From Skermanella rosea (GTDB taxonomy: Bacteria > Pseudomonadota > Alphaproteobacteria > Azospirillales > Azospirillaceae): a DNA stretch of 64,000 bases. The translations under genes and the position numbers were made by a program. Positions 1-64,000 of this stretch are shown one piece after another. Within the stretch, counting starts at the first letter, position 1. Each line of letters starts with the position of its first letter. The stretch covers positions 124,001 to 188,000 of the forward strand of contig NZ_CP086114.1 of assembly GCF_016806835.2 (NCBI RefSeq). Direction: 5' to 3'. Below the pieces are notes generated by a model, which worked only from the letters and a program-made list of their open reading frames with translations, ran no database searches and was not told the origin of the DNA.

Positions 1-20
1 CCGAGCCGGAAAGCCCCCGC

Positions 21-1274
21 ATGCCGTTCCTCGCGTTCATCGGTGCCAACGCCCGCTGGCTGGCCGGCGGCTTCCTGCTGTTCTTCTGCTCGTCGCCCGG
101 ACAGACCTTCTTCATCTCGCTTTCCGCCGGAAACATCCGGGAGGAGTACGGCCTTTCCCACGGCACCTTCGGCTCGCTCTACATGGCGGCGACGCTGGCC
201 AGCGCGCTCACCCTGACGAGGCTGGGACAGGCGGTGGACCGGTACGGTGCCCGGCAGGTCGTTACGTTCACCCTGCCGATGCTGGCCCTGGCATCCGCCC
301 TGATGGCGCTGTCGCAACATGTCGTCCTGCTGCTCGGGTCCCTGTACCTGCTGCGCCTGTTCGGGCAGGGGATGATGTCGCATACCGCCTTCACCCTGAT
401 GGGGCGGTGGTTTTCGGCCCAGCGCGGCCGGGCGGTTTCCCTGACGACGCTCGGCATGAACACCGGGGAGGCGCTGCTGCCGCTGACCTTCGTGGCGCTG
501 TCCGGCTCGATCGGCTGGCGCAATGCATGGTGGCTCATGGCCTTCGCGCTTGTCGTGCTGGCCCTGCCCGCCGTCACGGCGCTGTTCGCGGTGGAACGCG
601 ATCCCCGGGCATCCGATCCGGTCGCCCGCGCCGCCACGGCGCGCGACTGGACCCGGGCGGAGATGCTGCGGGACCCCCTCTTCCCTCTCGTGATGCTCGC
701 GATGGCGCCGCCGGCCTTCATCGGCAACACCATCTTCTTCCATCAGGTCCATCTCGCGGAACTTCGGGGCTGGCCGCCGGAGGTCTTCGCCTCCTCCTTC
801 ACGCTCTACGCGGCGATGACGATCGTCTTCACGCTAGTGTCGGGACAGCTGGTGGACCGGGTTTCCGGCGTGGCGCTGCTGCCGTTCTACCTGCTCCCGC
901 TCGGGCTTGGCTGCGTCGTGCTCGGCAGCGGCGGGGAGCCCTGGATCTGCTTCGTCTTCATGGCGCTCTACGGCCTGTCCAACGGCTTCTCGTTCACGCT
1001 GTTCGGGTCTCTCTGGCCGGAACTCTACGGCGTGGGATTCCTGGGGTCGATCCGGGCCGTGATCATGGCGATGCTGGTCTTCGCGTCGGCGGCCGGGCCG
1101 GGCCTCGCCGGGCTGCTGATCGACGCCGGCATCGGCTACCCCGGGCAGGTCGTCGCCATGGGAATCTATTGCCTGATGGTCTCGGCCGCGATGGTGCCGG
1201 TGGCAAGCCGCCTGAAGGCCCGGCGTGCCGGGGCCGCATCGGCCGCTGCCGTCGCCGCGCCCGGCGACGGCTGA
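21..1274 (+). CDS. MFS transporter
   Basis: A 417-aa inner-membrane transporter of the major facilitator superfamily; the substrate cannot be told from sequence. Hydrophobic segments run almost throughout (about 12), with the MFS loop motif DRYGAR at residues 73-78 between the second and third segments, and a short central cytoplasmic linker rich in charged residues (about 190-215). The C-terminus is a short Ala-rich tail. ATG at 21 follows GGAAAG at normal spacing. It stands alone, convergent with the VOC gene downstream. The length is normal for the family. It could be an organic anion or drug exporter; the family call is secure, the substrate unknown. Confidence 0.88.
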   Translation: MPFLAFIGANARWLAGGFLLFFCSSPGQTFFISLSAGNIREEYGLSHGTFGSLYMAATLASALTLTRLGQAVDRYGARQVVTFTLPMLALASALMALSQHVVLLLGSLYLLRLFGQGMMSHTAFTLMGRWFSAQRGRAVSLTTLGMNTGEALLPLTFVALSGSIGWRNAWWLMAFALVVLALPAVTALFAVERDPRASDPVARAATARDWTRAEMLRDPLFPLVMLAMAPPAFIGNTIFFHQVHLAELRGWPPEVFASSFTLYAAMTIVFTLVSGQLVDRVSGVALLPFYLLPLGLGCVVLGSGGEPWICFVFMALYGLSNGFSFTLFGSLWPELYGVGFLGSIRAVIMAMLVFASAAGPGLAGLLIDAGIGYPGQVVAMGIYCLMVSAAMVPVASRLKARRAGAASAAAVAAPGDG

Positions 1275-1290
1275 CAGGGTGTGATTGCGC

Positions 1291-1716
1291 CTACCTGGCG
1301 AAAAGCTGCCCCATGTCGGCGAATGCCTTGAACTCCAGGGCGTTGCCGGACGGATCGTAGAAGAACATGGTCGCCTGCTCGCCGGGCTGGCCCTTGAAGC
1401 GGATGGTCGGCTCGATCACGAAACGGATCCCGGCATTCCGCACCCGGTCGGCCAGCGCGTGGAAGTCCGCCATCGACAGCACGACGCCGAAATGCGGGAC
1501 GGGCACATCATGTCCGTCGACCGGGTTGGTGTGGGCGTCCGCGCGGGAAACGCCGGGGTTCAGGTGGGCGACGATCTGGTGGCCGAACAGGTCGTAGTCG
1601 ATCCAGTGGTCGGAACTGCGTCCCTCGGGGCAGCCCAGTATCTCCCCGTAGAAACGCCGTGCCTCGCCCAGGTCGTGGACGGGAAAGGCGAGATGGAATG
1701 GCGTGATGCTGTTCAT
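1291..1716 (-). CDS. VOC (glyoxalase/bleomycin resistance) family protein
   Basis: A 141-aa protein of the vicinal oxygen chelate fold, with two paired beta-alpha-beta-beta-beta modules. Candidate metal ligands are His8, His75 and Glu128, the usual positions in this family, so a metal-dependent lyase, isomerase or dioxygenase is likely. The DPSGNALEF motif near the C-terminus is typical of VOC proteins. The start chosen is the ATG at 1716, preceded by GGAG at 5 nt; an in-frame extension to 1764 has no ribosome site. It is monocistronic and convergent with the MFS gene. The substrate is not predictable. Confidence 0.85.
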
Positions 1717-1858
1717 TGGATCTCCGATGGGAAGGACGGATGGCCGGCTGGGCGGCCCGGCCATGCCCGGACGGCGCCACTGCGGGTCCGGGCGCGCGCA
1801 TCATAGCGCAGCGGCCGTCCCGCGCCAGCGTCGGCGGCATGGCGGGCGCGCGTGCCGG

Positions 1859-2698
1859 CTAGCGGTCCGCCTGCTCGTCGGAACCGCCACCCCCAGGTCC
1901 GGTGGTTTCGACCGGCTCTTCCCGGGCGAGGCTCGGGTTCACGTTGTCGCGGCGGTCCTGCTCCAGCCTGCCGTCGGTGGCGTCCTGCAGGTCGGCCTGG
2001 CTCACCATGCCCGCCTCGCCCTGCTGCAGGTAGCGGCTGGGAGGGGCCGGGTTGGCCGCGGCGGTGTCCGCCGTGTTCGGGCGCTCGGGGGTATCGGGCT
2101 GTTCGGGCATGGCGGAAGTCCTTCTGGGTTCCTGGGGAAAGATGCAGGAAACAACAGGCGGGCGGCGTTCCAGTCGCGCGCAGTCTGTCACCGGGATTTC
2201 CCGTGGCAGGGCGGAAGGACCCGGCCGGATGATCAGGAGTTGGTCGAATTCTGTCGGTGAAGGCGGAACCCAATGGGATCGCATGTGCCGGACGAGCCAC
2301 GGAGCGACCTGCTTTCCGCCGGCTTCCCCGCGGGCGAGCAGCCGATCGACCAGCTGCGGCTCGGGAATGTCGAAGATCACCCCGATCCGTTCCCAACCCC
2401 GGGGCACGCGGCCGAGGATCCGCCGGCGCGCCTTGGCCGTGAGGTTGGTGTTGTCGACCACGACATCGTGGTCGAGCGTGAAGGCCTCATTGAGGCGGCG
2501 GCGGAATTCCTTGTCGATGGCCCTGGAGAAGGTGCGCCATGACTCGGCATAGGTGATTCCGTGGGCGGCGGCCATTTCCTCGACGATGTCGTCGCGGCCG
2601 ACCGCATGGGCGGAGCCGGTGTGCTCCGCCAGGAAACGCCGGCGCCATGTCGTCTTGCCGCTTCCGGGAAGCCCCATCAGGACATGGACGCCGGGCAT
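1859..2698 (-). CDS. P-loop kinase (AAA_33/Zeta-like) with disordered C-terminal extension
   Basis: A 279-aa protein. Residues 1-170 look like a small ATP-binding kinase: Walker A GLPGSGKTTW at 9-18, a VVVDNTNLT segment near 90-98 typical of polynucleotide or small-molecule kinases of the AAA_33 group, and a LID-like basic region. From about residue 197 the protein becomes Pro/Asp/Gln-rich and apparently disordered, starting with Met-Pro-Glu-Gln. An AGAAGGA sequence sits 8 nt before this internal ATG (2110), so an 83-aa product may also be made separately. It lies 11 bp after the stress-domain gene in the same direction, probably one operon. The substrate is unknown. Confidence 0.7.
   Translation of the reverse strand: MPGVHVLMGLPGSGKTTWRRRFLAEHTGSAHAVGRDDIVEEMAAAHGITYAESWRTFSRAIDKEFRRRLNEAFTLDHDVVVDNTNLTAKARRRILGRVPRGWERIGVIFDIPEPQLVDRLLARGEAGGKQVAPWLVRHMRSHWVPPSPTEFDQLLIIRPGPSALPREIPVTDCARLERRPPVVSCIFPQEPRRTSAMPEQPDTPERPNTADTAAANPAPPSRYLQQGEAGMVSQADLQDATDGRLEQDRRDNVNPSLAREEPVETTGPGGGGSDEQADR
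2108..2125 (-). promoter_or_regulatory. Internal ribosome binding site and ATG inside kinase gene
   Basis: On the minus strand AGAAGGA (2119-2125) lies 8 nt before an ATG at 2110-2108. This ATG is in frame with the kinase and begins exactly where the protein turns hydrophilic and disordered. It could yield an 83-aa protein in addition to the fused 279-aa form, or reflect an old gene fusion that lost a stop codon. Confidence 0.4.
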
Positions 2699-2709
2699 CC
2701 GGGCTGGGG

Positions 2710-3078
2710 TCAGCCCGTCGGCTGCGACGTGCGAACGGGATTGTGCCTGCCGTAGATGTCCCGGACCTCTTGCGCCCTGCTGCCGTCGACCTGACCGATC
2801 AGCAGCACGCTCCCCTGCCCGACGGCCTTCATGTAGTCTTGCGCCTCCTGTTCCGGGATGCCGACCCGGGTAAGGACCGCCGCTTCCGACGTGGCGCCGT
2901 CATACTGCGACTTCGAGCTGTTGAAGGGATTGGTTCCAGCCGATTCGTTGCCCCACCCCTCGGTGGTGTCGCCGATCACCCAGAACTCGTTCTTGAAGCC
3001 GACTTCGTACAGCTCCTTCAGAACCTGGCGTGACGAGTCGGTATCCTTAAACAGGGCAACAATGGTCTCGATGCTCAC
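2710..3078 (-). CDS. General stress protein 17M-like (YflT-type) domain protein
   Basis: A 122-aa soluble protein with the fold pattern of the YflT/general stress protein 17M domain: an N-terminal beta strand (ETIVALF), a helix with a GF turn near residue 28, and a C-terminal helix plus strand containing AVGQGSVLLIGQVDG. The role in stress is inferred from the family; biochemistry is unknown. The GTG at 3078 is preferred because GAGGGAG lies 6 nt upstream, whereas the ATG at 3084 abuts it. It is the first gene of a probable two-gene operon with the P-loop kinase. Confidence 0.65.
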   Translation of the reverse strand: MSIETIVALFKDTDSSRQVLKELYEVGFKNEFWVIGDTTEGWGNESAGTNPFNSSKSQYDGATSEAAVLTRVGIPEQEAQDYMKAVGQGSVLLIGQVDGSRAQEVRDIYGRHNPVRTSQPTG

Positions 3079-3183
3079 GATCATCTCCCTCGGGGGACGG
3101 AAAAGCGCGCCGGGACGGCGCGCGGAAGTGGAATCCCAACAGAGGGCCGACGATCATGGTTCCCGGACCGCGGACGGGCGCTT

Positions 3184-4395
3184 TCAGCCCGCCCCGACCA
3201 TTGGAGAGACCGAGGCGACCGCCGGATGGAGCGACAGGGGCGAGACGTCCACCACCGCCCGCTCCCCCGATCCGACCGGCCTGGAAGCATTGACCATCAC
3301 CTCGATCACCAGCGGGTTGGCCGGCCCGGGCTCGATGTCCAGCTCCAGGTCGAGCGGCCGGCCCGGAGCGACGGTGAACCGCCTGGACCTGACGACCGTC
3401 CGGCGCTCGTTCCATGTCCTGACGGTCAGCTCGACCGGCAGGGAATCGGCGACCGGGCATCTGATCGAGCCGCTCAGATGGTGCGATCCGGAGATCCGGA
3501 GACCGGCCCAGCGCAGTACCGCGGAGATCCGATCCGGATCGGGACCGTGCAGGCGGAAGACGTCCCCGACGCTCCGGCACCACCTGCCGCCGTTCAGGAG
3601 CGCCGACTTCCCGGCCTGCGGTGGCTCGGGGAGCGGGGCCTCCGTACCGTCGGGCCTGACCTTGGGAAACTCGAGGTGGATCGCGGCCCCGGCGCTGGGA
3701 ACGTCGAAGGACGCCAGACGGTCCGACCATTGCGGGCACGGGAAAAGTTCCAGCGCGCCGGCGAGGATGGACGTCCAGGCCGGCATGTCGACGTCGTCGG
3801 CGCGCTCGTAGGGCGCGAAGCGGGGAACGAAGCCCCTCAGCAACCCGGGACGAACCCAGCCGACCGTCCCGACCGCCGGGGCCTCATCCGTCGAGCGGAC
3901 TTCCAGCAGGGCGAACTCCGCGTCCCCCGACAGCCTGCGCAGCTGCTCATGTATGCCGTCGACCGTGGCCGGATCGATGCCGCCGTTCGACTTGACCACG
4001 AACAGGACGCCGCCCAGCCGGGACCGGGCAATGAATTTGGATACCAGGTACCGGATCTTCCGCATCTCCTTCAGGTGGATCCTGCGGCGGGTCTCCTCGT
4101 CGTCGCGGAAGGCGAGGCTTCCCCCGACGGGCTCCGACTTGAGCTCGGTATGCCAACCGATGCCGTACCGGCTGTCCATCACCATGGCCGGCCGCAGCGG
4201 GCTGAGATTGTCGAACTCGTACATGCCGGCGAAATCGGCCCGCAGCTTCGCCAGCAGCTGGTCCGGCTTCATGGATGCCCAGCGGAACACGCTGCCGGCC
4301 TTGCAGCCGAGGTTGCCCAGGAAGAAACCGAGTTCGCAGTTGTCTCCGAGGCTTTCGATCCTCAGGAGTTGGTCCGGGCTGAAAGGGCTGGTCAA
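3184..4395 (-). CDS. DUF1796-like putative papain-like cysteine peptidase
   Basis: A 403-aa protein. The N-terminus carries SLGDNCELGFFLG (about residues 15-27), the Ser-Leu-Gly-x-Asn-Cys signature of DUF1796-type putative papain-like cysteine peptidases, which often sit near glycosyltransferase genes. Residues about 1-210 form this domain; the remainder (about 215-403) reads as a beta-rich module of unknown role. There is no signal peptide. The start is TTG at 4395 with TGGAG 8 nt upstream. It is divergent from the lipoprotein gene and about 1.8 kb from the glycan operon, which supports a role in surface glycan metabolism by context only. Catalytic activity is not demonstrated. Confidence 0.55.
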   Translation of the reverse strand: MTSPFSPDQLLRIESLGDNCELGFFLGNLGCKAGSVFRWASMKPDQLLAKLRADFAGMYEFDNLSPLRPAMVMDSRYGIGWHTELKSEPVGGSLAFRDDEETRRRIHLKEMRKIRYLVSKFIARSRLGGVLFVVKSNGGIDPATVDGIHEQLRRLSGDAEFALLEVRSTDEAPAVGTVGWVRPGLLRGFVPRFAPYERADDVDMPAWTSILAGALELFPCPQWSDRLASFDVPSAGAAIHLEFPKVRPDGTEAPLPEPPQAGKSALLNGGRWCRSVGDVFRLHGPDPDRISAVLRWAGLRISGSHHLSGSIRCPVADSLPVELTVRTWNERRTVVRSRRFTVAPGRPLDLELDIEPGPANPLVIEVMVNASRPVGSGERAVVDVSPLSLHPAVASVSPMVGAG

Positions 4396-4559
4396 GCTTG
4401 GTCTCCAGGCTCAGGTCGGGGGCGCGGAAACGATGATGGCCAGGCATCGTTTAAACATTTCTGAATTTCCGCTCCGGAGAAACTCCCGCTCCGCAGGGGC
4501 GCGCGGAGCCCACCCCGCCGATCGGCGGCTGCCCGATCGGTCACGGAACCGACGGCCGG

Positions 4560-4587
4560 CTCACGGGTTGCAGCAGGCACCCGTGAG
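4560..4587 (+). promoter_or_regulatory. Stem-loop in the lipoprotein leader
   Basis: CTCACGGGT (4560-4568) pairs perfectly with ACCCGTGAG (4579-4587) across a 10-nt loop, ending 28 nt before the lipoprotein start codon. A second perfect palindrome, CCGCCGATCGGCGG, lies at 4515-4528. Both may be structured 5' leader elements or protein binding sites; no function is known. Confidence 0.3.
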
Positions 4588-4615
4588 GGCATCGTCGGGC
4601 GGAAAGGAGGGACCC

Positions 4616-5161
4616 ATGCGACATCGCACCGCGACGATCCTGAGTGCAGCGACGCTTCTCCTCGCGGCCTGCACCATGCCGGCGGAGCGTACCGCCATGA
4701 CGGTCCCCTACTCCCCGACGCTCGCCGAGCCCGAGGACAGGAGCCTGGTCAACAGCATCGCCGTCGCAGCCATCGAGGGCGGGCGGGAAACCAGGCCGCT
4801 ATCGACCTCCCAGGTCAGCAACGAGGATTTCCAGGGCGCGCTGACCGACAGCCTGCGCGAGCATGGACTGCTGGCCGAGGGAACGGCGCCCAGCTACATC
4901 CTCTCCGCCCGGCTGATCGATCTCCGGCAACCCGTCCTCGGCCTGAGCATGACCGTCCGCGCCGGCGTCGAATACGAGTTGGTCGATTCCGTCAACGGCC
5001 GGCCGACCCTGACCCGGACGGTCGAGACCAGCCACACCACGGCCTTCAGGGAGGCCTTCGGGGCGGACGACCGGACCCGGCTCGCCACCGAGGGTGCCAT
5101 CCGCGAGAATATCCGGCAATTCCTGGCTTGGCTGATCCGCAAGCCGGCGCCGATGACCTGA
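4616..5161 (+). CDS. Small lipoprotein
   Basis: A 181-aa predicted lipoprotein. The N-terminus has basic residues, a hydrophobic stretch and a lipobox ending LLLAAC at about residue 19, so signal peptidase II cleavage and lipid attachment are expected. The mature part has an alpha/beta pattern (strand, Ser/Asp-rich loop, two helices) reminiscent of LptE- or CsgG-like envelope lipoproteins, but no family is recognised with confidence. The ATG at 4616 follows GGAAAGGAGGGACCC, a strong ribosome site. It is convergent with the next gene; its stop codon lies in the first unit of a 14-bp tandem repeat. Confidence 0.7.
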   Translation: MRHRTATILSAATLLLAACTMPAERTAMTVPYSPTLAEPEDRSLVNSIAVAAIEGGRETRPLSTSQVSNEDFQGALTDSLREHGLLAEGTAPSYILSARLIDLRQPVLGLSMTVRAGVEYELVDSVNGRPTLTRTVETSHTTAFREAFGADDRTRLATEGAIRENIRQFLAWLIRKPAPMT

Positions 5162-5196
5162 CCAGGGGGACCTGACCAGGGGGACCTGACTAGGGA
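5155..5196. repeat. Three tandem copies of a 14-bp unit between convergent genes
   Basis: GACCTGACCAGGGG occurs at 5155-5168 and 5169-5182, with a third, slightly altered copy at 5183-5196. The first copy contains the lipoprotein stop codon and the third contains the stop codon of the convergent gene at 5190. It looks like local slippage that extended the ends of both genes. Confidence 0.75.
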
Positions 5197-6020
5197 TGGC
5201 CTGACCGGAGCCCGGCCGGCAGCGGAAGCCCGACGCGGGCATACAGTTGCGGACGATGGCGCTCCCAGTTCTCGACGACGCACTCCCGCGCCGGCCTGTC
5301 GTACCAGTTCCACGGCAGGTTCCGGGTGTTCAAGCCGACGAAGTGCGCGCCGACTTGGCCCAGTTCCGGTGTCTGCGGCCAGAACGGTGAGCAGATCGTC
5401 ACATCGGCGGTCGAGACCACATGGGCCGGCCGGCCCAGGTCCAGCGCCACCACTTGCAGCCCCTGCTCGTCCAGTTCCGAACGCAGCGGCACCGGATGCC
5501 TTTCCAGAACGGCCAGCAGGGCCTTTGCCAGATCGTGGCCGGGCGGCAGGCCGCGGATGCCGGTGTTGCGCGGCTCCGGCCTGGTCAGGTCGGCGAAGGT
5601 GCCGTGAGCGAGCGTCACGTCGGCGGCTATCAGGCACCGCGGTTCCGCCTCGGACAGCCAGGCGTGCATCGCTTCCGGCAGGTCCCACATAATGCAGTCA
5701 TTGTCCAGCGACAGTTCGAACCTGTCGGGAAACGCGCGGAGCGGCGCCAGCTTCCACGCCACCCCTTCGGCCATGGCACCGTCTAGATGCGCTTCCAGGA
5801 ATCCAGGCAGGCCGCCGGCGGGACGCCAGGCGACCCCGTCCGGCAGATCGCCGGTTCGGGACCGCGCCTCGTCGATGCCCATGCTGTTGACATAGACGAC
5901 GTAGGCGCCCCGCTCTCCGAAGATGCGCCATGCTCCCCAGATCGACAGGCGCAGGGCCTCGAAGCCGAGCGGGTCGACATCGCCGATCGTCCAGCGGACT
6001 CCGGTGGGCGGAAGGGACAT
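5190..6020 (-). CDS. Hypothetical protein, nucleotide-sugar transferase-like
   Basis: A 276-aa soluble protein of no securely recognised family. It begins with strand-forming segments and contains LDNDCIMWD near residues 104-112, which resembles the DxD region of GT-A glycosyltransferases. Further motifs include a Trp/Asn-rich segment near the C-terminus (NLPWNWYDRP). Together with its position just upstream of the glycan operon this suggests a sugar transferase, but that is inference. The start at 6020 is supported by GAGGA 8 nt upstream. Nothing indicates secretion or membrane anchoring. It is transcribed away from the glycan operon. Confidence 0.6.
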   Translation of the reverse strand: MSLPPTGVRWTIGDVDPLGFEALRLSIWGAWRIFGERGAYVVYVNSMGIDEARSRTGDLPDGVAWRPAGGLPGFLEAHLDGAMAEGVAWKLAPLRAFPDRFELSLDNDCIMWDLPEAMHAWLSEAEPRCLIAADVTLAHGTFADLTRPEPRNTGIRGLPPGHDLAKALLAVLERHPVPLRSELDEQGLQVVALDLGRPAHVVSTADVTICSPFWPQTPELGQVGAHFVGLNTRNLPWNWYDRPARECVVENWERHRPQLYARVGLPLPAGLRSGHP

Positions 6021-6227
6021 AAATTTTCCTCGCGATGGCTCCGGCCGGGCGGACCGTCGCCCGGCTTCGGCAACAGCGAAGCAGGCGTCCGGTTCCTGAG
6101 TCTCTGGAACTCCGGACGTTTCAACCGGTTGAACCCTGAAGGTTCCTTTCGGAGCCGGCTGCTGCCTGATGGCGGTCGTCCCACATCCTGAGCATCAGCG
6201 AGACCATCCCGGAATGAGCGGAAACGC

Positions 6228-7352
6228 ATGAAAATCGTCGTCTTCGGGCTTTCGATCAGCTCCACCTGGGGCAACGGCCATGCCACCCTGTGGCGTGGAT
6301 TGTGCCGGGCGCTGGCCCGCCGCGGTCACCGCGTCGTGTTCTTCGAGCATGACGTTCCCTACTACGCCGGAAACCGCGACCTGTTCGAAATCCCCGGCGG
6401 CGAACTGGTCCTCTACCAGGATTGGGCCGATGCCATCCCCGCGGCCGAGCGTCATCTCGCCGATGCCGACGCCGGCATGGTCACCTCCTATTGCCCCCAC
6501 GGCATCGAGGCGACGGAGTTGGTGCTGGGATCGCCCGCCGCCTGCAAGGCGTTCTACGATCTCGACACGCCGGTCACGCTGGCGCGGTTGAGCGCGGGGG
6601 AAACCACCACCTATATCGGACCGCGCGGGCTCGGCGATTTCGACCTGGTGCTCAGTTACACCGGCGGGCCGGCGCTCGACGCGTTGCGCGACCTGCTGGG
6701 GGCCCGGCGCGTGGCGCCGCTCTACGGCAGCGTCGATCCGGAAGTTCACCGGCCGGTCGATCCGGCCTCGCATTACCATGCGGACCTGTCCTATCTCGGC
6801 ACCTATGCGGAAGACCGCCAGGCGGCGCTGGAAGCCCTGCTGGTCGATCCCGCGCGGCGCATGCCGGACCGCAGGTTCCTGATCGGCGGCGCGCTCTATC
6901 CCGAGGCGTTCCCCTGGAGCGACAACATCTTCTTCGTCCGCCACCTGCCCGCCGCCGAGCATCCGGCCTTCTTCAGCTCGTCGCGGCTGACGCTCAACGT
7001 GACCCGGCAGGCCATGGCGCAGATGGGTTTCTGCCCGTCCGGGCGCCTGTTCGAGGCGGCGGCCTGCGGCGTGCCGATCCTGAGCGACACGTGGGACGGT
7101 CTGGACCATTTCTTCGAGCCGGGCAGCGAGATCCTGATCGCGTCCGATACGGCGGGTGCCGTCGAGGCGATCGGCCGGAGCGATGCCGACCTCCGGCGCA
7201 TCGCCGACCGGGCGCGGGAGCGTACCCTGGCCGAGCATACCGCCGACCGCCGGGCCGCCGAACTGGAAGTCGAGCTGGAAGCCGCCGTGAACGCCGGAGC
7301 TTGGGCCGCCTCCGGGGCCGAAACGGCGCTGCCGGCGGAACTGGAGGGCTGA
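6228..7352 (+). CDS. CgeB-type glycosyltransferase
   Basis: A 374-aa cytoplasmic glycosyltransferase of the GT-B type, resembling the CgeB/spore maturation family. The N-terminal Rossmann half starts KIVVFGLSISSTWGNGH and a long acceptor domain follows. The C-terminal donor half contains FEAAACGVPILSDTWDGLDHFF (about 279-300), which matches the nucleotide-sugar binding region of family 1-like transferases. It is the first gene of a six-gene operon (6228-11418), with the nucleotidyltransferase starting 3 bp later. The likely role is transfer of a sugar during surface or secreted glycan assembly. Donor and acceptor are unknown. Confidence 0.82.
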   Translation: MKIVVFGLSISSTWGNGHATLWRGLCRALARRGHRVVFFEHDVPYYAGNRDLFEIPGGELVLYQDWADAIPAAERHLADADAGMVTSYCPHGIEATELVLGSPAACKAFYDLDTPVTLARLSAGETTTYIGPRGLGDFDLVLSYTGGPALDALRDLLGARRVAPLYGSVDPEVHRPVDPASHYHADLSYLGTYAEDRQAALEALLVDPARRMPDRRFLIGGALYPEAFPWSDNIFFVRHLPAAEHPAFFSSSRLTLNVTRQAMAQMGFCPSGRLFEAAACGVPILSDTWDGLDHFFEPGSEILIASDTAGAVEAIGRSDADLRRIADRARERTLAEHTADRRAAELEVELEAAVNAGAWAASGAETALPAELEG

Positions 7353-7355
7353 ACC

Positions 7356-8081
7356 ATGTGGGGCATCATTCCCGCCGCCGGCAGCGGTACCCGCATCCAA
7401 CCGCTGGCCTTCTCCAAGGAACTGCTGCCGGTCGGCAGCCGGTTCGACGAGGGGGTGGAGCGCCCGCGGGCGGTCAGCGAGTACCTGGTCGAGCGGATGG
7501 TGCGCGGCGGGGCGGACAAGATCGCCTTCGTGATCGCGCCGGGCAAATGCGACATCCTGCAATACTACGGCGACCGGTTCGGCGACGCCGCCATGACCTA
7601 TGTGGTCCAGCCCCGTCCCGGCGGGTTGTGCGACGCCGTGTTCCGGGCGGTTCCCTTCGTCCACCCCTCGGAACCGGTGATCGTCGGGCTGCCCGACACG
7701 GTCTGGTTCCCCGAGGATGCCCTGAAAGCCCTGCCGGACGACCGGCTGTCCTTCCTGCTGTTCCCGGTCGAGCGGCCGGAGTTCTTCGATGCCGTCATCA
7801 CCGACGGGAAGGATCGGGTGCTGGAGATCCAGGTCAAGCGACCCAATGCGGAGTCCCCCTGGATCTGGGGCGCCTTCAAGATGCCCGGCACGGTCCTGCG
7901 CGACCTCCACGCGCTGTGGTGCGCGCGGGGTCGGAGCGACGAGTATATCGGGACCCTGGTCAATGCCTGGCTCGCCCAGGGCGGCGAGGCGGTCGGCGTC
8001 CGCGCCGGCCGGTCCTATGTGGATGTCGGGACGATCCACGGCTACCGGGAGGCCATCGGCCTCCTGCGCGGACAGGGATAA
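7356..8081 (+). CDS. Sugar-phosphate nucleotidyltransferase
   Basis: A 241-aa enzyme of the NTP-transferase family that makes an NDP-sugar from a sugar 1-phosphate. The signature GSGTR at 9-13 and KELLPVG at 21-27 form the nucleotide-binding loop, and LPDT replaces the more usual GDN near residue 110 as the metal-binding segment. It is somewhat shorter than RmlA (about 290 aa), so it lacks the C-terminal regulatory extension. It follows the glycosyltransferase by 3 bp with GGAGG before the ATG, and precedes PIG-L. It probably supplies the activated sugar used by this operon; the base and sugar are not predictable. Confidence 0.85.
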   Translation: MWGIIPAAGSGTRIQPLAFSKELLPVGSRFDEGVERPRAVSEYLVERMVRGGADKIAFVIAPGKCDILQYYGDRFGDAAMTYVVQPRPGGLCDAVFRAVPFVHPSEPVIVGLPDTVWFPEDALKALPDDRLSFLLFPVERPEFFDAVITDGKDRVLEIQVKRPNAESPWIWGAFKMPGTVLRDLHALWCARGRSDEYIGTLVNAWLAQGGEAVGVRAGRSYVDVGTIHGYREAIGLLRGQG

Positions 8082-8090
8082 GGGGCTTGC

Positions 8091-8894
8091 ATGTTCCCGG
8101 ATGACGCCGTCGCCGTGGTCGTCGCCCATCCCGATGACGAGGTGATCGGAATCGGGGGCCATCTGGGCCTGCTCCCGTCGGTCCGGCTGATCCACGTCAC
8201 CGACGGCGCGCCGCACGACATGTCGGACGCCCACCGCCACGGCTTCCAGACCCGCGAAGCCTATGCCGGGGCGCGGCGCCGGGAGCTGGAACGTGCCATG
8301 GCCCTGGCGGGCGTCACGCCCGACCGGATGCAATGCTTCGGCCTGGCCGATCAGGAGGCCTCGCTGCATCTCGCCGCGACGGCGCGGCGGCTCGCCGGCT
8401 GGTTCTCGGAGCACAGGATCCAGCTGGTTTTGACCCACCCCTACGAGGGCGGACACCCCGACCACGACGCCACCGCCTTCGCGGTTCATGCCGCAGCCCG
8501 CCTGCTGCTGCCGCGCCGCGAGGGGGAAGAGATCCGTATCCTGGAGATGGGTTCGTACCATGCCGGGCCGGACGGGGAACTGGTGACCCAGAGATTCCTC
8601 CCGCTCCCCTCCCCCGCCGACGGCACCGGCGAAGAGATGGTCCTGCCCCTGTCCGAAGCGCAACAGTCACTGAAGCGGCGCATGCTGGACTGCCATGCCA
8701 CCCAGGCGGCGGTGCTGGCGCCTTTCACGGTCGATGTCGAGCGGTTCCGTCCGGCCCCGCGATACGACTTCACGGCCCCTCCCCACCCCGGCACCCTTTG
8801 GTACGACAGGTTCGACTGGGGCATGCGGGGTGAGCGCTGGAGGGAGCTGGCGGCGCAGGCCCTGGACGAACTCGGGATGAACGCATGCCGCTGA
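8091..8894 (+). CDS. PIG-L family deacetylase
   Basis: A 267-aa Zn-dependent N-deacetylase-like protein. AHPDDE at residues 12-17 and HPDHD at 122-126 give the His-Asp-His zinc site and the catalytic Asp of the LmbE/PIG-L family, which removes acetyl groups from N-acetylated sugars. The C-terminal part (about 200-267) is typical of bacterial members. There is no membrane segment, so it acts in the cytoplasm. It starts 9 bp after the nucleotidyltransferase and overlaps the next glycosyltransferase by 10 bp, implying translational coupling. The substrate is probably an N-acetylhexosaminyl intermediate of the same pathway. Confidence 0.87.
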   Translation: MFPDDAVAVVVAHPDDEVIGIGGHLGLLPSVRLIHVTDGAPHDMSDAHRHGFQTREAYAGARRRELERAMALAGVTPDRMQCFGLADQEASLHLAATARRLAGWFSEHRIQLVLTHPYEGGHPDHDATAFAVHAAARLLLPRREGEEIRILEMGSYHAGPDGELVTQRFLPLPSPADGTGEEMVLPLSEAQQSLKRRMLDCHATQAAVLAPFTVDVERFRPAPRYDFTAPPHPGTLWYDRFDWGMRGERWRELAAQALDELGMNACR

Positions 8895-9916
8895 CGGTTC
8901 TCAGCGTCGCCTACCCTTTCGCCCCGGTCGGCCCGGACTCGGTCGGCGGCGCCGAGCAGGTGTTGAGCCATCTCGACAGGGCGCTGGTCCGTGCGGGCCA
9001 CCGCTCCCTGGTCGTCGCCCGGGAGGGCTCGAAGGTGGCCGGCGACCTTTTCCCGGTTCCCGCCGCTCCCGGTCCCATCGATGAGGATACCCGGGCGGCG
9101 ATACACGGCCGCCAGCGCAGGGCCATCGAGGCGGCGCTGCGGGACGATGCGGTGGACCTGGTCCATCTCCACGGCATCGATTTCGACCGCTACCTGCCTC
9201 CCCCGGGAGTCCCGGCGCTGGTCACCGTCCATCTGCCGCCGGACTGGTATCCGGAAGACGCCCTTCGCCCCGCCCGTCCGCGCACATATCTTCACGGCGT
9301 CTCGCAGTCCCAGCATGCGCGGTTTCCTCCGGGAGCGCCCGTGCTGCCGCCGGTCCCGAACGGCGTGCCGGTGGAGGCGCTGGCGGCCTGCCACGCCAAG
9401 CGCGACTTCGCCCTGTGCCTCGGCCGGATCTGCCCCGAGAAGGGCTTTCACCATGCGCTCGACGCGGCCAAGCTGGCGGGATCCCCCCTCCTGCTGGCGG
9501 GAGAGGTCTTCCCCTATCCGGCGCACGAGGACTATTTCCGAACGGAGATCGAACCGCGCCTGGACCGGTCCCGGCGCTTCATCGGGCCGGTCGGATTCGA
9601 GCGGAAGCGGCGCCTGCTGACGGCGGCCCGGTGTCTGGTGGTGCCCAGCCTGGCTCCCGAGACCAGTTCGCTGGTGGCGATGGAGGCGCTTGCCTGCGGA
9701 ACGCCGGTGGTCGCCTTCCCGGCCGGAGCGCTGCCCGAGATCGTCGAGCACGGGCGGACCGGCTTCCTGGCGGCCGACGAGCGGGAGATGGCAGGGGCGA
9801 TCCGGGCGGCGTCAGGACTTTCCGCGGAGGACTGCCGTGCGGCCGCTCGCGAGCGTTTCGACCTGGAAGACATGGCCGCGCGATATTTCGACCTTTACCG
9901 ACAAGTGGCCGCATGA
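8885..9916 (+). CDS. Glycosyltransferase family 4 (GT4)
   Basis: A 343-aa retaining GT-B glycosyltransferase. The N-terminal half has the Gly-rich acceptor loop (VGGAEQVLSHL near 20-30). The C-terminal half holds the E-x7-E motif PETSSLVAMEAL (about residues 257-268), followed by the ACGTPVVAFPAGALPEIV donor-binding segment. It overlaps the PIG-L gene by 10 bp and the FemAB-like gene by 4 bp (ATGA), so all are translated together. It probably adds a second sugar to the product of the operon. The family is certain; the specificity is unknown. Confidence 0.9.
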   Translation: MPLTVLSVAYPFAPVGPDSVGGAEQVLSHLDRALVRAGHRSLVVAREGSKVAGDLFPVPAAPGPIDEDTRAAIHGRQRRAIEAALRDDAVDLVHLHGIDFDRYLPPPGVPALVTVHLPPDWYPEDALRPARPRTYLHGVSQSQHARFPPGAPVLPPVPNGVPVEALAACHAKRDFALCLGRICPEKGFHHALDAAKLAGSPLLLAGEVFPYPAHEDYFRTEIEPRLDRSRRFIGPVGFERKRRLLTAARCLVVPSLAPETSSLVAMEALACGTPVVAFPAGALPEIVEHGRTGFLAADEREMAGAIRAASGLSAEDCRAAARERFDLEDMAARYFDLYRQVAA

Positions 9917-10887
9917 CCGCCCTGCCGGATATCTCTATTATCGATATCGATAGTGATTTGGTCGAGCTGGAGCCGGAATGGTGGGACCTGTGGTCGGCCT
10001 GCCCCGGAGCCGGCCCGTTCCAGTCCCCCGCCTGGCTGATGCCGTGGCGCCGCCATTTCCGGGACGGCGATCTCGTCGTCGTCACCCTGCGCCGGTCCGG
10101 TCGCCTGTGCGGCCTGCTTCCCCTGTTCCATTACCAGGGTCCGCCCGAACCTCGCCTGCTGCCGCTGGGAGCCGGCAACACGGACTATCTGGACGGCTTG
10201 TTCGCTCCCGGCGTTGGCCCGGCGGAGGTGACGGCGCTGCTCGGCCGGCTGGCGCCGTGGCGTGTCCTCGATCTGCCGCAGCTCGCCCCCGGCTCGGTTC
10301 TGGCCGACATCGCCGCTCCGGCGGGTTGGACCGGGCAGGGCAGGACCGAAGAGCCCTGCCCGATCCTGACGTTGCCGGCCACCCTGCCCCGCCGCATGGA
10401 GCAGAACCTTCGCTACTATCACCGTCGCGCCGAGCGGGCCGGAAGTCTTCGGTTCGAGACCGCCGGCCCCGGGCGGGTCGCGCCGCTGCTCGACAGCCTG
10501 ATCCGGCTGCACGGGGCGCGCTGGACGACGAAGGGGGAGTCCGGCGTTCTGGCCGATGCCACGGTAGAGCGGTTCCACCGCGATGCAGCACCTGCCCTCG
10601 CGTCCGCCGGCCTGCTGCGGCTCCACGCGATCCACCTCGACGGACAGGTGGTCGCGGTATGGTACGGGATGCAGGCCAAGGGTCGGTGCTGCTATTATCT
10701 GAGCGGGTTCGACCCCGACCTGGGCGAGCTTGGCCTGGGCACCCTGATCGTCGGGCATGCGATCCAGGCGGCCACCTCCGAGGGTGCCTCCGAGTTCGAT
10801 TTCCTGCGCGGGACGGAAGCCTACAAATACCGCTGGGGCGCGGCGGACAGGATTACCCGGGGGCGCCTGCTTCGTCACGAAGCGTGA
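9913..10887 (+). CDS. FemAB/BioF2-like acyltransferase (GNAT fold)
   Basis: A 324-aa protein of the GNAT-related BioF2-like/FemAB group, often found in exopolysaccharide clusters. The N-terminal portion (WWDLWSACPGAGPFQSPAWL) matches the start of this family, and the C-terminal GNAT domain (about 155-310) ends in FDFLRGTEAYKYRWG, a hallmark of these proteins. It probably transfers an acyl or aminoacyl group to a glycan or lipid precursor. The ATG at 9913 overlaps the preceding TGA. A GTG-started GNAT gene follows after 15 bp. The substrate is unknown. Confidence 0.82.
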   Translation: MTALPDISIIDIDSDLVELEPEWWDLWSACPGAGPFQSPAWLMPWRRHFRDGDLVVVTLRRSGRLCGLLPLFHYQGPPEPRLLPLGAGNTDYLDGLFAPGVGPAEVTALLGRLAPWRVLDLPQLAPGSVLADIAAPAGWTGQGRTEEPCPILTLPATLPRRMEQNLRYYHRRAERAGSLRFETAGPGRVAPLLDSLIRLHGARWTTKGESGVLADATVERFHRDAAPALASAGLLRLHAIHLDGQVVAVWYGMQAKGRCCYYLSGFDPDLGELGLGTLIVGHAIQAATSEGASEFDFLRGTEAYKYRWGAADRITRGRLLRHEA

Positions 10888-10902
10888 GGAGTGGAGAATA
10901 CC

Positions 10903-11418
10903 GTGACCGACAGCTTCACGATGCCGGTCCGGATCACGATCCGGTCCTGTACCGAGGCGGACCTGCCGAATCTCGAGTGGTTCGGCATGTTCACCGAACA
11001 TCGGGAGATCATCCGCCAAGCTTTCGACCGTCAGGCATCCGGGGAAACCGCGATGCTGGTGGCCGATGCCAACGGCTTTCCCGTCGGCCAGGTCTGGATC
11101 GATTATGCCCGGAAACCGGAGGAGGGCTGCGCCCTTCTCTGGGCGGTGCGGGTAATGCCGCCGTTCCAGCGGACGGGCATCGGTGCCCGGCTGGTCGGGG
11201 CCGCCGAGCGGCATATCCGGAGCCGGGCCGTTCCGTGGGCCGAAGTCGGCGTGGAGCGCCATAACGCGATGGCCCGGCGCTTTTACGAGAGGCTGGGATA
11301 CCGTTTCGTCGGGACCCTGTCGGAAAGCTACAGCTACACGACGCCCGGGGGCGTGCCGATGATCGTGCCGCTGGACGAGTGGATATTCCGGAAGGAAGTC
11401 GGCGCTCACTCCAGATAG
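10903..11418 (+). CDS. GNAT family N-acetyltransferase
   Basis: A 171-aa acetyltransferase with a complete GNAT domain. The acetyl-CoA loop QRTGIG lies in VMPPFQRTGIGARLVGAAE (about residues 84-102) and the C-terminal ARRFYERLGYRFVG motif is canonical. The GTG at 10903 is favoured because GGAG lies 6 nt upstream; a GTG at 10891 directly abuts the previous site. It is the last gene of the glycan operon. Its 3' end overlaps the end of the convergent PPC-domain gene by 13 bp. It may acetylate an amino sugar exposed by the PIG-L deacetylase, which is inference from context. Confidence 0.85.
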   Translation: MTDSFTMPVRITIRSCTEADLPNLEWFGMFTEHREIIRQAFDRQASGETAMLVADANGFPVGQVWIDYARKPEEGCALLWAVRVMPPFQRTGIGARLVGAAERHIRSRAVPWAEVGVERHNAMARRFYERLGYRFVGTLSESYSYTTPGGVPMIVPLDEWIFRKEVGAHSR

Positions 11419-12278
11419 ATTTCGAAGGTGATGCAGACGGAGTTGCGGCCCCGCACCAGCCTCCCTTCATGGATGATTCCGTCCATGTCCACCATGGCGA
11501 TGTCGAGTGTGGCCGATGGTCGGGACCGTTCGTCCGGTTCAACCCGGCCCCGGGTGATCAGGACCTCGCTCGCATAGGATCGGACGGTTCGTCCGTCCGT
11601 GAACTCCGCTCCGACCAGACTGCCGATCCCCCGTACGGTGGCAGAGGTCAGTCCATGGCGGGCGCACAGGGCTTCGACCGCTTCGCAGACATCCTCGTTC
11701 GGGCGGACGCGGGCGAGGATGCCGGATGCACCGACTTCATTCGTGCCGATGGCGCTTTCCATCGGACGAAACAGGGTGAAGTTGGTTTCCGGATCCGCCT
11801 CCGCCACGAAGGTCGCGTCGGTCAGTCCCCAGGCACTGGCCCGGACGGGAGCCGCGATGACGGTCTCGGACGGGATGACGTGGCCCGCACGGCGGGACCC
11901 GTCCGGCTCCGTCCAGACGCCGTGACAATGTATGAAGGGAGCACCGTCCCGCCAGCCGGCGCTGATACTGGCGCGGTCGAGCAGGGACGGGGTGTCGATC
12001 CTGTAGAAGCGGCTGTAGAAGGCGGCATGATCCCGGTCCGGTGAGGAGGCCGGCAGGACGTAGGTGAAGGGTCCAAGCGCGCCGCCCTCGATCTCGACCA
12101 CGCCGCCGGCGATCCCGGCCTGGAGGAGAGGCCGTGTCACGGCCTCGTTGATGGTGAGGCCGGGCTCCAACGTGAAGTCCAGCATCCTGGCGGTGCCCGC
12201 CCGGCTCTCCAGACGGTCGGGCGAGGCGGGACCGGGCTGGGCAAGTTTGCGCCTGGGAGGTGCGGCGTGGGATGACAT
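11406..12278 (-). CDS. Protein with two PPC/DUF296 domains
   Basis: A 290-aa protein with two copies of the PPC (DUF296) domain, about residues 28-150 and 165-290. Each shows the pattern of a conserved acidic or glycine helix start followed by the G-x-G-S/A-L-x-x-A/G core: GGVVEIEGGALGPFTYV in the first and TVRGIGSLVGAEFTDG in the second. FIHCHGVW supplies the His cluster typical of the fold. Single-domain bacterial forms are about 140 aa, so this is a tandem fusion. PPC domains occur in AT-hook plant proteins, but no AT hook is visible here and the bacterial function is unknown. Confidence 0.75.
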   Translation of the reverse strand: MSSHAAPPRRKLAQPGPASPDRLESRAGTARMLDFTLEPGLTINEAVTRPLLQAGIAGGVVEIEGGALGPFTYVLPASSPDRDHAAFYSRFYRIDTPSLLDRASISAGWRDGAPFIHCHGVWTEPDGSRRAGHVIPSETVIAAPVRASAWGLTDATFVAEADPETNFTLFRPMESAIGTNEVGASGILARVRPNEDVCEAVEALCARHGLTSATVRGIGSLVGAEFTDGRTVRSYASEVLITRGRVEPDERSRPSATLDIAMVDMDGIIHEGRLVRGRNSVCITFEIYLE

Positions 12279-12314
12279 GGTTCGTACAGCTCCGCCTTGA
12301 GGATGGGACCCGTT

Positions 12315-12328
12315 ATTCGACGTCGAAT
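12315..12328. promoter_or_regulatory. 14-bp palindrome downstream of parB (candidate parS)
   Basis: ATTCGACGTCGAAT, a perfect 14-bp palindrome, lies 28 bp beyond the parB stop codon. The identical sequence lies just upstream of parA at 14261-14274. Flanking a ParA/ParB operon with identical palindromes is what centromere (parS) or ParA/ParB operator sites look like. Confidence 0.6.
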
Positions 12329-12355
12329 GACGCCCTGCCCGGCTCCGGTTCAGCC

Positions 12356-13252
12356 TCAGTCGCCGACCAACTCGTTCAGGAGATCGCGAAGCCTGCGCAG
12401 TGCCGCCCGCTGCTCGTCGTCCAGCACGGCTTTGTGCGGCTTCAATGCCGACACGTCGCCGCTGGTCCGCTTGACGCTCCTGTTGATGCTGGCGAGAAGC
12501 CTGGAAACGCCGTCGCCCGCCGGCGCGTCGGCAGCCTTCCCGCCCCGCGCGCGGGCCTTTGCAATGTCCGGGTTCTTCTTCGTTTCGCGAAGGCCCCGGA
12601 TGGTCAGCTTTCCGGTCTTGGCTTCTTCCCAGAGCTGCATGCGGAGTTCGGCGTCATCGATGAAGGCCAGTTCCTGGAGGATCGATTTCGAGATCGATTT
12701 CCGGAAAGCCGGATATTCCTGCAGCATCGCCTCGGGAAGTTTCAGCGTCGCGAGGGTCCGGGCGATTTCGCCCTGGCTCCTGGACACGATCCGGCCGAGC
12801 TCCTCGTGGGTGTAGCTGTGCCGCTCCAGAAGGCGCGCGAAGGCCCTGGCCTCCTCCATGGCATCGAGATCGGCGCGCTGAAGGTTTTCGATCAGCGCGA
12901 TCTCGTCAAGGTCGCCGTCGGTGATGATGGCGAAGATGGTGTCGCGTCCCAGGAGTTGGTGAGCGCGGAAACGCCGCTCCCCGGCCGCGATGATGTACTT
13001 CCCGCCGGGAACCTGCTTGACCAGGATGGGCTGCTTCAGGCCCATCCGCTCGATGGAGTCCGCGAGGCTCCGCAGTTCCTCCTCGTCGAAATGCTTGCGG
13101 GGCTGGTCGGGGTTGGGCGTGACCGACGTCAGGTCCACCTCGACGACGCGCGGGAAGTTGGCGCTGGTTCCGAACAGGACGTCGTTCTGCACCTGGGCCG
13201 CCGCCTTGCTCATCATGGAGGGGCCTTTCTGGGCCTTCTTAAGCAGCGACAT
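12356..13252 (-). CDS. parB: ParB/RepB/Spo0J-type partition protein
   Basis: A 298-aa DNA-binding CTPase-type partition protein. The N-terminal ParB domain has PNPDQPRKHF and the conserved GERRFRAH box (about 91-98), followed by a helix-turn-helix segment (about 140-180, SYTHEELGRIVSRSQGEIARTL) that would read the centromere site. The C-terminus is charged and probably dimerises. The ATG at 13252 has GGAGG 6 nt upstream inside the end of parA, so the genes overlap by 14 bp and are co-translated. With ParA it should segregate the replicon. This is a plasmid-type protein, not a chromosomal ParB next to gidAB genes. Confidence 0.9.
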   Translation of the reverse strand: MSLLKKAQKGPSMMSKAAAQVQNDVLFGTSANFPRVVEVDLTSVTPNPDQPRKHFDEEELRSLADSIERMGLKQPILVKQVPGGKYIIAAGERRFRAHQLLGRDTIFAIITDGDLDEIALIENLQRADLDAMEEARAFARLLERHSYTHEELGRIVSRSQGEIARTLATLKLPEAMLQEYPAFRKSISKSILQELAFIDDAELRMQLWEEAKTGKLTIRGLRETKKNPDIAKARARGGKAADAPAGDGVSRLLASINRSVKRTSGDVSALKPHKAVLDDEQRAALRRLRDLLNELVGD

Positions 13253-14246
13253 GCCCATCCTCCGCAGTCACGTAGTTGATCAGGGTCCGGGCGATCTCGT
13301 GGTAGACCTCGGCCCCGGGGGCGTTGGGAGCGGCCTTGAGCAGAGGCAGTTGGGCGCGGGCCGATTGAGTGAACTTGGTGGTCCGGGGGATCGGGTCGAA
13401 GATCCGGATCACCTGCCCGAAAAGCTCATGCAGTTCGTCCAGGGTCATCTTCTCGGCGGCATTGCGCGGCGTATACATGGTCGGCAGAATGCCAAGGATC
13501 TGCAAGTTCGGGTTGCTGCGGCGGCGCAGCTTGTTCGCCGTTTCCAGCAGCATCGAGACACCCAGGCCGGCCAGCGTTTCCGTCTGCACCGGGACCAGAA
13601 GCTGGTCCGCCGCGTTCAGCGCATTGACCGTCAGCATCGACAGGGTAGGGCCGCAGTCGATCAGGATGGCGTCATACGTCTCCCTCAGGGGCGAAAGCCG
13701 GTCGCGCATCGCCAGCGGTCCGCCGTTCACCGGATCGGAGGCCAGTTCGATATCGACGTTCGCCAGGGCGATGGTGGAGGGTACGAGGTCGAACAAGCCT
13801 TCGCAGACCGGAACCACGACATCGCCGATGGGCTTTTCCTGCCGCAGGACAGGGTAGAGGGTCTTGCCTGCGGCATGGGCTTCCGCCTGGTCGATGCCCA
13901 GGTGAGCGGTGGCGCTCGCCTGCGGATCGCTGTCGACCAGCACGGTCCTCAGTCCGACATTGGCGAGAAGGAAGGCGAGGTTCACCGCCGAGCTGGTCTT
14001 GCCGACACCGCCCTTCTGGTTGGCGACCGCGACGACGACGCTGCGCCTCGGCCGAAGCGTCTTCGGGGCCATTTCGGCCGCGACGAACTTGGCCACCTGC
14101 GAAGGGATCCGCTCCGCCCCCGACTCCCAGCGGGAGATCCGCGCCTTGTCGTAGCTGCGCCCAAGCTGGCCGTTGAGGTGGTCGGCGAATGTGCGCTGGT
14201 CCATGCCACGACCTTCACGCAGGGTCTTGAGTTCTGGGCCGATCAT
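13239..14246 (-). CDS. parA: ParA-type partition ATPase with N-terminal HTH
   Basis: A 335-aa Walker-type ATPase. Residues 1-56 form an XRE-like helix-turn-helix (ARISRWESG at about 35-43), so the protein may repress its own operon. The deviant Walker A motif KGGVGKT is at 78-84 with the signature lysine at 78, then VDSDPQASATAHLG (about 112-125) and LIDCGPTLSML. This layout is that of plasmid partition ParA proteins carrying their own DNA-binding domain. The ATG at 14246 has GGAGAG 6 nt upstream, with the 14-bp palindrome immediately beyond. No RepA/RepC-type initiator is adjacent. Confidence 0.93.
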   Translation of the reverse strand: MIGPELKTLREGRGMDQRTFADHLNGQLGRSYDKARISRWESGAERIPSQVAKFVAAEMAPKTLRPRRSVVVAVANQKGGVGKTSSAVNLAFLLANVGLRTVLVDSDPQASATAHLGIDQAEAHAAGKTLYPVLRQEKPIGDVVVPVCEGLFDLVPSTIALANVDIELASDPVNGGPLAMRDRLSPLRETYDAILIDCGPTLSMLTVNALNAADQLLVPVQTETLAGLGVSMLLETANKLRRRSNPNLQILGILPTMYTPRNAAEKMTLDELHELFGQVIRIFDPIPRTTKFTQSARAQLPLLKAAPNAPGAEVYHEIARTLINYVTAEDGHVAA

Positions 14247-14260
14247 CGAAGCTCTCCGGT

Positions 14261-14274
14261 ATTCGACGTCGAAT
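14261..14274. promoter_or_regulatory. 14-bp palindrome upstream of parA (candidate operator/parS)
   Basis: ATTCGACGTCGAAT is repeated here exactly as at 12315-12328. Its edge is 15 bp from the parA start codon, so binding by the ParA HTH domain or by ParB could both mark the centromere and repress transcription. Confidence 0.6.
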
Positions 14275-14557
14275 AGGGTCTTCGCCGTCTTGGATTGCGG
14301 TGCCGGACCACATTACACAGTTGACGCAACAGGACAAAGCCGAGTTGACGCATTGGTGAAGAGGGCAGGGCCGATGTCACATTCCCGCATCACCGACCGG
14401 AGATCACGGCAAAGGCATAGACCAATCGGCCTGCCGGTGCAGCTCCGCCTGTCCGAAGGGTGTCTACCCCTTGGTTCAGCAGAACGACCCTGCCGGATGC
14501 CTGTTCGGGACACCGACTGACTTTGTACCCGCCGGACGCGTTCAGGAGCCATTTGGG
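14275..14557. other. Divergent intergenic region, parA to coxB
   Basis: No gene is seen. It must hold the promoters of the leftward parAB operon and the rightward coxB-ctaD operon. A 10-bp direct repeat AGTTGACGCA occurs at 14319-14328 and 14343-14352 (24 bp apart), a possible regulator site. No clear terminator or RNA was recognised. Confidence 0.4.
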
Positions 14558-17145
<2,588 letters not shown>

Positions 17146-17165
17146 GGAGTCCGGCAGATACCCGT

Positions 17166-17192
17166 GCGAGGCCCCGTTCCCCGGGGCCTCGC
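17166..17192 (+). terminator. Strong stem-loop after ctaD
   Basis: GCGAGGCCCCG (17166-17176) pairs perfectly with CGGGGCCTCGC (17182-17192) over a 5-nt loop, 20 bp after the ctaD stop codon. No run of T follows, so it may act as an mRNA 3' end stabiliser or a weak terminator. Confidence 0.55.
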
Positions 17193-17281
17193 CGCCTTGC
17201 GAAAATCGGTTCCTAAATATTAACCAGTTTTGCCCAGGATGGAGGTCAGCACCCGTTCCACTGATCGCGTGAACCAATCAG

Positions 17282-17518
17282 ATGCAGACCTCCCCTGCCT
17301 TTCCCGCCGTCCTGAAGCGCATTCGCTTCGGTTTGAACACCCTGGCGATCTCCGTCAGCCTGCTCGGCACCATCGTGACGGCCTGCCTCAACAACGAGAC
17401 CAGGACGCAGGCGTCGGCACTCGTGGCCCTCGGCTTCTTCGCGTGCTTCGTCTTCCTCTGGAGCTTCGTCCGGGAGGACATAGAGGAACGCGAGACTCTC
17501 GCCGATCACGACCGCTGA
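17282..17518 (+). CDS. Small two-helix membrane protein
   Basis: A 78-aa hypothetical protein with two hydrophobic segments (about 18-36 and 45-62) and a charged, Glu/Asp-rich C-terminus. It lies 136 bp after ctaD in the same direction. Small subunit IV-like proteins often accompany oxidase operons, so it might be an accessory oxidase polypeptide. However, it matches no family I can name, and the ATG has no convincing ribosome site. Confidence 0.4.
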   Translation: MQTSPAFPAVLKRIRFGLNTLAISVSLLGTIVTACLNNETRTQASALVALGFFACFVFLWSFVREDIEERETLADHDR

Positions 17519-17563
17519 CATGCCGGGCCCGTCGTCGGACGGGCCGGCGCTCCGGTCACGGTC

Positions 17564-18430
17564 TCAGGTGCTCTTGACCGTCTTCCGATACAGGTGCCAG
17601 GTGGCGTGGCCGAGTACCGGCATGACGATGGCGAGACCGACGAACAGCGGGATCGAGCCGACCACGAGGCCGCACACGATCACCATGCCCCACGCGGCCA
17701 TGGCGCGCGGGTTGGCGGCGGCGACGCGGACCGACGTATAGATCGCCGTCGCGACACCCACTTTCCGGTCAAGCAACAGCGGAAACGACACGACGCTGAT
17801 CGCCAGCACCAGCACGGCGAAAAGGAAGCCCACGCCCACGCCGATAACGATCATCGCCCAGCCGGCGCTGGTCGTGAGGACCGCCTCCAGGAAAGACCCG
17901 AAAGTGTCGTGCGGCTCGGGACCCAGGGTGGCGGCATAGATCGCCTGTGCGCTCAGCAGCCACAGCAGGAAGATCGCGACCAGGATCAGGCCGAGCGCCA
18001 GGATGGATCCGAACGACGGCGAGCGGAGGACGCCGAAGGCGTCGGCCCAGTTGATCGTGATGCCCTGCTCCCGGCGCCGGCTCATTTCATATAGCCCGAT
18101 CGCGGCGAAGGGACCGATCAGGGCGAATCCGGATGCCAGGGGAAACAGCAGCTGGAACATGTCGCGGCCGAACGCCACCTGCGCCAGGACGAGGCCGACG
18201 ACCGGATAGATGATGCAGAGGAAGATGACGTCCGTCCGGTAGGCCCCGAAATCCTCGATGCCTTTTGCCAGGACCTCCCGCAGGTCCCGCGGCTCGATCC
18301 GGCAGATCCCCGGGACCAGGGAGTGCAACTCCCCCTTCGTTCCATAGGCCGCATGGCCTCCCGTTCCGGCCGCGTGCGTTCCTTCCCTGAACTGGTCCGC
18401 TCCCCATTCGACGGGATTTCGGATGGTCAT
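17564..18430 (-). CDS. DUF2189 family membrane protein
   Basis: A 288-aa integral membrane protein with about six hydrophobic segments arranged in three pairs. The N-terminal cytosolic part (about 1-60) contains the RIEPRDLREVLAKGIEDF motif seen at the start of the DUF2189 domain, and NWADAF and SFPLLLDR further on are typical. The function of DUF2189 is unknown. Members are common in Alphaproteobacteria, often near respiratory genes. It is transcribed against both oxidase operons and divides them. Confidence 0.8.
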   Translation of the reverse strand: MTIRNPVEWGADQFREGTHAAGTGGHAAYGTKGELHSLVPGICRIEPRDLREVLAKGIEDFGAYRTDVIFLCIIYPVVGLVLAQVAFGRDMFQLLFPLASGFALIGPFAAIGLYEMSRRREQGITINWADAFGVLRSPSFGSILALGLILVAIFLLWLLSAQAIYAATLGPEPHDTFGSFLEAVLTTSAGWAMIVIGVGVGFLFAVLVLAISVVSFPLLLDRKVGVATAIYTSVRVAAANPRAMAAWGMVIVCGLVVGSIPLFVGLAIVMPVLGHATWHLYRKTVKST

Positions 18431-18609
18431 GTTCTAATCCTCCCGAACCACAAGTTCGAGGGGCCGCAAGCCGGCCGTATCGGAAGGCCGCGACCCACCG
18501 TTCGGTGGAGCATACTCCGATTATATTCGCGAGGGTACTCAATCCGTCAATGGCGGCATTGCTCAAATGGTCACGAACTATCGGGCAGGACGAGCGCCTG
18601 TCAAGATCC

Positions 18610-18638
18610 TTGCGAATGCATACAGATCCGTATATTAT
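18610..18638 (+). promoter_or_regulatory. Candidate sigma-70 promoter of coxMNOPQ
   Basis: TTGCGA (18610-18615) and TATTAT (18633-18638) are separated by 17 bp, about 95 bp upstream of the coxM start in the divergent region between DUF2189 and coxM. No operator was recognised around it. Confidence 0.4.
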
Positions 18639-18731
18639 GGAAACTATCAACTGACAGTGTCCTGAGCGGCCCTTTGGGCCGGCGCCGAAGAACCGTCCTT
18701 ATCCAACAAGAATAAGCGGGGCGAGCGGGCT

Positions 18732-19568
18732 ATGGCTGTGGCGATCGTGCTTGCGGCATTGGTGATCGGTTCCGTTGTCTTCAGTCTTGTAAGTCCGTGG
18801 TGGTTCACGCCGCTCGCGTCGAACTGGGGGACGATCGACGATACCCTGATCATCACGTTCCTGATCACCGGGATCGTGTTCTGCATCCTCGTCCTGTTCA
18901 TGGCCTACGCGTGCTACCGGTTCCGCCACCGGGAGGGGGTGACGGCCGCCTACGAACCGGAGAGCAAGAAGCTGGAATTGTGGCTGACCGGACTGACGTC
19001 GGTCGGCATCGCGGCCATGCTGGCGCCGGGCCTGATCGTCTGGGACGACTATGTCTCGGTCCCCGACGAGGCGACTCCGGTGGAGGTCCTGGGCCAGCAG
19101 TGGGGCTGGAACTTCCGGTTCCCGGGGACGGACGGCGTCCTGGGCACCGTGGATGCCCGGCGCATCGACGCCGACAACCCGTTCGGCATCAATCCCGACG
19201 ACCCCCATGGACAGGACGACGTGCTGGTGGCGGGCGGCGAGCTTCGCCTGCCGGTCGACAGGCCGGTCAAGCTGCTGCTCCGATCCGTGGACGTGCTGCA
19301 TGATTTCTACGTCCCGCAGTTCCGGGCCAAGATGGATCTCGTGCCGGGCATGGTGACCTATTTCTGGCTGACGCCGACCCGGACCGGGACGTTCGAGATC
19401 CTGTGCGCCGAACTGTGCGGCGTCGGCCACTCCGCCATGCGCGGCACGGTCGTGGTCGTCGAACCGGACGCCCACGGGCCGTGGCTGGAAGAGAACCCGA
19501 CCTTCGCCCAGACCTGGAGGGGGCAGGGGGCCGGCACCGAGTTCGCGGAGAACGCCGAAGCGCCTTAA
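18732..19568 (+). CDS. coxM: Cytochrome c oxidase subunit II (alternative oxidase CoxM type)
   Basis: A 278-aa CuA-bearing subunit of a second oxidase. Two transmembrane helices (about 1-20 and 35-62) precede a third hydrophobic segment and the cupredoxin domain. CuA ligands are present: His in VLHDFYVPQ and CAELCGVGHSAM with the C-x3-C-x3-H-x2-M spacing. The aromatic electron-entry patch is QQWGWNFRFP. It differs strongly from the coxB product upstream and lacks a long signal peptide. It heads a five-gene cluster coxMNOPQ like that of rhizobia, where CoxMNOP is an alternative aa3-type enzyme. Confidence 0.9.
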   Translation: MAVAIVLAALVIGSVVFSLVSPWWFTPLASNWGTIDDTLIITFLITGIVFCILVLFMAYACYRFRHREGVTAAYEPESKKLELWLTGLTSVGIAAMLAPGLIVWDDYVSVPDEATPVEVLGQQWGWNFRFPGTDGVLGTVDARRIDADNPFGINPDDPHGQDDVLVAGGELRLPVDRPVKLLLRSVDVLHDFYVPQFRAKMDLVPGMVTYFWLTPTRTGTFEILCAELCGVGHSAMRGTVVVVEPDAHGPWLEENPTFAQTWRGQGAGTEFAENAEAP

Positions 19569-19614
19569 CGGCGGCAGGGAACAGGCACCATAAGAGAAGC
19601 GGAGGAGGGGCGGA

Positions 19615-21402
19615 ATGGCTCAAACCGCTGTTATCGACACCGGACACGACGAGGAACACGACCACCCCGAGCCCCGGAGCTTCTTCACGAGATATATCTG
19701 GAGCCAGGACCATAAGGTCATCGCCATCCAGTACTCCCTGACGGCCATTGCGATCGGGCTGGTGGCCCTGGTGCTGTCGTGGCTGATGCGGATGCAGATC
19801 GGCTTTCCCGGCACCCTCGGCTTCATCGACCAGGAAGCCTACTACCAGTACGTCACCATGCACGGGATGATCATGGTGGTCTACCTGCTCACCGCGCTGT
19901 TCCTGGGCGGGTTCGGGAACTACCTGATCCCGCTGATGATCGGCGCGCGGGACATGGTCTTCCCCTACGTCAACATGCTCAGCTACTGGACCTACCTGCT
20001 GGCCGTCATCGTCCTGGCCGCGAGCTTCTTCGTGCCCGGCGGGCCGACGGGGGCGGGGTGGACCCTCTATCCTCCCCAGGCGATCCTGCCCGGCACCGCG
20101 GGACGGGACTGGGGCATCATCCTGATGCTGGTCTCGTTGCTGATCTTCGTCGTCGCCTTCACCATGGGCGGGCTGAACTACGTGACCACCGTCCTTCAGG
20201 CGCGCACCCGCGGCATGACGATGATGCGGCTGCCGCTGACCGTCTGGGGAATCTTCGTCGCGACCATCCTGGGACTGCTGGCTTTTCCGGCGCTGTTCGT
20301 CAGCGGCGTGATGATGCTCCTCGACCGGGTCCTGCTGACCAGCTTCTTCATGCCGACCATCGTGTCGATGGGCGAACAACTCCAATACGGCGGCGGCAGC
20401 CCGCTGCTGTTCCAGCACCTGTTCTGGTTCTTCGGCCATCCCGAGGTCTACATCGTGGCGCTGCCCGGGTTCGGCATCGTCTCCGACCTGATCAGCACGC
20501 ATGCGCGCAAGAACATCTTCGGCTACCGGATGATGGTCTGGGCCATCCTGGCGATCGGCGTGCTCAGCTTCGTGGTCTGGGCGCACCACATGTATGTCAG
20601 CGGCATGAACCCGTATTTCGGCTTCTTCTTCGCCACCACGACCCTGATCATCGCCGTGCCGACCGCCATCAAGGTCTACAACTGGGTGCTGACGCTGTGG
20701 CGCGGCGACATCCACATGACCGTCCCGATGCTGTTCTCGCTGGCCTTCGTCCTGACCTTCGTGTCCGGCGGCATGTCCGGGCTGTTCCTCGGCAACGTCG
20801 TCGTGGACGTGCCCTTGTCGGACACCTATTTCGTGGTCGCGCATTTCCACATGGTCATGGGCGTGGCGCCGGTGCTGGTCATCTTCGGCGCGATCTATCA
20901 CTGGTACCCGAAGATCACCGGGCGCATGCTGAACGACGGTCTGGGCAAGCTTCATTTCTGGATCACCTTCCTCGGCACCTACGCGATCTTCTTCCCGATG
21001 CATTACCTGGGATTCGTGGGAATCCCGCGGCGCTACTACGACTTCGAGGGGATCGAGTTCATCCCGGACTCCGCCCACGGTCTCAACGCCTTCATCACGG
21101 TCGCGGCGCTGGTCGTGGGCGCCGCCCAGATGCTGTTCCTGTTCAATCTCGCCTGGAGCGCCGTCCGGGGCAGGCCCGCGGGAGGCAACCCCTGGCGGGC
21201 GACCACCCTTGAATGGCAGACCCCGGAAACGCCGCCGGGGCATGGCAACTGGGGGCCGAGGCAGCCGGTCGTCTATCGCTGGGCCTATGATTACAGCGTG
21301 CCCGGCGCGGAGCAGGACTTCCTGCCGCAGAACCATCCCTGGGAACCGGTCGATGCCCGGAAGCCCGCGGCACCGTCGGGCCTGGGAGGTGCAGTCCGAT
21401 GA
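19615..21402 (+). CDS. coxN: Cytochrome c oxidase subunit I (alternative oxidase CoxN type)
   Basis: A 595-aa catalytic subunit with about 12 transmembrane helices plus a C-terminal extension (about 530-595) rich in Pro and Trp. CuB and haem ligands are kept: HPEVY, the HH pair in WAHHMY and the VVAHFHMV segment. The D-channel start (IGARDMVFPYVN) and the channel lysine in PTAIK are present, but the usual LDVDTKAYF loop is replaced by SGMNPYFGFF, marking a separate lineage from ctaD. AGCGGAGGAG lies before the ATG. It overlaps coxO by 4 bp. Confidence 0.93.
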   Translation: MAQTAVIDTGHDEEHDHPEPRSFFTRYIWSQDHKVIAIQYSLTAIAIGLVALVLSWLMRMQIGFPGTLGFIDQEAYYQYVTMHGMIMVVYLLTALFLGGFGNYLIPLMIGARDMVFPYVNMLSYWTYLLAVIVLAASFFVPGGPTGAGWTLYPPQAILPGTAGRDWGIILMLVSLLIFVVAFTMGGLNYVTTVLQARTRGMTMMRLPLTVWGIFVATILGLLAFPALFVSGVMMLLDRVLLTSFFMPTIVSMGEQLQYGGGSPLLFQHLFWFFGHPEVYIVALPGFGIVSDLISTHARKNIFGYRMMVWAILAIGVLSFVVWAHHMYVSGMNPYFGFFFATTTLIIAVPTAIKVYNWVLTLWRGDIHMTVPMLFSLAFVLTFVSGGMSGLFLGNVVVDVPLSDTYFVVAHFHMVMGVAPVLVIFGAIYHWYPKITGRMLNDGLGKLHFWITFLGTYAIFFPMHYLGFVGIPRRYYDFEGIEFIPDSAHGLNAFITVAALVVGAAQMLFLFNLAWSAVRGRPAGGNPWRATTLEWQTPETPPGHGNWGPRQPVVYRWAYDYSVPGAEQDFLPQNHPWEPVDARKPAAPSGLGGAVR

Positions 21403-22058
21403 GCCTGTTCGGCGCGCTGGCGGCGAAGCCCTGGCTGGAAGACGGCAGCGGCAGCCGGTTTCCGCCATCCGGCAGGCTGCGGATACCGACCGCGAGGCTG
21501 GGCCTGATCTTCTTCCTGGTGGTCGTGACGGTGCTGTTCCTGCTGCTGACGGTCGCGTACCTGATGCGCATGGGGTTCGGCGACTGGGTTCCCCTGTCCG
21601 AGCCGCCGGTGCTCTGGCTCAATACCCTGGCCCTGGTGCTGAGCAGCGCCGCCTTCCAATGGTCCTGGGCCGCCATCCGCCAGGGGCGGCGCGATGCCGC
21701 CCGGACGGGGCTGCTGGCCGGAGGGCTGTTCGCAGCGCTTTTCCTGGTCGGGCAACTGGTGGCCTGGCGGCAGCTCGATGCGCTTGGCTATTTCGTGGCG
21801 TCGAACCCGGCCAATACCTTCTTCTACCTGCTGTCGGCCTTGCACGCGCTGCATCTGCTGGGCGGGCTGGTCGCCTGGGGACGGACCGCCTTGAAGTTCC
21901 GCCACGCCGCCGGCACCAATGAACTCCGCCCCAGCATCGAGCTCTGTACGCTCTACTGGCACTTCCTGCTGGCCGTCTGGCTGGCGCTGTTCGGCCTGCT
22001 GTTGGCGGACAACGGCGGGGCGGGCGCCGTGCTCCAACCGATGCGGCACATGCATTAG
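21399..22058 (+). CDS. coxO: Cytochrome c oxidase subunit III (CoxO type)
   Basis: A 219-aa membrane protein of the subunit III family with about five helices. ALHALHLLGGLVAWG (about 147-161) and the C-terminal ELCTLYWHFLLAVWLALFGLL are signature segments of subunit III (the conserved Glu and YWHF). It begins with ATGA overlapping the coxN stop. Two subunit III-like genes in tandem (coxO and coxP) are characteristic of CoxMNOP clusters. It stabilises the catalytic subunit; it carries no cofactor. Confidence 0.85.
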   Translation: MSLFGALAAKPWLEDGSGSRFPPSGRLRIPTARLGLIFFLVVVTVLFLLLTVAYLMRMGFGDWVPLSEPPVLWLNTLALVLSSAAFQWSWAAIRQGRRDAARTGLLAGGLFAALFLVGQLVAWRQLDALGYFVASNPANTFFYLLSALHALHLLGGLVAWGRTALKFRHAAGTNELRPSIELCTLYWHFLLAVWLALFGLLLADNGGAGAVLQPMRHMH

Positions 22059-22087
22059 GACCGGAGGATCTTTGGGAGGAACCGCGG

Positions 22088-22807
22088 ATGGCGCATCAGC
22101 AAGTCACCTACACGGCGGCTCACGGGGTGGCTCCCGCGGCGGATACCGCCGGGGACGGCGCCGGCTGGCAGGGGATGGTCGACGACCTGTCCGCCGACCG
22201 GAAGGCCTTCAGGGACGTTTCCTGGGGCAAGGCCATGATGTGGTTCTTCCTGCTCAGCGATACCTTCGTCTTCGGCTGCTTCCTGACGTCCTACATGTCG
22301 GTGCGCATGTCGACCACGGAGCCGTGGCCGAACGCCAGCGAGGTGTTCGCCCTGACCATCGCCGGCGTGCACATACCCTTGATCCTGATCGCCATCATGA
22401 CCTTCGTGCTGATCAGCAGCAGCGGCACCATGGCGATGGCGGTCAACTTCGCCTACCGCCGCGACCGCGCCAGGACGGCGGCCCTGATGCTGGCGACCGC
22501 GGCCCTGGGCGCCACCTTCGTCGGCATGCAGGCCTTCGAATGGTCCAAGCTGATCGCCGAGGGCGTCCGGCCCTGGAGCAATCCGTTCGGCGCCGCGCAG
22601 TTCGGGTCGGTCTTCTTCATGATCACCGGGTTCCACGGCCTGCACGTCACGGCCGGCGTGATCTATTTGACCATCGTCGCCCTCAAGGTCCGGCGCGGCG
22701 ACTACGAGCGCCGGGGCAATTACCAGAACGTCGAGATCGCCGGCCTGTACTGGCATTTCGTCGATCTGGTCTGGGTCTTCATCTTCGCCTTCTTCTATCT
22801 GTGGTGA
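22088..22807 (+). CDS. coxP: Cytochrome c oxidase subunit III (CoxP type)
   Basis: A 239-aa second subunit III-like protein with about five to six helices. Typical residues include GMQAFEWSKLI, the MITGFHGLHVTAGVIYL helix, and the C-terminal EIAGLYWHFVDLVWVFIF. The N-terminal about 40 residues are hydrophilic. It follows coxO by 29 bp with GGAGG before the start and precedes coxQ by 10 bp. It is probably part of the same alternative oxidase complex. Confidence 0.88.
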   Translation: MAHQQVTYTAAHGVAPAADTAGDGAGWQGMVDDLSADRKAFRDVSWGKAMMWFFLLSDTFVFGCFLTSYMSVRMSTTEPWPNASEVFALTIAGVHIPLILIAIMTFVLISSSGTMAMAVNFAYRRDRARTAALMLATAALGATFVGMQAFEWSKLIAEGVRPWSNPFGAAQFGSVFFMITGFHGLHVTAGVIYLTIVALKVRRGDYERRGNYQNVEIAGLYWHFVDLVWVFIFAFFYLW

Positions 22808-22817
22808 GAGGAACGCC

Positions 22818-23135
22818 ATGAGCCACGTCGAGGGCCAGCAACATCCGGTCGGGACCTATCTCAAGGTATGGGGACTCCTGTTCGTCCTAAGTACACTATC
22901 CTATCTTGTGGATTTTTTCCAGCTCCAAGGCTATCTGCGCTGGACGCTGATCATCGTTTTCATGCTGCTGAAGGCCGGGCTGATCGTCGCGGTGTTCATG
23001 CACCTGCAGTGGGAGAGGCTGGCGCTCCGCTGCGTCGTCCTGGTGCCTCCCCTCGTCCTGCTGGTGCTGGTGGCGTTGATGGCCCTGGAGTCCGATTACG
23101 TCCTGCTGACGCGGGTCCTGTCGATCGGCTCCTGA
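22818..23135 (+). CDS. coxQ: Cytochrome c oxidase subunit IV-like protein
   Basis: A 105-aa small membrane protein with three hydrophobic segments (about 12-30, 38-58 and 70-92) and the KAGLIVAVFMHLQWE motif of prokaryotic subunit IV (COX4_pro/CyoD-like). It is the last gene of the coxMNOPQ cluster and has AGAGGAA upstream. Its role is assembly or stability of the oxidase. The stop codon is 9 bp from the end of the convergent SDR gene, leaving no room for a terminator. Confidence 0.82.
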   Translation: MSHVEGQQHPVGTYLKVWGLLFVLSTLSYLVDFFQLQGYLRWTLIIVFMLLKAGLIVAVFMHLQWERLALRCVVLVPPLVLLVLVALMALESDYVLLTRVLSIGS

Positions 23136-23144
23136 GCCGCGGGA

Positions 23145-24446
<1,302 letters not shown>

Positions 24447-24505
24447 CTATGCCATCCCGGCCGGGGACGCCGATCCCCGGCCATTTCCATATCAAGGAGT
24501 ACGAA

Positions 24506-25537
24506 ATGCGACACCGAGCCCTGCGCCTGGGCATCGCCCTTTCCACCCTGCTCATGGCGGGCCTCATGACAGCCGGAGCGTCGTCGCCCCTGCGGGCCGA
24601 AGAGCCCGTGAAGGTCAAGGTGTTCGTCGCGGCGATGTTCGAGATCGGCCAAAACACCGGCGACAGGGCGGGGGAGTTCCAGCACTGGTACGAGCGCTAC
24701 TGGAAGGACAGCCAGCCGATCGCCGTCAAGGGAGCCCTCAACCCGGTCCATTGCAATGCCGACGGGGTCTGCGGTTCGGTCCTCGGGATGGGCAAGGTCA
24801 GTTCCTCTGCGTCGATGCAGGCCATCCTGCTCAACCCGCAGCTGGACCTGTCCCAGTCCTATTTCATCCTGTCGGGCGTGGCCGGCACGCCGCCGTCGCG
24901 CGGGACCATCGGCGCGGTGAACTGGGCCACCTGGCTGGTGGACTATGACCTCGGCCATCGCTGGGCGCCGGAGGAGGGCGAGCCGGGCGCTCCGACCTTC
25001 ATGCCGCGCAAGGGCTACGAGGCGCTGCGGCTGTTCAAGCTGAATCCCGACCTGGTGCAATGGGCGATGCGCCTGACCGCCGATACGCCCCTGAAGGATT
25101 CGGAATCCGCCCGCGCCTATCGCCTGCGCTATCCCCAGGAAACCGCCCGGCGCGCGCCGTTCGTCGGCACCGGGACCCACATGACCGGCGACACCTTCTT
25201 CCACGGCCCCGGCATGTCGGAGCAGGCGCAGTACATCGCCAAGCTCTACGGCGCCGACGATTACGTGATCACCGAGATGGAGGCCGCCGCGATCACGCTG
25301 GTGATCAAGCGCCTTCAAGGGGACGAGCGCGTGATGAGCCTTCGCGGCGCGGTCAATTACGACCAGGGCAACCCCGACGAAACCACTCTCCAGCATCTCG
25401 ACCCGGCGCCGGGCCAGACCGCGGGCGGCTTCGCCGAGACGGTCGAGAACATCGCCCTGGTCGGAACCCGGATGGCCGACCACATCGTCGCCCATTGGGA
25501 CCGCTGGCAGTCCGGCGTGCCGGCACCCGTCAAGTAG
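24506..25537 (+). CDS. Purine nucleoside permease-like protein
   Basis: A 343-aa protein of the purine nucleoside permease (NUP) family. An N-terminal signal peptide (about residues 1-28, ending SSPLRAEEP) indicates periplasmic export. The mature domain has the nucleoside phosphorylase-like fold: segments SYFILSGVAGTPPSRGTIG, GTGTHMTGDTFFHGPGM and ITEMEAAAITLVIKR, where the Glu-Met-Glu stretch matches the nucleoside-binding region. ATG 24506 is preceded by AAGGAG. The known fungal member binds and imports purine nucleosides; here a binding or processing role is likely. It is convergent with the metallophosphoesterase gene. Confidence 0.8.
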   Translation: MRHRALRLGIALSTLLMAGLMTAGASSPLRAEEPVKVKVFVAAMFEIGQNTGDRAGEFQHWYERYWKDSQPIAVKGALNPVHCNADGVCGSVLGMGKVSSSASMQAILLNPQLDLSQSYFILSGVAGTPPSRGTIGAVNWATWLVDYDLGHRWAPEEGEPGAPTFMPRKGYEALRLFKLNPDLVQWAMRLTADTPLKDSESARAYRLRYPQETARRAPFVGTGTHMTGDTFFHGPGMSEQAQYIAKLYGADDYVITEMEAAAITLVIKRLQGDERVMSLRGAVNYDQGNPDETTLQHLDPAPGQTAGGFAETVENIALVGTRMADHIVAHWDRWQSGVPAPVK

Positions 25538-25543
25538 CGGGCC

Positions 25544-26281
25544 TCACACCTCGATCAGGGCATAGGGCTTGCCTGTCGGCTTGGGGATCTGGGCCGCGAC
25601 GTTGAAGACGGGCGTTCCCCGGCGGGTCTTGCCCTGGTACGTGCCGTGGTGGGCGTGGCCGTGGAAGACGGCCCGGATCGTGTCGAACCGGTCGATCGTC
25701 TCGGCGAGGCGGGACGACCCCAGGAAGGGGAAGATCTGTTCCGGCTCGCCGGCCACGGTCTCGGCGATGGGCGCGTAATGCAGCACGACGACGGAGCGCC
25801 GGGTCTCCAGCGACTTCAAGGCGTGCTCCAGGCGCATGGACTGCTCGACCGCCTCCTGGACGAAGGCCTTGATCGGGGACTCGCCGAACGCGTCCAGCAT
25901 CTTGCCGTCGAAGCCCCCGCCGAATCCCTTCACGCCGGCGAACCCGACGCCCTTGATCTCGTGGACCTCGTTCTCCAGGAACTTGACCCCGGCGTCGCAC
26001 AGCACCCGCTCGACATCCCCGGGGCTTCCGCACTGGTGGTCGTGGTTGCCCAGCACCGCCAGCATCGGGATGGAGCAGGAGCCCAGTTCCCCGGCCAGCG
26101 CCTCGGCCTCCTGCGCGGTGCCGATGTTGGTCAGGTCGCCGCACAGGCACAACACGTCGGCCACTCCCGAGATCTCCCCGAACAGGTCGCGCCAATGTCC
26201 CTTCGCGGTGGCGGAGACGTGGATGTCGCCGATCGCGGCGACGCGAAGACTTTCGCCGGTCCGCACTTCTTCTGCCATCAT
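25544..26281 (-). CDS. Metallophosphoesterase
   Basis: A 245-aa calcineurin-like phosphoesterase. All metal-binding motifs are present: GDIHVS (about 18-23), GDLTN (about 48-52), GNHDH (about 76-80), LHYAP (about 166-170) and GHAHHG (about 206-211). Substrates of this family range from cyclic nucleotides to phosphoproteins, so none is assigned. It lies 37 bp downstream of the nucleotidyltransferase-like gene in the same direction, likely one operon. There is no signal peptide. Confidence 0.87.
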   Translation of the reverse strand: MMAEEVRTGESLRVAAIGDIHVSATAKGHWRDLFGEISGVADVLCLCGDLTNIGTAQEAEALAGELGSCSIPMLAVLGNHDHQCGSPGDVERVLCDAGVKFLENEVHEIKGVGFAGVKGFGGGFDGKMLDAFGESPIKAFVQEAVEQSMRLEHALKSLETRRSVVVLHYAPIAETVAGEPEQIFPFLGSSRLAETIDRFDTIRAVFHGHAHHGTYQGKTRRGTPVFNVAAQIPKPTGKPYALIEV

Positions 26282-26318
26282 GGATCCTTCTTCCTCGACG
26301 GTCTCAACCGGGCCGGCC

Positions 26319-27197
26319 TCAACCGGTGCGGCCCTCGTCCGGCGCCGGGATGGCGGCGCCGACTAGGTCGGCGAAGCCCCACTCCATCACGTCCACCCGG
26401 TAATCCTCCGGGGAGAACAGCCGCCCGCGGCAGACCCGGGTCAGGGGAACCGGCAGGTCGGCGTGCATCCGGGCGCGCTGCAGCAACTCGTCCATCAGCC
26501 AGCGGGGCACCCGGTCGCGCTCGGACGGATAGATGAAGCGGAAGTTCAGCACGTGGATCAGTAGCACTTCCCAGTACTGCTCCATGTGCGACAGCAGCCG
26601 GTGCCAGTCGATCCGGTCGCCCTGGCGGAGGATCATGTGGGCGATGTCGGCGCCGTCGTAGCGGTTGCGGTTCTGCAGCAGGGCCTTCGACCAGATCATC
26701 TCGGTCGGCGGGGTGAGCTGGACCGGCACGCCGTACAGCTCCGCCGGGTGGCTCTCGTTGAACCACTGGTCCGTGATGGTGACGACCGCGACCGCCGAGC
26801 TGAAGATCACGTCGAAGAAGCAATTCCCGCGCTTCACCTTGGCGAGCCAGCGCTCGTCGTGGATCTCGGTCTCGAAGCCGTGGTCCTTGAAATGCAGCAG
26901 GATGCGGGGGAAATCGCCCGGCTTGCAGAAGATGTCCAGGTCCTTGGTCGCCCGGTTGATGCCGGTATAGCAGTTCACGGCGAAGGTCCCGGCGACCAGG
27001 AACGGGATGCCGCTGTCGCGCAGGATGTTCAGGCTGTCGGTGTAGAACCGGTCGGCCTCCTCCTGTTCGACGCCGCCGGTGGGCGGCAGGGCTTCCCCGG
27101 TCAGCACCGCGTAGGAGGTGCCGCCGTGATGCCGGCCCGCCGGCGCGGTGTCGGGCGGGGGCAAAGGTTGGGGTTGCGTGAGAGGCTGTTCCATCAC
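26319..27197 (-). CDS. Nucleotidyltransferase-fold protein
   Basis: A 292-aa protein of the MNT/AbiEii-like nucleotidyltransferase fold. The N-terminal about 40 residues are Pro/Gly-rich and disordered. The core contains FLVAGTFAVN followed by TKDLDIFCKP, the Gly..(x)..Asp-x-Asp pattern, and INRATKDLD resembles the catalytic loop of polymerase-beta-type transferases. A helical C-terminal half (about 170-280) follows. Members range from antitoxin-like or toxin kinases to unknown housekeeping enzymes. It is co-directional with the phosphoesterase, a pairing that suggests linked phosphotransfer chemistry but proves nothing. Confidence 0.68.
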   Translation of the reverse strand: MMEQPLTQPQPLPPPDTAPAGRHHGGTSYAVLTGEALPPTGGVEQEEADRFYTDSLNILRDSGIPFLVAGTFAVNCYTGINRATKDLDIFCKPGDFPRILLHFKDHGFETEIHDERWLAKVKRGNCFFDVIFSSAVAVVTITDQWFNESHPAELYGVPVQLTPPTEMIWSKALLQNRNRYDGADIAHMILRQGDRIDWHRLLSHMEQYWEVLLIHVLNFRFIYPSERDRVPRWLMDELLQRARMHADLPVPLTRVCRGRLFSPEDYRVDVMEWGFADLVGAAIPAPDEGRTG

Positions 27198-27326
27198 CCT
27201 GGGTCTATCGAGGTTCCTGACTGGTCAGGCGACGCGCCTGTTCCAGGGATCAATAGCCTTCGGGGCAGGAAGTTCCGCGATGCCGCGGGAGCCGGCGACC
27301 CTGCCGGCTCCCGCCCGGGCGGGGCG

Positions 27327-28127
27327 TCAGAACGCGAAGGCCTGGTACTTCTCGCCCTGCTCGACCTGGTCCAGGCTCTCCACCACCTGGTTGAAGCGCA
27401 GCAGATGGCGGGCGCGGTCGGACAGGCGCTCATGGACGGCGCGCGGCACCTTGATCGACACTTCCGGCCGGAACAGCCAGCGGCGGCTGTAGCCGATCAC
27501 CACCATCGGACGCGGGGTGTCGGTGGTGTTGGGCGTGCCGCGGTGCAGGTGGCGGACGTCGCGGATCATCACGTCGCCCAGCTTCATGCAGACCTGCTCC
27601 AGCGGGATCTCGCCGGAGTCCACCTTCGCCAGGGCCTCGTCGCGGGGCATCATGTGGGTGCCCTTGGCGATCTCGATCGGGCCGTTCTCCGGGGTGACAT
27701 CGCACAGCGGGAAGTTCACCGCGAGTTGGTACATCGGCGTCTCGTAGGACAGCTCCGGGAACAGGGACGGCGTGTCCCGGTGGATCTCCTGGAAATCGGA
27801 CCCGCGGATCGGCGTGTCGGTGGCGAGCTGGCACATCACCGGCTCGCGGCCGACCAGCCGCTCGACGATGCCCAGGATGTCGTCGTCCTCGAAGATCGCG
27901 GGATCGGCGAACGGGGTGTCGAACGGCAAGGTGACGTAGAACCGGCCGGAGCCGCGGTTCTGAAGGTGGCCTTCCCGCTCCATGTGGTTCTTGAGCAGCG
28001 GCTGGAAGGCATCGGCCCACGCCCGCAGGGTGTCCTTCGGCAGATGGTCCTTCAGGACGACGTAGCTGTCCCGCTTGGCGTTCTCGGCGAGGGTGTCCAG
28101 GGTGGCGGAGTCGTAACGGCCGGTCAT
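27327..28127 (-). CDS. Phytanoyl-CoA dioxygenase (PhyH) family protein
   Basis: A 266-aa Fe(II)/2-oxoglutarate-dependent dioxygenase-like protein. The jelly-roll core has the His-x-Asp iron motif in EIHRDTPSL (about 153-161) and the distal His in RHLHRGTPNTT (about 212-222), followed by an Arg suited to bind 2-oxoglutarate. It lies 37 bp after the last permease gene of the sugar ABC operon, so it is probably co-transcribed with the transporter and modifies or degrades the imported compound. The substrate is unknown. Confidence 0.82.
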   Translation of the reverse strand: MTGRYDSATLDTLAENAKRDSYVVLKDHLPKDTLRAWADAFQPLLKNHMEREGHLQNRGSGRFYVTLPFDTPFADPAIFEDDDILGIVERLVGREPVMCQLATDTPIRGSDFQEIHRDTPSLFPELSYETPMYQLAVNFPLCDVTPENGPIEIAKGTHMMPRDEALAKVDSGEIPLEQVCMKLGDVMIRDVRHLHRGTPNTTDTPRPMVVIGYSRRWLFRPEVSIKVPRAVHERLSDRARHLLRFNQVVESLDQVEQGEKYQAFAF

Positions 28128-28164
28128 GGTGCGTGCTCCAATAAGACGGTGAAGATTGCGATGG

Positions 28165-29169
28165 TCACGGGGTCCGCCGGCGGGTCAGCCTGCTTTGCAG
28201 GATGACGACGACCAGCAGGAAGGCGCCGCGGATGACCGATTGCCAGTAGGCGCTCAGGCTGATCACGCCGCGGCCGTTCTCGAAGTTCAGGATGTTGAAG
28301 ATCAGGCCGAGCAGCAGGACGCCCGACAGGGTCGCCCCGACCGACCCGACGCCGCCGGTCAGCAGGGTTCCGCCGACCACGACGGCGGCGATGGCGAACA
28401 GCTCCCAGCCGGCCCCCTCGGTCGGCTGCCCGGCGCCGAACTGGGACGCCAGGATCACGCCGGCCAGCCCGGCCAGCGCGCCCGACAGGGTATAGACCGC
28501 GATCGTGATCCGCTCGACCGGCAGGCCCATCAGCCGGGCCGCCTCCTCGTTGCCGCCGACCGCCAGCGTGTGGCGGCCGAAGCCGGTGTAGTTCAGCGCC
28601 AGCGAGCCCAGCACGTAGGCCGCCGCGGCGATCAGCGCCGGGATCGGCAGGCCGAACAGGTCGCCCTGGCCCAGCTCCACGAACAGCCCGTCCCACGAGA
28701 CCGAGACCGACTGGTTCCCGGCCAGCAGCAGCCCGGTGCCCTGAGCCGCCAGCAGCGTGGCGAGCGTCGTGATGAAGGGCAGGATCCTCAGCTTGGCGAT
28801 CACCAGCCCGTTGATCAGGCCGACCGCGGCGCCGGCCGCCACGCCGCCCAGCAGGGCCGGCAGCAGCCCCTGCGGGCTCAGCAGGGCCGATACCACGCTG
28901 GCCATGGCGGCGACCGCGCCGACCGAGAGGTCGATTCCGCCGGTCATGATCACGAAGCACATGCCGAGCGCTATCAGCGCGAACATGGAGTTGTAGCGGA
29001 GAACGCTCAGCACGTTGTATTCGCCGAGGAAATTGTCGTAGCGCAGGGCGCCGAACAGGATCAGCAGGACCAATGCTATCAGCACGCCCTGGCGGCTGAG
29101 GGCGGCCCCGGCGCGGGCGGCGAGGCTCGGGGGCGCCGGCCGGCGCGGCGCGGCGGTGTCGGTCGTCAT
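28165..29169 (-). CDS. yjfF: Sugar ABC transporter permease (YjfF-like)
   Basis: A 334-aa inner-membrane permease of the BPD_transp_2 (RbsC) family with 8-10 helices. MTGGIDLSVGAVAAM (about 78-92) is the conserved loop interacting with the ATPase, and GGNEEAARLMG (about 205-215) is typical. Sequence pattern and operon position resemble YjfF of the Escherichia coli galactofuranose transporter. It overlaps the other permease by 4 bp (ATGA), and the two probably form a heterodimer. Confidence 0.85.
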   Translation of the reverse strand: MTTDTAAPRRPAPPSLAARAGAALSRQGVLIALVLLILFGALRYDNFLGEYNVLSVLRYNSMFALIALGMCFVIMTGGIDLSVGAVAAMASVVSALLSPQGLLPALLGGVAAGAAVGLINGLVIAKLRILPFITTLATLLAAQGTGLLLAGNQSVSVSWDGLFVELGQGDLFGLPIPALIAAAAYVLGSLALNYTGFGRHTLAVGGNEEAARLMGLPVERITIAVYTLSGALAGLAGVILASQFGAGQPTEGAGWELFAIAAVVVGGTLLTGGVGSVGATLSGVLLLGLIFNILNFENGRGVISLSAYWQSVIRGAFLLVVVILQSRLTRRRTP

Positions 29170-30170
29170 CGGGCGGTCCCTCCCGGACGCTGGAGCCAGA
29201 CGGCCAGCAGGATGATGGCGGCCTTGACCACCAGGGCCGCGGCGTCGGGCACGCCGTTGGCGAGCAGGGTGTAGCGGACGAGCTGGATGATCAGGGCGCC
29301 CAGCAGGGTCCCGACCACCGTGGCCCGGCCGCCGGTCAGCAGGGTTCCGCCGACCGCCACCGCCGCGATGGCGTCCAGCTCCATGCCCAGCCCGATCAGG
29401 TTGGCGTCGGACGAGGCGTTGATCGCGATCACGATCAGCCCGGCGAGGCCGGAGAGCAGGCCGCTGACGGCGTAGACCGCCAGCTTGACCCGGTTGACCG
29501 GAACGCCGGCCAGCCGGGCCGCCGGCTCGTTGCCGCCGGTCGCCAGCACGTGGCGGCCGAAGATCGTCGCGCGCAGCATCCAGGCGACGGCCAGCACGAT
29601 CACCAGCATCAGGACCGCCTGGACCGGCATGCCGAACACCCGGCCCAGCCCGATCCACTGGAAGGACGGGTTGGAGAAGGTCTGGAGGTTGCCGTTGGTC
29701 ATGACCTGGGCGATGCCGCGCCCGGCGATGAACAGCACCAGCGTCGCGATGATCGGCTGGATGCCGAAGCTCGTGACCAGGAAGCCGTTGAACAGCCCGA
29801 AGCAGCCGGCCACCAGGATCGGCACGACGATCGCCAGGGTCACGCCCAGCGCCGGGTCCAGCGGGCCGAACAGGCTGCCGCCGAAGATCAGCGGGGCGAG
29901 CGCGCCGGCGATCGCCATCAGCGAGCCGACGGACAGGTCGATCCCGCCGGTCGCGATCACCAGCGTCATGCCGGTCGCCACGATCACGATGGTCGCGACC
30001 TGGGTCAGGTTCACGAAGAAGGTCTGCCAGGTCAGGAAGTTGGGCGTGACCGCGGCGTTGAACAGCAGCAGGGCCACCAGCGCCAGCGGCGCCCCCCAGG
30101 TCCGGGCCAGGTCGCCGATCCGGCGGCCGGACGGCCGGGCGGCGGCGCGGTGGATCGCGGTATCAGCCAC
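29166..30170 (-). CDS. ytfT: Sugar ABC transporter permease (YtfT-like)
   Basis: A 334-aa permease of the RbsC/YtfT type. ATGGIDLSVGSLMAIAGA (about 73-90) is the ATPase-contact loop, and the stretch from SFGIQPIIATLVLFIAGRG onward closely follows YtfT. The GTG at 30170, overlapping the ATPase stop (GTGGCTGA) with AGCAGG 6 nt upstream, is preferred over an ATG at 30191. It forms the channel with the second permease and is powered by the ATPase gene upstream. Confidence 0.85.
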   Translation of the reverse strand: MADTAIHRAAARPSGRRIGDLARTWGAPLALVALLLFNAAVTPNFLTWQTFFVNLTQVATIVIVATGMTLVIATGGIDLSVGSLMAIAGALAPLIFGGSLFGPLDPALGVTLAIVVPILVAGCFGLFNGFLVTSFGIQPIIATLVLFIAGRGIAQVMTNGNLQTFSNPSFQWIGLGRVFGMPVQAVLMLVIVLAVAWMLRATIFGRHVLATGGNEPAARLAGVPVNRVKLAVYAVSGLLSGLAGLIVIAINASSDANLIGLGMELDAIAAVAVGGTLLTGGRATVVGTLLGALIIQLVRYTLLANGVPDAAALVVKAAIILLAVWLQRPGGTAR

Positions 30171-31722
30171 GGGACACCTGCTTTCCACCATCCCCGTGGC
30201 CGTCCCCGTGCCCGTGGGCCATGGCGTGCATGACGGCGGGTTCGCTGATGTCGTCGCCGTGGAGTTCGGCGACGTTGCGGCCGTCGCGCATCACCACGAC
30301 GCGGTCGGCGCCCTCGACCAGCTCCTCGATCTCGGAGGAGATCATCAGGACGCCCAGGCCCTGGTCGGCCAGTTCCTGGATCAGCGCCTGGATCTCCGCC
30401 TTGGCGCCGACGTCGATCCCGCGGGTCGGCTCGTCCAGCAGCAGGGCCTTGGGGTTCATGCACATCCAGCGGGCGAGCAGGACCTTCTGCTGGTTGCCGC
30501 CCGACAGCTCCCGGATCTTTTGGTCGGGCGAGGCGCACTTGACGCCCAGCCTCTTGATGAAGCGGTCCACCACCTCGCGCTGTTTCGCGGTGTCCACGAT
30601 GCCGGCGCGGGAGATCTCGGGCAGCAGCGCCAGGGTCAGGTTCTCGCGGACCGACATGTCGGGGATGATGCCCTCGGTCTTGCGGTCTTCCGAGCAGAAG
30701 CCGATGCCGGCCCGGATCGCGTCGCCGGGACCGCGGAAGCCGGTGATCCGCCCGTTCAGCCTGATATCCCCGCCATCGGCCGGGTCGGCGCCGAACAGGA
30801 CGCGGGCGACCTCGGTGCGGCCCGAGCCCAGCAGCCCGGCCAGCCCGACGATCTCGCCGGCCCTGACCTCGACGCTGGCATCCTGGACGCGGCGGCCCTG
30901 GCGGAGGCGGTCGACCCCGACGACCGGCTCGCGGCCCCGGTGCTCCTTGCCCGCGGCGAAGCCGGTCGCCCCGCCGGCGGCCACGTCCGACAGGCGGCGG
31001 CCCAGCATGGCGGCGACCAGGTCCAGCTTGCCCAGGTCGGCCATGGGGCTTTCGGCCACGGTCCGGCCGTCGCGCATCACTGTCACCCGGTCGCAGACCG
31101 CGTACAGCTCGTCCAGGCGGTGGCTGACGAACACGACGGAGACGCCACCCCGCTTCAGGTTGCGGATCACGTCGAACAGCACCTCCACCTCCTGGTCGTC
31201 AAGGGAGGAGGTCGGCTCGTCCATCACCACCAGCTTGGCGTCGAACGACACGGCGCGGGCGATGGCGACCATCTGCTGGATCGCGATGTTGAAGCTTCCC
31301 AGGGGCCGGCGGACATCCACGTCGATGCCGAACCGGGCCAGCAGGGTCTCGGTCTCCCGGTGGATGCGGCGCCAGTCGATCAGGCCGAAGCGGCGCGGCT
31401 CGCGCCCCAGGAACACGTTCTCGGCGACGGAGCGGTAGGGCACCAGGTTGATTTCCTGGTAGATCGTGCTGATGCCGGTACGTTGGGCGTCCTGCGGCGA
31501 GGAGGGGTCGATGGCGGCCCCGTCGAACAGGATGATGCCAGCGTCGCGCCGGTAGGCTCCCGTCAGGATCTTGATCAGGGTGGACTTGCCGGCGCCGTTC
31601 TGGCCGATCAGGGCATGAACCTCGGCGCGGCCGACGGTGAGGTTGGCGGCGCTGAGCGCGGGTATGCCGGCGAAGCTCTTGTCGATGCCCTGCATCGACA
31701 GAAGGGGCGCTGCGTCAGCCAC
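30163..31722 (-). CDS. ytfR: Sugar ABC transporter ATPase with two nucleotide-binding domains (YtfR-like)
   Basis: A 519-aa cytoplasmic ATPase with duplicated ABC domains, as in RbsA/MglA/YtfR. The first has Walker A GQNGAGKST (about 37-45), a poorly conserved signature (GSFNIAIQQMVAIARA) and Walker B LVVMDEPTSSL. The second has a degenerate Walker A (LLGSGRTEV), signature LSGGNQQKVLLARW (about 407-420) and LLLDEPTRGID. One good and one degenerate site is normal for this family. It energises uptake of a mono- or disaccharide through the two permeases and precedes them with an 8-nt overlap. Confidence 0.92.
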   Translation of the reverse strand: MADAAPLLSMQGIDKSFAGIPALSAANLTVGRAEVHALIGQNGAGKSTLIKILTGAYRRDAGIILFDGAAIDPSSPQDAQRTGISTIYQEINLVPYRSVAENVFLGREPRRFGLIDWRRIHRETETLLARFGIDVDVRRPLGSFNIAIQQMVAIARAVSFDAKLVVMDEPTSSLDDQEVEVLFDVIRNLKRGGVSVVFVSHRLDELYAVCDRVTVMRDGRTVAESPMADLGKLDLVAAMLGRRLSDVAAGGATGFAAGKEHRGREPVVGVDRLRQGRRVQDASVEVRAGEIVGLAGLLGSGRTEVARVLFGADPADGGDIRLNGRITGFRGPGDAIRAGIGFCSEDRKTEGIIPDMSVRENLTLALLPEISRAGIVDTAKQREVVDRFIKRLGVKCASPDQKIRELSGGNQQKVLLARWMCMNPKALLLDEPTRGIDVGAKAEIQALIQELADQGLGVLMISSEIEELVEGADRVVVMRDGRNVAELHGDDISEPAVMHAMAHGHGDGHGDGGKQVSRG

Positions 31723-31808
31723 GGTCTGCCTCGCGGAATGCGGAAAATCTGGCGGTTCGGTCTGGGTGGGGTGGGGCGGGACCGGCCAAGGTCCCGCCCG
31801 GCCCCGGG

Positions 31809-32795
31809 TCAGTAGGCCGAGGACACCGACTGGGCGGCGTTGGACTTGTCGTAGAAATTGTCCGGCACCTTGATCCAGGTGTCGATCTTCTCGCCGGCGG
31901 CGTAGCGCTTGGCGGTCTCGAAGGCGTTGGGGCCGAAGCGCGGGTTGCTCTCCACCACGGCGCCGATCTTGCCGTCCACGATCGCCTGGAGGGCGTCGCG
32001 GGTGCCGTCGATCGAGACCACGGTGATGTCCTGGCCGGGCTTGCGGCCCGCCGCTTCGAGCGCCGCGAGGGCGCCCATCGCCATTTCGTCGTTGTGGGCA
32101 TAGACGGCGGTGGCTTCCGGATGGGCCTGGAGCAGGGTTTCCATCACCTGGCGGCCCTTGTCGCGGGCGAAGTCGCCGCTCTGCGCCGCGACGATCTGCA
32201 TGCCGGGGGCCTTGGCGATCGCGTCGGCGAAGCCCTTATGGCGGTCGTTGGCCGGCGACGAGCCGACGGTGCCCTGGAGCTCGATGATCTTGGCGTTGCC
32301 GCCGGTGGACTTGACCAGCCATTCGCCGGCCCGGCGGCCCTGGTCGATGAAGTCGGAGCCGATGAAGGTGACGTAGTCGCGGCCCGCTTTGGCGACGCTG
32401 TCATCGACGCGGCGGTCCAGCAGGATCACCGGGATGCCGGCGCGCTTGGCCTTCATCACGGCGGGGATCAGCGGCTTCTCCTCGCGAGGCGCCAGGAAGA
32501 TCAGGTCGACGCCCTGGGCGATCATGCTGTCCACGTCGGCGACCTGCTTGGCGGCCGACCCGGCGGCGTCGGTATAGACCAGCTGCCAGCCCTGCTTCTT
32601 GGCCTCGGACTGCATGCTCTCGGTCTGGGCGATGCGCCAGGGGTTGTTGCTCTCGGTCTGGGCGAAGCCGACCTTGTAGCTGTCCTTCTGCTTCATGGGG
32701 GGCAGGCCGTCGGCCGCCATCGCCGCCGTTCCGGCCATCGCCGTCGCCATGAGCATCAGGCCCATGGTCAAGCCGCGCCTGTCTAGCTTGAGCAT
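31809..32795 (-). CDS. ytfQ: Sugar ABC transporter periplasmic binding protein (YtfQ-like)
   Basis: A 328-aa solute-binding protein of the Peripla_BP_4 type. The N-terminus is a signal peptide (basic start, hydrophobic core, AMA-A cleavage region near residue 28). The mature chain follows YtfQ closely: VGFAQTESNNPWRIAQTES, IELQGTVGSSPANDRHKGF, QSGDFARDKGRQVME and YAHNDEMAMGA. YtfQ binds galactofuranose, so a furanose or related sugar is plausible. ATG 32795 has GGAGGAG 7 nt upstream. It is the first gene of the operon, divergent from the LacI-type regulator. Confidence 0.88.
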   Translation of the reverse strand: MLKLDRRGLTMGLMLMATAMAGTAAMAADGLPPMKQKDSYKVGFAQTESNNPWRIAQTESMQSEAKKQGWQLVYTDAAGSAAKQVADVDSMIAQGVDLIFLAPREEKPLIPAVMKAKRAGIPVILLDRRVDDSVAKAGRDYVTFIGSDFIDQGRRAGEWLVKSTGGNAKIIELQGTVGSSPANDRHKGFADAIAKAPGMQIVAAQSGDFARDKGRQVMETLLQAHPEATAVYAHNDEMAMGALAALEAAGRKPGQDITVVSIDGTRDALQAIVDGKIGAVVESNPRFGPNAFETAKRYAAGEKIDTWIKVPDNFYDKSNAAQSVSSAY

Positions 32796-32879
32796 CGAAC
32801 GTCTCCTCCGATCCCTGTCCGGCGGCTTGATGCCGCCTTTGGTCGTCCCCGGCTGGGGAGTACGGCCGGATGCTCTCAT

Positions 32880-33012
32880 AGCTAATATTATCAGTCAACA
32901 CCGCTGTTCGATTGCTGCGCTGCACCCATCGAAACCCGATAAACCCTTATTATTGCAATCTGTTCAGGAGTGGTAATAATCAGCAGGAGCATCGGGTGAC
33001 GGAGGGCTGAAG
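32880..33012. promoter_or_regulatory. Divergent control region, ytfQ operon and lacI-type gene
   Basis: A short AT-rich stretch in otherwise GC-rich DNA. TAATATTATCAG (32883-32894) and TAATAATCAG (32975-32984) form an imperfect direct repeat, and TTATTA (32948-32953) faces TAATAA (32975-32980) as an inverted repeat. These are plausible binding sites for the adjacent LacI-family regulator, near promoters for both directions. Confidence 0.4.
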
Positions 33013-34110
33013 GTGGCGGAACGGCAAGACAGGCGGCGGCCGACGATGACCGACGTGGCCAAGGCGGCCGGGGTCTCGCAGTCGAGCGTCTCGCTCGTGC
33101 TCAACAACATGACCGGCGCCCGCATCTCCGAGGCGACGCGCCGCCGCGTGTGGGAGGCGGTGCGCCAGATCGGCTACCAGTTCGAGCCGCGCCGCCAGGA
33201 GCCGCCGCCAGTGACCGGGCCGGTGACGCGGAACCTGATCGGCTACCTGGTGGACGAGATCTCGACCAGCGTCCATCCCGCCGTGACCATCGACGGCGCC
33301 CGCGACGCGGCGTGGGAGCATGGCTGCGTGCTCGCCGTCTCGACCACCCGGGGCAACGCGGAGCTGGAGGAGGCGACGATCCGCTCCCTGGTCGCCAACC
33401 CGGCCCTGGTCGGGATCGTCTATTCCACCATCTTCACCCGCAAGGTCGCCGTGCCCGCCGTGATGGCGGACGTGCCGGCCGTCCTGCTGAACTGCTACGC
33501 CGCGGACCGGGCGTTCCCGTCGGTGGTGCCGGGGGAGGTGACCGGGGGGCACACCGCGACGGCCCGGCTGATCCAGGCCGGCCATACCCGGATCGGCTTC
33601 ATCAACGGCGAGCCCTGGATGGACGCGGCGCGCGACCGTTTCAAGGGATACCGGCAGGCGCTTGCCACCGCCGACCTGCCGTTCGACCCGGCGCTGGTCC
33701 GGGACGGCGACTGGGCGCCGACCAGCGGGTACGAGCAGACCCGCTCGCTGATGGCGGAGCCCCGGCCGCCCACCGCGATCTTCTGCGCCAACGACCTGAT
33801 GGCCGTGGGCTGCCTGGAGGCGCTGCGGGACCTGGGCTTGCAGATCCCGCGCGACGTGGCGGTGATGGGCTATGACGACCAGGAGATGGCCCAGCATACC
33901 CGCCCGCCGCTGACCACCGTGCTGCTGCCCAACTACGAGATGGGCCGCTGGGCGGTGGAGCACCTGATTTCCGACGTGATCCACGGCCATGCCTCGCGGC
34001 TCCTTCAGGTCAAGCTGGACTGCCCGCTGGTCGAGCGCGGCTCGGTGCGGTCTCCGGTCGAGGAAGAGGCGGTCAGGCCGGCACCGGTGCCGGCCGGCGG
34101 GAGCGCCTGA
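33013..34110 (+). CDS. LacI family transcriptional regulator
   Basis: A 365-aa repressor-type regulator. The N-terminal LacI HTH is complete (MTDVAKAAGVSQSSVSLVLNN, about residues 12-32, then the hinge helix about 50-58), and a periplasmic-binding-protein-like effector domain follows (about 75-345). It probably binds the sugar carried by the divergent ytfQRT/yjfF transporter and controls both genes through the AT-rich region between them. The start is GTG at 33013. Its last 106 bp overlap the antisense 3' end of the GH13 gene. Confidence 0.9.
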   Translation: MAERQDRRRPTMTDVAKAAGVSQSSVSLVLNNMTGARISEATRRRVWEAVRQIGYQFEPRRQEPPPVTGPVTRNLIGYLVDEISTSVHPAVTIDGARDAAWEHGCVLAVSTTRGNAELEEATIRSLVANPALVGIVYSTIFTRKVAVPAVMADVPAVLLNCYAADRAFPSVVPGEVTGGHTATARLIQAGHTRIGFINGEPWMDAARDRFKGYRQALATADLPFDPALVRDGDWAPTSGYEQTRSLMAEPRPPTAIFCANDLMAVGCLEALRDLGLQIPRDVAVMGYDDQEMAQHTRPPLTTVLLPNYEMGRWAVEHLISDVIHGHASRLLQVKLDCPLVERGSVRSPVEEEAVRPAPVPAGGSA

Positions 34111-35765
34111 CCTCCGGGTCCGATATGCAGGAACAGGGCCTGGTGGCCTTCGAGGGGGATGCGGTCCCGGCCGGTCCCGATCACGCCGGAGAGGTCGGCG
34201 CCGGCGCGGAACTCCGCCGGATCGGCGGACAGGTTGAAGAGGCAGAGGATCGCCGAATCCCCGTGGCGCCGGACGAAGGCCAGCGTCTCGCCGGGCTCCG
34301 GGGCGGCGTTCTCCACGAAGGTGATGCTTCCCTTGACCAGCGCCGGATTGTCGCGCCGGAAGCGGAGCAGGCGGCGGTATTCCGACAGCACGGACGTGTC
34401 GTCGGCCCGCTGGCGATCGACGGCGCGGGCCAAGTGCGCCGCGGAGACCGGAAGCCAGGGCTTGCCCTCGGTGAAGCCGCCGGTCGGCGAGGCGCCGTCC
34501 CAGACCATCGGCGTGCGGCAGCCGTCGCGGCCCTTGAACTCCGGCCATAGCCGCAGGCCGTAGGGGTCAACCAGGTCCTCGTAGGCCAGTTCCGCCTCGT
34601 GCAGGCCCAACTCCTCGCCCTGGTAAAGGCAGACCGAGCCGCGCAGGGACAGCAGGATCGCGGCGGCCAGGGATGCCAGCTTGCGGTCGTCCCGGGCGTG
34701 CCCGCGCCAGCGGCTGAGGTGGCGGACCACGTCATGGTTGGAGAAGGCCCAGCACGGCCAGCCGTCGGCGGCGACCTCCTCGAACCGGGCGACGTGGGAA
34801 CGGAAATGCCCGGCCGAGAAGGCGGCGCCGAGGAAGTCGAAGGTGTAGGCCATGTGCAGCTTGTCGCCGCCGCCGGTATAGAGCGCCATCAGCTCCAGCG
34901 AGCGCGGCCCCTGGCCGATCTCCCCGACCGTGGCCGAGCCGGGATAGAGGTCGAGCAGCGCCCGCAGCCGCCGGAGGAAGCCCGGCACCTCCGGCCGGTT
35001 CTTGTCGTAGCGGTGGTCCTGCCAGTGGTACGCCTCGATCCGCTTATGGTCGGGCACGTCGGGGTCGGGCGGGTTGGACCGCAGCTCGGCGTCGTGGAAA
35101 TAGAAGTTGGTGGTGTCCAGCCGGAAGCCGTCCACCCCCCGGTCGAGCCAGAACTTGACCGTGTTGAGCAGGGCTTCGACCACTTCCTCGTTGTGGAAGT
35201 TGAGGTCGGGCTGCTCGGTCAGGAAATTGTGCAGGTAATATTGGCGCCGGCGCGAATCCCACTGCCAGGAACTGCCGCCGAACACCGACAGCCAGTTGTT
35301 GGGCGGGCCGCCGTCCGGCCGGGGATCGGCCCAGACGTACCAGTCGGCCTTGGCACTGTCGCGGCTGGACCGGCTTTCGACGAACCAGGGATGGCGGTCG
35401 GAGGAGTGGCTGAGCACCTGGTCGATCATGACCTTGAGGCCCAGCCGGTGCGCCTCCGCGATCAGGGCGTCGAAGTCGGCCAGGGTGCCGTAGGCCGGGT
35501 CGATGTCGCAGTAGTCGGAGATGTCGTACCCGAAATCCTTCTGCGGCGAGGTGAAGAACGGCGCCAGCCAGACGGCGTCCACGCCCAGGTCCGCCACATA
35601 GGGCAGGCGGCTGGTGATTCCGCGCAGGTCGCCGATGCCGTCGCCGTCGGAATCCTGGAAGGAGCGCGGATAGATCTCGTAGATGACGGCGCCGCGCCAC
35701 CAGTCCGGGTCGTTGCCGGCGATCCGGGACGGGGTAGGGGAGGGGAAGGGCGTCCTTGATGTCAT
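34005..35765 (-). CDS. GH13 alpha-glucosidase-like enzyme
   Basis: A 586-aa enzyme of the alpha-amylase superfamily (oligo-1,6-glucosidase/alpha-glucosidase type). Conserved regions appear in order: DAVWLAPFF, VMIDQVLSHSSDRHPWF, the nucleophile in DGFRLDTTNFYF (Asp about 214), the acid/base Glu in TVGEIGQG (about 286), and FSNHDVVR with the transition-state His-Asp. There is no signal peptide, so it should act in the cytoplasm on imported oligosaccharides. The tail after the normal end of domain C (about residue 545) is low complexity and runs 106 bp into the end of the convergent lacI-type gene, as if an earlier stop codon had been lost. Confidence 0.9.
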   Translation of the reverse strand: MTSRTPFPSPTPSRIAGNDPDWWRGAVIYEIYPRSFQDSDGDGIGDLRGITSRLPYVADLGVDAVWLAPFFTSPQKDFGYDISDYCDIDPAYGTLADFDALIAEAHRLGLKVMIDQVLSHSSDRHPWFVESRSSRDSAKADWYVWADPRPDGGPPNNWLSVFGGSSWQWDSRRRQYYLHNFLTEQPDLNFHNEEVVEALLNTVKFWLDRGVDGFRLDTTNFYFHDAELRSNPPDPDVPDHKRIEAYHWQDHRYDKNRPEVPGFLRRLRALLDLYPGSATVGEIGQGPRSLELMALYTGGGDKLHMAYTFDFLGAAFSAGHFRSHVARFEEVAADGWPCWAFSNHDVVRHLSRWRGHARDDRKLASLAAAILLSLRGSVCLYQGEELGLHEAELAYEDLVDPYGLRLWPEFKGRDGCRTPMVWDGASPTGGFTEGKPWLPVSAAHLARAVDRQRADDTSVLSEYRRLLRFRRDNPALVKGSITFVENAAPEPGETLAFVRRHGDSAILCLFNLSADPAEFRAGADLSGVIGTGRDRIPLEGHQALFLHIGPGGQALPPAGTGAGLTASSSTGDRTEPRSTSGQSSLT

Positions 35766-35948
35766 GAAACGTCAGCCTTTCTCTCCGTCCGCGGGCGGGT
35801 CGGAGGTGTTTTCGCGTTGGAAGAGCAGGGCGGGGGGCGGTGACGGTGTCATGCCTGTGATGTTCGTCCGGGGACCCTCGGCACTTCGTTGCTCCCGGCC
35901 GAGTGTCTTCGCACGCTGTCCTGGCTGGTTTGCTTCGGTCGGTTCGCC

Positions 35949-36044
35949 GTAGGTCGGCCTCGGCCGAAGGCCGACGCCGACAGCGTGGCCGGAACGTCGA
36001 TGCCGGGTGTCGGCGTTCGCCCTGACGGGCGAAGGCCGACCTAC
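35949..36044. repeat. REP-like inverted pair
   Basis: GTAGGTCGGCCT at 35949-35960 is matched in inverse orientation by AGGCCGACCTAC at 36033-36044, each followed inward by further self-complementary Gly/Cys-rich hairpin sequence (GCCGAAGGCCGAC; GTTCGCC with GGGCGAA). This is the layout of a REP doublet. It lies upstream of the GH13 gene and next to the first copy of the 113-bp repeat. Confidence 0.65.
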
Positions 36045-36075
36045 GATACTCCGGGCCATGAGAACCACTGGGCTG

Positions 36076-36189
36076 GCCGCAGATGTCAGCATAGGTCATG
36101 ACGGCGCGGCTGTTCGATTCACGGTGCAAAGATCCCGCGCCGAAGCGCCGGGAGACCTTAGCAGAATATCTTAAAGGAATAGTATCCTG
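36076..36189. repeat. Dispersed 113-bp repeat, copy 1
   Basis: Shares with the copies at 37174 and 38272 the order GCCGC-GATGTCAGCAT-GTCATG, GATTCACG-TGCAAAGATCCCGCG, CGCCGG-GGAG, ATCTT-TAAAGGAA and TATCCTG. AAGATCC near the middle faces an ATCTT about 30 nt later, so the second half can fold as a hairpin. It abuts the broken end of the hipA fragment. Confidence 0.8.
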
Positions 36190-36206
36190 TCTGCGCCGGA
36201 AGAGAT

Positions 36207-36425
36207 CTATTGGGTACGAAGTGGCAGGCGCGTGTATGCGCCGATATTCGCATTCACCAGGGCCTCCGGGCCGAAGGCTCCCCCGCCGAGCGGCATCCCG
36301 AGCGATACCGGGAACGCCCCCCGCGTCTTCGGCCATCGGGGGTCGTAGGCGAAGGCAGGCCCCTCCCCGGCGAGCGTGATCTCGCCGACGACGAGATGCT
36401 CGTAATAGACGGGAAGCGTGCTCAC
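36207..36425 (-). pseudogene. hipA: Truncated hipA (N-terminal domain only)
   Basis: A 72-aa reading frame that matches the first domain of HipA (HipA N1): STLPVYYEHLVVGEITL, then GPAFAYDPRWPKTRGAFPVSLGMPLGG. A complete HipA serine/threonine kinase toxin has about 400-440 aa; the whole kinase domain is missing. It overlaps hipB by 4 bp (GTGA), the normal hipBA arrangement. The break occurs within about 20 bp of the repeat copy at 36076-36189, which suggests that recombination at the repeat removed the toxin. The product should be non-toxic. Confidence 0.72.
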
Positions 36426-36736
36426 GCCTCGTCTCCCAGGTCGGGGAGGTCCGGGTAGGCGTCGCCGGGTCCGGGCAGCGTGTCGGCGGACGGAACCGCG
36501 GCGGTGTCGGCCATGGGTCCATGACCCGCCGTCTGGTGGGTCAGCCGGATGCCGAGGCCCTTGGCGACGGCTAGGGCCTTGCCGAGCTGGCACGTCGGCT
36601 TGCCGCTTTCCAGATCGACGATGAACCGCTCGCCGACATTGACCGCCAGCGCGAGGTCGCGCTGGGTCATGCCGAGGGCTTGCCGTCGCGAGCGGACGAG
36701 GCTGCCGAAGCGGCCCGGCGTGTCGATGAAGTCCAT
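36422..36736 (-). CDS. hipB: HipB-like XRE antitoxin/repressor
   Basis: A 104-aa DNA-binding protein. The XRE helix-turn-helix is complete (GMTQRDLALAVNVGERFIVDLESGK, about 22-46, read as two adjacent helices), and an Ala/Pro/Asp-rich tail follows. In intact hipBA systems HipB neutralises HipA and represses the operon. Here hipA is truncated, so HipB remains as a likely autorepressor acting at the three TTCCCG-N2-CGGGAA sites upstream. ATG 36736 has GGGGAA nearby. It could also regulate related sites elsewhere in the genome. Confidence 0.8.
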   Translation of the reverse strand: MDFIDTPGRFGSLVRSRRQALGMTQRDLALAVNVGERFIVDLESGKPTCQLGKALAVAKGLGIRLTHQTAGHGPMADTAAVPSADTLPGPGDAYPDLPDLGDEA

Positions 36737-36750
36737 GACGTTCCCCGTTC

Positions 36751-36764
36751 TTCCCGAGCGGGAA
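36751..36764. promoter_or_regulatory. HipB operator candidate 1
   Basis: TTCCCG-AG-CGGGAA is a perfect 6-bp inverted repeat, 15 bp upstream of the hipB start codon. Two similar sites follow at about 50-bp intervals. Confidence 0.6.
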
Positions 36765-36796
36765 GATGATGCCGTATCTCTCCCGGATCAAGGCGG

Positions 36797-36818
36797 TTTC
36801 TTCCCGAACGGTAAGAAA
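36797..36818. promoter_or_regulatory. HipB operator candidate 2
   Basis: TTTCTTCCCG-AA-CGGTAAGAAA: an extended inverted repeat sharing the TTCCCG core with the site at 36751, with one mismatched pair. Confidence 0.55.
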
Positions 36819-36850
36819 TGCCCGGCTCGGAAAGGTCCGGAACCCGGATC

Positions 36851-36864
36851 TTCCCGCTCGGGAC
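36851..36864. promoter_or_regulatory. HipB operator candidate 3
   Basis: TTCCCG-CT-CGGGAC: the third copy of the inverted repeat, set in a longer GATC...GATC flank. The three centres are spaced about 50 bp apart, which would allow cooperative binding or DNA looping. Confidence 0.55.
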
Positions 36865-37000
36865 GATCAGGAAGCCATCTGGAGAGGCCACTACCCGGCC
36901 GCGACCTTGTTCCGGCTTTCGGCCGCATGACCACATGCTGGCTGCCGAACTTGTATTCATCAGGTCCGATCCGACGGCGCGGAGGATGGCGTTTATCTCC

Positions 37001-37100
37001 CGAATGTCAGCATTCGTGATGGGGCGGTCATCATGATGCGGATCGGGGAGCGTGTTGACGGGGTGGGGCAGGGCCACGGACGTCAACAAACGTCATGGTC
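37001..37100. repeat. Head segment of dispersed repeat, copy 2
   Basis: Matches 38177-38297 in patches: AATGTCAGCATTCGTGATGG versus AACGTCTACATTCGTGACGG, then CGTGTTGACGG, GGTGGGGCAGGGCC and GTCATGGT. In copy 3 the head is joined directly to the 113-bp part; here 73 bp separate them. Confidence 0.6.
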
Positions 37101-37173
37101 TTCCGGCATGGGCGGACCCGGCGGCGCGGCCGGCGGGAGCCCCGATGCGCGGCTATGCCGTGGCATGGATAAG

Positions 37174-37288
37174 GCCGCCGATGTCAGCATATGTCATGAC
37201 GGCGCTGCTTTCTGATTCACGATGCAAAGATCCCGCGTCGAGACGCCGGCGGGAGTGTAGCGGATCTTCGTAAAGGAATAATATCCTG
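37174..37288. repeat. Dispersed 113-bp repeat, copy 2
   Basis: Very similar to copy 3 and less so to copy 1. The anchor ATGTCAGCAT at 37181 is exactly 1098 bp from the same point in copy 1 (36083) and in copy 3 (38279). It lies downstream of the HTH antitoxin gene of the brnT module. Confidence 0.8.
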
Positions 37289-37413
37289 CGAACAGGGTGC
37301 CGGCATACGTCCTTCAATCGGGCACAGCCCCGGAGAAGCCGCATCCAGGCCGTCGAAGCGCCCTGTGGTTGCCCGCCATCCTCATGCAAGGAGACCGGAT
37401 CGCCATCCGACGA

Positions 37414-37656
37414 TCAGGCGGCCTTGTTGAATGCGGCGGCAACAGCGACGGGGTCGTTCAGGATTGCGGTCAGATAGGATGCCGACGCATCCGGTGGGAC
37501 GCTGCGTCCCTGCTCCCAGTCGCGCTGGCAAGTCAGAGGTATCCCGTAGCGCTCGCAGAAGGCGGCTTGTGTCAGGCCGGTGACCGCGCGGGCTCGCTTG
37601 GCGATCGGCATCGGACGCATCCGAGCCAGCATCTCTTCAGTCATTTCGTCTGTCAT
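37414..37656 (-). CDS. HTH-type antitoxin partner of BrnT
   Basis: An 80-aa helix-turn-helix protein (ARAVTGLTQAAFCERYGIP then TCQRDWEQGR, about 20-50) that resembles the short XRE-like antitoxins accompanying BrnT or RelE toxins. An in-frame extension to 37722 exists, but ATG 37656 has AAGGA 5 nt upstream and is chosen. The gene follows brnT, the toxin-first order seen in brnTA. It should neutralise BrnT and repress the operon. The protein is not the ribbon-helix-helix BrnA type, so the pairing is a variant. Confidence 0.72.
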   Translation of the reverse strand: MTDEMTEEMLARMRPMPIAKRARAVTGLTQAAFCERYGIPLTCQRDWEQGRSVPPDASASYLTAILNDPVAVAAAFNKAA

Positions 37657-37687
37657 GGGGGTCCTTCCACTCGGTTTGGGAGGCGCG

Positions 37688-37957
37688 TCATCGCGCTTGC
37701 CTGAAGTAGTGGTCCGTTTCACGTCTGGTTGCGCAACGCAACGAAATGTACCGGAAGCCCTCGACCCGATCCGTGTATGTGAGGTGATACACTACGCCAG
37801 CGACCATACCCAGTACGTTCCAGCGTTCTTCATCGTAGTTCATGCTGTCATCCAAGGCGTGGAGCGCTTGGCCGTCGGCCATCACCCGGTCGCCGAACGA
37901 CAGATCCAGCCCATGGTTGGCGATGTTGGCCGCATTCTTGGCGGGATCGAAGTTCAT
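37688..37957 (-). CDS. brnT: BrnT family toxin
   Basis: An 89-aa RelE-superfamily ribonuclease toxin. It begins NFDPAKNAANIANHGLDLSFG, the KN..NxxKHG-like opening typical of BrnT, and ends with YISLRCATRRETDHYFRQAR, matching the R-x-IS-x-R-x-A-x-x-x-E-x-x-Y signature. Length is normal. In known systems BrnT cleaves RNA and is controlled by its antitoxin. The downstream HTH gene begins 31 bp after its stop codon. A perfect palindrome lies 33-47 bp upstream of the start codon. Confidence 0.82.
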   Translation of the reverse strand: MNFDPAKNAANIANHGLDLSFGDRVMADGQALHALDDSMNYDEERWNVLGMVAGVVYHLTYTDRVEGFRYISLRCATRRETDHYFRQAR

Positions 37958-37989
37958 TAATCAAATCCGGCATTTGAACATCTTTAATG

Positions 37990-38004
37990 TACCGGATTCC
38001 GGTA
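37990..38004. promoter_or_regulatory. Palindrome upstream of brnT (operator candidate)
   Basis: TACCGGA-T-TCCGGTA is a perfect inverted repeat around one base, 33-47 bp before the brnT start codon, where an autoregulated toxin-antitoxin promoter would be. Confidence 0.55.
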
Positions 38005-38176
38005 TACCCCGCAAGGGAAGCTAGCAGAATGGGAGAAGTGATTTCGGCCTGAGCCTTGATGGTTGCCGCTGGCTTTTCCGCATTGCGCGCCTTTGAATCA
38101 TCAAGTTCCGTCGTCGTCCTGGTCCATATCCGTCTTCCTTGGCAGCGAGTGAGGAGTCCCCCTCCCCGCACAGCCG

Positions 38177-38384
38177 CAAACGTCTACATTCGTGACGGTG
38201 GTGTCATCACGGCCCGTGCGAGTGGGGTGCTATACCGGTGGGACCGTGTTGACGGAGCGGGGTGGGGCAGGGCCGCGGATGTCAGCATCTGTCATGGTGT
38301 CCTGGTTCCTGATTCACGATGCAAAGATCCCGCGCCGATGCGCCGGGGGAGTGTAGCGGATCTTCGTAAAGGAACTCTGTCCTG
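38177..38384. repeat. Dispersed repeat, copy 3 (head plus 113-bp part)
   Basis: The longest copy: the head (38177-38271) runs directly into the 113-bp part (38272-38384). The latter carries GCAAAGATCC (38321-38330) facing GGATCTTCGTAAAGG (38358-38372), an inverted repeat across a 27-nt GC-rich loop. It lies upstream of brnT. No reading frame in it looks genuine. Confidence 0.78.
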
Positions 38385-38856
38385 CCCGCATCGAGGGAAA
38401 CGGATAGCGACCGAAATACGAAAAGCATGTGCGCGCCAAAATCGCAACCATCGTTCATACGCGTTGACACGCGACGCGCTCTCGTCGCAGAGTCACCATG
38501 CCCAGGTACCCGCCGGGCGGTCGAGCCAGAGAACGGCAATTCCCCAGCTCGACCTGACCACCGATGCTACTGCTTAAGGACCACACCGATGGCTGATGTC
38601 ACGTTTAGCACAACCGGCGCGCTGTTGCGCCAATCTTTGTTCTCCGCCGCCGCAGTGGTTTCGACCGCTGCGGCGGCGGGAACACCCGTCGTCGCCTGCG
38701 CCGGAGTCTGAGCCCGGACCACTGCTGAAACAGGACCGCGATACGGCAGAAGGGCCGGTTTTCGGCGAGCGCTTGGCGCTTTCCGGAGCAGGGGCTTTGG
38801 CTGCCTGAAGTCGCTGCCCGATCCGATCCAGACCCGACATGAAGGCGCGATCCGAC
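38385..38856. other. Intergenic region without recognised gene
   Basis: About 470 bp between repeat copy 3 and the next credible gene. It contains an Ala/Arg-poor, GC-rich stretch with the inverted pair CCGCCGCAGTGG / CCGCTGCGGCGGCGG near 38647-38679. No conserved coding signal, RNA gene or terminator was recognised. Confidence 0.4.
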
Positions 38857-39141
38857 ATGAACGACGACGATTCCCGCGACGGGGAACGGGGCGACCCGTC
38901 CGCGATTCCATTCTCCTTGCCGTCTCCCGCACCTTCCTCGGTGCCATCCTCGGCGATGACCCAGGCTCTCGACATCCTCGGCCAGTTGAGGGATTTCGGC
39001 GTGACGCTGACCGAAGTGGAGCCGACCGACGCCATGGTGGCCGCCGGCATGGCGGTTTCCGGCATCGACGCGGAGCGCACGCGCGCCATTTTCCGCGCCA
39101 TGGTCGCGGCGGGCGGCGCCCCGGCGCCCCGTCTGCAATAG
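38857..39141 (+). CDS. Hypothetical protein
   Basis: A 94-aa protein with an acidic, Pro/Ser-rich first half and a helical second half containing TEVEPTDAMVAAGM and IDAERTRAIFRAMVAAGG. This resembles short prophage or gene-transfer-agent accessory proteins, but I do not recognise a family. ATG 38857 is chosen over an in-frame ATG at 38839 because AAGG lies upstream. The next gene begins 27 bp later, so the two probably form an operon. Base composition is like the rest of the replicon, unlike the AT-rich gene that follows. Confidence 0.5.
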   Translation: MNDDDSRDGERGDPSAIPFSLPSPAPSSVPSSAMTQALDILGQLRDFGVTLTEVEPTDAMVAAGMAVSGIDAERTRAIFRAMVAAGGAPAPRLQ

Positions 39142-39168
39142 CGGCCTGCTCTGGGCGAGGGGACGACG

Positions 39169-39678
39169 ATGACAGGCTTTCCGTACCCGGCCGGCGAGTA
39201 CCGCTATCCGGGCTTCCGCTGGCTGACGGGGCATCCGGTGCTGGATGCGCTGCTGACGCTGTGGCGCGATAACCAGAACTGGCCGGAGCGCCGGCCGCCG
39301 CGCTATTCGGAAATCGGGCCGCTCCTGCTGATCCCCGGCTGCGCGAACTTCGTGCTGGCGCGGGACCCCGGCGGCATGCGCCCGCCGATCTGCGACGGCC
39401 TGTTCCCGTCGGCGGCCGTGCTGCTGGGATTGCCGCGCGATTTCGGCGGCACGGACTGGCGCGATAAGGCCCGATCGCGCAAGGTGGGCACGCTGGTCCG
39501 GAAGGTGGCGCGCGGTCAGGCGGCGGCGCGGGGGATGATTTCGGCGGGACCGCGGACATACAATCCGGGCGGCCCGCTGGTCGCGCTCGGCGTTCCGCTG
39601 GCGCCCGAGCCGCAGAGGGCGGCGGGGCGGGATCGCGGGGTGATCCTGGCGGTAGCTTGGCCGGTGCGGGGGGTGTGA
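39169..39678 (+). CDS. Hypothetical protein
   Basis: A 169-aa protein. The N-terminal part (GHPVLDALLTLWRD, then PPRYSEIGPLLLIPGCANFVLARD) weakly recalls the start of alphaproteobacterial PAS_5-type proteins, where a W-R helix and a P-R-x-D segment precede strands. The basic C-terminal third (DKARSRKVGTLVRKVARGQ) could bind nucleic acid. No family is assigned. ATG 39169 has GAGGGG 7 nt upstream. It is the last GC-rich gene before the AT-rich island. Confidence 0.5.
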   Translation: MTGFPYPAGEYRYPGFRWLTGHPVLDALLTLWRDNQNWPERRPPRYSEIGPLLLIPGCANFVLARDPGGMRPPICDGLFPSAAVLLGLPRDFGGTDWRDKARSRKVGTLVRKVARGQAAARGMISAGPRTYNPGGPLVALGVPLAPEPQRAAGRDRGVILAVAWPVRGV

Positions 39679-40082
39679 CGAGTCACAGATTCTGGAGATG
39701 AAATTCAGAATTAAATTTTTGTAGAGTAAGGAATGATTGTCAGGCTTTGGGCCTCAATCTATGGCAACGCTCCAACAGTGAAACACGTAAAGTCAAAAAA
39801 CAAATTTTTGGGAATCAAATACTAAAAATACAGCAGTGAGATAATACAGGTTGTATACAATAAAAAAAAGCCATTATGGATTTGACGGTGGTATATTTTT
39901 TCCAAGTAACTTAAATTATTGCCTTAAATTACTCCAAAATTAGGCACCAGTTCATCATCGAATGAAGATATAACTGAGATTTCTGTAATTGCGTGAAGCA
40001 TTTGTTTCGGAGAATTAAATTATCGATGTTCAATTCTTAGGTTGTGTAGGGGCAAACCCAGGTTCGCCTGGATTGAGAAATT
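39679..40082. other. AT-rich left flank of the helicase-nuclease island
   Basis: Composition changes sharply just after 39679: about 400 bp rich in A and T with poly-A/T runs and no gene. A perfect palindrome TTGTATACAA lies at 39851-39860 and TTGACG at 39882-39887 may be a -35 box for the following gene, although no good -10 is seen at 17 bp. This is probably the promoter region and the insertion edge of horizontally acquired DNA. Confidence 0.55.
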
Positions 40083-42677
40083 GTGCTTGATATTCGCTCC
40101 CTCTCGCGTCAGCTTAGTTCTAGCGACAAAAAGACAGCCGAGGTACGTGTTGTGGTTGATTTCAAGAGGCATTTAGCAACCAAAAACGTAGATAAGAAGA
40201 TTAACCCCGTAGAAATTTACGACACACTGGATCGGATCAGCGAAAAGGGACCGCTGCGCCCAGCTCAGATCAATGTACTGCAAACTTGGTATGAGCAACA
40301 TCAAAAAGAAAAAGATGTAATACTCAAATTACATACCGGAGCTGGCAAGACTATCACGGGACTGCTCATTCTTCAGTCACGGTTGAATGCAGGATTGGGT
40401 CCGGTAATTTACCTTTGCCCTAATAAATTCCTTGCAGATCAGACCTGTAACCAAGCGAAGGATTTTGGTATCAAGTACTGCAATATTGACAGCCAGGGTT
40501 TGCCTGACGAATTTTGGGACAGCCGTTCAATTCTGATTACACATGTTCAAAAGTTCTTTAATGGAAAGACCGCTTTTGGAGTTGGTGTAAGATCATCAAA
40601 GGTTCATTCTATCGTTATTGATGATGCCCATGCTTGTTTTCCAACTATTAGAAAAGCATTTACTATAGAGGTAGATAATACTCAGCCGCTGTATTCAAGT
40701 ATAATAGGTTTGTTTTCTGGCTCTCTTGCTGATCAGGGTGTTGGAGATTTTGCTGATATAGAGAATAAAGTAGCTTCCGCATTTCTGCCTGTTCCATACT
40801 GGGACTGGCAAGATAAGCTTTCAGAAGTTGCCCAAGCAATATCAAAGTCAGCAAATCTCGACTCAGTAAAATTTGCTTGGCCAGTCATCAAAGATGTATT
40901 GCGTGATTGCTTATGCCTAGTATCTGGTAAGCAAATTACAATAAGCCCTCACTCTCTGCCGTTTAAAGTATTTGGCGCTTACTATAATGCGGAGCAGCGT
41001 ATATTCATGTCTGCTACAATCAATGATGACGCATTTTTAATAAAACATTTAGGAGTTTCACCAAAGGCGGTTTCAGCGCCCATAAAATTCGCCGGAGAAA
41101 AATGGTCTGGCGAGAAGATGGTCCTTATTCCATCACTGATACATGAGAACCTCAACCACGCTAAAATTGTCTCCCATTTCTCGCCGCCAGTTTCAAAGAG
41201 AAATAAAGGTGTTGTTGTCTTAACGCCTAGCTTTGAAAAATCAAAAATTTGGGAGCATTCTGGAGCAGAAGTAGCAAAGAGTGATACAATTGGAGAACTC
41301 ATCGGGCGATTGAAATCTGGAAATTGCGAGAAAACTACTGTTATAGTGAACCGCTATGATGGTATTGATCTCCCTGATGATGCATGCCGTACTCTGATCC
41401 TTGACTCTCGATCGTTTGCTGAGGATCTACTTGATCGATACCAAGAAGTTTGCCGAGCCAATAGTGATGTAATGGAAGGAAAAACTGCTCAGAACATAGA
41501 ACAGGGGATGGGAAGGCATATTAGAGGGGAAAAAGATTATGGAGTAGTTATGCTGATCGATCCTTCTCTCATAAAGGCTGTTCGATCACAGCATGCGCGA
41601 CGCTTCTTTTCAGCCCAAACACGTCAGCAAATCGAAATTGGACTAAAAATCATTGATTTTACGAAAGAAGAACTCAGCGATGGCAAAACTCCAATTGAAG
41701 TATTGGTTTACCTTATCAAACAATGTGTGGAACGTGATGATGGATGGAAAGATTTTTATGTGGAAGAAATGAACAAATTGTCCTTGGATACTAAGAGTGA
41801 CAGCATAGTTGAGATGTTTATTGCTGAGAAGAGTGCGGAAGAGCTTTATGCATCAGGAAATGTTTCTGGTGCATGCTCAAGCTTGCAAAAGTATATTGAT
41901 AAGGCTGGCCTGACAGGGGAGGAGAAGGGCTGGTACTTGCAGGAAATGGCTAGGTACGAATACATTAGGAGCCACATTGACTCGAATAAGCTCCAGATTT
42001 CAGCTCACAGGAATAATAATAGGTTGCTGAAACCGAAAAATGGTATGGTGATTGAGAAGTTGTCTCCATCAGGCCAACGACGGATCGAAGCAGTTAAGAA
42101 GTGGATCAGTGATGCTAAAACTAATGAGGAACTGAGCCTTCGCGTGAACGACATACTAGATGCAATGCAGTTTGGGGTTCTGGCAGACAGGTTTGAAGGC
42201 GCTGTACATAATTTAGGAATCGCATTGGGATTCACGTCGCAACGCCCTGATAAACAGTGGAAAGCGGGACCAGATAATCTTTGGTGCACTAGAGACAATG
42301 AGTATCTACTAATTGAATGTAAGAATGAGGTAAATATAAGCCGGAGGGAGATTTATAAAGACGAAACAGGCCAGATGAATAATGCATGCGCTTGGTTTTC
42401 CGAAAACTATCCTGGATGTAAGCCTGTTTGTATTATGATAATTCCTGGAAGAGAGCTTGCAAATGGTGCGGGTTTCAATTGTGTTGTTAAAGTGATTCGG
42501 AAATCTAACTTAGAAAAATTGCGCCGCAATGTGAGAAGATTTTTCGACGAGTTTTCTAAAGCCGATTTGGCAGATTTATCTGAGGCTCTCATTGACACAG
42601 CTCTTAGGAGCCATAGTCTAACGGTTGAAGACCTGGTCCAAGAGTATTCGGAAGCAGTTAGATCTCATATTAATTGA
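40083..42677 (+). CDS. SF2 helicase (DinG/XPD-like) fused to PD-(D/E)XK nuclease, candidate defence protein
   Basis: An 864-aa protein. Helicase motifs in order: Q-motif-like LRPAQINVL (58-66), Walker A TGAGKT (85-90), DDAH box VIDDAH (178-183), SAT (310-312), NRYDGIDLPDDACR (423-436), and QGMGRHIRGEKDYGVV (474-489), the latter two typical of the DinG/XPD helicase C-terminal domain. No clear four-Cys iron-sulfur motif is seen. A helical linker (about 520-690) leads to a nuclease-like core: Glu705, Asp731 (GPDNLW), Glu745 and Lys747 (IECKNE), Gln764. The start is GTG at 40083 without a good ribosome site. AT-rich codons unlike all neighbours indicate transfer. Function as anti-phage defence is inference. 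Confidence 0.8.
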   Translation: MLDIRSLSRQLSSSDKKTAEVRVVVDFKRHLATKNVDKKINPVEIYDTLDRISEKGPLRPAQINVLQTWYEQHQKEKDVILKLHTGAGKTITGLLILQSRLNAGLGPVIYLCPNKFLADQTCNQAKDFGIKYCNIDSQGLPDEFWDSRSILITHVQKFFNGKTAFGVGVRSSKVHSIVIDDAHACFPTIRKAFTIEVDNTQPLYSSIIGLFSGSLADQGVGDFADIENKVASAFLPVPYWDWQDKLSEVAQAISKSANLDSVKFAWPVIKDVLRDCLCLVSGKQITISPHSLPFKVFGAYYNAEQRIFMSATINDDAFLIKHLGVSPKAVSAPIKFAGEKWSGEKMVLIPSLIHENLNHAKIVSHFSPPVSKRNKGVVVLTPSFEKSKIWEHSGAEVAKSDTIGELIGRLKSGNCEKTTVIVNRYDGIDLPDDACRTLILDSRSFAEDLLDRYQEVCRANSDVMEGKTAQNIEQGMGRHIRGEKDYGVVMLIDPSLIKAVRSQHARRFFSAQTRQQIEIGLKIIDFTKEELSDGKTPIEVLVYLIKQCVERDDGWKDFYVEEMNKLSLDTKSDSIVEMFIAEKSAEELYASGNVSGACSSLQKYIDKAGLTGEEKGWYLQEMARYEYIRSHIDSNKLQISAHRNNNRLLKPKNGMVIEKLSPSGQRRIEAVKKWISDAKTNEELSLRVNDILDAMQFGVLADRFEGAVHNLGIALGFTSQRPDKQWKAGPDNLWCTRDNEYLLIECKNEVNISRREIYKDETGQMNNACAWFSENYPGCKPVCIMIIPGRELANGAGFNCVVKVIRKSNLEKLRRNVRRFFDEFSKADLADLSEALIDTALRSHSLTVEDLVQEYSEAVRSHIN

Positions 42678-42721
42678 GTAAGCATAAATTCGGGATGATA
42701 TCTGGCGTAAATGCCCGGCCG

Positions 42722-42991
42722 CTAGTCGGAGTGTAAGCAGTTGATTGACTTAGAGTGCCTAAAACATAACCGTCGTTCCAGGAAGCGAAAGGTGATGAGG
42801 GCTTCGGCGGGGTGATTGAAGGCGGCAAAGATATCGATCCGGCGTTCGTAGCGTACGGAGATCCGCCGGAATCGGGCGAATCGTGCCTGGGTGCGTTCCA
42901 CCTTCCAGAGGTGCTGGCCCAGGCGCTTGCTGCTGTCGATGCCGCGTCGCGCAATGCGAGGAATGATGGCGCGGCGCAACAACAGCGCCAT
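42722..42991 (-). mobile_element. IS5-family transposase C-terminal remnant
   Basis: An 89-codon open frame whose first about 72 residues match the C-terminal end of IS5/IS427-type transposases: ARRGIDSSKRLGQHLWKVERTQARF, then RISVRYERRIDIFAAF (two adjacent stretches), including the catalytic Glu in VERT. The N-terminal two thirds with the two catalytic Asp residues are absent. It sits between the AT-rich helicase-nuclease gene and the Uma2 gene, marking the right side of the island. It is not mobile by itself. Confidence 0.75.
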
Positions 42992-43003
42992 TCTTAAGAT
43001 TCG

Positions 43004-43615
43004 TCACCGGCCCATGGGGACGACGGTTCGATAGGGCGGCACATCGGTGTCGCGGTAGATATCCGCCATCGCGAGTTTCGCATCCGCGTTGAGCAGTTCG
43101 ATCCTGTCGTCCGGATCGCGGTAGGACCGGTAGATCCATCCGGCAGGTGCCCGCGAGTAGACCTCGACCATCTGCGCATCCTGGGAAACCAGGACGTAGT
43201 ATAGGCAGAAGGCGGTGTCGAGGTAGTTCTGCTGCTTGGGGCCGCGGTCCTTGTGCTCCGTCCCTTCGGAGACGACCTCGACCAGCAGGATCGCTTCGGC
43301 AACGCGGCTGGCGTCCGGCGTCACCGGGGCGCAGGTCACCAGGACGTCGGGATAGGCGGAGAAGGTGTGGGTCTTCAGCTTCACGGTCTCGCTTTGCACC
43401 CGGCAGCCGCACGGGCGGAAAATCGGCGCCAGGGCGGTGCGGATGTTGAAGACGATATCGTTATGCCGGATCGTTCCGCCCGCCATGCCGGCGGGATCGG
43501 CATCGTGCGGCCACACCCGTCCGTCCAGGAACTCGAACCGCTCGGGCTGGCGTTCCTCCCAGGCGATGAACTCCTCGATGGTGGAAAAGCGGCGTTCCGC
43601 AGGATGTCCCGTCAT
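43004..43615 (-). CDS. Uma2 family nuclease-fold protein
   Basis: A 203-aa protein of the Uma2 (DUF820) family with a PD-(D/E)XK-like fold. FSTIEEFIAWEERQPERFEFLDG opens the domain (read as two stretches), the metal-site segment YPDVLVTC (about 100-107) and the LVEVVSEGTEHKDRGPK strand-turn (about 125-141) give Asp and Glu-x-Val-Ser. The fold is nuclease-like but the biological role of Uma2 proteins, often abundant in cyanobacteria and actinobacteria, is not established. It adjoins the IS5 remnant and the AT-rich island. Confidence 0.82.
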   Translation of the reverse strand: MTGHPAERRFSTIEEFIAWEERQPERFEFLDGRVWPHDADPAGMAGGTIRHNDIVFNIRTALAPIFRPCGCRVQSETVKLKTHTFSAYPDVLVTCAPVTPDASRVAEAILLVEVVSEGTEHKDRGPKQQNYLDTAFCLYYVLVSQDAQMVEVYSRAPAGWIYRSYRDPDDRIELLNADAKLAMADIYRDTDVPPYRTVVPMGR

Positions 43616-43718
43616 TTGAGCCTCCGGGGCAGAGGATAACAGGCGGGCGTCCAGGGCGCCATTGGTCTCGACCCGCTCACCGGCCCGCGAGCCATCCTCG
43701 GTCCCATCCCTTCGCCGG

Positions 43719-44087
43719 TCACATGACCCTGCGAAGGGCCGCGATCCGCTCCGGATCGGCGTCGATGACCTCCAGGTAAGCCCTGGCCGGCGCGGCGGGG
43801 TGCTTCCGGCGTTGTTCCCAGTCCCGCAGCGTTCCGACGGGGATGCCGTAAGTCTCGGCGAACGTCTGCTGCGTCAGGCCGGGTCGCTCACGCAACTTCT
43901 TGACGTTCACGACCCGGCGCATCGCCGCCAGGCGTTCGGCCCTCAGCGGCTGCGCGTCGGGGTCCGACAGCGCTGCGGCGTGGACCTCTTCCTCGGTCAG
44001 GGCATCCACCCGCGCCCAATCGGTGCCCGTCTCGGGCAGCGGGTCGCCGGGGTTACGGACGACCCTGGTGATACCGTCGCTCCTCAT
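43719..44087 (-). CDS. XRE-type antitoxin-like protein, solitary
   Basis: A 122-aa protein with a C-terminal XRE HTH: LRERPGLTQQTFAETYGIP followed by GTLRDWEQRRKHPAAPARAYLEVI. This resembles HigA/MqsA-like antitoxins that follow a BrnT or RelE-type toxin. The N-terminal about 60 residues (TDWARVDALTEEEVHAAALSD) are the toxin-binding type. No toxin gene is found upstream or downstream, so it is an orphan. ATG 44087 has AGAAGG upstream. Its HTH is similar in style to the HTH antitoxin at 37414-37656. Confidence 0.78.
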   Translation of the reverse strand: MRSDGITRVVRNPGDPLPETGTDWARVDALTEEEVHAAALSDPDAQPLRAERLAAMRRVVNVKKLRERPGLTQQTFAETYGIPVGTLRDWEQRRKHPAAPARAYLEVIDADPERIAALRRVM

Positions 44088-44303
44088 GCCGTTCCGCCCT
44101 TCTGACGCTGATGATACTTCACTGAAACCGACCCCGCCCTCGCCGCGGGCTGTCGGATTTGGGCGGGGAGCTGGCCTTGCCGGGGCGCAGGGTTCCCGAT
44201 CCGCAGCAGTTTCGACGTTTCGGGGTTGGCCGTGCCATATCCGGTAACGCTTCCTCGCCCATATCCCCATATGCATGCCGGCAGACATTGAACAGAGGGA
44301 CGC

Positions 44304-44537
44304 ATGACCACCCAGCGGAGAGAACTTTACCACAGTTCCAACGGCGACAGATGGCTTCTGGCCCGGGATGCCGAGACGGGGGAGGTGTTCGTGCAGCATG
44401 AGGCCAACCCTGCGTCGGGCGGGCACAGCACGATCATCGGGATCGGGGCTTTCCTCAACCAGCAAGGGCGCGGACCGCAGCATCAGGCCCTGCTTCATTT
44501 GATCGGATCGCTGGTGGGAGGTCCGATGTACGACTGA
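44304..44537 (+). CDS. Small conserved hypothetical protein
   Basis: A 77-aa protein: TTQRRELYHSSNGDRWLL, an acidic turn (ARDAETGEVFVQHEAN) and a C-terminal helix (GPQHQALLHLIGSLVG). Proteins with this arrangement are widespread in Alphaproteobacteria and have no known function. It looks soluble and compact. ATG 44304 follows GAGGGACGC. It stands alone between the orphan antitoxin and the TPP enzyme. Confidence 0.72.
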   Translation: MTTQRRELYHSSNGDRWLLARDAETGEVFVQHEANPASGGHSTIIGIGAFLNQQGRGPQHQALLHLIGSLVGGPMYD

Positions 44538-44807
44538 CGGCTCGCATCGCCTCCGCCCTGCGTCAAACCGCAGGATCGCCGTGGCCCAACGCATCGCGGA
44601 ACATCGAGTAGAAGAATCTTCCGTTCCGGCCGAAAAACCAAGCCGCCGCCTCGCTTCAGCCCGCTCGCGGTTCCGGCGATCCGAAGAGGTTGGCGGCGAC
44701 TTTTTCGCCACGGGGAAGCGGCACCTGGAAAAGCTGTCGTGCCCCTGCGGAGCACTGTCCGTGGTTTCAGCGGAACCGGGTGCCGTCATCTCACGCAAGG
44801 TGGTCGT

Positions 44808-46607
44808 TCACCGCTTCGGCTTGTCGTGGCCGGGGAGCACCCCGCTCAGGACTTCCTTGGCGGTATTGACCAGGACGCTGCCCTGTTCCGGATCGCCGGT
44901 CAGCAGGGTCGAGGTCAGGCCCTTGGCCTGGGCGAAGGTGATGTGCGGCGGCAGCGGCGGCACGTTCGGGTCGGTCTTGAACTCCAGCACCACGGGGCGG
45001 TCGGCGGCCAGCGCCTCCTCCCAGCCGGCCGCGACCCTCTCGGCCCGGTCGACGAAGATGCCTTTCAGGCCGATCAGCTCGGCGAAGCGGTGGTAGGGCA
45101 CGTCGGGCAGCCGCTGCGACGCCTCGAACTTCGGGTCGCCCGCCTGGACCCGCTGCTCCCAGGTCACCTGGTTCAGGTCCTCGTTGTTGAAGACGCAGAT
45201 GATCCACTGGGGGTTGGACCAGCCCTTCCAGTATTTGGCGACGGTGATCAGCTCGGCCATGTTGTTCATCTGCATGGCCCCGTCCCCGACCAGCCCGATC
45301 ACCGGCCGGTCGGGATGGGCGAACTTGGCGGCGATGGCATAGGGCACCGCGGCTCCCATGGAGGCGAGGCCGCCGGACAGCGAACACATCATGCCGCGCC
45401 GCATCCGGATGTCGCGGGCGAACCAGTTGGCGCAGGAGCCGGAATCGCTGGTGACGATGGACCTGGGGGGCAGCCTGGGCGACAGCTCCCACGCGACCCG
45501 CTGGGGGTTCACCGGATCGGCGGAGTGCATGGCGCGGCCTTCCAGGGTCTGCCACCAGCCGGCGACGTTCTCCTCGATCCCCTTGCGCCAGCCCCGGTCC
45601 GGCTTCTGCTTCAGCAGGGGCAGCAGCGCCCGCAGCGTCTCGGCGCTGTCGCCGACCAGGTTGACCTCCATGGGATAGCGGATGCTCAGCATGTCGGGCT
45701 TCAGGTCGATCTGGACGCCGCGTGCCTGGCCCTCCTTGGGCAGGAACTCAGAATAGGGGAAGCCGGAGCCGATCATCAGGAGCGTGTCGCACTCCATCAT
45801 CAGGTCCCAGCTCGGCTTGGTCCCCAGCAGGCCGATCGAGCCTGTCACCCACGGCAGGTCGTCGGGCAGCGCCGCCTTGCCGAGCAGCGCCTTGGCGGCG
45901 CCGGCGTCGAGCCGGTCGGCGACGGCGATCACCTCGTCGGTCGCGTTCAGCGCGCCCGCGCCGACCAGGATGGCCACCCGCTGGCCCTCGTTCAGCACGT
46001 CGGCGGCGCGCTGAAGGTCCGCATCGTAGGGCACCACCTTCGGCGCGCTGAAGCCGACGCCGGAGAACACCGCGCCGTGCTTGCGCGGCGGTTCCTCGTA
46101 GGGTTCCTCCTGGAGGTCGTTGGGCAGGATCAGCGCGGTGACCCGCCGCTCGCCCAGCGCCGTGCGGATCGAGCGGTCGATCAGGTGGCGGACCTGGGCC
46201 GGCGCCATCGCCTGCTGCACGAAGGCGCCGGCGACGTCCTTGAACATGCTCTGGAGGTCCAGTTCCTGCTGGTAGTGCGAACCCACGGCGGTGCGGGCCT
46301 GCTGGCCGACCACCGCGAGGACCGGCATATGGTCCAGCCGGGCGTCGTATAGCCCGGTGATCAGGTGCGAGGCGCCGGGGCCGGAGGTCGCCAGGCAGAC
46401 GCCCAGCTCGCCGGTGAACTTGGCGTGGGCGGAGGCCATGAAGGCCGCCATCTCCTCGTGCCGGACCTGGATGAACTCGATCCCCTCGCCGAACCGGTTC
46501 AAGGCCCCGAGCAGCCCGTTGATGCCGTCGCCCGGATAGCCGAACACGCGCCGCACGCCCCAGTCGTGCAGCCGCTGCCAGAAGAAGTCGCCGACCGTCT
46601 GGGCCAT
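44808..46607 (-). CDS. Thiamine pyrophosphate-requiring enzyme (pyruvate oxidase/acetolactate synthase-like)
   Basis: A 599-aa TPP enzyme with the three domains of the PoxB/AHAS family: N-terminal PYR domain (catalytic Glu in VRHEEMAAFMA, about 48-58), central Rossmann domain (about 195-325), and C-terminal PP domain with the GDGAMQMNN...VFNNEDL thiamine-binding motif (about 425-455). The large insertion after the PP motif resembles stress-linked PoxB-like proteins. It may decarboxylate pyruvate to acetate or a related 2-oxo acid. No small regulatory subunit or ilvC gene is nearby, so it is unlikely to be the biosynthetic AHAS. Confidence 0.88.
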   Translation of the reverse strand: MAQTVGDFFWQRLHDWGVRRVFGYPGDGINGLLGALNRFGEGIEFIQVRHEEMAAFMASAHAKFTGELGVCLATSGPGASHLITGLYDARLDHMPVLAVVGQQARTAVGSHYQQELDLQSMFKDVAGAFVQQAMAPAQVRHLIDRSIRTALGERRVTALILPNDLQEEPYEEPPRKHGAVFSGVGFSAPKVVPYDADLQRAADVLNEGQRVAILVGAGALNATDEVIAVADRLDAGAAKALLGKAALPDDLPWVTGSIGLLGTKPSWDLMMECDTLLMIGSGFPYSEFLPKEGQARGVQIDLKPDMLSIRYPMEVNLVGDSAETLRALLPLLKQKPDRGWRKGIEENVAGWWQTLEGRAMHSADPVNPQRVAWELSPRLPPRSIVTSDSGSCANWFARDIRMRRGMMCSLSGGLASMGAAVPYAIAAKFAHPDRPVIGLVGDGAMQMNNMAELITVAKYWKGWSNPQWIICVFNNEDLNQVTWEQRVQAGDPKFEASQRLPDVPYHRFAELIGLKGIFVDRAERVAAGWEEALAADRPVVLEFKTDPNVPPLPPHITFAQAKGLTSTLLTGDPEQGSVLVNTAKEVLSGVLPGHDKPKR

Positions 46608-46956
46608 GGTTCCCTACCTTTTCCGTTGCCGTTTCCTGCCGGGACGGGAGTCCCGCGCAGTGCATCACTGTTCAACAGGGCCCCGCCGGGTGGGTTTCCG
46701 GAAGCGCGATTAAACTTTCTTCATGTCCCCGGACTTCATGTCCTCGGGCGGCTTCGGGACGGAACCCGGAACCCCGGCCGAAAAGGGAATGGCATGATCC
46801 ACAGGGCGGGTCGGCGCAGTCGGCGGATCCGGATTGTAATAGAAGCTCGTGAAAGACGTGCGGGTTGATTATCCGACGGTCCGGATTTATCCGGAACGAT
46901 CTTCGGGAGGTCCTGTTTCGGTCGAAGCGCTTCAATAAAATCTCCAGGAGATCTTC
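46608..46956. other. Divergent intergenic region
   Basis: Holds the promoters of the leftward TPP-enzyme gene and the rightward alcohol dehydrogenase gene. No gene, repeat or RNA was recognised. The stretch GGGACGGGAGTCCC near 46650 is a small inverted repeat. Confidence 0.35.
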
Positions 46957-48171
46957 ATGAAAGCGGTTGTATTTCATGGCGTAGGCGACATTCGTCTGGA
47001 TGACGTTCCCGAGCCGAAGATCCAGGATCCCACGGACGCGATCGTCGAGATCACGGCCAGCGCCATCTGCGGCACCGACCTCCACATGATCCGGGGCACC
47101 ATGCCGGGCATGCAGCCCGGCACCATCCTGGGCCACGAGGGGGTCGGCGTCGTCCGGGAAGTCGGCGCCGAGGTGCGCAACTTCAAACCCGGCGACCGGG
47201 TCGTGATCCCCTCCACCATCGGGTGCGGCTCCTGCAACTACTGCCGCTCCGGCTATTTCGCCCAGTGCGACGAGGCCAATCCCAACGGCAAGCTGGCCGG
47301 AACGTCCTTCTTCGGCGGCCCGAAGGAGACCGGCCCGTTCGACGGGTTGCAGGCGGAATATGCCCGCGTGCCGCACGCCAATGTCGGCCTGGTCCGGCTT
47401 CCGGACAACGTCACGGACGACCAGGCGATCATGCTTTCCGACATCTACCCGACGGGCTATTTCGGCGCCGACATCGCGGAGATCCGCGACGGCGACGTGG
47501 TCGCGGTGTTCGGCTGCGGCCCGGTGGGACTGTTCGCCATCCTCAGCGCCTACCAGTTCGGCGCGGCCCGCGTGATCGCGGTCGACGGCATTCCGTCCCG
47601 GCTTGACATGGCGCGCAAGCTGGGAGCCGAGATCGTCAACTACAACGATGAGGACCCGGTCGAGGTGATCCGCAGCCTGACCGGCGGGTCCGGCGCCGAC
47701 CGGGTGATCGACGCCGTCGGCGTGGACAGCGAACGGCCGAAGGTCGGCCCGGCCTCCGGGCAGGCGGAGCAGCAGGCGGGGCAGTTCGAGAAGGAGCGGC
47801 AGCAGATCGCGCCGGAGACCAACACCGACGGCAAGGTCTTCAAGCCGGGCGACGCGCCGTCGCAGGCCGGCACCTGGGCGGTCCAAGCCTGTGCCAAGGC
47901 CGGCACGCTGTCGATCATCGGCGTCTATCCGCAGACCGACCAGTTCTTCCCGATCGGCATGGCGATGAACAAGAACCTGACCCTGACCATGGGCAACTGC
48001 AACCACCGGAAATACGTCCCCACGCTGGTCGGCATGGTGGAGTCCGGCGCGATCGACCCGATCAGCGTCCTGACCAACGTCGAGCCCATGACCGACGTGC
48101 TCACGGCCTACCGGGAGTTCGACCAGCGCAAGCCGGGATGGGTCAAGGTCGAGCTGGTGCCCGGCGTCTAG
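46957..48171 (+). CDS. Zinc-dependent alcohol dehydrogenase (glutathione-independent formaldehyde dehydrogenase-like)
   Basis: A 404-aa medium-chain dehydrogenase. Catalytic Zn ligands are Cys in SAICGTDLH (about 37) and His in GHEGVGVV (about 60). The structural Zn site is GCGSCNYCRSGYFAQC (about 90-105). The NAD-binding GCGPVGLFA motif lies near 180. An insertion of about 50 residues (about 260-315, Gln/Pro/Lys-rich) matches the loop of glutathione-independent formaldehyde dehydrogenases. It probably oxidises formaldehyde or another small alcohol/aldehyde with NAD. AGGAG is 7 nt before the ATG. A long stem-loop follows the stop. Confidence 0.85.
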   Translation: MKAVVFHGVGDIRLDDVPEPKIQDPTDAIVEITASAICGTDLHMIRGTMPGMQPGTILGHEGVGVVREVGAEVRNFKPGDRVVIPSTIGCGSCNYCRSGYFAQCDEANPNGKLAGTSFFGGPKETGPFDGLQAEYARVPHANVGLVRLPDNVTDDQAIMLSDIYPTGYFGADIAEIRDGDVVAVFGCGPVGLFAILSAYQFGAARVIAVDGIPSRLDMARKLGAEIVNYNDEDPVEVIRSLTGGSGADRVIDAVGVDSERPKVGPASGQAEQQAGQFEKERQQIAPETNTDGKVFKPGDAPSQAGTWAVQACAKAGTLSIIGVYPQTDQFFPIGMAMNKNLTLTMGNCNHRKYVPTLVGMVESGAIDPISVLTNVEPMTDVLTAYREFDQRKPGWVKVELVPGV

Positions 48172-48193
48172 GACCTTCCGTCACGGGATTCCT

Positions 48194-48247
48194 CCCCCGC
48201 CGGGAACCGCCACCGGGAACTGCCGATGGCGGTTCCTGTTGCGGGGG
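48194..48247. terminator. Nested stem-loop between adh and SDR genes
   Basis: An outer CCCCCGC / GCGGGGG pair (48194-48200 with 48241-48247) encloses an inner GGAACCGCCA / TGGCGGTTCC pair (48203-48212 with 48227-48236). Without a T tract it may end or attenuate transcription of the dehydrogenase gene. Confidence 0.5.
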
Positions 48248-48298
48248 ACGGTTCATGGGGTGGCCGACACACCCCGCAGGAATTCATTGGAGACCAGC

Positions 48299-49171
48299 AT
48301 GGTGACCGATCCGAAGAACGACGCCCCCCAGCCGCCGCAGCCGAAGCAGCAGCAGGACATGCCGGGCTCGACCGCCAAGATGACGCCGACGCCGGATCAT
48401 GGCGAGGACAGCTACAAGGGCAGCGGAAGGCTGAACGGGCGCGCGGCCATCATCACCGGCGCCGATTCCGGCATCGGCCGGGCCGTCGCGATCGCCTATG
48501 CCCGCGAGGGCGCCGACGTCCTGATCTCCTACTACAACGAGCACGAGGACGCGCGGGAAACGGCGCGCTGGGTCGAGCAGGCCGGCCGCAAGGCGATTGT
48601 CGTGGCGGGCGACATCAAGGAGGAGGCCCACTGCAAGGAGCTGGTCCAGAGGGCCATGAAGGAATTCGGCAAGCTGGACATCCTGGTCAACAACGCCGCC
48701 CACCAGGCGACCTTCGAGAGCATCGAGGACATCAGCGCCGAGGAGTGGGACGTCACCTTCCGGACCAACATCTACAGCCAGTTCTACCTGTGCAAGGCGG
48801 CGATCCCGAACATGAAGCCGGGCAGCGCGATCGTGAACACGACCTCGATCAACGCCAAGAACCCGACGCCGACGCTGCTGGCCTATGCGACCACCAAGGG
48901 GGCGATCGCCAACTTCACCGCCGGCCTGGCCGGGCTGGTCGCGGAAAAGGGCATCCGGGTCAACGCGGTGGCGCCGGGACCGATCTGGACGCCGCTGATC
49001 CCGTCGACCATGCCGGCGGAAAAGGTCGAGAGCTTCGGCAGCGACACGCCGCTGGGCCGCGCCGGACAGCCGGCCGAGCTGGCGCCGGCCTACGTCATGC
49101 TGGCATCCACCGAGTCCAGCTACATCACCGGCGCGGTCATCCCGGTGACCGGCGGCAGGCCGATGCTCTGA
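48299..49171 (+). CDS. SDR family oxidoreductase (YghA-like)
   Basis: A 290-aa short-chain dehydrogenase. The N-terminal about 40 residues are Gln/Pro-rich, typical of YghA/general stress protein 39-like SDRs. The Rossmann motif TGADSGIG is near residue 54, NNAAH near 137 replaces NNAG, and the catalytic YATTKGA is near 198. ATG 48299 has GGAG 7 nt upstream. It lies downstream of the Zn dehydrogenase behind a strong stem-loop. It is probably a stress-associated NAD(P)H reductase of unknown substrate. Confidence 0.9.
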   Translation: MVTDPKNDAPQPPQPKQQQDMPGSTAKMTPTPDHGEDSYKGSGRLNGRAAIITGADSGIGRAVAIAYAREGADVLISYYNEHEDARETARWVEQAGRKAIVVAGDIKEEAHCKELVQRAMKEFGKLDILVNNAAHQATFESIEDISAEEWDVTFRTNIYSQFYLCKAAIPNMKPGSAIVNTTSINAKNPTPTLLAYATTKGAIANFTAGLAGLVAEKGIRVNAVAPGPIWTPLIPSTMPAEKVESFGSDTPLGRAGQPAELAPAYVMLASTESSYITGAVIPVTGGRPML

Positions 49172-49182
49172 CCCAGGTCCGG

Positions 49183-49296
49183 TCAGTGCTTGCCGGAGAG
49201 AGTCTTCGTGCGTGCCATCGCATAGAGGACCGAGCCGCTGAAGCTCGAGAAGGCGGCGAGGACCAGCAGCAGGAACATCGCTTCACCGGTAGACAT
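49183..49296 (-). CDS. Tiny membrane protein (37 aa)
   Basis: A 37-aa single-helix membrane peptide starting MSTGEAMFLLLVLAAFSSFSG and ending with a basic TKTLSGKH tail. Hydrophobic N-out, basic C-in topology is expected. It resembles the small accessory peptides of respiratory oxidases (CcoQ, CydX-like) in size and composition only. It follows the second small membrane gene in the same direction by 85 bp. The start codon has GGATAA nearby, a weak ribosome site. Confidence 0.5.
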   Translation of the reverse strand: MSTGEAMFLLLVLAAFSSFSGSVLYAMARTKTLSGKH

Positions 49297-49381
49297 ATCG
49301 TTATCCGTTCGTTCCGGTTTCAGGGAGCCGTGGAAAAGGGACCTGCGCGGGGGGAGACTTCCCCCCGCGGATCCGGGGCGT

Positions 49382-49540
49382 TCAGCCGGTGGGGAGAAGC
49401 TTGCCGTGGGCGGCGCCGGAGGCGGCCGGAGCGAACAGCTTCCGCGCCACCGCGATGAGGGCCGTCAGGACCAGGCCGGATGCGGCCAGGCCCGAACCGA
49501 AGACCAGAAGTCCGAGTAGGACGAAAAGGAACGTTTCCAT
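49382..49540 (-). CDS. Small membrane protein (52 aa)
   Basis: A 52-aa protein: METFLFVLLGLLVFGSG begins a long hydrophobic segment (about 4-33) with small residues, followed by ALIAVARKLFAP and a short Gly/His/Lys tail. One or two membrane passes are likely. AGGTGGAAAG precedes the ATG. It is divergent from the ECF sigma factor gene and has an FNR/FixK-type box centred 63 bp upstream, which suggests oxygen-dependent expression. No family is recognised. Confidence 0.55.
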   Translation of the reverse strand: METFLFVLLGLLVFGSGLAASGLVLTALIAVARKLFAPAASGAAHGKLLPTG

Positions 49541-49596
49541 CTTTCCACCTGTCGTCACGCGATGAGAAACGCTATGCCGGGACGCGGATAGATGCT

Positions 49597-49610
49597 TTGA
49601 TGCAAGTCAA
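49597..49610 (-). promoter_or_regulatory. FNR/FixK-type box
   Basis: TTGAT-GCAA-GTCAA matches the consensus TTGAT-N4-ATCAA with one change. It ends at the ATG of the rightward sigma factor, so activation is plausible only for the leftward small-protein gene. Its centre is 63 bp from that start codon, and a start site near 49562-49564 would place it at about -40. Confidence 0.45.
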
Positions 49611-50207
49611 ATGAGTGTTCGAACGACCGTTCCGGATGAACCCTCCGCAGGAAGGGACGCCCCGACGCCACCGGACCAGGGCCGGCTGCTGGCCGCCGTC
49701 GCGCGCGGCGACCGGGCGGCCTTCGGCGCCCTGTTCCATCATTTCGCCCCGCGCGTGAAGGCGCAGCTGATCCGGGCCGGCGCCAAGGCCGAGGTGGCCG
49801 ACGAGATCGCCCAGGACGTGATGCTGGCGGTCTGGCGCCGGGCGGGGGAGTACGATCCCGGGCGGGCCAGCCCGGCCGCCTGGATCTTCACGATCGCCCG
49901 GAACCGCCGGATCGACGTGATGCGGCGGGAGCGGCGACCGGAAATGGACCCGAACGATCCCGAGCTGCGCCCTGCGGAAACGGAGGACGCCGAGGCGGCC
50001 CTGAGTCGCATGCAGATGAACGCGAGGTTGCGGGGCGCCGTCGGCGCGCTCCCTAAAGAACAGGAAGAAGCCCTGGTCGCGACCCTTTTCAGCGATAGGT
50101 CCTATGGGGATTATGCCCAGGCGAGCGGCCTGCCGCTCGGAACGGTCAAATCCCGGCTGCGGCTCGCGTTCGCGCGGCTGCGGTCGGAGCTGAAGGAGGC
50201 GCTTTGA
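49611..50207 (+). CDS. rpoE: ECF-type sigma factor (RpoE/ECF11-like)
   Basis: A 198-aa extracytoplasmic-function sigma factor. Region 2 (about 36-100) shows AQDVMLAVWRRAGEYDPGRAS and the AWIFTIARNRRIDVMRRERR stretch that melts promoters; region 4 (about 130-195) ends with SYGDYAQASGLPLGTVKSRLRLAFARLR. It is followed with overlapping codons by a ChrR-type anti-sigma factor, the arrangement of the singlet-oxygen RpoE-ChrR pair of Rhodobacter. The ATG abuts an FNR-like box and has no ribosome site, so translation may be leaderless or the start may lie downstream. Confidence 0.9.
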   Translation: MSVRTTVPDEPSAGRDAPTPPDQGRLLAAVARGDRAAFGALFHHFAPRVKAQLIRAGAKAEVADEIAQDVMLAVWRRAGEYDPGRASPAAWIFTIARNRRIDVMRRERRPEMDPNDPELRPAETEDAEAALSRMQMNARLRGAVGALPKEQEEALVATLFSDRSYGDYAQASGLPLGTVKSRLRLAFARLRSELKEAL

Positions 50208-50878
50208 GCACGCTGACGCATCATCCCCCGGAAGATCTGCTGGTGTGCTACGCCGCGGGCAGCCTGGGCGAGGCCCAGGCGCTGGCGGTCGCCACGCACC
50301 TGGCCTATTGCCCGGCATGCCGGCGGGAGAACGAGCGTCTGGACGAGATCGGCGGATTGCTGCTCTGGGATCTGCCGCCCGAGCCGCTTCCCGAGGATGC
50401 GCTGGCGTCGCTGCTGGCGCGCCTCGACGGCGAGGGCGCGGAAGAGCCGGCGGCCCGGCCGGCGTCGGCTGCCGGCGCGCGGGACTGCGGCGTCCTCGGC
50501 GACATGCGGGTGCCCGAGCCGCTGCGCACATATCTGCGGGAGCGGGCGGGCGGCGCCGGCTGGACCGTGCTGGCCGAGGGGGTGCAGTCGCTTCGCCTGG
50601 ATGTCGGCAGGCCGCCGGAGGTGGCCGAGATCCTGAGGATGGCGCCGGGCTCGGCCCTGCCGGCCCACCGCCATTCCGACCAGGAACTGATCCTGGTGCT
50701 CCAGGGCAGTTTCTCGGAAGCGGCCGGCCCTTTCGGCGACGCGGGCGGACGTTACGCCGGGGGCGACCTGGGCGAGTTCGAGGGCGGATCGATCCACACC
50801 GTGGTGGCCGGGGAAGACGGGTGCGTCTGCTACCGCGTGCTGGCCGGGCCGGTGGAAAGGCTGGTCGAGCCGCCGTGA
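50204..50878 (+). CDS. chrR: ChrR-type anti-sigma factor with cupin domain
   Basis: A 224-aa zinc-binding anti-sigma factor. The N-terminal anti-sigma domain has the HH pair in LTHHPPEDLLVCYAAG and the HLAYCPACRRE motif (about 31-41), giving the His/Cys zinc site. The C-terminal cupin domain (about 120-215) contains PAHRHSDQE, a metal-binding motif, and ends with a Cys-x-Cys-like VC-x-C pair. In Rhodobacter, ChrR holds RpoE until singlet oxygen acts. The start is TTG at 50204 with AAGGAGG upstream, overlapping the sigma stop codon, so the two proteins are made in a fixed ratio. Confidence 0.9.
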   Translation: MSTLTHHPPEDLLVCYAAGSLGEAQALAVATHLAYCPACRRENERLDEIGGLLLWDLPPEPLPEDALASLLARLDGEGAEEPAARPASAAGARDCGVLGDMRVPEPLRTYLRERAGGAGWTVLAEGVQSLRLDVGRPPEVAEILRMAPGSALPAHRHSDQELILVLQGSFSEAAGPFGDAGGRYAGGDLGEFEGGSIHTVVAGEDGCVCYRVLAGPVERLVEPP

Positions 50879-50903
50879 TGCCGGCGGCGGGTTCCGGGGG
50901 GCG

Positions 50904-52490
50904 TCAGTTGGATTGTCCCAGCGCGATCCTGATCTGCTGTTCCTCCAGGTCCAGTTCGGCGATCAGCACCGCCATGGCGTCGCCTTCCAGCTCGTCCCTG
51001 TGGTCGGACAGCAGCTTGGCCCGGGCCGCCTCGATCGCGGTCAGCCGCAGTCCGAGCTGGGCCGCGAAGCGCTGGCGGCCGGTCTCGGCGTCGCGTCGGA
51101 ACTGGTCGACCCGGTGCGCCCGGTGCTGGAGGTCGCGCAGGAGCTCGTCGGCCAAGGCCGCCTGCTCCGGATCGTCCAGCTTCTCGCTGACCGCGTCCAT
51201 CGCGGCGACGGTCGCGTCGCTGCGGGCGGAGATCGCCTCCGGCGTGACCGTGGGGTTCGCGGGTTCGGCGTCGGGCTCGCTGACGCCCAGGCGGCGGATC
51301 AGCGGGCCGAGCGTGGTGCCCTGGAGCACCAGGGTCGCCAGGATCGCGCAGAACGCCAGGTAGATGATGATGTCGCGCTCCGGGAAGCCGGCCGGCAGGG
51401 CCAGGGCCGCCGCCAGGCTGACCACGCCGCGCATGCCGGCCCAGGACAGGATGGTCGGGTGGCTCCAGGGCGGCATCGGGTCCCGCTCCCGGAGGCCCGG
51501 GGACAGGGCGCGCGGCAGCCAGGTGCCGGGGAAGACCCAGGCGAAGCGGCTGACGATCAGGGCCGCCGACACGGCGACGCCGAGGCCGGCGAGATGGACC
51601 CAGTCGTAATGCTCCAGCCGTTCCAGGATGCCGCGGAGCTGAAGGCCGATCAGCACGAAGACCAGGGCGGTCAGCACGAATTCGACGAAGCCCCAGACGG
51701 CCAGCATCTCCAGCCGGGTGCGCGCGGTGAAGGCGGCGTGCTGCCGCCGGCCCAGGATCAGGCCGCAGGTCACCGCCGCCAGCACGCCGGAGACATGGAC
51801 ATGCTCCGCCACGAGATAGGCCGCGAAGCCGGCCAGGAACGAGACCAGGATGTCGAGGAGGGTGTCTTCCAGATGGGTGAAGATCCACATGGCGGCCCGG
51901 CCGGCCAGGTAGCCGACCACGGCCCCGCCGACCGCCGAGGTCACGAAGGACAGCGACGCCTCGCCGAAGGAGACGGCGCCCGCCATGGTGGCGCCGACCG
52001 CGAAGCGGTAGAGCACCAGGGAGGAGGCGTCGTTGAGCAGGCTTTCCCCTTCGAGCACGACGACCAGCCGCTTCGGGATCCGGAAGCTCTTCAGCACGGA
52101 GGCCGCCGCGACCGCGTCGGGCGGGGCGACGATCGCGCCCAGCGCCAGGGCCGCCGGCCAGGACAGGTCGGGCACCAGCCACTTGGCCGTCGCAGCGACG
52201 ACCACCGCGGTGAACAGCACGCCGCCGACCGCGAGCAGCAGGATCGGCCGGAGGTTGGAGCGGAACGCCGGCCAGTCCGTGCGGTAGGCGCTGGCCTGGA
52301 GCAGCGGCGGCAGGAACAGGACCAGGGCCAGCTGCGGGTCCAGCTCGACTTCCGGCAGGCCCGGGACCAGGGCCAGCGCCATGCCGCCCAGCACCAGCAC
52401 GACCGCGAAGGGCACGTCCAGCCGCCGGGCCACGAGGGCGAGGGCAACGCAGGCGGCCAGCAGGCCGAGCAGGATTTCGAGGATTTCCAT
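50904..52490 (-). CDS. Na+/H+ antiporter (CPA1/NhaP-like)
   Basis: A 528-aa cation:proton antiporter of the CPA1 family with about 12 membrane helices (residues 1-405) and a hydrophilic C-terminal domain (about 425-528) with alpha-helical, charged sequence, like the bacterial Nha1-type Na_H_Exchanger. Conserved residues include GAIVAPPDAVAAASV (ion-binding Asp) and GESLLNDASSLVLYRFA. The start MEILEILL at 52490 is preferred over in-frame codons further upstream. It should use the proton motive force to expel Na+ or K+. It is convergent with the chrR gene. Confidence 0.88.
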   Translation of the reverse strand: MEILEILLGLLAACVALALVARRLDVPFAVVLVLGGMALALVPGLPEVELDPQLALVLFLPPLLQASAYRTDWPAFRSNLRPILLLAVGGVLFTAVVVAATAKWLVPDLSWPAALALGAIVAPPDAVAAASVLKSFRIPKRLVVVLEGESLLNDASSLVLYRFAVGATMAGAVSFGEASLSFVTSAVGGAVVGYLAGRAAMWIFTHLEDTLLDILVSFLAGFAAYLVAEHVHVSGVLAAVTCGLILGRRQHAAFTARTRLEMLAVWGFVEFVLTALVFVLIGLQLRGILERLEHYDWVHLAGLGVAVSAALIVSRFAWVFPGTWLPRALSPGLRERDPMPPWSHPTILSWAGMRGVVSLAAALALPAGFPERDIIIYLAFCAILATLVLQGTTLGPLIRRLGVSEPDAEPANPTVTPEAISARSDATVAAMDAVSEKLDDPEQAALADELLRDLQHRAHRVDQFRRDAETGRQRFAAQLGLRLTAIEAARAKLLSDHRDELEGDAMAVLIAELDLEEQQIRIALGQSN

Positions 52491-53060
52491 GACCGTCGGG
52501 CGTCCACCGTCGCGATGTGAGGGTTTCCGGCCTGGAACCGGGCCTGAATCCGGGGACACTCAACCGGCCGTCCCGGACATGGTTCCTCGCGGTGGAATTA
52601 AGGGCGGCGGGAGGCATTGAACGGTTCGAAGATGTCACCACATAGGGTCTCCCGGCGGCGACCGGTGCCGGAAAGATCTCGAAAAGCCTTTGGAAAGTAG
52701 TGGCGGTATCTTGAACCTGCGGACGGCCTGACCATATAAGTGACTGTGCCGAGGGCGACTTGGTCTCGCCGAAAAAGCTTGAGGCCCGGTTCACCGGTTT
52801 CCGGCACAGGATCCCGACAACATCCTCCCGGATATTCTCCTCTTCTTGGAAGACATGAGCTTCTGATCTTCGAATTGGCCGCGCGCTTGCGCGGTCCCGC
52901 TCTCCTCCCCGACCCGAGGGCCGGCAGCCTCGACTGTTCCCCCGTCTTGGCGCCGACCTCGGGTCCGGGGAGGTCCGATTTCCCAGCTTCGCGCCGATCC
53001 GCGGTGCACGCTTCTCCGGCAGCGTCGAATGCCGGCCCAAGAACCAAGAAAACGACTGAA
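52491..53060. other. Long divergent leader upstream of the RNase J-like gene
   Basis: A 570-bp gap holding the promoters of the antiporter gene and the RNase J-like gene. An open frame continues upstream of the RNase J start to 52740, but its Pro/Ser/Arg-rich sequence does not resemble RNase J, so it is treated as untranslated leader. A hairpin CCGCGC/GCGCGG lies at 52879-52894. No RNA gene was recognised. Confidence 0.4.
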
Positions 53061-54563
53061 ATGGTATATGCAATGAACCGGCGCCGCCGCGCGCCGACGG
53101 CACGCCCGCGCTTGGCCGCGAGGCGTCCCCACGGCCCCGTGCCGGGCACCGACGAAGTGCTTTTCCTGCCGCTCGGCGGCACGTCGCGCATCGGAATGAA
53201 CATGGCCCTGTACGGCCATGCCGGTAAGTGGCTGATCGTGGACGCCGGCGTCGCCTTCATGGGCGACGAGGCTCCGGGGATCGAGGCCGTCATGGTCGAT
53301 CCCGCCTTCATCGAGGAGCGCATCGACGATGTGGTAGGACTGGTCGTCACCCACGCGCACGAGGACCATATCGGCGCGATCCATCATCTCTGGCCGCGCC
53401 TGAGCTGCCCGATCCATGCGACCCCCTTCGCCGCCCACGTGATCCGCGAGCGCCTGAAGGAGAACCGCATCGCCCGGGAGGTCCAGGTCCGGACATATCA
53501 GATCGGCGAGGAGCTGGTGCTCGGCCCGTTCCGGGTCGAGAGCATCGCGATGACCCACTCGGTGCCCGAGCCGGTCGCCCTGGCGATCCGCACGGCCGCC
53601 GGGACGGTGCTCCACACCGGCGACTGGAAGTTCGACCCCGACCCGCTGGTCGGCCGCCCGGCCGACCTGGACGCCCTGAAGCGGCTGGGCGACGAGGGCG
53701 TGCTGGCGATGATGTGCGACAGCACCAACGCCATGGTGGAGGGTTCCACCGGGTCAGAGGCGGATGCCCGCGACGGCCTGATGAAGGCCTTCGCCGGCCG
53801 CAAGGGCGCCATCGCGGTGACCTGCTTCGCCAGCAACGTGGCGCGCATGAAGGCGGTGGCCGAGGCGGCCGCGGCCAACGGCCGCCGGGTCGTGCTGGCC
53901 GGGCGCTCGCTGCTGAAGATGGAGAAGGCGGCCCGCGCCTGCGGCTATCTCGACGGGGTGCCCGAGTTCCTGGGCCTGGACGAGGCCGCCGGCCTGCGCC
54001 GGCGCAAGCTGGTGCTGATGTGCACCGGCAGCCAGGGCGAGGAGCGCGCGGCGCTGAGCCGGATCTCCCGCGGGGAGCATCGCTCGCTCGCCCTCCATCG
54101 GGGCGACACGGTGATCTTCTCCGCCCGGGCGATCCCCGGCAACGAGGAGTCCGTGGACGCGATCCGCACGTTGCTGGAGGCCCGGGGCGTCGAGGTGCTG
54201 TATCCGGCCGACGCCAAGGCGGCGGGGGCCACGGTCCATGTCTCGGGCCATCCGGCCCGCGACGACCTGGCCCGGATGTACGCCCTGGTCCGGCCGCGCT
54301 TCGCGGTCCCGGTCCACGGGACCCTGCCGCACCTGGAGGCCCATGCCCGGCTGGCCCGGACCTGCGGCGTCGAGCGCGCCCTGGTGCCGGAGGACGGCGA
54401 CATCATCCGCCTGGGCCACGTGGGCACGGCGGTGGTCGGCCACATCGAGCCGCGGCGCCTGGCCCATGACGGACAGAAGCTGCTGCCCTGGGCGGGGACG
54501 CAGCCGGCAGAAATTGAAATCGAAGAAGAACATGCTGCGCAGCCGGCACTTCTGGCGGCGTAG
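53061..54563 (+). CDS. rnj: RNase J-like metallo-beta-lactamase/beta-CASP ribonuclease, short form
   Basis: A 500-aa member of the RNase J family: metallo-beta-lactamase motif HAHEDHIGA (about 96-104), further metal ligands in HTGDWKFDPDP and, in the beta-CASP domain, MCDSTNAMVEG, SARAIPGNEE and the SGHPARDDL/PVHGTLPHL segments that complete the metal site. The canonical C-terminal domain (about the last 60-100 residues of the usual 555) is missing; the chain ends in an Ala/Glu tail. It probably processes or degrades RNA 5'-3'. It lies 20 bp before hflX. The start could also be the ATG at 53073. Confidence 0.87.
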   Translation: MVYAMNRRRRAPTARPRLAARRPHGPVPGTDEVLFLPLGGTSRIGMNMALYGHAGKWLIVDAGVAFMGDEAPGIEAVMVDPAFIEERIDDVVGLVVTHAHEDHIGAIHHLWPRLSCPIHATPFAAHVIRERLKENRIAREVQVRTYQIGEELVLGPFRVESIAMTHSVPEPVALAIRTAAGTVLHTGDWKFDPDPLVGRPADLDALKRLGDEGVLAMMCDSTNAMVEGSTGSEADARDGLMKAFAGRKGAIAVTCFASNVARMKAVAEAAAANGRRVVLAGRSLLKMEKAARACGYLDGVPEFLGLDEAAGLRRRKLVLMCTGSQGEERAALSRISRGEHRSLALHRGDTVIFSARAIPGNEESVDAIRTLLEARGVEVLYPADAKAAGATVHVSGHPARDDLARMYALVRPRFAVPVHGTLPHLEAHARLARTCGVERALVPEDGDIIRLGHVGTAVVGHIEPRRLAHDGQKLLPWAGTQPAEIEIEEEHAAQPALLAA

Positions 54564-54583
54564 CCCTGGGGAAAGTACAGGTA

Positions 54584-55912
54584 ATGGGAAGTCAGTATCG
54601 TAACGCCGACCGGCGCGACCGCAACAGCCGCGCCCTCATCATTCATCCCGTGCTCCAGGCCGAGGCGCAGACGCGCTCGCCGGAAGCCTGCCTGGAGGAG
54701 GCCGCCGGCCTCGCCCGGGCGATCGACCTGGAGGTGGCGCACGCCCGCACGGTCAAGGTCAACCGGCCGCAGCCGGCCACCCTGCTGGGCGGCGGCACCG
54801 TGGCCGAACTGGCGGCGCTGGTCGCCGACGCCGACGAGCAAGGCGAGCCGATCGACCTGGTGGTCGTCGACCACGCGCTGTCGCCCGTGCAGCAGCGCAA
54901 CCTGGAACGGGAGCTGAAGGCCAAGGTGATCGACCGCACCGGCCTGATCCTGGAGATCTTCGGCGCCCGCGCCCGGACCCGCGAGGGTCAGCTCCAGGTC
55001 GAGCTGGCGGCGCTGAGCTACCAGCGTTCGCGGCTGGTCCGGTCCTGGACCCACTTGGAGCGGCAGCGCGGCGGCTTCGGCTTCATCGGCGGTCCCGGTG
55101 AAAGCCAGCTGGAGATCGACCGCCGGCTGATCGGCGACCGCATCGTCAAGCTGAAGCGTCAGCTGGAGGAGGTCCGCCGGACCCGCGGGTTGCACCGCAA
55201 GGCGCGCGCCCGGGTGCCCTATCCGGTGGTGGCGCTGGTGGGATACACCAACGCCGGCAAGTCCACGCTGTTCAACCGCATGAGCGGGGCCGACGCGTTC
55301 GCCAAGGACCTGCTGTTCGCGACGCTCGACCCGGCGATGCGGTCGATCCGACTGCCGTCGGGCAGCAAGGTGATCGTGTCCGACACGGTGGGGTTCATCT
55401 CGGACCTCCCGACCTCGCTGGTGGCGGCGTTCCGCGCGACGCTGGAGGAGGTGCAGTCGGCCGACATCATCCTGCATGTCCGCGACGTCGCACACCCCGA
55501 CACGGAGGCCCAGAAGGCCGACGTGGAGGCGATCCTGAAGGACCTGGACATCGATCCGGAGACCGACCCGCGGGTGGTCGAGGTGCTGAACAAGATCGAC
55601 CTTCTGGAACCGGCCGAGCGCGACGCCGTGCTGGTCCGGAACGGCGGGGCGGCGGCGGTTCCGGTCTCCGCCGTGACGGGCGAGGGCCTGGATCGGCTGT
55701 TCGAGGTGCTCGACGGGCACCGGACGGCGGGCCGCCAAGTGATCGACGTGGACGTGGACCTGGCCGACGGTGCCACGCTGTCCTGGCTCTATGCCCGGGG
55801 CGAGGTGCTGGACCGGCGCGACGACGAGGGGCAGGCCCATCTCCGCGTCGCGATGGAGCCCGCCCATCTGGCCCGGTTCGCCGGGATGGCCGGGCAGGCG
55901 GCCCGCGCCTGA
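54584..55912 (+). CDS. hflX: GTPase HflX
   Basis: A 442-aa ribosome-splitting GTPase. The N-terminal HflX domain (about 15-185) carries the conserved glycine-rich segment FGFIGGPGESQLEIDRR and is followed by the G domain with Walker A GYTNAGKST (about 222-230), G3 DTVGF (about 266-270) and G4 NKID (about 342-345). In many bacteria hflX follows hfq, but here it follows an RNase J-like gene by 20 bp, suggesting a linked RNA-quality or ribosome-rescue role. The start has no strong ribosome site, so coupling to the upstream gene is likely. Confidence 0.93.
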   Translation: MGSQYRNADRRDRNSRALIIHPVLQAEAQTRSPEACLEEAAGLARAIDLEVAHARTVKVNRPQPATLLGGGTVAELAALVADADEQGEPIDLVVVDHALSPVQQRNLERELKAKVIDRTGLILEIFGARARTREGQLQVELAALSYQRSRLVRSWTHLERQRGGFGFIGGPGESQLEIDRRLIGDRIVKLKRQLEEVRRTRGLHRKARARVPYPVVALVGYTNAGKSTLFNRMSGADAFAKDLLFATLDPAMRSIRLPSGSKVIVSDTVGFISDLPTSLVAAFRATLEEVQSADIILHVRDVAHPDTEAQKADVEAILKDLDIDPETDPRVVEVLNKIDLLEPAERDAVLVRNGGAAAVPVSAVTGEGLDRLFEVLDGHRTAGRQVIDVDVDLADGATLSWLYARGEVLDRRDDEGQAHLRVAMEPAHLARFAGMAGQAARA

Positions 55913-55996
55913 GGAACTGGTGAAAAAACCTGGCCGGGCAGTCTTGCACCGGTTCCGGCCGGGTTCCACATATCAGTTACTGTCGCAACAACAGAA

Positions 55997-56084
55997 AGGA
56001 GGTGATCTTGTGTCTAATTGTTCAAAGCCGCGGTCGTCGGTCACAGTGACCAAGGTCTTCGCCTCCGGCGGGATCTACGCGTAA
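55997..56084 (+). CDS. 24-aa peptide gene with near-perfect Shine-Dalgarno
   Basis: AGAAAGGAGGTGATC (55994-56007 approximately) is complementary to the very 3' end of 16S rRNA along its full length and lies 7 nt before a GTG at 56010. The reading frame encodes 24 residues: MSNCSKPRSSV, then TVTKVFASGGIYA, ending with TAA. It contains one Cys and no strong hydrophobic segment. It follows hflX by about 95 bp and is closed by its own hairpin terminator at 56132. It may be a regulatory leader peptide or a very short functional protein. No family is recognised. Confidence 0.55.
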
Positions 56085-56131
56085 TACTGCGTCGCATCGT
56101 GGTCCTTGACCGGGCCGTGGTTTGACAATTG

Positions 56132-56157
56132 AAAGGCCGCCCTTCGGGGCGGCCTTT
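56132..56157 (+). terminator. Intrinsic terminator after the peptide gene
   Basis: AAAGGCCGCCC-TTCG-GGGCGGCCTTT folds into an 11-bp stem with a stable TTCG loop and is followed by CTGTTTG. It would end the hflX-peptide transcript. A very similar hairpin stands at 57684. Confidence 0.85.
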
Positions 56158-56229
56158 CTGTTTGTCGGCGGACAGTATTCCGGGCGCGCCTGTTCCTCAC
56201 CGGGTCGGCTTGGTCGTACCGGCCGAGGT

Positions 56230-56829
56230 TCAGGCTTCGAGCGCCGCCACCCGCTTCCGGAAGGCCGATGCATCGGCTTCGTTCTCGAACCAGATCGACA
56301 GGGTGCCGAAATCCATGTAGTACCGGCCGGCGTTCGCGAGGTCGAGCAGGTTGCGGATCCGTTGCAGGAACCACTCGTAGTCATCGCTCCAGTACGCATG
56401 ATCCAGCAGGAAGCCGAAGCTCACCTCGAATGCCTTGGCGCCCTTTCCGGTATCGGCAAGAGAGTTGTATATCCTGCTGGCGATCAGGCGGTCCCGCTCC
56501 CGCCGCATCCATTTCAGATGACACCAGAGAGTGTTGGAACGCCCCCGCTCGGTGCCCGTCTCGCAGAGGTCGCGATCGCCGACCAGCCATTCCAGGGTGC
56601 GCTCGCACTCCTCCCCGATGATCATGATGTCGCGTTCCGTAAAGGCCGACCCCGCGTGGACCTCGTCACCGAACAGGTCCATCGAAAGCCGCCCAGCCTG
56701 AGGGCATCGGCCGTCCTCCGGGTCCCAGCAATAGATTCCCAGAGCTTTGACCCGCATCGCTCCCAGGGCGGCGGGATGCACCATCCCGCTTCGCCTCCCC
56801 AAGGCGACAGGCAAATCAAACGCCGCCAT
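56230..56829 (-). CDS. Hypothetical protein
   Basis: A 199-aa soluble protein rich in Arg, Asp, Trp and Tyr with a Cys pair near the N-terminus (GIYCWDPEDGRCPQAGR). The C-terminal half is helical with aromatic residues (YYMDFGTLSIWFENEADASAF). No family is recognised. GAGGAGGAG precedes the ATG. It is co-directional with the small gene at 56859-57089, 29 bp away, so the two may be expressed together. The name of the system is unknown; nothing suggests membrane or DNA binding. Confidence 0.6.
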   Translation of the reverse strand: MAAFDLPVALGRRSGMVHPAALGAMRVKALGIYCWDPEDGRCPQAGRLSMDLFGDEVHAGSAFTERDIMIIGEECERTLEWLVGDRDLCETGTERGRSNTLWCHLKWMRRERDRLIASRIYNSLADTGKGAKAFEVSFGFLLDHAYWSDDYEWFLQRIRNLLDLANAGRYYMDFGTLSIWFENEADASAFRKRVAALEA

Positions 56830-56858
56830 GGCGCTCCTCCTCGGAAAACAGCTCGGTA

Positions 56859-57089
56859 TTATCGTGGCGGTCCAGCCTTCAGGAAGCCGCTTTGCGGATC
56901 GCGGATCACGGCACCCTCATCGAGAGCGATCTGGACGGCCTCATAGTCGGCCACCAGCACTTTGCCCCAGTCGTCGGTCGTGACGTACGGGATCGCCTCG
57001 TCGCTCGCCCTGACCGGCATCCCCGCGGGACCGACCAGACGTGCGATCCTTCGAGCTGCCTCACTCTTCCCATCTATCTGATCTGCCAT
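56859..57089 (-). CDS. Hypothetical protein
   Basis: A 76-aa protein, probably the first gene of a two-gene unit with 56230-56829. It contains a GPAGMPVRASDEAIPYVTTDD stretch (read in two parts) with no recognised motif. ATG 57089 has GGGGAA 6 nt upstream and is preferred over an in-frame ATG at 57101 without one. It could be an antitoxin or a small regulator by size and position, but this is not supported by sequence. Confidence 0.5.
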   Translation of the reverse strand: MADQIDGKSEAARRIARLVGPAGMPVRASDEAIPYVTTDDWGKVLVADYEAVQIALDEGAVIRDPQSGFLKAGPPR

Positions 57090-57323
57090 GGGGTTCCCCA
57101 TTGCGAATGGCTGAATGACATTGTGCGCCGCACCTGATCGGGGAGGCGTAACAGGCAGGAAGCGGAAGTGTTGCAGATATGTGAAATTCTTCTGCGCTGG
57201 AATTACTGGCTAATTAAAAGTAAAAAATCGGGAAAGCCTATGCGATGCCGTCCCGACTACTTTTCTTGACTCTGTGACGCATACCCTGGCGACTGGTCGA
57301 AATGCCGTTGAACGATGCCGTAG

Positions 57324-57665
57324 CACACGCAGGAGACGGTCTCCAGCGTGCTGGCCTATGTCGCGCGGCAGGCGGTCGAAACCTACGGCCGGCTTCGGCC
57401 CCGGGAAATGCTGGACGGGCTCGGCATGGCCGAGATCACGCCCGGGCCGCTGATCATGGTGGTCCAGTTCGCAGGCTTCATGGACGCGTTCCGGGACCCG
57501 GGGGCGTTGTCGCCGACGCTGGCGGGCACGCTTGGCGGCCTGCTGACCACCTGGGTCACGTTCGTGTCGTGCTTCCTGTGGATATTCCTGGGCGCGCCGT
57601 TCGTCGAGGCGCTGCGGCGGTCGCCGGCATACTCTACTACTCGGTCACGGGGTTCGCCGGCTAAA
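57324..57665 (+). pseudogene. chrA: Internal fragment of chromate transporter ChrA
   Basis: About 95 codons match the middle of ChrA: AYVARQAVETYGRL, MAEITPGPLIMVVQFAGFM, LGGLLTTWVTFVSCFLWI and the FLGAPFVEALRR segment. A full ChrA has about 390-450 aa with 10-12 helices; both ends are gone and the frame degenerates after the ALRR motif. It is not functional. It lies in a decay zone with an IS6 fragment 1.3 kb away. Confidence 0.75.
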
Positions 57666-57683
57666 GCGGGTTCCGATCAGGGT

Positions 57684-57701
57684 GCCGCCCTTCGCGGCGG
57701 C
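57684..57701. terminator. Hairpin after the chrA fragment
   Basis: GCCGCC-CTTCGC-GGCGGC followed by CTTTCTGTTT is very similar in sequence to the terminator at 56132, as if duplicated. It probably ends transcription of the former chrA gene. Confidence 0.6.
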
Positions 57702-57790
57702 CTTTCTGTTTCGGGGCACTGCAGCAGTTCCGGCCATGCACTGTTGACAGGTCGGATTTTCGTGTCTCGCCTTGTTACGGAAAAACCCCG

Positions 57791-58660
57791 ATGCCGTTGC
57801 GGAAGATCACGGTTCACCTTACCGGCGACACATCGGACCAGATGGCGTTGCAGAGTGCATTCCAGATCGCGGCCAGGTTCCGGTGCCGCGTCGATGCGCT
57901 CTTTGTCTGGCCCGACGAATTCGAGGAGCCCTATGCCGCCGACGGCCCCGGATTGCTCTCGGACGTTTTCATATCCGCGGGGCAGGACGACGCCGAGCCA
58001 CGATACCGGCTGACCAGGCGCTATTTCCACGCGGCCTGCGCCGAATCCGGTTTCCGGGAGGCCGAAGCCCACATGCCCGACGGCGATCCGACAGCCCGCC
58101 TGCGGAAGGTGGTCGGCCCCCCGGAGTCCGTCGCCATCGAGGCTCGCGCATCCGATCTGGTCGTGTTCGCCCATCACGGCCCGAGCGCCGATGCCGGCGC
58201 GGTGGAGGCTCGCAGGGCCGCCATCTCGATCGCCGGGCGGCCGGTGCTGCTCTGCCCGCCGGTCCTGAGGGAAGGCATGGGCGACGTGATCCTGGTCGCC
58301 TGGAACAGCACCGAGCACGCGACACGGGCGATCGCCGGAGCCTTGCCGTTCCTGTGCGCCGCGCGGGAGGTCCATGTCCTGACGGTCAGCGCTCATCACC
58401 CGGGCTCCGGACCGGATCACGTCCGATGCGGCCTGATGGTCGAGTACCTGAGGCTGCACGGCATCAAGGCCAGGGATGCCGAGGTGGTGCAGGCGGGATC
58501 CTCGGTGGCCGCGACCCTCCTCGCGGCGGCCGAACGGGTCCGCGCCGACCTGCTGGTCATGGGATGCTCGGGCAAAGGGCGGTTGAGCGAATTCGTTCTT
58601 GGCAACGTGTCGCGCGACGTCATTGCCCAGGCGACGCTGCCCTTGTTGGTCGCCCATTGA
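57791..58660 (+). CDS. Universal stress protein (UspA family, two-domain)
   Basis: A 289-aa protein with two Usp domains (about 1-155 and 155-289). The C-terminal domain has the ATP-binding motif G-x2-G-x9-G-S/T in MGCSGKGRLSEFVLGNVSRD, so it probably binds ATP. The N-terminal domain is degenerate. Such tandem Usp proteins support survival under oxidative or growth-arrest stress; the mechanism is unknown. There is no signal peptide. It is flanked by the broken chrA gene and the IS6 remnant. Confidence 0.85.
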   Translation: MPLRKITVHLTGDTSDQMALQSAFQIAARFRCRVDALFVWPDEFEEPYAADGPGLLSDVFISAGQDDAEPRYRLTRRYFHAACAESGFREAEAHMPDGDPTARLRKVVGPPESVAIEARASDLVVFAHHGPSADAGAVEARRAAISIAGRPVLLCPPVLREGMGDVILVAWNSTEHATRAIAGALPFLCAAREVHVLTVSAHHPGSGPDHVRCGLMVEYLRLHGIKARDAEVVQAGSSVAATLLAAAERVRADLLVMGCSGKGRLSEFVLGNVSRDVIAQATLPLLVAH

Positions 58661-58700
58661 CCGGAGCGCCCAGCCAACCTGGATCAGGTGCCGGCACGTG

Positions 58701-58895
58701 ACGGGCATACTCCTGACCAAACTTGAGGCCCCGCTGCCGGAACGTCTCGTGGCTGACCACGATGCCGCGGAAGGCCAGCATCTCCTCGACCATCCGAAGG
58801 CTCAGGGGAAAGCGAAAGTACAGCCAGACGGTATAGCTGATCAGATCCGGAGGGAAGCGGTGGCCGGCGTAAAAGGACTTGGTCGAGCTCGTCAT
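58701..58895 (-). mobile_element. IS6-family transposase N-terminal remnant
   Basis: About 65 codons match the start of IS6-family transposases: GHRFPPDLISYTVWLYFRFP, LSLRMVEEMLAFRGIVVSHE and TFRQRGLKFG, the N-terminal zinc-finger/HTH region. The DDE catalytic part is missing, so the fragment is inactive. It points to earlier transposition in the chrA-usp area. Confidence 0.75.
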
Positions 58896-59198
58896 GCCGA
58901 CCTCATAACCAACCCGAGCTGCCCAGGCAACCTGACCCGCCGCCAACTTGACGATACCCCTGCGAGGGCTAGGATGCTCGCCTTTCCTCCGCAGCCCCTG
59001 GTTCACCCTCCGGAGGCCCTTCAGATCTTCGAAGTAAGGGCAGCGTCAAGCGCCCCCTATATACGCAAACGGAAGCGGCTGCCTGACGCATGATTTCTCA
59101 AAATAGTATATCCAAGCTTGGAAAAGTGCGATCATGTCACCGAACGATTGACGGAGTTGTCGATGATGGGAGCCGCGCACCAGAAGGAGTCAATGAAG

Positions 59199-59678
59199 AT
59201 GCGAGTAACGACGTATGCGGGCTTTGCCCTTTCGGCTCTCGTGGTTTTCAATACCGATGTCGCTGTGGCGCAGCAGACCATCCGAGGCTGCGAAATAAAG
59301 CCTCGCACGGGTTGCGCGGGGGGTGACCTCTCCGGACAAAATCTGTTGAATGCAGACTTGGCCGGTGCCGATCTGTCAAATGCGAACTTGTCCGGAGCCG
59401 ATCTCCGTGGGGCGGATCTATACCGGGCGGATCTGTCAGGTGCCGATCTTTCGAATGCGAACCTGTCCAATGCGATACTAAATCGCTCTGACTTGTCTGG
59501 CGCGAACCTTTCCGGCGCCGATCTTACCGCGTCCCAGATCCGCGCCGCCGATATGAGCCGGGCAAACCTCACCGGCGCCGACCTCAAGCGCGTCGAGTTG
59601 ACCTACACCAATTTGACGGGGGTTACCTGGGTGGACGGACGCACCTGCGCGGAAGGATCAAGTGGTGACTGCAAGTGA
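59199..59678 (+). CDS. Secreted pentapeptide-repeat protein
   Basis: A 159-aa protein with an N-terminal signal peptide (about residues 1-27, ending DVAVAQQ) and a run of pentapeptide repeats A(D/N)LXX from about residue 55 to 135 ([20 protein letters not shown] and similar). These fold as a right-handed quadrilateral beta helix. A Cys is present near residue 34 and another near the C-terminus. The function of exported pentapeptide-repeat proteins is unclear; some protect DNA gyrase, but a periplasmic one would not. AAGGAG lies 9 nt before ATG 59199, with an in-frame ATG at 59193. Confidence 0.85.
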
Positions 59679-59712
59679 CTCGGTGAAATGATCAGGCCTC
59701 TATACAATCCTA

Positions 59713-60180
59713 TCAGGCCGCTGGCGCCGCACTCTCCAGCTCCGCAATCCTCCGCCGCAATGACTTCATCTCCTCGAAGTGCGCCGTGCTGTCGCGCATG
59801 ATGGAGGCCATTCCGATCGCGGTCCCGTGCCCGTCGCGCAGCATCACGATGGTGAACTCGACCGAGATCCGTCGGCCGTCCTCTGTCAGCGCCGGGACCG
59901 ACAGAAGATCGCCTTCGCCATAACGGCTGTGGCCTGTTTCCATGACATGCCGATAGCCTTGCCAATGCCGGGCCCTGAGCTTCTCAGGAATGATCAGGTC
60001 GAGTAACTGACCCACGGCCTCCACGGCATCGAAGCCGAAGATGCGGGTGGCTCCAGGGTTCCAGAACACGATCCTGCCCTCAGCATCCGACACCACGATG
60101 GCGTCCGACGAGGTTTGGAGAAGCGCTTCCAGCACAGAAGGGCCGGTCAGCACGGGCGTGTTTCCAGCATTATGTGTCAT
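59713..60180 (-). CDS. PAS domain protein
   Basis: A 155-aa protein with a single PAS domain (about 14-130): LLQTSSDAIVVSDAEGRIVFW, PGATRIFGFDAVEAVGQ, and a C-terminal strand set followed by a short helix (FEEMKSLRRRIAELES). There is no output domain. The ATGA overlap with metB implies translational coupling, so the PAS protein may sense a redox or small-molecule signal for the sulfur assimilation operon. Many such proteins bind haem or FAD but no ligand residue is evident. Confidence 0.85.
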   Translation of the reverse strand: MTHNAGNTPVLTGPSVLEALLQTSSDAIVVSDAEGRIVFWNPGATRIFGFDAVEAVGQLLDLIIPEKLRARHWQGYRHVMETGHSRYGEGDLLSVPALTEDGRRISVEFTIVMLRDGHGTAIGMASIMRDSTAHFEEMKSLRRRIAELESAAPAA

Positions 60181-61361
60181 CGCGCCCAGGCCTCCGCTTC
60201 GCTTTCAGCGCATCGTAGCGCCTGCGCCAAATCCCCCAGAAGGTCACCTTCGCTCTCGAGCCCGACCGACAACCTTAACAGTGTGTCCGTGATCCCGGCA
60301 GTGCGCCTTGCCTGCGGGTCCATGTTGGCATGGGTCATGGTCGCCGGATGAGCCACAAGGCTTTCGATGCCGCCGAGGGATTCGGCGAGGGTGAAGATAC
60401 GAACCGCGTTGACGAAACGTCGAACTTCTTCGAGCCCGCCCCTGAGTTCGAAGCTGAGCATGGCGCCGAAACCGCGCTGCTGTGTCCTGGCGGTCTCGTG
60501 GCTAGGATGGGACGGTAGTCCAGGATAGTGGACGGCCTTCACCTGCGGCTGCGCGTCAAGGAAGGCGGCGACCGCCCCGGCGTTCCGCTGCTGGGTCTCG
60601 ACACGGGGGAACAGCGTTCGCATCCCTCTCAGCGTCTGGTAGGCGTCGAACGGGGCCCCCGTCACGCCGGTAACATTTGCCCACGCCGCGAGAGCAGCGG
60701 CGTCCCCGGCATTGGCGGCGATCACAGCACCGCCAACGATATCCGAGTGGCCGTTGAGGTATTTTGTGGTGGAATGAATAACGAAGTCGGCGCCGAGCTT
60801 GATTGGCTGCTGCAGGGCAGGGGACAGAAAGGTGTTGTCCACGGCGACGGCTGCCCCCGCCGCCTTGGCCCTTCTTGCGACGGCGGCGATATCAACGACA
60901 CGCATGAGCGGATTGCTGGGTGTTTCCATGAGCACCAGCTTCGGCCGGCCCGTCGTGAGGGCCATGTCGAGAACGGCGGCATCGTTCTGGTCGATGAACA
61001 CGACTTCGAACTGGCCCTTCGCCGCACGGAGGCTGAGCAGGCGGTGGGTGCCGCCGTAACAGTCATGCGGCGCCACCACGCGCTCGCCCGGCTCAAGGCG
61101 GGACAAGATCAGGTCTATGGCGGCCATGCCGCTCGAGACGACGACCGCCCCCGCACCGCCCTCGAGCTTGGCGAGCGTGTCGGCAAGCTGGTCGCGTGTC
61201 GGATTGCGGGTACGGGAATAGTCATAAGCTCCAGGCTGCTCAAATCCCTCGAACTTGTAGCTGCTCGCGAGATAAATCGGCGGCGCCACTGCTCCGAAGG
61301 CCGCATCCTCGCCGACGCCGTTAGCGGCGGCGATGGTCTGTGGTGACCTGGTGTCCGTCAT
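60177..61361 (-). CDS. metB: Cystathionine gamma-synthase/lyase (PLP-dependent)
   Basis: A 394-aa enzyme of the Cys/Met metabolism PLP family. The N-terminal YSRTRNPTRDQLADTLAKLEG, the PLP-lysine segment HSTTKYLNGHSDIVGG (Lys about 200), and SNPLMRVVDI are all conserved, and the residue pattern fits cystathionine gamma-synthase or gamma-lyase. It lies 53 bp after cysI in the same direction and overlaps the PAS gene by 4 bp. The operon order cysJ-cysI-metB-PAS suggests sulfide is passed on to cystathionine or homocysteine synthesis. Confidence 0.88.
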   Translation of the reverse strand: MTDTRSPQTIAAANGVGEDAAFGAVAPPIYLASSYKFEGFEQPGAYDYSRTRNPTRDQLADTLAKLEGGAGAVVVSSGMAAIDLILSRLEPGERVVAPHDCYGGTHRLLSLRAAKGQFEVVFIDQNDAAVLDMALTTGRPKLVLMETPSNPLMRVVDIAAVARRAKAAGAAVAVDNTFLSPALQQPIKLGADFVIHSTTKYLNGHSDIVGGAVIAANAGDAAALAAWANVTGVTGAPFDAYQTLRGMRTLFPRVETQQRNAGAVAAFLDAQPQVKAVHYPGLPSHPSHETARTQQRGFGAMLSFELRGGLEEVRRFVNAVRIFTLAESLGGIESLVAHPATMTHANMDPQARRTAGITDTLLRLSVGLESEGDLLGDLAQALRCAESEAEAWAR

Positions 61362-61414
61362 GTTCCTCGTCCCCTCTCCCTTTTCCCTGTGTGGATCCCG
61401 TCCCGCTCACCGGA

Positions 61415-63148
61415 TCAGTCATTGAAGTCCCGCCCGGCCTTGACCTCCTTCACGTAGCCGGCACGGATGACGAAATCGCCGAAATGCTCATTTTCGAGCC
61501 GTTCGCGTGCGTAATGGCCGAGCGTGGTGTCGAGTGCGGCGAGAATTGCGTCTTCCCCGACGTTCTCGAGATACATCCGGTTGAGCCTCTGGCCGTGAAA
61601 GCCGCCGCCCAGATAAAGGTTGTACTTGCCCGGTGCCCGCCCGGAAAGACCGATCTCGGCGATGTAGGGCCGCGAACAGCCGTTCGGACACCCGCTCATG
61701 CGGATGGTGATGGGCTCGTCGATAAGGTGATGGCAGTCGAGAAGCGTCTCTATCCTGGTCAAAAGCGAGGGCAGGTAGCGCTCGCTCTCCGCCATGGCGA
61801 GACCACAGGTCGGCAGTGCGACGCAGGCCATCGAATTGAGCCGCAAGGCGCTGCGCCGGTTGAGTCCGGACAATCCATGCTTCTCCAGCAGCCGCTCAAC
61901 ATCGGGCCGCTTCTCATCCGAGATTTGCGCGATCGTCAGGTTCTGGTTCGGCGTCAGCCGGAACGTGCCGTCGTGGATTTCCGCGACGGCTCGAAGGCCG
62001 TCCATCAAAGGTCTACCGGGCAGGTTGGCGATGCGTCCATTCTCGATGAAGAGTGTCACATGGTGGCGGCCATCCTCGCCAGTCTCCCAGCCGAGGGCAT
62101 CGCCGTTCGAGACGAAGTTGTACGAGCGTGCAGCATCCAGCCCAAAGCCCAGCCGCCGCTCGATCTCGCTCTTGATCCAGTCGAGGCCCCTGTCGTCGAT
62201 CGTGTATTTGAACCGGGCGCGAGACCGGTCCTTGCGATCGCCGTAATCCCGCTGAACCCCCATGACCGCATCGCAGACTGCCAGAATGTCACCTGGCTTC
62301 ACAAAACCGATGAAATCGGCCAGACGCGGATATGTCGCGGGCGCCTGATCCGTGCGCCCCATGCCACCGCCGATCACAACGTTGAAACCCTTCAAGCCCG
62401 TTTCGTCAGCGATAGCGATGAACCCCAGATCCTGAGCGTAAACGTCGATATCGTTGATCGGCGGGATGGCGAAGCCGATCTTGAACTTCCGCGGCATATA
62501 GGTGCGCCCATAGAACGGTTCCTCTGGTTCGGAGGACGCCACGCGCTCCTGGCCATACCAGATCTCATGATACGCCCTCATCCGCGGGATGGCATGATCG
62601 CTGGCCCGCTTGGCCAAGTCATAAACTTCGGCATGCAGCGCGGACAGATGCGGATTGACGGAACACATCACACCGCGGGCATCGTCGCCGCACGCTGCGA
62701 TCGTGTCGAGCAATACATCATGGAGCCCCTGGAGCGTTGCTCTCAGATCGTGCTTGAGCAACCAGTGGAACTGGAAGGTTTGCCGCGTCGTCAGCCGCAG
62801 CGTCTCCTGGCCATAGGCGCGGGCAAGTTCGTCCATCTTCAGCCATTGTGCCGGTGTGCACACCCCCCCCGGAAGGCGTACGCGGGCCATGAATTGATAG
62901 GCGGGTTCGAGCTTCTGGCGCCTGCGCTCGTCACGCAGATCACGGTCATCCTGCTGATAGATGCCGTGAAACTTCATGAGCTTGGTATCGTTAGCCGAGA
63001 CGGCCCCCGTGAGACGGTCGAGCAGCCCCTGGGAGATCGTGCCGCGAAGATGGTCGCTCGACGCCTTCAGGCTTTCATCCGGGCCGAGACGATCCAGAGG
63101 CTGCGACAGGTCGCGGCTGCGGTCGGACGGTGAGAGGGTCACGGTCAT
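61415..63148 (-). CDS. cysI: Sulfite reductase hemoprotein beta-component
   Basis: A 577-aa NADPH sulfite reductase hemoprotein. The 4Fe-4S/sirohaem Cys ligands are present as ACVALPTCGLA (Cys-x5-Cys) and MSGCPNGCSRP (Cys-x3-Cys), with RLTTRQTFQFHWL at the sirohaem pocket. It takes electrons from CysJ and reduces sulfite to sulfide. ATG 63148 is chosen, with a possible start at 63169; both have weak ribosome sites. The start lies 27 bp after cysJ. Codon use is slightly lower in GC here than in the 6-23 kb region. Confidence 0.93.
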   Translation of the reverse strand: MTVTLSPSDRSRDLSQPLDRLGPDESLKASSDHLRGTISQGLLDRLTGAVSANDTKLMKFHGIYQQDDRDLRDERRRQKLEPAYQFMARVRLPGGVCTPAQWLKMDELARAYGQETLRLTTRQTFQFHWLLKHDLRATLQGLHDVLLDTIAACGDDARGVMCSVNPHLSALHAEVYDLAKRASDHAIPRMRAYHEIWYGQERVASSEPEEPFYGRTYMPRKFKIGFAIPPINDIDVYAQDLGFIAIADETGLKGFNVVIGGGMGRTDQAPATYPRLADFIGFVKPGDILAVCDAVMGVQRDYGDRKDRSRARFKYTIDDRGLDWIKSEIERRLGFGLDAARSYNFVSNGDALGWETGEDGRHHVTLFIENGRIANLPGRPLMDGLRAVAEIHDGTFRLTPNQNLTIAQISDEKRPDVERLLEKHGLSGLNRRSALRLNSMACVALPTCGLAMAESERYLPSLLTRIETLLDCHHLIDEPITIRMSGCPNGCSRPYIAEIGLSGRAPGKYNLYLGGGFHGQRLNRMYLENVGEDAILAALDTTLGHYARERLENEHFGDFVIRAGYVKEVKAGRDFND

Positions 63149-63174
63149 GTTGCTATTCTCAATAAACATAGGAC

Positions 63175-64000
63175 TCAATAAACATCGCGCTGATATCGGC
63201 CATCTCGCTGAAGACGCTGGAGATAATCTTCCGCCGCGGCGGCACCGATGCCGCCTTCCTCCGCCACGATTGCCGCCAGCGTCAGGTGAACATCGGGAGC
63301 CAGCCGTGCCGCGTCGCCGCAAACATAGAGATGCGCACCTTCCTCAAGCCAGGCGAACACGTCGCGGGCATGCTCCTTGAGCCGGTGCTGCACGTAGATC
63401 CTGGCCTCGCCATCGGCGTGCCGGTCGCGCGAGAAGGCCACATCCATGCGGGTGAGAATCCCGTCCTTGATGAGTGTCTGCCATTCGGTCTGGTAAAGGA
63501 AATCGGTCCGGAAGTTGCGCTCGCCGAGGAAAAGCCAGGATTGTCCGGATGCGCCGCGCGCCTCACGCTCCTGCATGAATGCGCGGTAAGGCGCAACGCC
63601 GGTCCCGGCACCGATCATAATGATGGGGACATCGTCAGCGGGCAGCCGGAAATGCGGGTTCTTCTGGATGTAGACCGGCAACAGCCCATCCAGTTCGCCG
63701 TGCGTGGCCAGATGACCGGATGCCACGCCTAAGCGCGGTTCGCCGTGAAGATCGTAGCGGACGGTTGAGACGGTAAGGTGCACTTCGTCCGGAGCGACGG
63801 CAAGACTTGATGCAATGGAATAGAGCCGTGGTTGAAGCGGCCGCAGGCCGGCGACAAAGGTTTCGGCATCGACTCTATTCACCGGGAACTGTCGGATCAC
63901 ATCGATGATGTGGTGGTTGCGGATAAAAGATGCGCGCTCGCTGGCATGGTCGGCCTGTGTCAGTCGCACCAGCGCGTCCGCATCCGAGATCCTGGCCCAG
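63175..64000 (-). CDS. cysJ: Sulfite reductase flavoprotein alpha-component (partial)
   Basis: The C-terminal about 275 residues of CysJ; the frame is open to the right end of the window, so the FMN domain lies outside. The FAD/NADPH reductase part shows RLYSIASS (FAD binding), GAGTGVAPYRAFMQERE (NADPH binding) and YVCGDAARLAPDVH, and ends DVY, the normal C-terminus. It delivers electrons from NADPH to CysI, which lies 26 bp downstream. The family call is certain; only the start is unknown. Confidence 0.92.
   Translation of the reverse strand, partial: WARISDADALVRLTQADHASERASFIRNHHIIDVIRQFPVNRVDAETFVAGLRPLQPRLYSIASSLAVAPDEVHLTVSTVRYDLHGEPRLGVASGHLATHGELDGLLPVYIQKNPHFRLPADDVPIIMIGAGTGVAPYRAFMQEREARGASGQSWLFLGERNFRTDFLYQTEWQTLIKDGILTRMDVAFSRDRHADGEARIYVQHRLKEHARDVFAWLEEGAHLYVCGDAARLAPDVHLTLAAIVAEEGGIGAAAAEDYLQRLQRDGRYQRDVY

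Follow-up and report, generated by a model that had tools for sequence, protein, structure and literature searches.

A probable horizontally acquired Hna helicase-nuclease at a variable plasmid site in Skermanella rosea

The helicase-nuclease abortive infection protein (Hna) was first described by Sather et al. in Sinorhizobium meliloti (PMC13381803, PMC12445080), for which an abortive infection phenotype has been reported (PMC12445080). Hooper et al. (2026, PMC13381803) describe the S. meliloti protein as a 3'-5' exonuclease of single-stranded DNA (ssDNA) acting without apparent unwinding. ATP inhibits it through a homodimer formed via a loop of HEL1, a phage-encoded SSB releases its nuclease, with a T7-like SSB as the known trigger, and mutations that increase its nuclease activity make the protein toxic to cells (PMC13381803). 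Stimulation by phage SSB is likewise reported for Hachiman and Nhi (PMC13381803). The candidate system PDC-S28 is listed among unpublished systems in PMC11811056, an entry that does not carry the name Hna.

The locus studied here lies in a 64,000-nucleotide stretch of Skermanella rosea DNA (the window). A sequence-only reading had picked out one long open reading frame as a helicase-nuclease candidate for phage defence that could be assigned to no named system. The first part of that proposal stood as to the type of defence; the second did not, since the gene can be named as Hna. Our analyses favour, with a probability of roughly nine in ten, an Hna gene gained by horizontal transfer, whose single protein would defend by abortive infection. 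The identification draws on the agreement of direct match, fold and residues, as a match to PDC-S28 alone would not be proof. A role against phages, as first read, is very probable; Hna is known by experiment as an abortive-infection system in S. meliloti (PMC13381803, PMC12445080). Name, structure and mechanism of the system have all been published, and the candidate is accordingly not new.

The open reading frame was reconfirmed in the whole genome and is open from a GTG over 864 codons. Translation probably starts at the GTG at 40152 rather than at 40083, because residue 24 of the long frame aligns with Met1 of S. meliloti Hna and a GAGG (40140-40143) lies 8 nt before this codon; for the same reasons residues 1-23 of the long frame are thought unlikely to be part of the protein. 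The 864-aa protein of the earlier reading is thus a real frame whose probable product has 841 aa. Unless stated otherwise, residues are numbered in the 841-aa protein, and adding 23 gives the 864-aa numbering. The gene stands alone, as had been proposed: it is the sole plus-strand frame of at least 60 aa within an AT-rich insert, the minus-strand frames there lying inside hna or at the right edge with a transposon remnant. None of 4227 Rfam families reached its gathering score in the window. The coordinates of the features are collected in Table 1.

Table 1. Positions of the hna gene, its motifs and the surrounding insert in the window.
Feature	Position	Strand	Basis
Longest open reading frame, 864 aa	40083..42677	+	Open reading frame list and translation
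hna, probable coding region, 841 aa, GTG start	40152..42677	+	Met1 alignment; GAGG; PDC-S28 match over residues 25-859 (864-aa numbering)
Walker A TGAGKT, residues 62-67	40335..40352	+	Invariant except A64
Walker B box DDAH, residues 157-160	40620..40631	+	Translation and alignments
PD-(D/E)XK core: E682, P707-D708, E722-x-K724, Q741	42195..42374	+	Equivalents in S. meliloti Hna; model
AT-rich, probably foreign insert (~3.1 kb): hna and ~0.47 kb of AT-rich upstream DNA	39679..42750	.	GC per 100 bp; genus search
4278 bp without counterpart in S. mucosa pSM-3 (763 bp with vsr there)	38722..42999	.	Plasmid comparison
Likely transposon remnant at right edge of insert (IS5 in the earlier reading)	42722..42991	-	Copies in same-genus genome G348

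Homology to Hna runs from end to end. Residues 25-859 of the long frame match S. meliloti Hna residues 2-841 at E 8.8e-256 (PDB entries 10uj, 9yhn and 9ykj, which share one matching sequence and are named 'Hna Monomer' or 'Hna Dimer' in Foldseek), and the same residues match PDC-S28 in PADLOC at E 2.3e-303, its models PDLC04986 and PDLC04987 scoring 1006.7 and 417.2 bits. An AlphaFold2 model built from 31 sequences (mean pLDDT 88.3, pTM 0.84) has the Hna monomer 9yhn as its top PDB match (TM 0.94/0.97, rmsd 1.9); the two chains of the dimer structure of Hna rank next. In the C-terminal part the model places a helix (678-691), three strands (695-697, 709-714, 717-723), a helix (736-752) and a strand (757-763), the order given for Hna by Hooper et al. 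(PMC13381803). The single-chain architecture first proposed, a DinG/XPD-like SF2 helicase joined to a C-terminal PD-(D/E)XK nuclease, is borne out in homology, fold and kept residues.

The motifs first quoted are all in place (in 864-aa numbering, TGAGKT 85-90, DDAH 180-183, SAT 310-312 and QGMGRHIR 474-481), and so are the nuclease residues (E705, D731, E745-x-K747 and Q764). All 31 aligned homologues keep the five nuclease residues; in the helicase motifs they keep T, G, G, K and T of Walker A, D, D and H of DDAH, the whole of SAT and, within QGMGRHIR, Q, G, G, R and the final R. The window protein carries the ATP site and SF2 motifs (R36, Q39, GKT 65-67, DDAH 157, SAT 287, QGMGR 451), and its E682, P707/D708, E722, K724 and Q741 are equivalent to E687, P712/D713, E727, K729 and Q746 of S. 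meliloti Hna. Nine residues mutated by Hooper et al. in S. meliloti Hna (R36, Q39, P712, D713, E727, K729, T30, D31 and P34; PMC13381803) were followed through an alignment of 41 sequences, of which 36 are close (window included) and five distant. In S. meliloti numbering, R36, Q39, D713, E727 and K729 are each kept in 36/36 close sequences and P712 in 35/36, the window protein included. The dimer loop varies more: P34 is kept in 33/36, D31 in 27/36 (five have E) and T30 in 4/36 (23 have S). The window protein belongs to the E and S groups, its HEL1 loop reading S30, E31 and P34, which as far as the residues tell is a conservative change from T30/D31.

A rival reading, a repair helicase-nuclease of DinG/ExoDinG type with a housekeeping role, has in its favour Helicase_C_2 and ResIII/DEAD domain matches, a partial match to a type IV CRISPR DinG model (E 6.6e-18), DinG and XPD as the next structural neighbours and a likeness of Hna to ExoDinG noted by Hooper et al. 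(PMC13381803). We regard it as highly improbable. The protein falls far below the DinG family cut-offs (21.8 bits against 547.7 for dinG_rel, 21.7 against 680, and 13.6 against 789), and the non-Hna chains among the 50 Foldseek rows listed reach a TM of at most 0.40 by query length (0.59 by target length), against 0.94 for Hna, the first non-Hna protein being F. magna DinG (9kqh, TM 0.38/0.43). The iron-sulfur cysteine cluster, which the sequence-only reading had found not obvious, is indeed missing from the alignment of 31 sequences: between Walker A and DDAH there is no cysteine quartet and no invariant cysteine, only C89 reaching 90% of the sequences. This is explained by Hna itself, described as having no canonical XPD/DinG Fe-S cluster (PMC13381803). 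Further points against this rival are the patchy spread of PDC-S28 (1/5 genomes of the genus, 2/82 of the family and 6/385 drawn from the class, own genome counted in each) and a gene that is solitary and foreign in composition.

The unusual composition was noted in the earlier reading. GC is 0.42-0.47 in kilobases 40-43 of the window, whereas the kilobases of the 28-40 and 43-56 kb ranges have 0.605-0.730; the hna gene has 42% GC, and its GC3 of 0.37 compares with 0.92 for a dehydrogenase gene nearby (46957-48168). The borders are sharp: in steps of 100 bp, GC drops at ~39.7 kb from 0.72 to 0.37 and climbs again at ~42.8 kb from 0.50 to 0.63. The DNA at 39679-40160 matched nothing but itself in the five genus genomes. 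The insert is probably foreign, and the gene looks horizontally acquired. Inverted repeats across the insert are weak, the longest having 37 nt at 70% and both its arms beyond the AT-rich DNA, and we claim no ends of a mobile unit. The GC-rich piece to its left (38722-39678) is thought unlikely to belong to it, parts of 38753-39515 having relatives at 66-91% elsewhere in the five genus genomes. Two frames of 100 and 169 aa lie at 38839-39678; diverged relatives of them are scattered in Skermanella genomes, and neither matches a Pfam or PHROG family at E 0.01.

At the edges of the insert, a bordering Uma2 gene named earlier is real (PF05685, E 5.3e-19). The IS5 remnant of the earlier reading is likely a transposon remnant, as the DNA at 42.72-42.98 kb recurs in at least five copies at 86-88% in one same-genus genome; the name IS5 was left unconfirmed by the absence of a Pfam match at E 0.01 for the frame concerned.

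The same foreign composition would also suit a genuine Hna with little or no expression, a newly arrived passenger held down by xenogeneic silencing of its AT-rich DNA and giving no protection at present. A scan for sigma-70-like sites found none upstream of hna on its strand (seven in all over 4.2 kb, shuffled sequence giving 5.2 plus or minus 2.2), and an approximately two-fold difference in hna expression is reported to decide between strong and weak protection in S. meliloti (PMC12445080). The intact frame, the full set of catalytic residues and a plausible Shine-Dalgarno sequence argue against long disuse, and we hold a silent passenger to be quite unlikely.

The window lies on a 329-kb contig, one of seven in a genome of 7.76 Mb, which we infer is probably a plasmid. 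Plasmid pSM-3 of Skermanella mucosa (307,911 bases) is 92-98% identical to this contig over the main shared parts; it matches the window up to 38721 and resumes from 43000. In the place of hna, beside the same Uma2 gene, pSM-3 carries vsr, annotated as a very short patch repair endonuclease (165075-165497). The site is a variable plasmid site with changing nuclease cargo, since vsr stands in one plasmid where hna stands in the other. In the flanks lie a helix-turn-helix gene, by its position hipB, beside a hipA piece, and genes for a BrnT toxin and Uma2.

Further observations were made in this flank. The hipA gene at 35841-36791 is truncated to an N-terminal piece (Couple_hipA match) beside the helix-turn-helix gene; pSM-3 carries an annotated hipA of 1371 bp, and the two plasmids differ between window positions 35840 and 36255. 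A repeat of ~115 bp occurs three times, at 36075-36189, 37173-37289 and 38271-38385, with a spacing of 1098 bp, around the helix-turn-helix gene with the hipA piece and the gene for BrnT. The S. mucosa plasmid has copies at 80-94%, and other contigs from the genus have weaker ones.

Relatives of the window protein are widespread. Among 46 stretches matched by pattern, 35 encode one, and by record title they come from Bacillus and Paenibacillus kin, Proteobacteria, Bacteroidetes, Planctomycetes, Acidobacteria, Cyanobacteria, Leptospirales and others. The best relative found, from Neobacillus, is 54% identical, and the 182 of 72,556 plasmid records that hold a relative all do so below 60% identity, so that no close donor is named. 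A firmicute origin is suggested by the nearest tree paths only, and we do not claim it. In the tree the window protein lies inside the close Hna group and in no supported subgroup, S. meliloti Hna being in another, supported one. This scatter fits the repeated transfer of hna reported for the gene (PMC12445080).

Of the plasmid records with a relative, 103 are predicted conjugative, and the window protein has a full-length match (E 1.4e-117) to phrog_16128, a family of phage proteins of unknown function. Together with the probable plasmid location, these data raise the prospect of a weapon used among mobile elements, by which a plasmid or prophage excludes its rivals, as opposed to a defence of the host strictly speaking. 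Just one of 50,697 phage records matches at E 1e-30, a 501-kb record named as Salmonella enterica; we consider such a role unlikely, and it would be compatible with the main Hna reading, changing only who benefits.

The genomic neighbourhoods of relatives, which the sequence-only reading had proposed to score for defence genes, bear on the Hna identification from another side. Counting PADLOC models and not proteins, 158 models were hit at E 1e-20 among 140 genes lying within 4.5 kb of 29 relatives, against 18 (mad3, ZorD, DpdE, DrmD) among 122 genes from arbitrary stretches of the window's class, a rough comparison in that the control comes from one class and the relatives span many phyla. 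The 140 genes are a random draw from 204, from 29 of 30 relatives, and the control genes are the first 122 of 128; genes below 100 aa were uncalled and those above 1200 aa dropped. Among the 25 models listed of the 158 are Lamassu (LmuA, LmuB), type IV restriction enzymes, type I/II methyltransferases, Druantia DruM and JetC. The relatives' neighbourhoods are thus, roughly, defence-rich, a result that we take as support and no more. Of four annotated plasmid neighbourhoods (rows 1, 2, 3 and 5 of the plasmid matches), three hold genes that, judged by their annotation alone, are of kinds common in defence: a TIR-domain gene on a Niallia plasmid, an AAA ATPase and a UvrD-type helicase on the Rhizobium NLR16a plasmid, and a SIR2 gene on a Spirosoma plasmid. 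The fourth, of Rhizobium ACO-34A, shows no defence gene; its genes are annotated as metabolic, regulatory or hypothetical.

Given a fold and active sites the same as those of S. meliloti Hna, the window protein most likely works in the same way. Its N-terminal SF2 helicase half (HEL1, HEL2) would bind ATP and pair into a homodimer at rest, keeping the C-terminal PD-(D/E)XK nuclease inactive. A phage SSB would open the ATP-restrained dimer and free the 3'-5' ssDNA exonuclease, which would then degrade single-stranded DNA in the 3'-5' direction, so that phage replication would fail and the cell be lost. Biochemical activity, triggering by SSB and abortive infection come from work on the S. meliloti protein, from which we infer the same action in Skermanella. 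The present data show homology over the full length, the shared fold, the kept residues of the catalytic and ATP sites, a foreign composition, a patchy spread and, roughly, neighbourhoods of relatives that are rich in defence genes.

The family to which this mechanism applies may be narrower than PDC-S28. Since S. meliloti Hna and PDC-S28 both match the window protein end to end, Hna would fall within PDC-S28. Five distant members of PDC-S28 in the class are 24-31% identical to the window protein and score 331 to 1050 bits; the highest score, above that of the window protein, belongs to a 30%-identical member without the Hna dimer loop. In these five, R36, P34 and T30 are each kept in 0/5 and D31 in 1/5, whereas Q39, P712 and E727 are each kept in 5/5 and D713 and K729 in 4/5; the five sit on long branches, which makes their N-terminal alignment (dimer loop, R36) less sure than that of the nuclease part. 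Judged from these alignments, PDC-S28 is wider than Hna, because it has distant full members without R36 and nearly all of the dimer loop. A bolder and fairly unlikely proposal would take the nuclease kept by such members as a hint that autoinhibition by an ATP dimer arose late or locally in a larger family of nucleases. It would also see the window copy as a separate, unplaced Hna lineage from an AT-rich donor, which has a changed dimer loop (S30/E31) and may sense a trigger other than a T7-like SSB.

The finding of an orphan gene can now be given the name Hna with high confidence, which places Hna in Skermanella (Azospirillaceae), at a plasmid site where a sister species has a different nuclease gene, vsr. 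The window copy looks otherwise ordinary for Hna. The interest that remains is small and lies in a foreign, diverged member at a variable plasmid site and in the distant PDC-S28 members lacking nearly all of the autoinhibition loop. As an ortholog that has diverged but stayed intact and whose dimer loop varies naturally, the protein should be useful for testing the ATP-dimer switch and the SSB trigger across the family.

Compared with known systems, the window protein shares with Hachiman (HamAB), Gabija and Nhi the principle of defence by helicase and nuclease, but none of their PADLOC models matches it at E 1. DinG, XPD, CasDinG and ExoDinG have the SF2 helicase core and the reduced Arch (PMC13381803) in common with it; it differs from them by the missing Fe-S cysteines, the C-terminal PD-(D/E)XK nuclease and a TM of 0.38/0.43 to the best-ranked DinG. 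PDC-S28 matches it end to end and differs in being wider than Hna. From Hna of S. meliloti pSymA, the window protein is set apart by an identity of 46% in the structural alignment, by S30/E31 in place of T30/D31, by its position outside the supported tree group of that protein and by an AT-rich gene in a GC-rich host. The two nevertheless agree in length (841 aa in the window, 845 aa in S. meliloti), domain order, single-gene organization, GTG start, the catalytic and ATP-site residues mutated by Hooper et al., absence of the Fe-S cluster and an overall fold superposing at TM 0.94/0.97.
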